21,597 nucleotides of DNA, taken from positions 1-21,597 of the IMG/VR virus record IMGVR_UViG_3300025128_000401. One strand, written 5' to 3'. The notes below the pieces were generated by a model. The model did not search any database. It saw only the letters and a program-made list of their open reading frames with translations, and was not told where the DNA came from. The translations under genes were made by a program, and so were the position numbers. Shown here in pieces: positions 1 to 21,597 of the stretch. The DNA is from a virus. How positions within the stretch are numbered: position 1 is the first letter of the stretch; each line of letters begins with the position of its first letter.

Positions 1-202
1 ATTCTGGATCCAATAGATCTGGATCTGTTACTATTAATGATCTAAGATCAGATAATGGTCTATCTACTGTGTTAGTATTTAACACTCCATCATCTATTGC
101 TTTTTTGACTGCTTTTGCCGCAAGACCACCTAAACCAGATGTAGAAGTATCTCCGGGATCTTGCCCTGGTATAGCTGTAGCTTCTTTTTCAAATATAGAC
201 AT
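1..202 (-). CDS. Unidentified phage protein, N-terminal part, cut by window edge
   Basis: An open frame starts at the ATG at 202-200 and runs without a stop to base 1, giving about 67 residues. It begins MSIFEKEATAIPGQDPGDTS and continues through a Gly/Ala-rich stretch (SGLGGLAAKAVKKAID) into an Asp/Leu-rich stretch (RPLSDLRSLIVTDPDLLDPE). Its ATG overlaps the stop codon of the upstream 801-aa gene by one base (TAATG), the junction type used elsewhere in this operon, which supports both the start and translational coupling. I do not recognise the family. Its place at the end of the putative internal-virion block suggests a further virion protein, but that rests on context only. Confidence 0.75.
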   Translation of the reverse strand, partial: MSIFEKEATAIPGQDPGDTSTSGLGGLAAKAVKKAIDDGVLNTNTVDRPLSDLRSLIVTDPDLLDPE

Positions 203-2607
203 TATGCTAATCCTCTTTGTCTAAGTCTTAAAATTTTTTCATCTTCTCTTAACAAAGCATTTTCTACTTCAGTCAACCCTTGATTTGTAGTGGTGTTCGC
301 TGGTGCTTGAGCAAATAGGTTAGGGTTTACGTTTGCTGTGTTAAGTATACCTGTGGGCGCTTTTGAGGTATCACCAGTAATGCTTTTTGTATCTTGTGTT
401 TCTTCTTTAGGGACATTATCAAACATGTTAAAGTCTTCTAAATTTTTTAATGTTCCTTCAATTCCATCTGTTATTTGATCTAAACTCATTAACTCTATAT
501 TTTCTTTCATTAATTTAAGTTCATTTTCTTCTTGTTTAGTTTTGCTTTCACTAATCATTGCATCCATTAATTTTAAAGAAATAACTTTTATCTGATTTGC
601 AGGAGTGTTAGGGTCAAAAATTTTTGTAACCTCGTCTAATTTTTTAGGATCAGATAAAAATTTAGATGTTTTTCTTGCTAAATAGATGAGTGCAGATCCT
701 ATTACTGGATCTGAAGTTACACCAACTACCCCAATGGCACCTCCAACAATTGATCTAGTCCCCCCTAAAACAGCCCTTCTTGCAACAAAAGATGAAACAT
801 CAGGAATTTTTAAACCTGAATGATTTTTAGCTACAGCAAAAAAATCATCTAAATTTTTTAAAGTTAATTTAGATCCTTTCAACATTGTCTCTAACATCTC
901 TCTTCCAGCCTCTGTTGTTAGACCCAAGTTTTTTTCAAATTTGTATGCATCAAAAACTAAACCTGCTTCTTCCTTACCGGCTGAAAACAAAGAATTGTCA
1001 TATGCTTTTTGTAATTTTGATCTAACAAACTTTTTAAATTGTTTTTCACCAATTAAAGATTTTAAATTAGCAAATACCTCTGGACTTGCTTTTCTACTTA
1101 ATAGAGCCTCTGCTAATTCCTCTGCAGTAATAGACCCTGGTTTTTCAAAACCAGCAGAAAAAATATTCTTATCGACTTGTTTAAATTGAGACGTTGGAGG
1201 TGATTTAAAAGTTTGCTTACCAGGTATTGGTTTTAATGTTACCCCTTCTTTTTTAGCTGCATCTTTTAGAGCTTTTGTTATAATAGAATTTTCCAAACCA
1301 TTTGCATATACTTTATCTGCAAATTTTAATTTTTCTGCTATATCAGATAAAATTTTATCATCTATCTTAGCTCTTTTAGATTTACCCATAGGGTAAACTT
1401 TTGTAAGCAAATTATCTCTATAAGATTTTTTTGTTAATAATCTTAGATCTTTTTCTAAGGCAGATTTAATGCCAGTTAAAACTTTAACATTACCAGGATT
1501 AGTTGCTCCTGCTAATTTAATATAATATTTAACACCGTCTATTAAAGATTTATATTGTGTTGCATCTATATAATCTGGATAGTTTTTACCTTTTTTTGCA
1601 AATTTATATAGTGTATCTCTATTTCTAGGACCAAATACTTTTTCACCTGTCTTTAAAGTTATAACTCCATCATCAACTAATTTTGTAAAAGATGCTAAAG
1701 AGTTCTTAAAATTTTGTGTAGATATAATTGGAACCTTACCTAATTTATCTACTGACTTATAAAAATCATCATAAAAAAAACTTGATATGACTCTAAATTC
1801 ATCAAAGGTAGATTTAGATGCTTTTGTCATGTCTATGCCTAGCTTTGTTAAACTTACATTAGGACCAAAAGTATTTAAAGTATCAACTGCTTTATTATTT
1901 AAAAAGGTAGCTTTTTTAGCTGTGGCTTGTTTAATTGGATTTCCAATAAAAGGAAACACACCAATTACAGTTCCATACCCTCTTGATATCATATTACCAG
2001 CATCACTTAAACTTAAAGGGAAGTTTAATCTTTTAGCTGAATTATATAACGAGTCATCTGCTTTACCAAAGATAAGTCTTTTTGTTGCTGTAAATAATCC
2101 AGGGACTTTTGCAAAAAAACTTTGTAGTACAGCCTCTCTTTGAAAATCTCCCTTTAGTTTTCCAACTTGGGTTGTAAAATCTGTGGGTTCATCTGTTATA
2201 AAACTTTGCATTATATCATATAACTGACCACCAGCGGAAGCACCTGCCACTCCACCCGCAACTGTTCCTGGAAGACCAAAAACCGTTCCAGGCACTGATC
2301 CAAAAACAGCGCCGGTTGCTTCAAAAACAGGTCTACTTAAAAGTATTTTATCTAAACCTTCAGCTTGTTCCGTTTTGTTTGAGTCAGTCTCTATTAGTTC
2401 AGGAATTATTGTTTCAGCTTCTAAACCTTTTTCCACGTCACCTATATCCGGTGTCACTTTACTAGTGTCGACCTCCTCTGTCTCCGTGGTGTCTGTGGTA
2501 TCTGTTGTTGCGCCTAAAGCTTTTATAATAGCTTCCTGCTCCTGTGCTGTAGGAGTATCTCCTTGAATTTCTATTTCACCTAAACCCTCTATGATAACTG
2601 TGCCCAT
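202..2607 (-). CDS. Large putative internal virion / DNA-ejection protein (801 aa)
   Basis: The product is an 801-aa, mostly helical, Lys-rich protein. Residues 1-30 form a compact motif (VIIEGLGEIEIQGDTPT) that I associate with the N-termini of other marine phage structural proteins. An acidic Thr-rich linker follows (about 33-80). A Gly/Ala/Val-rich hydrophobic segment with GxxxG spacing lies at about 94-128, and a second at about 612-643 (AVLGGTRSIVGGAIGVVGV). Such membrane-active, glycine-zipper-like stretches are common in proteins that podoviruses carry in the capsid and eject with DNA. The C-terminus is charged, then Asn/Thr/Gln-rich. The gene lies 2 bases after the 389-aa gene's stop, and its ATG follows a GGAG sequence. 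No lytic transglycosylase or peptidase motif was seen. That it is a real virion-block gene is secure; the ejection role is inferred from position and composition. Confidence 0.8.
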   Translation of the reverse strand: MGTVIIEGLGEIEIQGDTPTAQEQEAIIKALGATTDTTDTTETEEVDTSKVTPDIGDVEKGLEAETIIPELIETDSNKTEQAEGLDKILLSRPVFEATGAVFGSVPGTVFGLPGTVAGGVAGASAGGQLYDIMQSFITDEPTDFTTQVGKLKGDFQREAVLQSFFAKVPGLFTATKRLIFGKADDSLYNSAKRLNFPLSLSDAGNMISRGYGTVIGVFPFIGNPIKQATAKKATFLNNKAVDTLNTFGPNVSLTKLGIDMTKASKSTFDEFRVISSFFYDDFYKSVDKLGKVPIISTQNFKNSLASFTKLVDDGVITLKTGEKVFGPRNRDTLYKFAKKGKNYPDYIDATQYKSLIDGVKYYIKLAGATNPGNVKVLTGIKSALEKDLRLLTKKSYRDNLLTKVYPMGKSKRAKIDDKILSDIAEKLKFADKVYANGLENSIITKALKDAAKKEGVTLKPIPGKQTFKSPPTSQFKQVDKNIFSAGFEKPGSITAEELAEALLSRKASPEVFANLKSLIGEKQFKKFVRSKLQKAYDNSLFSAGKEEAGLVFDAYKFEKNLGLTTEAGREMLETMLKGSKLTLKNLDDFFAVAKNHSGLKIPDVSSFVARRAVLGGTRSIVGGAIGVVGVTSDPVIGSALIYLARKTSKFLSDPKKLDEVTKIFDPNTPANQIKVISLKLMDAMISESKTKQEENELKLMKENIELMSLDQITDGIEGTLKNLEDFNMFDNVPKEETQDTKSITGDTSKAPTGILNTANVNPNLFAQAPANTTTNQGLTEVENALLREDEKILRLRQRGLA

Positions 2608-2609
2608 GA

Positions 2610-3779
2610 TTATTTCTCCACGAGTGTAGGTACACCATTAACGATCTCAACTTTAAATTTTTTTGGCTCCGTTAAAGTTTTTCCTAACAATCTATTTTGA
2701 TCATCTATATAAGTTTTAAATTGTTTTCTTATTTCTTTTAATTTTTCTCTAACCGCATCAGATCCTTTTAAACCAGTAAGATTAATTGCAGCTTTAGCCT
2801 CATTTAACATTTGATTAGTTATTCTTGTATTAGGATTCATAACTCTTGCAAATGCAGGAACAAGTATATCTTCTAAAGCTTCTAATCTCGCAGTATTCGT
2901 ATTAAGAAGAAGTTCTTCGCCACCAAATTGTGTAATAGGTCCACTTAAATCTATGTTTAAATCTTTACCTAAACTCAATGTATCAAAAGCAAATTTTCTA
3001 ATTGCACCTATACCTCCTGATAAAGTAGGGTCTTCTGCAAGTATCTGATCTATTGTGTCAAGATTTTTTAATTGTCTTGAGACAAAATTTGTTTGATTTA
3101 TAATTTTATCTCTCTCACCTTTTCCTTGAATTTGATCGCCAGGAAGAATATTTTGTATTGTTGTTCCACCGCCACCAATTACAAATACTTTATTAAAGTT
3201 GTTAGATCTAGGATCTTCATCTATTTGATAAGCCTTACCTTCTTCATAAGCTGGTCCTAATCTTTCTTTTGCTTCAGCTGCAGTTAAAGTTCTAAACCCT
3301 TTTTTAGGTGCTATATCTTTAAACAATAAAGATGCCATAGCTGCTTTATACTCATCAGTTCCAGGTGGAAATCCAGCTGCTATTAATTTCTTTTCTAAAT
3401 CTGTTCTTGTATCTTTAGTTGGTTTAAGAGCCTGTCCCAAGACTGTTGATACAGCTGCCTGATCTCTTTTAGCAGCAAGCGCTCTTCTCTTGTCATCCTC
3501 AGATACAAATTTTTTATATCCTACACCTAGAGCATCTATTATAGGTGCACCTGATGCAAGAGCAAGGCCAATCTCACCAATAGGTAATCTTGTTTTAGGT
3601 AGAGGTGCAAATTGATTTTGTAATTCTCTTAACAAATTTACATTAGATCTTATTTCATCCTCAGTCATGTTACCAAACATGCCTGTGCTATAGTTTCTTC
3701 TATCAACTAATCCAGACATGATACCTGTATTAGTAGACCCGCCTCTTCTAAACATTGGTCTTTTTAATATTCTACTCAT
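2610..3779 (-). CDS. Phage structural-block protein of unknown function (389 aa)
   Basis: I cannot assign a function. The N-terminus (MSRILKRPMFRRGGSTNTG, then IMSGLVDRRNY) is a basic Gly-containing leader of a kind that recurs in uncultured marine phages. Residues about 30-60 have helical character, and a hydrophobic Gly/Ala stretch follows (IGEIGLALASGAPIIDALGVG, about 67-87). The C-terminal half (about 225-389) looks entirely helical, with runs such as LKNLDTIDQILAEDP and LEALEDILVPAFARVMNP, and ends in a short KVEIVNGVPTLVEK tail. The ATG overlaps the stop of the 526-aa gene (TAATG). Its place between two large putative ejection proteins suggests an internal virion or injection-apparatus component, which is inference from context. 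Confidence 0.75.
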   Translation of the reverse strand: MSRILKRPMFRRGGSTNTGIMSGLVDRRNYSTGMFGNMTEDEIRSNVNLLRELQNQFAPLPKTRLPIGEIGLALASGAPIIDALGVGYKKFVSEDDKRRALAAKRDQAAVSTVLGQALKPTKDTRTDLEKKLIAAGFPPGTDEYKAAMASLLFKDIAPKKGFRTLTAAEAKERLGPAYEEGKAYQIDEDPRSNNFNKVFVIGGGGTTIQNILPGDQIQGKGERDKIINQTNFVSRQLKNLDTIDQILAEDPTLSGGIGAIRKFAFDTLSLGKDLNIDLSGPITQFGGEELLLNTNTARLEALEDILVPAFARVMNPNTRITNQMLNEAKAAINLTGLKGSDAVREKLKEIRKQFKTYIDDQNRLLGKTLTEPKKFKVEIVNGVPTLVEK

Positions 3780-5359
3780 TATGTGGTTCTTCTACCTCCA
3801 AAGATTCTGCCATAGATATCAGCACCTGCTAACCCGACACCTAGTGCTTGCATCAAAGGACTAGGTCCTGCTGCTGGAGCTTCAGTTGGTATAAGTTGAA
3901 CTGTACCAGCTCCAGGTGTTAATCCTGATATACCTTGACCAAACATACTTAATCTTCTTCTTGGATCTTCTACTGCCATCGCTGCTGCTTGTCTCTGTGC
4001 ATCTAACACTGCTTGAGTTTGTGCTTGTTGTTGTGCACCTAATGTGCCAAGACCAGAGATCTGTGCTCTAGCGAAGTCTTGTGCTGTACCACCCAGACCT
4101 GATTGAAGTTGAGCAATACCCATTTGATTTGCAAGGTCTTGCTGTCTTGCAGTGGCTGCTTGTTGGAAACCTCTTTGTCTTAAGTCTGCTAATACTCTCG
4201 CTCTGTTAGCGTCACTTGTCGCCTGATACTCGGCTCTTTGCACACCTTCACGGCCACCACCAAATGCACCTGGCACACCTAGTGTTTGCGCTGCTAATTG
4301 ATTCTGTCTCATCTGAGCTTGTTTATCAAACTCTGCAAGAGTTGTATCTATAACCTGTTGTTGAAAAGGTGATGTGTATGCAGTTTGTTGTGCTGCTGTC
4401 ATAGGTCCTGTTAACCCTGCCGCTGCATCTGCTGCAGTGCCTGCTTTTGTTAAGAATGGTTGAAACGCTCCAAGTCCTTTTGTTGGATCAACTGCTTGTT
4501 GATACGCTGCAGCTTGTAATGGATCTTGTGCTGCAACTTGCGGTGCAAGCTCTGCCATACCAGCTTTTGTAATTCCAAACTGTTGTGCCTGTGCTTGTCT
4601 ATTTGCAAACTGCTCTGCTGTCTCACCTGGTTGTTGTTGAACAGCTGTAGTGATTGTTGGTATACCAGCTTGTCTAGATAAATCTGTTAAAAATGTTTTC
4701 TGTGCTGCTTCTACAAACTCTGGTGGTAATGTTCTCTGTTCTGTAACACCACCTGTTTGATAACCTATTCTGCCACCTTTAGCTTCTTTGATCCTAAATA
4801 TATTAGCACCCTCTCCTGTAGTGGTATCCATCATCATAGATTTAGGTGGTAAATTTCTTATTCCACCTGCAGGACCCATTCTATCTTTGTTAAGTAGATA
4901 ACCATATTTCTGAATAATTCTATAATAAGAGTTTGCAGCTTTAGATAAACCAGTTCCCTCTGTTTTATCAAAAGATCTATTAATGTCATTTACAATTTTC
5001 ATTTTTTCATCTTCATCATCTATATCTAATGCCGCATCTATTACTTTCATAGCTTGATCGTATAAAGATGGTAGTATTCTTTTAGCTTCTATTTCTTCAG
5101 CTTTTCTCATATCATCACCACCGATAATAAAAACTTCATTTAAATCTGCTCTAGTGCTAGCTTCCTTAGGCATCATATAATCTCTACCACCGCCACCTGC
5201 TCTGTTTAAAAATAAATCTTTAAAAAAATTTGGTTGATCATCAGAGCTTTGTGGCTTTGCTCTTCCTAATAATGTAGCGATATTTTGACCTGCTCCTTTG
5301 ACTGCTCCGGCTACTCCTCCTAATAAAGATCCTAGACCTGATTTTTTTTCTTCTGCCAT
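3779..5359 (-). CDS. Gln/Ala-rich phage virion-block protein with GGRIGYQTGG motif (526 aa)
   Basis: The protein appears to have two parts. Residues 1-190 open with a Gly-rich amphipathic segment (GLGSLLGGVAGAVKGAG) and an acidic helical region (about 85-155). A short motif GGRIGYQTGGV at 195-205 follows, and then a Gln/Ala/Arg-rich helical half (about 208-465) that includes SPFQQQVIDTTLAEFDKQAQ and GAFGGGREGVQRAEY. I recognise this second half as a family widespread in uncultured marine phages and of unknown role. The C-terminus is Gly/Ala-rich (LMQALGVGLAGADIYGRIFGG). The part encoding the second half is visibly richer in GC than the first, consistent with mosaic assembly around the GGR motif. 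Both ends of the gene show TAATG junctions. An internal-virion or ejection role is plausible but unproven. Confidence 0.78.
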   Translation of the reverse strand: MAEEKKSGLGSLLGGVAGAVKGAGQNIATLLGRAKPQSSDDQPNFFKDLFLNRAGGGGRDYMMPKEASTRADLNEVFIIGGDDMRKAEEIEAKRILPSLYDQAMKVIDAALDIDDEDEKMKIVNDINRSFDKTEGTGLSKAANSYYRIIQKYGYLLNKDRMGPAGGIRNLPPKSMMMDTTTGEGANIFRIKEAKGGRIGYQTGGVTEQRTLPPEFVEAAQKTFLTDLSRQAGIPTITTAVQQQPGETAEQFANRQAQAQQFGITKAGMAELAPQVAAQDPLQAAAYQQAVDPTKGLGAFQPFLTKAGTAADAAAGLTGPMTAAQQTAYTSPFQQQVIDTTLAEFDKQAQMRQNQLAAQTLGVPGAFGGGREGVQRAEYQATSDANRARVLADLRQRGFQQAATARQQDLANQMGIAQLQSGLGGTAQDFARAQISGLGTLGAQQQAQTQAVLDAQRQAAAMAVEDPRRRLSMFGQGISGLTPGAGTVQLIPTEAPAAGPSPLMQALGVGLAGADIYGRIFGGRRTT

Positions 5360-7863
5360 TATACTACTCTTTTCTCTAATTTTTTCATTGTATCATACAT
5401 CCTTTGTGCTCCCTTTTCAATGCTGCCGTTGCCTGCTCCTCGAACCGCGTCTGCAGTAAATACAAACTCGTTCTTAGATAACATAGCTGGTACGTCATCT
5501 GCTTTTTCTTTAATACCTACAGGCACAAATCCACCTTTGTCTCGATAGTCTCGTTCCATAACTCCAGCTTTATTTGTTCTCATGATACCTGTTGGCATGC
5601 TACCCATAGCATTTTTCTTTCTACCAGTTTCATTTGGATCTGGATTCTCATTGTTGAATTCTCTAGATAATTTAACATATTCTTCTAAATTTAAATCTTT
5701 TACCTCTAATCCATAATTAGCTTTTAACCATTTCATGAACCCAGTGCCACCTTCTTCAAGTCTTATCCTACCGCCTGTTTTCATAAATTGATTTCTACCA
5801 GCGTAATATCTTCCTCTTGTAGTATTATAAATTGGATTTGCTTTTAAAAAACTAGCTACGTTAGAAGGACTCATTGTATAAACAGGATCTAAATTTGACC
5901 CTGCACCAGATGTAGAACCACCGCTAGAAGGTGAAAAGGTCATAGATGGAGATAGATCTAATAGTTTTTGATCTAATTCTGCTAATGTTTCATTACCAGT
6001 TAATTTTGCAAACTCAGCAGGATAATCATTTTGAAAAACTCTTAATAAATCTTGATAAGCTATTCTGCCTGCTCCAATATCTACTTCTCTACCATCAGCA
6101 AAACTACCAAATTTTTTTTCGTCAGCAAAAAATTGTTCCGCTTGTTGATCTAACATTGTATTAATTCTTTTATCTAATTTATCTTTTTCAGCTTGTGGTA
6201 AAGCGTCAAATTTTTTTTCTAAAGCTAAAAAATCTTGCTCTGGTAGTTCACTTAATTGAAAAGCGTTTAACCCAGAAAACAATTGTAAAGGATCTGTCAT
6301 ACCTGGGCCTGCTGGGCCAATACCAAGCGACGGCATTAGACGTGATTGAAACCCAATACCGTCTTCTATCATTGTATTAATTCCTTTTGGTTTAATTATA
6401 TCCGAACGAGACAAACCTAATGATTCTAAATATTTATTAAAAGCACCTGACTCTACACCACCACTAAATGTAATAGGTGTTCCACCTGGTAATACTCCTT
6501 CAACTATTGCCATAGTTCCCGTACCTTGCATTAGTTCTGGATTCTGTTCTTTAAATTTTGCAAAACCCTCAAGTATGTCTTGATCTCTTCTAGGTTGCAC
6601 AGGTAAAGTGGGCATTATAGGCATTATTAGTTCATCTATTGGTGTGTCTGGATCTGGTTCTACGGGTAGTTTTCTAAAAATCATATCATCTGCTGGTCCA
6701 CCTGGTTGAATTCCACCCTCTACTGGTTCTACACCTCTTCTAACCTCTGTAGGCGGTTCCATAGGTAAAACTCTTTCAATAATATTATCTGGTCTACCTG
6801 GTCTACCTGTACCTGGTCTACCTGGTTGATCTGGCATTACTGGTAATATAGGTTGAACGTCTCCACCTGGAGGTTGAACTGGTTTAGATATTGGTAAATC
6901 AGGTTTTTCTATTTTTATAGGCGCTGCTTTAGGTGCAGGTTTAACTACAGGCTCTACGTAACCTGGTATATTCGCTCTTGCTTGTCTAAATTGTTGCGCA
7001 ACTGCAGCTTGGTTAGCTAAATTACGTCTTATGTTTTCTGCTAATGTATTAGCCATGGTGATACCACCAGTTTGATAACTAACTCTACCGCCGTCTCTAA
7101 CATTAACTCTGTCAATAAATTCTTGTTTTTGTTCATCAGTCATAGAGGAATATTCTTTATCAAACTTAAAATAATTATCAAAATATCCCTTCATTTTTTT
7201 ACCAACATTTTCTTTTCTTCTAGCCATGTACTCTTCATAAGTTTCACTTTCTTGTTGAGGTGGCTCTTCTGCTAAGAATGCTTGATAAATATAAGTCGCT
7301 GCCCCACTTACACCGCCAACTAATATCTGTTGTTGAACTATATTTGGTAAGTCTTTTAATATTGGCACATCTTTAAATAATCCAGTTGCATCTCTTATTG
7401 ATTTAAAACCAACATCTTTTTTAGTATCGCTAGTAATTTTTTCAATAAAGTCTGTATCTTTTTTTTCTCCAGGTTTAAAAAAATCTTGAACAGCAGTTGT
7501 TCTATCAGGGCTTAATGGAGATGTAAAACCACCTCTTATTCCACCACCCATAATATCTGTTGCTCCACCTAAAGCTCTTGCTCCTGCTCCAAATGCAGTA
7601 GTAGCGAGCCCTTGTTTAAATGCGTCAGACAAACTACCTCTTTGATCAAATCGACCTATACCTCTCATCAATCCTGCGATCGCTGGATTAAATGGTGCAA
7701 CAAACGGTGCAGCTTTAACTGCAATGTTAGCTATCTCATTTGGTATAAGTTTTCTAAATCGTTCTTTTATTTTACTACCAAGGCCATACTTTTCTCTTGG
7801 AACTACATTTGTAATCCCGCCTTTATTACGCAACTGTCTTGGCATTTTTGCTCTATTAATCAT
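5359..7863 (-). CDS. Large mosaic phage protein with Pro-rich linker and GGR motifs (834 aa)
   Basis: Apparent domains are: a basic N-terminus (MPRQLRNKGG at 7-16); Gly/Ala hydrophobic stretches (about 50-70 and 85-112); a helical charged region (about 135-255); the motif GGRVSYQTGG at 258-267, followed by ITMANTLAENI, which reads like a fresh N-terminus; a Pro-rich linker (about 300-425) with GRPGTGRPGRP; a mixed globular region (about 430-690); GGRIRLEEGG at 697-706; and a C-terminal segment (GIKEKADDVPAMLSKNEF, then VFTADAVRGAGNGS) that I recognise from many uncultured marine phages. Function is unknown. No clear Shine-Dalgarno precedes the ATG at 7863. The in-frame ATG at 7845 (MPRQL) follows a weak AGAG, so the start is uncertain by six codons. 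Position suggests a tail or internal-virion component. Confidence 0.78.
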   Translation of the reverse strand: MINRAKMPRQLRNKGGITNVVPREKYGLGSKIKERFRKLIPNEIANIAVKAAPFVAPFNPAIAGLMRGIGRFDQRGSLSDAFKQGLATTAFGAGARALGGATDIMGGGIRGGFTSPLSPDRTTAVQDFFKPGEKKDTDFIEKITSDTKKDVGFKSIRDATGLFKDVPILKDLPNIVQQQILVGGVSGAATYIYQAFLAEEPPQQESETYEEYMARRKENVGKKMKGYFDNYFKFDKEYSSMTDEQKQEFIDRVNVRDGGRVSYQTGGITMANTLAENIRRNLANQAAVAQQFRQARANIPGYVEPVVKPAPKAAPIKIEKPDLPISKPVQPPGGDVQPILPVMPDQPGRPGTGRPGRPDNIIERVLPMEPPTEVRRGVEPVEGGIQPGGPADDMIFRKLPVEPDPDTPIDELIMPIMPTLPVQPRRDQDILEGFAKFKEQNPELMQGTGTMAIVEGVLPGGTPITFSGGVESGAFNKYLESLGLSRSDIIKPKGINTMIEDGIGFQSRLMPSLGIGPAGPGMTDPLQLFSGLNAFQLSELPEQDFLALEKKFDALPQAEKDKLDKRINTMLDQQAEQFFADEKKFGSFADGREVDIGAGRIAYQDLLRVFQNDYPAEFAKLTGNETLAELDQKLLDLSPSMTFSPSSGGSTSGAGSNLDPVYTMSPSNVASFLKANPIYNTTRGRYYAGRNQFMKTGGRIRLEEGGTGFMKWLKANYGLEVKDLNLEEYVKLSREFNNENPDPNETGRKKNAMGSMPTGIMRTNKAGVMERDYRDKGGFVPVGIKEKADDVPAMLSKNEFVFTADAVRGAGNGSIEKGAQRMYDTMKKLEKRVV

Positions 7864-7947
7864 ATATGTTAAATGTTGTTTATTTTAAAAAGGCAGGAAT
7901 TTAACCTGAATTTACAGTATTACTCGTTTTTTACAAGTAAATCAAGA
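7864..7947 (-). other. 84-base intergenic gap with two small weak hairpins
   Basis: This is the largest gene-free gap in the window. Read on the minus strand it holds two short inverted repeats: ACTTG-TAAAAAA-CGAGT (five pairs, one of them G-T) and CAGG-TTAAATT-CCTG, the latter followed by CCTTTTTAAAA. The second could be a weak intrinsic terminator, but a 4-bp stem is poor support. No convincing -35/-10 pair was found, although a promoter here would explain why the next gene lacks overlap with its upstream neighbour and lacks a clear Shine-Dalgarno sequence. Confidence 0.35.
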
Positions 7948-8289
7948 CTATGTTGTAACCTCTCTAGGCTTAGTTTCTAAAGCTGAAAGCACCACATGTA
8001 GTCTATTTGCTGTAGCTGCAGTCACTTTTAATACTTCACTTTCCTGTAATACTAAAGGTGCTGATAATAATTCTGATGTACCATTGGCAGATATAGATTT
8101 TGTTTTAAATAGGCTAAACACATTATCACTAGTGTCAGTAATAGTCACCGTAATAGTATCACCGCTACCAGAGTCATCTGACACTAATATTGACTTAACT
8201 ATAGATGTAGAAAAACTAGGCACTGTATATAATACTGTAGCTGACGTAGAGGTTAAATCTACTTTTTTATTTACAAATGAATTAGCCAA
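7948..8289 (-). CDS. Small beta-rich virion protein, TTG start (113 aa)
   Basis: The protein is mostly short alternating beta strands (TITVTITDTSDNVFSLF, LQESEVLKVTAATANRL), like a single beta-sandwich domain used in tail or fibre accessory proteins. It lines up by eye with the 119-aa protein at 16001-16360: both have an N-terminal valence of small residues, VP.....V.(S/T)IL, a D-G/S-rich turn, an ITVTI/ITIEV strand, and a C-terminal L.E.(E/D)(V/I)L.VTA. I therefore treat the two as likely paralogues. The start is TTG at 8289-8287, preceded by GGAGG at 8303-8299 with a 9-base spacer, and it overlaps the stop of the 54-aa gene by 8 bases. No in-frame ATG exists near this point. The molecular role is unknown. 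Confidence 0.8.
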   Translation of the reverse strand: MANSFVNKKVDLTSTSATVLYTVPSFSTSIVKSILVSDDSGSGDTITVTITDTSDNVFSLFKTKSISANGTSELLSAPLVLQESEVLKVTAATANRLHVVLSALETKPREVTT

Positions 8290-8446
8290 AGAAAAAAGCC
8301 TCCGTCTCCGCTTCGTCTTTTAAATCTTGTTGATATGTCGTGTTTAACTTTTGCACAATACTATCTACATCTCTAACAAAAGATTGTTGCACTTGTTGAT
8401 CATAATCTTCTAAAGGTTGTGTTAATGCTTGAACTATTTTTGCCAT
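8282..8446 (-). CDS. Small conserved phage protein (54 aa)
   Basis: This short ORF starts with ATG at 8446-8444 and stops with TAA at 8284-8282. It begins MAKIVQALTQPLEDYDQQ, continues helical and acidic (SFVRDVDSIVQKLN, then TTYQQDLKDEAE), and ends AFFFG. It fills exactly the gap between the stabilisation gene, whose TAA it overlaps as TAATG, and the TTG-started gene downstream, which it overlaps by 8 bases. Such exact packing strongly supports a real gene. I recall similar 50-60 aa proteins with a C-terminal Phe-Phe-Gly-type ending next to stabilisation genes in marine phages, without a known function. It is predicted to be a single long amphipathic helix, possibly a tail or neck accessory. 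Confidence 0.82.
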   Translation of the reverse strand: MAKIVQALTQPLEDYDQQVQQSFVRDVDSIVQKLNTTYQQDLKDEAETEAFFFG

Positions 8447-10593
8447 TATCTTCTACCATCTGGTTGATAGTCTATTCTAAAAGTTCCAACTTTCCAAAAT
8501 TGACTCGTGCTGGTGTTATCTATTTTTAAAGATATTTGTCTAGATCTTGCACGTGTATCTATTTTTTGTGTGCTACTATTTATAGTAAACGGACCTAATG
8601 TAGAACTAGCTTGAGAGTCGTTTGGAAAATCTCTTAAATTTAATGTAACTCTTGCATCGCCTGTTTGTGCAAGAAAATCTGGTAATACTCTTCTTATTTT
8701 CATCATAAATTCACCATCACCTGCTAAACCTTGTTGACCAATATCAAAATCTCCAGATTCAATTGATGCAGTAATTGCTGTAGTTGCACCTTCTCTTACT
8801 TGATCTAATCCTTTTTCATGTTCATAATAATAACTAACACCATCAGTATTACCTTGAACAAATGTAGAAGAACCAGATGTGCCGTTTGTACTTGTGTCAT
8901 ATTCTGTTGCATGTGGTTTACCAAATACAGCTGAGTCTTGCCACGCAGTTCTTGCTAATGTACCGACAGTCCATACTGGTCGCTCGGGACTTGAGTCTAA
9001 GTAATTATACGCTACCATTCTATTTACCGTTCCAGAACCTTCGTTTGGATAAAACCATATCACTTCACCAAACAAATTATTAAGTCCTGCATTAATGTGT
9101 TGCTTTGGTATTGTATTAATATCATCAAATACATGGTCCTCAACTAAACATGGCAGTGATTCTAGTTTACCAGTATATCTAAAGAAACCATTTTCTGACA
9201 TCCAATACGCTGTACCATCAACTTCAACAGCTGCGTTTTGTCCAATTAATCCACAGTTTGTACCAACTTGTTGAAAAGAAAACGTAAATGGTGGACCAAC
9301 AAAACGCATAATAAATAACGCGGTATCTGTCCAAACATAAATTGCATCACGACCTCTGATTGCTCCTACAATCTTAGATCCATCTGCAAGTCTTTGTGTA
9401 CCAGCAGTATTTGTTGCACTTGGTGTGTATGTGTTAATATCTTCTTGAGAAGAAAATCTTACAAACATAGGATCTTGCGTAGTTGAAGTTCCTATTGTTG
9501 TTTCTGTTCCAAAAAATACTAAGTGTCTATCTGGTGTAGATACTAAACTAAATGCAGAAGCTGTTGGTGCGCCTGATATAATTGTTGCTCTAGTAGATGT
9601 TGCATCTGTAGGATTTGAATTCCACTCAAATGACTCTCCACCGTTTATGGTTGCAATTAATTTATTACCAAAATTATCTAATGACCATAAACCCGGTGCT
9701 GTTACAATATCTCCAGATGCTGCAGCGTTCCACGCAAAAAAGTTTGATGCATCAGTAACAGTTGCACCAGAGCTATGTGTTGCAGCTGTTGTACCATTAG
9801 CACCCCTAGTTAAACCAGTTAAAGTTCCACCACTATTTCCTGTATATGTAATTAGTTCTGTTCCTATTTGAACTGTTCCAGATGATCCGAAAGAACTAGA
9901 ACTTGCCATTGTTAATGATGTTACACTTGCGTTAATTCCTGATGATAGTGTTGATGTAAACTGTCCTTGGGCCTGACCACCCCATGATCCAAGACCCCAA
10001 CCAGTAGATGCAGTTTCTACAGCGGGTCCTACAGGATAATAGTGTCTAACTCTTATACCGCCAGATGTAGTTGCACCTGATCCAGATTCATTAGAACCCA
10101 TAGTAATTGTTAATGTAGTATCAGTTGGAACTGATGTAACCATAAATTTTACATCATTAAAATCACCAGATGCAAAATTAGAATTTGTAATAGATGAAAA
10201 GTTATCTAATAAAATAATATCACCTTTTCCTATATTGTGTGCAGAAGAAAAAGTTAGTGTTACAGCTGCAGATCCGTTTGTTGTAGAAAATGCACTTGTT
10301 AAAGTTGTTGTAGTTTTGATTGGATGTACATCATAAAAGATACCACCAGAATATGCATATAAAATACTACTAGTCCCTAACGCTGCGTACTTAATACCAG
10401 ATGTATTTACAAAATGATGAATAGCTGTATTACGACCTGTCATTTCAACAGATCCCAATTGTGCCCAACCACCTATTTTTTCAGGTGATCCGTATCTAAA
10501 CCTAACATTATCACCATTAACCCATTGACCTTCACCACCTGTAGCAGTGACTTGTTTATTAAACCCTGGTGCAAATTTTAATTTTTGTAACAT
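8446..10593 (-). CDS. P22 gp10-like packaged-DNA stabilisation protein with beta inserts (715 aa)
   Basis: This protein probably forms part of the tail hub that seals packaged DNA below the portal, as gp10 does in phage P22. The N-terminus (LKFAPGFNKQVTATGGEGQW, then VNGDNVRFRYGSPEKIGGW, residues 6-43) is the hallmark opening of the Phage_stabilise family. Later beta-propeller-like strands fit too (DRHLVFFGTE, AIYVWTDTALFIMRF, MSENGFFRYTG). P22 gp10 is about 470 aa; this protein is longer by about 240. Two extra beta-rich segments lie at about 95-170 (AHNIGKGDIILLDNF) and about 215-281 (VQIGTELITYTG, LTRGANGTTAATHSSGA). The C-terminus ends in a beta region (MKIRRVLPDF; WKVGTFRIDYQPDG). The ATG follows AAGGA and sits directly after a strong hairpin. 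Confidence 0.88.
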   Translation of the reverse strand: MLQKLKFAPGFNKQVTATGGEGQWVNGDNVRFRYGSPEKIGGWAQLGSVEMTGRNTAIHHFVNTSGIKYAALGTSSILYAYSGGIFYDVHPIKTTTTLTSAFSTTNGSAAVTLTFSSAHNIGKGDIILLDNFSSITNSNFASGDFNDVKFMVTSVPTDTTLTITMGSNESGSGATTSGGIRVRHYYPVGPAVETASTGWGLGSWGGQAQGQFTSTLSSGINASVTSLTMASSSSFGSSGTVQIGTELITYTGNSGGTLTGLTRGANGTTAATHSSGATVTDASNFFAWNAAASGDIVTAPGLWSLDNFGNKLIATINGGESFEWNSNPTDATSTRATIISGAPTASAFSLVSTPDRHLVFFGTETTIGTSTTQDPMFVRFSSQEDINTYTPSATNTAGTQRLADGSKIVGAIRGRDAIYVWTDTALFIMRFVGPPFTFSFQQVGTNCGLIGQNAAVEVDGTAYWMSENGFFRYTGKLESLPCLVEDHVFDDINTIPKQHINAGLNNLFGEVIWFYPNEGSGTVNRMVAYNYLDSSPERPVWTVGTLARTAWQDSAVFGKPHATEYDTSTNGTSGSSTFVQGNTDGVSYYYEHEKGLDQVREGATTAITASIESGDFDIGQQGLAGDGEFMMKIRRVLPDFLAQTGDARVTLNLRDFPNDSQASSTLGPFTINSSTQKIDTRARSRQISLKIDNTSTSQFWKVGTFRIDYQPDGRR

Positions 10594-10603
10594 ACAAAAT
10601 CCT

Positions 10604-10653
10604 TAATAATTAGGCAGGAGATGGTGTGGTGGAGATCTCCCGCCAAATTATTA
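10604..10653 (-). promoter_or_regulatory. Strong 19-bp-stem hairpin next to the ribosome-binding site
   Basis: Arms 10604-10622 and 10635-10653 are inverted copies over 19 positions with one mismatch and one G-T pair, around a 12-base loop (10623-10634, CTCCACCACACC on the minus strand). The 3' foot of the stem touches the AAGGA preceding the ATG at 10593, so the structure could control translation of the stabilisation gene, protect a processed 3' end, or be an RNase III-type cutting site. No U-run follows, which argues against a simple intrinsic terminator. A TATAAT (10655-10650) overlaps the outer 5' arm, but no good -35 was found, so a promoter call is weak. Confidence 0.7.
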
Positions 10654-10662
10654 TATACAACA

Positions 10663-11310
10663 TTATTCAGGTACTTTAAAGCCTTTATACCAAGCAGGCA
10701 ACCCTAAAAAAGGTCTTGTATCATATTGATTTTGTTTAGCTGTCTTTGAATTCATTTTATTATAATGTAAAAATACTTGTCCACAATCTTTACCTTTAAA
10801 TTCTTCTCTCCAATGTTCTAAATCACAACCAGAATAAATCAACATATCACCTGGTTCTAAATCTATTTTAATACCAGCTTGATTTGTTTTACCTGTTGGA
10901 TCTAAATATATTGGCCATGGATCTCCTCCTAAATTCAATGTGGTGGATATTTCACAAGAATATCTATCTTTGTGTCTAGCTAATACATCACCTTTTTTAT
11001 AAATTCTAGCGTAAGAATATGTCTCAGATAGTTTTAATCCTGTGTGTTTTTCCATAACAGGTTTTACTTGTTCTAATAAAGTTTCCATTACTATATCACT
11101 ATAGTGTGAATATGTATTAGGAACTTGTTCATCATTCCATACACCAAAATATTCTGTAAATGGTGATATAAATTTTTTATCAAATAAAAATCTTGCGACT
11201 TCTCTTTTGTTTAAAAAATATTTAAAACAGAAATCTGCTATTTCTTTTGATACGGCAGATTTTAAAATACTATATTTATTTTTTTGGAACGCCGATTTTT
11301 TTAATAACAT
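10663..11310 (-). CDS. Fe(II)/2-oxoglutarate-dependent oxygenase (215 aa)
   Basis: The protein has the double-stranded beta-helix signature of a 2OG oxygenase. The iron ligands are H113-x-D115 in ARHKDRYSCE and H166 in LEPGDMLIYSGCDLEHWRE. R168 is a candidate for binding the 2OG carboxylate, and CGQVFLHYN (176-184) closes the core. Residues 1-90 form a helical N-terminal part. Enzymes of this class couple 2OG decarboxylation to hydroxylation of a protein, nucleic-acid or small-molecule substrate; the substrate is not readable here. The ATG at 11310 lies inside the preceding 51-aa ORF and has a good AAAGGA four bases upstream. The gene is the last of three oxygenases and is followed by the long hairpin at 10604-10653. 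AT-content is high compared with the glycine-rich genes. Confidence 0.85.
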   Translation of the reverse strand: MLLKKSAFQKNKYSILKSAVSKEIADFCFKYFLNKREVARFLFDKKFISPFTEYFGVWNDEQVPNTYSHYSDIVMETLLEQVKPVMEKHTGLKLSETYSYARIYKKGDVLARHKDRYSCEISTTLNLGGDPWPIYLDPTGKTNQAGIKIDLEPGDMLIYSGCDLEHWREEFKGKDCGQVFLHYNKMNSKTAKQNQYDTRPFLGLPAWYKGFKVPE

Positions 11311-11431
11311 TTTTTCCTTTCAGTTGCATTTTAGATTTTATAAAATTATCTATAAAGTTAGGTTTATTTTTTACAGAACCATTTTCTAAAATGGTTTTTA
11401 TTACAGCTTTTTTCATGTCTTTATTTTGCAT
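11276..11431 (-). CDS. Small basic protein nested between two oxygenases (51 aa)
   Basis: The ATG at 11431-11429 overlaps the 3' end of the 224-aa oxygenase gene by 11 bases, and the TAA at 11278-11276 lies 35 bases inside the next oxygenase gene. The product begins MQNKDMKKAVIKTILENGS and ends KGKNVIKKIGVPKK. It is very Lys-rich and predicted helical with no Cys. A second in-frame ATG at 11416 (MKKAV) is possible. It covers exactly the 110-base space between two secure genes, and its 3' part carries the Shine-Dalgarno of the next gene, both of which support translation. Function is unknown. It could be a nucleic-acid-binding or adaptor peptide, or a short coupling ORF, and AT-rich DNA makes chance ORFs of this size possible. 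Confidence 0.6.
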   Translation of the reverse strand: MQNKDMKKAVIKTILENGSVKNKPNFIDNFIKSKMQLKGKNVIKKIGVPKK

Positions 11432-12095
11432 TTAAAACATCATTAGGTATTGCTTGACAGTTCCAATGTATAAATCTAAATGGTTCATATCCCATGTCAA
11501 CAGAATATTGATGAGGCATGTATGATGGAAAAAACATCATTCTTCCTGGTTTAATTTGATAATTAATTTTTGAAGATGCGTGTGTTATTTTAGATTTATC
11601 TTTTTCTGGTAAAAGATTCATAACATTACCAGGTCTTGGATCTTCAAATAATGGCATAGAAGTAGCCTCACTTGCTTTTAAAAAATAAAATCCAGATATA
11701 TGTCCGTTCCAGTGTGTATGTAATGTATGGTGTCCTCCACCTTTCTTAGCAAATTCCTGCACCCACATTTCTGTTACAAATAAAGAATAATTTGTTAAAT
11801 CAAAACCCATTTCACCTAATAAATTATATGAGGTAGCCCCTATATAATTTTGTAAATTTTTAAATTTTGGATCACCTATTAATGTTGTTGAATGAAATAC
11901 ATGACCCATATCTTCTTTATTTCCAAATTTTTTATTTCTACTATCTATTGCTTCTTTTAAATTTTTCTTCGATGCTTCAATATAAGAATCTGATGCTTTA
12001 TTTAATTTATTTACAAACTTAGGTTGGTCTGCCCACCATATAGGACATTTAAAATATTCCTCTAAATTTAATTTTTTTGGAAAAGTCATGCTCAT
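11421..12095 (-). CDS. Putative Fe(II)/2OG oxygenase of the 2OG-FeII_Oxy_5 type (224 aa)
   Basis: The central HTLHTHWNGHISGFYFLK (123-140) and the later PGRMMFFPSYMPHQYSV (183-199) match the pattern I know for the 'putative 2OG-Fe(II) oxygenase' family found in cyanophages and pelagic phages: a His-x-His site, then strand, then a late His. Likely iron ligands are in H126/H128 plus H195, with R207 (FRFIHWN) as the 2OG-binding residue. Residues 1-60 are helical and Lys-rich. It differs in sequence from both oxygenases beside it, so the trio does not look like tandem duplication. The ATG overlaps the upstream TGA (ATGA). A second ATG two codons later is possible. The substrate is unknown. Confidence 0.82.
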   Translation of the reverse strand: MSMTFPKKLNLEEYFKCPIWWADQPKFVNKLNKASDSYIEASKKNLKEAIDSRNKKFGNKEDMGHVFHSTTLIGDPKFKNLQNYIGATSYNLLGEMGFDLTNYSLFVTEMWVQEFAKKGGGHHTLHTHWNGHISGFYFLKASEATSMPLFEDPRPGNVMNLLPEKDKSKITHASSKINYQIKPGRMMFFPSYMPHQYSVDMGYEPFRFIHWNCQAIPNDVLNAK

Positions 12096-12721
12096 TTATA
12101 TGGCCATCCCAGATTCCAAATTACCAAACTATGCCTTGAACCTTTTTTAACTGGACATACTCTGTGCCAAACAAAACCAGGAAATACAACTAAAGATCCT
12201 TTTGGTAATATTTCTTTACACTTATATATATTTGGTTTTTTATCTGGATCATTATTTCTAAGATCAAATTCTAATTCACCACCTGTATATTCTTTTGGAT
12301 CTGACAATGTAACCGTTACAGATAATTTTCTAATTTTACCATGATCTGGAGCATTACGGTTTTCTCTCATGTAAGGTTTATCCCAACCATCACAATGCCA
12401 ATCATAAAATTGTCCTTTTTCATATTTTGTAAATTGACATGCTTCAGACCAACTCCATTCAAAATTCCAACCTGCGTTTACGTTTGCTAAATTAATATAT
12501 GGTTGTATTTCTTTATAAATCCATCTGTCATCCATCCAAACAACATTAGAATCTCTTTTCTTTTTTAAGTCTTTAACTTCTGTTTGATTTAATTTTTTGT
12601 TACCATATCCTCCAGTAACTGCCATTTGATCTTGTAGTGATTTTCCATATCGTACAATGTCATCACAAATACGTTCAGGTATTACACTTTGAAAATACCA
12701 ATAATAATTTGTTAAATTCAT
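12092..12721 (-). CDS. Prolyl-4-hydroxylase-like Fe(II)/2OG oxygenase (209 aa)
   Basis: The catalytic motif is complete. Residues FYDWHCDGW hold H109-x-D111; VVFPGFVWHRVCPVKKGSRH holds H186 and, ten residues on, R196, the usual spacing for iron and 2OG ligands in prolyl-4-hydroxylase/PKHD-type enzymes. TGGELEFD (146-153) is the typical strand before the distal motif, and the chain ends SLVIWNLGWPYK. These enzymes hydroxylate protein side chains or small molecules. Length fits a single-domain enzyme without targeting sequences, so it should be cytoplasmic in the infected cell. The gene follows the 587-aa glycine-rich gene after 39 bases that contain an AT-rich palindrome. Its Shine-Dalgarno is weak (AAAGAAAG). 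Protein (tail fibre) hydroxylation is a possible role inferred from position. Confidence 0.9.
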   Translation of the reverse strand: MNLTNYYWYFQSVIPERICDDIVRYGKSLQDQMAVTGGYGNKKLNQTEVKDLKKKRDSNVVWMDDRWIYKEIQPYINLANVNAGWNFEWSWSEACQFTKYEKGQFYDWHCDGWDKPYMRENRNAPDHGKIRKLSVTVTLSDPKEYTGGELEFDLRNNDPDKKPNIYKCKEILPKGSLVVFPGFVWHRVCPVKKGSRHSLVIWNLGWPYK

Positions 12722-12738
12722 ATTCTTTCTTTTACCAC

Positions 12739-12765
12739 CATAAAAACAATATATCTATTTTTATG
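12739..12765 (-). promoter_or_regulatory. AT-rich 8-bp perfect palindrome at the end of the glycine-rich gene
   Basis: Arms CATAAAAA and TTTTTATG (12765-12758 and 12746-12739 on the minus strand) flank an 11-base loop and include the TAA stop of the 587-aa gene. The stem has few G-C pairs and the T-run is inside the 3' arm. This could be a leaky terminator or an mRNA-end structure, or chance in AT-rich DNA. With the hairpin at 10604-10653 it brackets the oxygenase block. Confidence 0.35.
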
Positions 12766-14524
12766 AAACTGTCAATGTCCCAGAAACTGTAAATGTTGCA
12801 ACTTTACATCCACCTGGAGTAGTTGAAGTTTGATTAGTTCCAGGTGAAACACTAAATGTAGCGTCACTAGGTCCTCTAACTATTACTATACCAGATCCAC
12901 CAGCTCCGCCAGCTCTTGATGTGCTTGTGTTTGGCCCTCCAACTGAACCTCCACCACCTCCAGTGTTAGCTGTTCCAGCAGTTGCATTAGCATCAACGGC
13001 TCCTGCACCACCTCCTCCTGCTCCACCAGAACCAGCAGGTTTACTTGTATAACCTCCACCACCACCGCCACCAGCGTATGTTGTAGCTGATCCATTAATA
13101 TCGTTAGGTGCACCTGCTCCACCATTTCCTGCTCCACCTGGACCACCACTTCCTCCGACTGCGGTTGCTCCACCACCGCCACCTCCAGCGTTAGATGAAC
13201 CAGGTCCACCATTATTCCCTTGTGGTGGACTAACAGGAGGAGTATTACCACTACCTATAGGAGCAAAACTTGGACTTCCGCCTCCCGATCCACCATTTCC
13301 TCCCCCAGGTGATGCTCCACCAGAATTTCCTCCGTGGCCTCCACCTGTTGAAGTGATTGTGCTAAATACTGAGTTGCTTCCTTGAACACCTTGTCTTGTC
13401 GGACTACCAGACGGGCCTGGGCCACTAGGGCCTGCAGCTCCACCAGCTCCAATTGTAATTGGAAAATCTTGTGATCCAAAAGAACTAAAAGGTATTGCTG
13501 ATCCTCTTAATGGGGATGGGCCATAACCAGAAGCTCTGTATCCTCCAGCTCCAGCTCCTCCACCACCACCAACATCTTCTTGACCTTTACTACCACCGCC
13601 ACCACCACCAGCTACTACTAAATAATCTATATTATAAGCAGTTAAAGGTTTAGGCCATGTTCCAGATTTTCTTGCTGCAAATTGACTTTTTAAATTCCAT
13701 ACACCACTTGCTTTGTTTAATTCTTTTATTACTACTATTCCTGATCCACCATTACCACCACCTGATCTAGTTCCACTAATTCCACAATCTCCAGCGCCAC
13801 CTCCACCTCCACCTCCAGTGTTTGTTGATGCATTGCTTCCGGGATTTGCAGTTCCTGCTCCTCCAGCTCCTCCGCCACCAGGGCCTCCAGCTCCTGCACC
13901 AGATCCTGATGATGCTTCCCAACCAGCTCCACCTCCACCTCCACCATAGGTAGTACAATTTACTGATACTGATAAACCATTACCACCAGCACCGCCAACT
14001 GCATTACTTGGAGAGTTTCCACCTGCAGCTCCAGCTCCACCACCTCCGCCAGAACCTCTATCAGATGGATTTCCACCAGCATTAGATTGAGGAGCACCTG
14101 AAGCACCACTTGTTCTAACTCTAGCAGATGGGCCAGGAGCATCATTTATATGCGTAGGTGCACCTGTAGCTGTTAAACAAAGACCTGTTGAATTAGATCC
14201 TGCTGCTGCAAAAGCAGCTGGCCCAGTTCCTGGACTTGTTGGGTGAGTACCGCCAGCTCCTCCAGCTCCTACTGTAAATGGATAAGGTGAATTGCCACAA
14301 ACTAATACTTCTTGACAAACTATACCTCCGCCACCGCCACCTCCGCCAGCATTAGAGACATTTCCAGCATTACCACCAGATCCACCAGCAACAATAGCTA
14401 CATTTACAACTCTTGTTCCAGGATTTGTGGTAAGTGACGAACTAGATGTTTTACTAGTAACTTCATCTTCACCAAAAGATGCTCTATTTACTCTGCCAAT
14501 AATTCCGCCATTAGTTCTAGGCAT
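12761..14524 (-). CDS. Glycine-rich tail protein, two modules (587 aa)
   Basis: This is an extremely Gly-rich protein with two related modules. Module 1 (about 39-268) opens with VVNVAIVAGGSGG and closes with GGSGIVVIKE. Module 2 (about 298-550) opens with NIDYLVVAGGGGGG and closes with GGSGIVIVRG. The linker GVWNLKSQF...KSGTW (274-290) separates them. The N-terminus NGGIIGRV (5-12) matches NGGIIGPV of the 308-aa protein. Module 2 shares YRASGYGPSPLRGSAIP and GNTPPVSPPQGN with that protein. The C-terminus (KVATFTVSGTLTVS) resembles the 'TTFNSSGTFTA' lead-in of a further module. Cysteines are scattered (70, 76, 116, 190, 247, 573). Known Gly-rich phage adhesins, such as gp38 of S16-like phages, form polyglycine-II helix bundles at fibre tips, so a receptor-binding role is plausible but inferred. 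The start follows AGGAGA. Confidence 0.88.
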   Translation of the reverse strand: MPRTNGGIIGRVNRASFGEDEVTSKTSSSSLTTNPGTRVVNVAIVAGGSGGNAGNVSNAGGGGGGGGIVCQEVLVCGNSPYPFTVGAGGAGGTHPTSPGTGPAAFAAAGSNSTGLCLTATGAPTHINDAPGPSARVRTSGASGAPQSNAGGNPSDRGSGGGGGAGAAGGNSPSNAVGGAGGNGLSVSVNCTTYGGGGGGAGWEASSGSGAGAGGPGGGGAGGAGTANPGSNASTNTGGGGGGGAGDCGISGTRSGGGNGGSGIVVIKELNKASGVWNLKSQFAARKSGTWPKPLTAYNIDYLVVAGGGGGGSKGQEDVGGGGGAGAGGYRASGYGPSPLRGSAIPFSSFGSQDFPITIGAGGAAGPSGPGPSGSPTRQGVQGSNSVFSTITSTGGGHGGNSGGASPGGGNGGSGGGSPSFAPIGSGNTPPVSPPQGNNGGPGSSNAGGGGGGATAVGGSGGPGGAGNGGAGAPNDINGSATTYAGGGGGGGYTSKPAGSGGAGGGGAGAVDANATAGTANTGGGGGSVGGPNTSTSRAGGAGGSGIVIVRGPSDATFSVSPGTNQTSTTPGGCKVATFTVSGTLTVS

Positions 14525-14536
14525 TAGTTAAGTCTC

Positions 14537-15016
14537 CTATGCGGACACCCAAGCTGTGCCGTTCCAATCGTATACTGTTGGTGTTTCCGCGGTGTCGTTT
14601 GATTTAGTTGCTTCCCAACCTCTTGTGTTGTTGGCGTTATATTTTGTTTCGTTCCATGAAATTATGTATGTAAAACCTGATCCATCCTCTACTGATGGAA
14701 ATGTTACTGGTGCTTGCCAATCGTCACTGCTATCTAGTGTCCAGGATGCAAAAGGTTGTGGTACAATAAATTTGTTTTTAGATGCGTCATATCTATAACC
14801 AATACCTGCATATTGTTTTCTAAAATTATGATTGTAAGATGTTTGTTTCCATGTTCCACCACCAAAAAAATTTACACACCATGTTTCACCATCAACATGT
14901 TCATTAGAAGGTACGTGTGCATTATCTACTACAACGACTCTTTTTACAATTTGATGAGTATCAGATGTAAATCCTGTTGGGTCTGTTTTTGATTCTAGTT
15001 CTGCAAAATGTGCCAT
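14537..15016 (-). CDS. Conserved marine-phage virion-associated protein (159 aa)
   Basis: I recognise this family from T4-like cyanophages and other marine phages. The core ETWCVNFFGGGTWKQTSYNH runs on to NFRKQYAGIGYRYD and FIVPQPFASWTLD (residues about 44-95), preceded by VVVVDNAHV and a MAHFAEL start. It contains many aromatic residues and conserved Trp/Tyr, and looks like a compact beta protein. Its function is not established; homologues are usually near tail-fibre or structural genes. Here it lies between the two glycine-rich proteins, 12 bases before the second, suggesting assembly or presentation of the tail-tip structure. The start has a clear AAGGAG seven to eight bases upstream. The C-terminus (YDWNGTAWVSA) is short and tail-like. 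Confidence 0.88.
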   Translation of the reverse strand: MAHFAELESKTDPTGFTSDTHQIVKRVVVVDNAHVPSNEHVDGETWCVNFFGGGTWKQTSYNHNFRKQYAGIGYRYDASKNKFIVPQPFASWTLDSSDDWQAPVTFPSVEDGSGFTYIISWNETKYNANNTRGWEATKSNDTAETPTVYDWNGTAWVSA

Positions 15017-15058
15017 TTTATATTCTCCTTAAAACATATATTCTATATTAATTTTATT

Positions 15059-15985
15059 TTAAAATCCAGTCCACTCTCCACTTTTACGAAGATCGTATAC
15101 TTCATTTAATGTCCAAAATCCAGGTGCAGTGCTTGGATTAACAACTTCAGGTTCTTTAATAATTACCACTCCTGAACCTCCAGCACCACCTATAAAATTT
15201 CCTGTACCTGGCAATCTTCCAGCACCACCTCCACCGCCACCAGTATTAGATGTTCCAGCACCACCGCCACCACCTTTTGCTCCATTTCCACCTCCACCTG
15301 CGCCACCAGAACCAGCTGAACCAGGAACAGCTGGAAAATTTCTTGCTCCACCGCCGCCACCACCAGCGTAAGTTACATCTGAACCTGTAATTGTATTTGG
15401 AGCACCTGCCCCTCCTGTTACACATGAACCGGTAGCAGTGGCACCACCACCTCCAGCTCCACGTTCTTGAGGCACTGACTGAGCACCACTATTTCCTTGA
15501 GGAGGACTAACTGGAGGAGTATTTCCTGCTCCAACACCCGATTGTCCTTGTCCTGATCCACCACCAGAACCTCCTGCTACTCCAGCGCCAGCACCACCGC
15601 CTCCACCACCTCCAGCTGATGTAATACAAAAAGCAGATGAATTACTACCTGATACCCCATCACCTGCGTTTTCTGGATCACCATTGTGACCAGCACCTCC
15701 ACCACCTACTACTATTGGATAAGTTGAACATGCAGTGACTGGTACAGCACTTCCTCTAAGTGGACTTGGTCCAAAACCTGTTGCACGATAACCTCCTGCA
15801 CCTGCACCTCCAGCTCCATTACTATTAGCACCACCTCCACCGCCACCAGCGACTATTAAATAATCAACATTCGCTGTTACTGCTGCAGTAAAAGTTCCTG
15901 ATGAATTAAATGTAGTTACTTTTGCAGCTGTAGTTGATCCTTCTTGTACTGTTTGAACTGGTCCTATAATTCCGCCATTTGCCAT
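15059..15985 (-). CDS. Glycine-rich tail protein, one module (308 aa)
   Basis: The layout is NGGIIGPV (3-10), a lead-in VTTFNSSGTFTA (23-34), NVDYLIVAGGGGGG (39-52), then YRATGFGPSPLRGSAVP (66-82), a long Gly/Ala/Ser-rich body with cysteines at 86, 120 and 188, the conserved GNTPPVSPPQGN (154-165), and a module end GGSGVVIIKE (269-278). A C-terminal cap WTLNEVYDLRKSGEW (291-305) parallels the internal linker of the 587-aa protein. It is therefore a single-module relative of that protein. The start has a strong AGGAGG. Families with the 'DYLVVAGGGGGG' opening occur in many phage tail regions. A tip or adhesin role is inferred from composition and position after the repeat fibre. Pro-rich open frames on the opposite strand here are shadows of the Gly codons. 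Confidence 0.88.
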   Translation of the reverse strand: MANGGIIGPVQTVQEGSTTAAKVTTFNSSGTFTAAVTANVDYLIVAGGGGGGANSNGAGGAGAGGYRATGFGPSPLRGSAVPVTACSTYPIVVGGGGAGHNGDPENAGDGVSGSNSSAFCITSAGGGGGGGAGAGVAGGSGGGSGQGQSGVGAGNTPPVSPPQGNSGAQSVPQERGAGGGGATATGSCVTGGAGAPNTITGSDVTYAGGGGGGARNFPAVPGSAGSGGAGGGGNGAKGGGGGAGTSNTGGGGGGAGRLPGTGNFIGGAGGSGVVIIKEPEVVNPSTAPGFWTLNEVYDLRKSGEWTGF

Positions 15986-16000
15986 AGCTTATAAAACCTC

Positions 16001-16360
16001 CTATGCGTCGTCTAGTTCTTCATAAGAAACAAAATAAGTTAGGTCACTATTAGCGCTTGCTGTGACTGCTAATATATCTGTCTCGTCTAAATAGATTGGG
16101 TTTTCTAAAAAACTTAGTGTTGCATCTGCTGGTACAGAAATAGTATTTGCTATTTTTACATAGTTAGAACCATTGTCGACACTAACTTCAATTGTAATAT
16201 CTGCTGCGTTTGATCCATCAATGTTAGCAATAAGTATTGTGTTTATTTTTGCTACTTTATCTGCAGGTACATCAACAGCTGATGCTCTTGAAGTAGTCAC
16301 TGCTCCTGTAGCGTTTTTAGCATTAATTGTTGCTACGTTTACTATATTTGGTGTTGCCAT
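16001..16360 (-). CDS. Small beta-rich tail/fibre accessory protein (119 aa)
   Basis: This is a short acidic beta protein with strands ADITIEVSVDNGSNYVKIA and LSFLENPIYL, and a C-terminal LDETDILAVTASANSDLTYF. It appears to be a paralogue of the 113-aa protein at 7948-8289, with the same order of VPA..VAKINTILIAN-type strands and the same terminal E-(T/S)-(D/E)-I/V-L-x-VTA pattern. It sits immediately after the repeat fibre (12 bases, AAGGAG before the ATG) and before the glycine-rich genes, so it may be a joint or cap in the fibre assembly. The function is inferred from context. Ending in EELDDA, it lacks any enzymatic motif. Confidence 0.8.
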   Translation of the reverse strand: MATPNIVNVATINAKNATGAVTTSRASAVDVPADKVAKINTILIANIDGSNAADITIEVSVDNGSNYVKIANTISVPADATLSFLENPIYLDETDILAVTASANSDLTYFVSYEELDDA

Positions 16361-16372
16361 ATTATTCTCCTT

Positions 16373-19198
16373 TTATCCGAATACGATTGCCATTGCAATA
16401 GCTTTTCCAACCGATGCAAAATTGGCGTTAGAATTAATATATGTAGTTAAATCTGATGCTGCTACTTGAACCATAGTCCCATTATCATTGACTACAAATC
16501 TGTCTGCATCAACTAAAGTTGTAGAAGTAGCTGATGTTCCACCATCTACAATATTAAGCTCTGCTGCTGTAGAATCTACAGCTGCTAATTTTGTTAAATC
16601 TGCTTGTACTAATCCAGAAACACCATCAAGTAAATTAAGCTCTGCTGCTGTAGATGTGACTGCGGTTCCGTTAATAGCTAATTTATCTGTTACAATATTA
16701 AATGTGCCATTGTCTTCAATTCTAGCCACTTCTGTGCCATCTCTTTGTTGAAATATTAAATCTTTAGCATCAACAATTGGTTTAATAATTACATCACTAG
16801 ATGAATTAGAAATTTTTAAAATTTCAGTTCCACCATCTTTAAAACTAAAATCTCCACCATCTGCATCAAAAACAATATCTGCTCCAGAATCTATTGTTAT
16901 GTCAGCACTTGTGCTACCGTTACCTAAAGTAACTGCTGCATCCCCTGCTGCAATATCATCTGCTGCTATAGAAGAAGCTGTAACTCCATCTGTAAAATAT
17001 GTTTTAAAAGTTTGAACAGTAGTTACTCTCATGGTTCCATTATCATTATGAATGATACCATCACCATCAGCAATAGCAGTTGTGCCTACGGTTGCACCGC
17101 CATCAATTAAATTTAATTCAGCTGCTGTAGCTGTAACTGTTGTGCTATCTATAGATAATGCATCTGTTTCTAATGTGCCATCAACATCAACGTTACCAGA
17201 TATATCAAGAGACGCTGCTATTAATTGATCAACTTGTAAATCTTCATGTGATGAACCTAGTTTTAATTCAAATTTAGGACCTGTAGTATTGTATGTAAAT
17301 GTAGCATCATCACCTGAACCACCTTCAATAGTTATACCTGCACCGTTAATAACTGCTGATGTGCTATTGCCAGTGTCTAATACAATATTGTGATCGTTTA
17401 AATTAACAGTTGTTGAGTTTACAGTGGTTGTTGTGCCTGATACTGTAAGATCACCAGTGACAGTTAAATTGTCTGCTACAGTTACTTCAGATGTGCTGTG
17501 ACCCAAAGTTATAGCAGTTCCTGATATACCTGTACCTATCGAAACAGATTCACTACTGTTTGCTGTATCAACAATTAAGTAAGCATCTGATCCTTGTTTA
17601 ATTGTAAATGCAGTTGCTGAGTTATCAGAAACTGCCACGTTAATATCTGTTCCATCTGCACTAATAGAATCAAGTGCTATGTCACCTACATTAGTTATTG
17701 CATTGTCGTTAAAAGATGTAGCACCTAAAGATATAGTCCCTGTTGCAGTTAAATTACTGGAACCTATGTCTATGTTGCCAAAACCACTAGAGATAGAACC
17801 ACTGTTTAGTGCACCTGTAGTTACCAGGTTTGACATTGCAGTTATTTCATCATCAAAGTATGCAGCTAAATCTGTGACTGCAACTTGTTTCATTGTACCA
17901 CCATCGTTTAGTACAACTCTATCTGCGTCTGCAACTGTAGTAGATGTAGCTGACGTATCACCGTCTAATATGTTTAATTCTGTTGCTGTAGATGTAACTC
18001 CATCAAGTATATTTAATTCTGCTGCTGTAGACGTAACACCATCTAATATATTTAACTCTGCTGCAGTCGATGTTACGTTAGTGCCACCAATATCAAGTGT
18101 AGTCATTGATACTTCACCAGCTACTGTCAACACGCCACTAGCAACTGTTAATAAATCTGTGTCATCTGTGTGTCCAATATTTGACCCATTAATTAAAACG
18201 TCATCAATATCTAATGATCCACCAGTAATTAAGCCTGTTGTTGTGATTGTAGAAGATCCTGTATCAATAGTTCCAAATCCTGAAGTAATAGATCCTGAAT
18301 TTAAAGCACCTACAGTAGTAACATTAGATAAAGTATCTAATGCAGATTCAAAATATGTTTCAAAATCTGTTAATGCAACTTGAACCATTGTTCCATTATC
18401 GTTAACAACAACTCTATCTGCATCTGCTAATGTAGTGGATGTAGCTGACGTTCCACCATCAACAATATTTAATTCTGCTGCAGTTGAATCAACTGCTGCA
18501 AGTTTTGTTAAATCTGCTTGTACTAATCCTGACACTCCATCTAATAAATTTAATTCTGCTGCAGTCGATGTAACTGCTGTGCTTCCTAAAGTAAGACCGC
18601 CATCTGGTATGACAACACTACTCCCTGATTGTGCGGTAAAAGTATTTGCTGTAAATTGAAAATCATCTGCACCAGCAATCTTAATATCTATTTGATCATC
18701 TGTATCTGCTGTAATAGTTGTGTCACCATCGGCATCTAAAACTAATTCTCTTCCCTCTAAATCAGACGCACCACTAAATCCTGCATCAACAATATTAGTT
18801 CCATCTGAATAAACAAGACGTGTGGTTTTTTCTGATACACCAAAAGTAATACCAGTTCCTGATGCTGTTTTAAATTGAACAGTAAAAGAACCTGATGTGC
18901 CATTTGTTACAATGTAAACTTTTTCGATTGAATCTGGAACAGTTACAACTTGATTACCTGTAATAGTTCCTGTTAATTTTATAACTGCATGTCTTGCAAC
19001 AGATGTTGATTCAGTTGCATCACCATCTGTAATTGATAAAGTTGTTGTTTGTGCGCCACCAGCGATAGATTTTTCTACATAACCAGCGATTGCTTTTTCT
19101 ACTATTTGTAAATTGGTATTAGTTTTATCACCCCATGTACCGGCATTTTCGCCGGTTGCCATTAGTTCTATACCAAGATCTGAAAATGATGATGCCAT
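16373..19198 (-). CDS. Long repeat-containing tail fibre (941 aa)
   Basis: Residues 1-60 (TGENAGTWGDKTNTNLQIVE, then KAIAGYVEKSIAGG) form an N-terminal segment that I recognise from many marine phage fibres, probably the virion attachment domain. The shaft is beta-rich, Thr/Asp/Ser-rich and holds eight 'TA(A/T)ELN(L/I)(L/V/I)DG' repeats, three of them in tandem at 17961-18077. A 203-base segment is duplicated (18378-18580 and 16464-16666). A second looser repeat pairs TVGALNSGSITSGFGTID with TTGALNSGSISSGFGNID. The chain ends ASVGKAIAMAIVFG, a hydrophobic C-terminus also common in this fibre type. No intramolecular chaperone peptidase or lyase motif was seen. The repeats suggest an elongated trimer. 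The ATG follows AAGGA, which overlaps the preceding region. Confidence 0.9.
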   Translation of the reverse strand: MASSFSDLGIELMATGENAGTWGDKTNTNLQIVEKAIAGYVEKSIAGGAQTTTLSITDGDATESTSVARHAVIKLTGTITGNQVVTVPDSIEKVYIVTNGTSGSFTVQFKTASGTGITFGVSEKTTRLVYSDGTNIVDAGFSGASDLEGRELVLDADGDTTITADTDDQIDIKIAGADDFQFTANTFTAQSGSSVVIPDGGLTLGSTAVTSTAAELNLLDGVSGLVQADLTKLAAVDSTAAELNIVDGGTSATSTTLADADRVVVNDNGTMVQVALTDFETYFESALDTLSNVTTVGALNSGSITSGFGTIDTGSSTITTTGLITGGSLDIDDVLINGSNIGHTDDTDLLTVASGVLTVAGEVSMTTLDIGGTNVTSTAAELNILDGVTSTAAELNILDGVTSTATELNILDGDTSATSTTVADADRVVLNDGGTMKQVAVTDLAAYFDDEITAMSNLVTTGALNSGSISSGFGNIDIGSSNLTATGTISLGATSFNDNAITNVGDIALDSISADGTDINVAVSDNSATAFTIKQGSDAYLIVDTANSSESVSIGTGISGTAITLGHSTSEVTVADNLTVTGDLTVSGTTTTVNSTTVNLNDHNIVLDTGNSTSAVINGAGITIEGGSGDDATFTYNTTGPKFELKLGSSHEDLQVDQLIAASLDISGNVDVDGTLETDALSIDSTTVTATAAELNLIDGGATVGTTAIADGDGIIHNDNGTMRVTTVQTFKTYFTDGVTASSIAADDIAAGDAAVTLGNGSTSADITIDSGADIVFDADGGDFSFKDGGTEILKISNSSSDVIIKPIVDAKDLIFQQRDGTEVARIEDNGTFNIVTDKLAINGTAVTSTAAELNLLDGVSGLVQADLTKLAAVDSTAAELNIVDGGTSATSTTLVDADRFVVNDNGTMVQVAASDLTTYINSNANFASVGKAIAMAIVFG
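16464..16666 (-). repeat. Intragenic fibre repeat, copy B (pairs with 18378-18580)
   Basis: This 203-base segment encodes the C-terminal copy of the AAELNLLDGVSGLVQADLTK...NDNGTMVQVA unit. It aligns without gaps to copy A. By eye the two differ at about 35 bases, but the proteins differ at only about two positions (A/V and V/F). Confidence 0.8.
17961..18077 (-). repeat. Three tandem 39-base units in the fibre gene
   Basis: The units at 17961-17999, 18000-18038 and 18039-18077 each encode a 13-residue step containing TSTAAELNILDG (ATELN in one). They are near-identical in protein and differ at several third-codon positions. The unit length suggests one turn of a repetitive beta shaft. Confidence 0.8.
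18378..18580 (-). repeat. Intragenic fibre repeat, copy A (pairs with 16464-16666)
   Basis: This is the N-terminal copy of the duplicated fibre unit, about residues 206-274 of the 941-aa protein, in the same orientation as copy B and about 1.9 kb from it. Confidence 0.8.
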
Positions 19199-19208
19199 AA
19201 TTTAATCC

Positions 19209-19913
19209 TTAAGGTGCTGGTGAATTGACTGGGATTCTTACTGTTCCATCTGTGTAATCATCTCTTCGTCTTCTACCTATTTGTTCTCCTCCAAATTTTT
19301 GTACTTCTTGTTGATACTTCTGTTCGTATAATTGCAGCATGTCAGCTGGACCTTTTAAGAAACCGTAAGTTTCTGCTAAGCAACAATATAGCAGACCATT
19401 TGGAAAATTCATACTAATATAATTAGTGTCATTATTTTCAAATATACCTGGCACTGCATTATAATGTATTTTGTATGCAAAAGTTGCACTTGGTGTTGGT
19501 GATACAATTATAGATCCAGAATTTGAAGAACTTTCTCCAGTTGCCCCTGTATCTAACATTGCATAATATTTTGGTGTTCCAGTGGATGTGGTTGCTGAAA
19601 TATATTCTTCTAAAAATGTAATATCTTTTTTCTCTAAATATACATTAGCACCAGTAAAAGTAGATCCAGTTGCAGTATAAACTTGCACTGCTCTAATAAA
19701 AACAGCTCCTGCTGGCACAGTTACAGTGCCTGTTCCAGATGTAAAATTACCTGTAGATGTTTTTCTATCTGCATCAATAGGGACATCTCTAAAAATTCTA
19801 TATTGTGCATTTAAAATAATATTCTCTAATACAGTGTCAGATAATACAGTAGAGCTAACCTCTGTGTAACTTCTTATTTGTGTTTTTAATCCTGATGCAC
19901 TTATTCCTGCCAT
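19209..19913 (-). CDS. SU10-type head-tail adaptor-like protein (234 aa)
   Basis: The N-terminal half (SDTVLENIILNAQYRIFRDV, then PIDADRKT at about 24-50) and the strand-loop AGAVFIRAVQVYTATG...VYLEKKDITFLEEYISA resemble the phage SU10 adaptor family, proteins that bind the portal and form the neck. The C-terminal half (NGLLYCCLAETYGFLKGP, then LQLYEQKYQQEVQKFGGEQI) is a helical region typical of these adaptors and of T7-like tail tubular proteins. It sits after the 251-aa and 164-aa proteins and just before the fibre gene. The ATG overlaps the upstream TAA (TAATG). I am confident in a neck role at family level and less sure whether it is adaptor or nozzle. Confidence 0.8.
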   Translation of the reverse strand: MAGISASGLKTQIRSYTEVSSTVLSDTVLENIILNAQYRIFRDVPIDADRKTSTGNFTSGTGTVTVPAGAVFIRAVQVYTATGSTFTGANVYLEKKDITFLEEYISATTSTGTPKYYAMLDTGATGESSSNSGSIIVSPTPSATFAYKIHYNAVPGIFENNDTNYISMNFPNGLLYCCLAETYGFLKGPADMLQLYEQKYQQEVQKFGGEQIGRRRRDDYTDGTVRIPVNSPAP

Positions 19914-20407
19914 TATGCTGATAGACTAACTGGCCCTGCAGACACAGTCGGTCCTCCTCCTTTTTCTGTTACACTCGGAGTTGCCCCTAAACTAAAAGTG
20001 TATTTATCTGTTGTTGTAACTGTTATACTAAATCCTGAAGCATTTTCAAACGTAGATGCAGACACTCCTCCAGGGCTTCCTCGAACATTTCTAAATCTTA
20101 CAGTATCGCTTGAACTTCTTCCATGATTTATTTCTGTTACTGTAATTGTCTGAGAGCTTGCAGTAATAGAGAAAGGATTATTTCCTAACATAGCAGCAAC
20201 CTCATTTTCTGTTCTTGCAGGTCTTGCATCTCTTAAACCTTGAGAGTCACCCGCTCTTGATCTTAATTCTAACTGTGGATGTTTTTCTTCATACTCAGAT
20301 TTATGTACAAAATGACCATTCCACTCTTTAACCATCTCATTATATGGAAACTCCATTCCTGATCTGTCTGATATTGCTTTTGCGTGTTTTCCTCTTGTAA
20401 ATGCCAT
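19913..20407 (-). CDS. Conserved phage structural-block protein with beta C-terminal domain (164 aa)
   Basis: Residues 1-50 (RGKHAKAISDRSGMEFPYNE, MVKEWNG, VHKSEYEEKHPQLE) form a basic, aromatic segment that I recall from pelagic phages beside neck genes. A linker (about 55-75) is followed by a beta domain (about 76-142) with ITVTEINHGRSSSDTVRFRN and FSITVTTTDKYTFSL. That domain resembles the insert at about 95-170 of the 715-aa stabilisation protein (VTLTFSSAHNIGKGDIILLD, VTSVPTDTTLTITM). The protein is thus a likely fusion of a small conserved part with a mobile beta domain. Both junctions are TAATG. The start follows AGGAG. It is likely a neck or tail accessory; no catalytic motif was seen. 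Confidence 0.8.
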   Translation of the reverse strand: MAFTRGKHAKAISDRSGMEFPYNEMVKEWNGHFVHKSEYEEKHPQLELRSRAGDSQGLRDARPARTENEVAAMLGNNPFSITASSQTITVTEINHGRSSSDTVRFRNVRGSPGGVSASTFENASGFSITVTTTDKYTFSLGATPSVTEKGGGPTVSAGPVSLSA

Positions 20408-21162
20408 TACGCTCCTGGATAATAAGTTTTAGGTGTTATTATTGTACTAGAAGAAGATCCATCTTCTGCTAGTGCTCTTGCTAATTCATCTTCATAATAT
20501 AGTTTCATAGCTTGTATTCTATCTGGTGCATATTTTTGTGCTAGATAAAATGCTAAACCTGAAACCATACATGGTACAAATCTGTATGGTATATCTGTTG
20601 CATCAGTGTATGTAGAGTCAACATCTTGTATTCTTTTTACAAAAAAAATGTGCATGTCTTTTGATGCAGCTGTTGAGTCTGGACAGGGATAAACAGTAAC
20701 AGTTGTTTTATCAATAAATCTTTGAACAAAATATTGTGACGGTGTGCCTTTAGATAATTTTCCTGATAGACTAGAATATGTTGATCTATCAATCTTTGTC
20801 ATTGCTGCATCTGATTGAGTTGTCTGAGTTCTATTTTGTCTAAAAGTTGCTTCAAGGACATCTGCAACTCCATAAACATCAGATGTTGCATTTGTGCTAG
20901 AACTCGTTCCATCAGCTGTAGATCTAAAAAAAGTATATTCTGCTTGGCCTTCAATTAAATCAATATTAGTTTCACCTACTTCCCAATAGTGTAAACCTCT
21001 ATTACCCCACTCTTGGAAAAGAATGTTAAGCGATCTTCTTGCAGATTTTAATTGATATCCAGATGTTACTTGTGAACCTATACGCTCATATGCTTCTGCT
21101 ATTAGATCATCAACAGCAAAAGTTTTGTCAAAAGTAACTGTGCCGGAAGTTGTGTTGGCCAT
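20407..21162 (-). CDS. Neck/tail-tube-like adaptor protein (251 aa)
   Basis: Residues about 16-66 (DDLIAEAYERIGSQVTSGYQ, LKSARRSLNILFQEWGNRGL, HYWEVGE) form a helical opening shared by many marine podovirus-like proteins next to the portal/capsid genes; I associate it with the P22 gp4 / T7 gp11 type of head-tail connector. Beta strands follow (QAEYTFFR; QYFVQRFIDKTTVTVYPCPD, DMHIFFVKRIQDVD), then a C-terminal helical part (PYRFVPCMVSGLAFYLAQKY, RIQAMKLYYEDELARALAED). Length fits a single adaptor subunit. The ATG lies 9 bases after the 139-aa gene's stop, with AGGAG upstream. The family assignment is from memory of pattern, not a search, so the exact role is uncertain. Confidence 0.78.
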   Translation of the reverse strand: MANTTSGTVTFDKTFAVDDLIAEAYERIGSQVTSGYQLKSARRSLNILFQEWGNRGLHYWEVGETNIDLIEGQAEYTFFRSTADGTSSSTNATSDVYGVADVLEATFRQNRTQTTQSDAAMTKIDRSTYSSLSGKLSKGTPSQYFVQRFIDKTTVTVYPCPDSTAASKDMHIFFVKRIQDVDSTYTDATDIPYRFVPCMVSGLAFYLAQKYAPDRIQAMKLYYEDELARALAEDGSSSSTIITPKTYYPGA

Positions 21163-21171
21163 TCGTTACTC

Positions 21172-21591
21172 CTAATAAATTTTTTGAAATTCTGCTATAA
21201 CCGTATACATGTTACCAGAATCAGCGGCACCTGGTACAACAAAATTAACATCACTTTGGTTACTGTTACTAGATTTATCTGCTGGTATTCCACCAAATTC
21301 TCTAAAGTCCCAATATCCTGCGCCTGTTAGTCCGATGATAGGAATATCTCCATCAGAGTCTTCTTCATCTAATCTTGCAAAAGAGTCTCCTCCGTCACCA
21401 CCTTGACATGAATACCAAACTCTAAGTAGTCCTAAATGTGCTACTGCAGTTCCATCTTCTCTAGCGTCTAACGCAGAGACATCTCCAAAAACTGTAGTGC
21501 TACCTGTTCCGTCTGATTCGTTTACTATTTTAATAACAACTCTCTTATCGTTTTGTTGTAAGATAGTTGGCCCTGTTACTGTGTCTGCCAT
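21172..21591 (-). CDS. Small beta-sandwich virion protein (139 aa)
   Basis: The protein is acidic and strand-rich. It opens MADTVTGPTILQQNDKRVVI with KIVNESDGTGSTTVFGDVSA, includes LLRVWYSCQGGDGGDSFARL and GLTGAGYWDFREFGG, and ends NMYTVIAEFQKIY. Similar small proteins in marine phages occur directly downstream of the major capsid gene, so a decoration or head-completion role is possible; the capsid gene is outside this window, so this is inference. The ATG is at 21591-21589 and the window ends six bases upstream, so the full ribosome-binding region and any earlier start are not visible; the N-terminus looks natural. There is a Cys at about residue 63 and no enzymatic motif. Confidence 0.78.
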   Translation of the reverse strand: MADTVTGPTILQQNDKRVVIKIVNESDGTGSTTVFGDVSALDAREDGTAVAHLGLLRVWYSCQGGDGGDSFARLDEEDSDGDIPIIGLTGAGYWDFREFGGIPADKSSNSNQSDVNFVVPGAADSGNMYTVIAEFQKIY

Positions 21592-21597
21592 GTTTCC

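Follow-up and report, generated by a model that had tools for sequence, protein, structure and literature searches.

The window analysed here, the whole of a 21.6-kb virus record, derives from an HTVC033P-like pelagiphage, and its three oxygenase-like enzymes of 209, 224 and 215 aa are 82–84% identical to their counterparts in the Pelagibacter phage HTVC033P. Pelagibacter is an abundant ocean bacterium. The main reading strand is the minus strand, on which a gene for a 941-aa fibre-like protein is followed by genes for proteins of 119 aa, 308 aa (glycine-rich), 159 aa and 587 aa (glycine-rich), then by the block of 209-, 224-, 51- and 215-aa genes, a hairpin, and the gene for a 715-aa protein of the stabilisation type (Table 1). 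The original prediction, made from the sequence alone, that the three enzyme genes belong to the structural operon is borne out by their position between the PF21722 glycine-rich gene and the phrog_3287 gene. Its statement that the three products are not duplicates also agrees with our comparisons: BLASTP of the 224-aa against the 209-aa protein gave an E-value of 0.12, and profile-profile comparison found no homology between the 215-aa and 209-aa sequences (probability 0.3%). Because the genes of the block share a strand and overlap within the structural operon, we infer that they are expressed late, together with the virion genes. The 51-aa ORF had been described as nested, but its coordinates show overlaps of 11 nt with the 224-aa gene and of 35 nt with the 215-aa gene; the ORF appears to be coding, since it has 47 distinct homologs and the synonymous fraction of single-change codons is 0.45, against 0.18 expected.

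Table 1. Genes and other features discussed in the text, with positions numbered along the window.
Feature	Position	Strand	Remarks
715-aa virion structural protein, stabilisation type	8446..10593	-	phrog_3287, E 1.6e-104
Conserved hairpin, CCACCACA loop	10604..10653	-	upstream of the ribosome-binding site of the stabilisation gene
TATAAT, possible -10 element at hairpin foot	10650..10655	-	positioned TATA motif in 59/67 relatives; putative promoter
215-aa phrog_2954 protein ("ferrochelatase" by annotation)	10663..11310	-	double-stranded beta-helix fold (model); H113, D115, H166, Q178
51-aa lysine-rich small protein gene	11276..11431	-	overlaps both neighbours; homolog at 62 loci; excess of synonymous changes
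224-aa PF13759/phrog_81 protein	11421..12095	-	HxH...H and R207
209-aa 2OG-Fe(II) oxygenase (predicted)	12092..12721	-	PF13640, phrog_61, PKHD-like; H109, D111, H186, R196
AT-only palindrome, not counted as a functional part	12739..12765	.	poorly conserved
587-aa glycine-rich protein, candidate substrate	12761..14524	-	PF21722 (Pfam E 2.8e-37), phrog_2295
159-aa phrog_7759 protein, companion of glycine-rich genes	14537..15016	-	phrog_7759 match; counterpart beside the S-SM1 and S-RSM4 block
308-aa glycine-rich protein, fibre/tail-tip-like model	15059..15985	-	PF21722; AlphaFold2 and Foldseek

Sequence places the 209-aa protein among the canonical 2OG-Fe(II) oxygenases of the PF13640/PKHD-like type, with predicted activity. 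It matches PF13640 (E 1.4e-15, 58.5 bits against a Pfam cut-off of 27), phrog_61 (E 9e-40) and, in the PDB, PiuC (E 1e-6), and its residues H109, D111, H186 and R196 are invariant among 257 sequences. The match covers the catalytic part of the PKHD-type hydroxylases (YbiX/PiuC), although the score falls far below the equivalog cut-offs of these enzymes. The 224-aa protein belongs to a different group, as revealed by its matches to PF13759 (E 2.6e-14, 53.9 bits against a cut-off of 27), phrog_81 (E 2.6e-21) and PDB entry 3bvc (E 2e-5). In about 206 sequences of this family the two-His-one-carboxylate motif HxD/E...H is absent, and an invariant H126-x-H128...H195 with R207 is found instead. The three-His pattern is common to relatives, including those of solved structure: the 224-aa protein aligns across the core with the TIGR02466/PF13759 proteins 3bvc and 2rg4, which display the same HxH, while it falls narrowly short of the cut-off of TIGR02466 itself, a family without assigned function (60.9 vs 62.5 bits). 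On these grounds the 224-aa protein may be a member of the oxygenase family with a three-His pattern, and a candidate for altered chemistry.

The 215-aa protein is annotated as "ferrochelatase" through phrog_2954 (E 3e-51), yet neither the window protein nor seven relatives matched any Pfam or NCBIfam profile, the ferrochelatase profile PF00762 included, and searching PDB sequences with the profile of the 215-aa family gave nothing relevant. An AlphaFold2 model built from 45 environmental sequences (pLDDT 95.6) yielded 676 PDB matches in Foldseek at E<=0.001. The best of them were prolyl 4-hydroxylases and other 2OG enzymes, headed by a Pseudomonas putida prolyl 4-hydroxylase whose structure was determined with EF-Tu (4iw3, 4j25); the likeness is moderate, with TM values of about 0.5–0.6 and 11–14% identity for the top matches, and many of the matched enzymes use small molecules. 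All of the best 50 of the 676 are beta-helix oxygenases, none having the ferrochelatase fold, so that with neither a PF00762 match nor a chelatase fold among these 50 the chelatase assignment finds no support. The 2OG oxygenases are also connected with the "ferrochelatase" group by a bridge at the sequence level. Domains like the 215-aa and 209-aa proteins are naturally fused at three loci (L276, L279, L328); the fusion at L276 matches both phrog_2954 and phrog_61, and its 215-like part additionally matches phrog_2297, one member of which exceeds the PF13640 threshold. Judged by the model, the 215-aa protein is an oxygenase-fold protein, and its common annotation as a haem-making ferrochelatase is mistaken.

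The HxD...H metal motif (H113, D115, H166) is invariant in the 215-aa family. In 2OG oxygenases an Arg or Lys usually binds the 2OG carboxylate further along the chain, at a position that, as read from motif spacing, corresponds here to Q178, which is Gln in all 287 sequences covering it. The 215-aa protein thus matches the fold of bacterial prolyl 4-hydroxylases such as P. putida P4H but lacks their 2OG-binding Arg/Lys; because Gln takes this place, the protein may bind 2OG in another way, perhaps through another residue, or its role may have changed. Of the complete iron-binding motifs that had been attributed to all three proteins, the set in the 209-aa protein stands, whereas the 224-aa protein has no HxD/E and the 215-aa protein carries Q178 for Arg/Lys.

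Palindromes had been noticed at both edges of the block, and they differ in kind. The inverted repeat at the 3' border is a real, conserved hairpin with a covarying stem and a near-constant CCACCAC loop. Strong hairpins located 3' of distinct 215 genes were picked with no regard to their loops; 69 of these 72 have CACCAC there, compared with ~0.1% expected for random bases. Since MAFFT misplaces the stems when loop length varies, we tested pairing by alignment-free arm swaps: in 41 distinct stems, a set selected by the loop motif, 99.7% of positions pair, vs 59.6% when the arms come from different elements. One copy was found in the HTVC023P genome, one in the retrieved portion of a relative of 65 kb, and none in HTVC033P. 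A TATA motif lies mostly 9–14 nt upstream of the stem core. The stem is followed in the window by AATTATTAAGG and in several relatives by CTTTTAA, and the window hairpin does not combine the GC-rich stem and T run of an intrinsic terminator. Rfam gave no significant family match for the window hairpin or for six relatives; a sub-threshold hit of one of the six to FuFi-1 (E 0.18) was taken as chance. The hairpin could possibly serve as an internal-promoter leader, a terminator or an RNA-processing site. In some lineages a second promoter-like motif occurs downstream of it.

The palindrome at the other edge is AT-only, with 8-nt perfect arms, and 13% of equal windows fold equally well; perfect 8-nt arms occur in 0.6% of 35-nt windows and are present at this junction in just 32 of 220 relatives. 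Its arms and the hairpin arms are unrelated. With two unrelated palindromes, no matching terminal inverted repeats and poor conservation of one of them, the proposed inverted-repeat-bracketed cassette had to be abandoned, and with it a mobile element delimited in this way. The low GC content noted earlier is real (0.28–0.31 in the three genes vs 0.367 overall), but third-position GC is 0.13–0.16, as elsewhere in the window; the difference therefore reflects amino-acid composition, and an origin from foreign DNA was rejected for the same reason. Taken as a whole, the original prediction was right about the genes and their placement, and wrong about the bracketed cassette and the full iron motifs in all three proteins.

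The arrangement of the block is very stable among its relatives. In environmental loci fetched by similarity to the window, and hence akin to it and, in part, to one another, the order 209, 224, 215 was found in 171 of the 171 that hold all three genes. The 209 gene is directly preceded by a glycine-rich gene in 142/152, and the 215 gene is followed by one of the stabilisation type in 87/104; in a second count of loci of the window's own type, a glycine-rich ORF precedes the block in 115 of 116. HTVC023P carries the trio in identical order. In seven isolate or complete records of podovirus and myovirus type (HTVC033P, HTVC023P, 023Pt_psg01, HTVC008M, S-SM1, S-RSM4 and Mosig) the 215 gene and the glycine-rich family phrog_2295 are no more than about 6 kb apart, and HTVC027P has neither of them; the rough combined p for this proximity is 8e-4 (six of the seven genomes, ignoring shared ancestry). 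The series of glycine-rich, 159-aa-like and oxygenase genes is found on podovirus backbones and, in S-SM1 and S-RSM4, on myovirus backbones. In more distant loci, retrieved with other family members as lead sequence, the oxygenase-like runs mostly still include a 209-like and a 215-like gene; of the 49 whose upstream sequence is long enough, a glycine-rich gene is present in 22 and a kelch-like repeat gene in 17, and the remaining 10 lack both. The expected co-occurrence with glycine-rich proteins therefore holds in the own-type loci and the seven records but is not exclusive. Because in several lineages the fibre genes are kelch-like and a glycine-rich gene is missing, a link restricted to glycine-rich proteins is rejected, and the linkage of the block is to fibre genes in general. 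Searches by tblastn with glycine-rich queries matched few or no phages, probably through low-complexity masking.

One of the glycine-rich proteins models as a tail-tip or fibre protein. The AlphaFold2 model of the 308-aa protein (pLDDT 87.9) matched in Foldseek the Bxb1 tail tip (9d93, E 1.9e-5) and the fibre of cyanophage Pam3 (7ypx, E 4.4e-5), although identity to them is only 20–23%. The family also has a conserved Pro-rich segment, with PPQG in 90 of 144 distinct sequences. Given the tip- or fibre-like model and this segment, hydroxylation of fibres is a reasonable proposal.

Our best available hypothesis, to which we give an even chance of being correct, is that the block hydroxylates or otherwise oxidises virion proteins, fibre or tip proteins first. 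The products would be proteins of the 2OG-oxygenase type, with a double-stranded beta-helix, that are tied to fibres and act on newly made virion proteins, above all on the tip or fibre proteins whose genes immediately precede the block. The substrate would be glycine-rich in the lineage of the window, with the peptides around GNTPPVSPPQGN as the foremost candidate stretch, and kelch-like elsewhere; oxidation of its residues could change folding, stability or host recognition of the adhesin. The hypothesis, with the catalytic activity, substrate and effect on infection that it presumes, is favoured by the stable order and co-location with fibre genes, the fold of the 215-aa protein, which best matches protein prolyl hydroxylases, the PKHD-like 209-aa protein, the glycine-rich model with its Pro-rich segment, the 215/209-like fusions and the scarcity of host homologs. 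It is weakened by the kelch lineages that lack the glycine-rich protein, by the 10/49 distant loci with neither fibre type, by the departure of two of the three proteins from the canonical motif, and by the moderate fold similarity. The broader proposal that marine tailed phages share a module hydroxylating fibre adhesins, which includes a beta-helix family mislabelled as ferrochelatase and working without the usual 2OG-binding Arg/Lys and, in pelagiphages, a 3'-border RNA hairpin with the CCACCAC loop governing the next structural gene, is tentative and rather doubtful in its entirety.

Fibre-adjacent regions are known recombination spots, and linkage to fibre genes may therefore not mean a common function. 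The fibre-stabilisation junction might simply tolerate inserts, the oxygenases acting elsewhere in the cell; other enzymes do occur at or near this region, such as a sulfotransferase at locus L308, a tryptophan halogenase in HTVC008M, genes annotated as glycosyltransferases in HTVC023P and HTVC027P, and a different, antisense oxygenase in HTVC027P. Against such cargo speak the very stable order and composition of the block, the recurrence of its pairing with fibre genes on unrelated backbones and the operon-like overlap of adjacent genes, and we consider it unlikely. A role in host metabolism during infection, affecting 2OG, nitrogen, iron or haem, corresponds to published readings: nitrogen/2OG balance was proposed for a cyanophage gene group (Sullivan et al. 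2010, PMC3037559), co-located 2OG oxygenases and "ferrochelatases" of pelagiphages were published as metabolic genes (Wittmers et al. 2022, PMC9599517), and for phrog_61 and phrog_2954, among other gene groups, enrichment in seasonal marine viruses has been reported, the two being likewise discussed as metabolic genes (PMC11561400). However, the "ferrochelatase" has an oxygenase fold by its model, the genes are placed among structural genes, and among 84,980 prokaryote species genomes the 215 family turned up at 29 loci only. Many of the contigs concerned repeat the fibre-oxygenase order and resemble phage DNA that ended up in bins or single-cell assemblies, the others being unclassified; this pattern does not fit a widespread host metabolic gene. 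Since the fibre-linked arrangement recurs and the ferrochelatase label appears mistaken, tailoring of the virion is more likely than host metabolism, which we regard as quite improbable.

The top Foldseek matches to a prolyl 4-hydroxylase solved with EF-Tu could instead point to modification of host proteins, for instance translation factors, or of the cell surface; the likeness is one of fold only, at 11–14% identity, and the genes adjoin virion genes rather than early takeover genes, making this alternative less probable still. Repair or modification of DNA or RNA by AlkB-like chemistry, suggested for cyanophage 2OG oxygenases beside uvsX/uvsY/uvsW (PMC2984593; PMC9146016), is at odds with the family matches, which are PKHD/P4H-like and not AlkB, and there are no repair genes beside the block in the window; we deem it the most improbable of these alternatives.

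The HTVC023P-type pelagiphages are related phages with the same gene groups, for which real ferrochelatases and metabolic genes were proposed (PMC9599517), whereas we find an oxygenase fold in the model and a fibre-tied block. In the cyanomyovirus group T4-GC 240/412/611/615 (PMC3037559), 209-like GC412 and 215-like GC615 likewise stand in one run after glycine-rich/fibre genes, but with more oxygenase-like genes, in larger genomes, and without an intervening 224-aa ortholog in the form seen in the window. Marine-phage 2OG oxygenases have also been described as structurally similar to EGLN3, a human prolyl hydroxylase (PMC12774648). Our searches of an open-access library turned up no account of hydroxylated phage fibres, and none that reassigns the ferrochelatase, links the block to fibres or describes the hairpin. 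If phrog_2954 has an oxygenase fold and the set serves fibres, the metabolic readings in PMC11561400 and PMC9599517 need revision. An old question, the role of the many marine-phage 2OG oxygenases, would then become testable on cultured pelagiphages by virion proteomics.

Domains resembling the 215-aa protein (phrog_2954, annotated as ferrochelatase) occur in natural fusions at three loci (L276, L279 and L328), with a 209-like 2OG oxygenase domain at the C-terminus. Few members of the 215 family were found in genomes of bacterial species (L360-L388), and many of these lie on phage-looking contigs, several of them in a single Maricaulis MAG (IN14); the 88-kb contig behind L308 (G002) carries two copies ~45 kb apart. 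The hairpin in the window is conserved and is also seen in the gaps 3' of the 215 genes in relatives; it has a covarying stem and a near-constant CCACCAC loop, often with a TATA motif upstream. Comparison of this hairpin with Rfam gave no significant match.

The Gly-rich tail proteins of the window (12761-14524 and 15059-15985) and their relatives contain a conserved Pro-rich segment of the GNTPPVSPPQGN type. At the same fibre-stabilisation junction HTVC027P, which has neither the 215 gene nor the Gly-rich genes, carries antisense genes, among them a different 2OG oxygenase, gp73. Modifying enzymes other than oxygenases were also observed at or near this region in three loci (L308, L339 and L206).

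Coordinates of the features discussed
Feature	Location	Strand	Remark
Hairpin	window 10604-10653	-	
215-like + 209-like fusion	L276:343-1662		
215-like + 209-like fusion	L279:3949-5142		
215-like + 209-like fusion	L328:7989-9350		
215-family pair	G002:12553-13173, 57621-58244		L308 source record
Antisense genes, including 2OG oxygenase gp73	L205:8295-9956		HTVC027P
Sulfotransferase	L308:5408-6202		PF13469
Glycosyltransferase-like ORFs	L339:11709-13492		judged by eye
Tryptophan halogenase	L206:525-1919		
233-aa protein	L209:12213-12914, L210:12185-12886		S-SM1, S-RSM4
phrog_2297/phrog_274 "endonuclease"	L209:9618-10142 (S-SM1); also L209:10145-10633, L204:9522-10004, L211:8663-9175		

The oxygenase run of the cyanophages S-SM1 and S-RSM4 encloses a 233-aa protein (phrog_33749) with ferredoxin-like Cys motifs, whose Fer4 matches are weak. 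Phage genes of phrog_2297, named "DNA endonuclease", score above the PF13640 2OG-oxygenase threshold, and weak profile matches connect phrog_274, "DNA endonuclease V", to them. Both endonuclease names are likely to be further misannotations.
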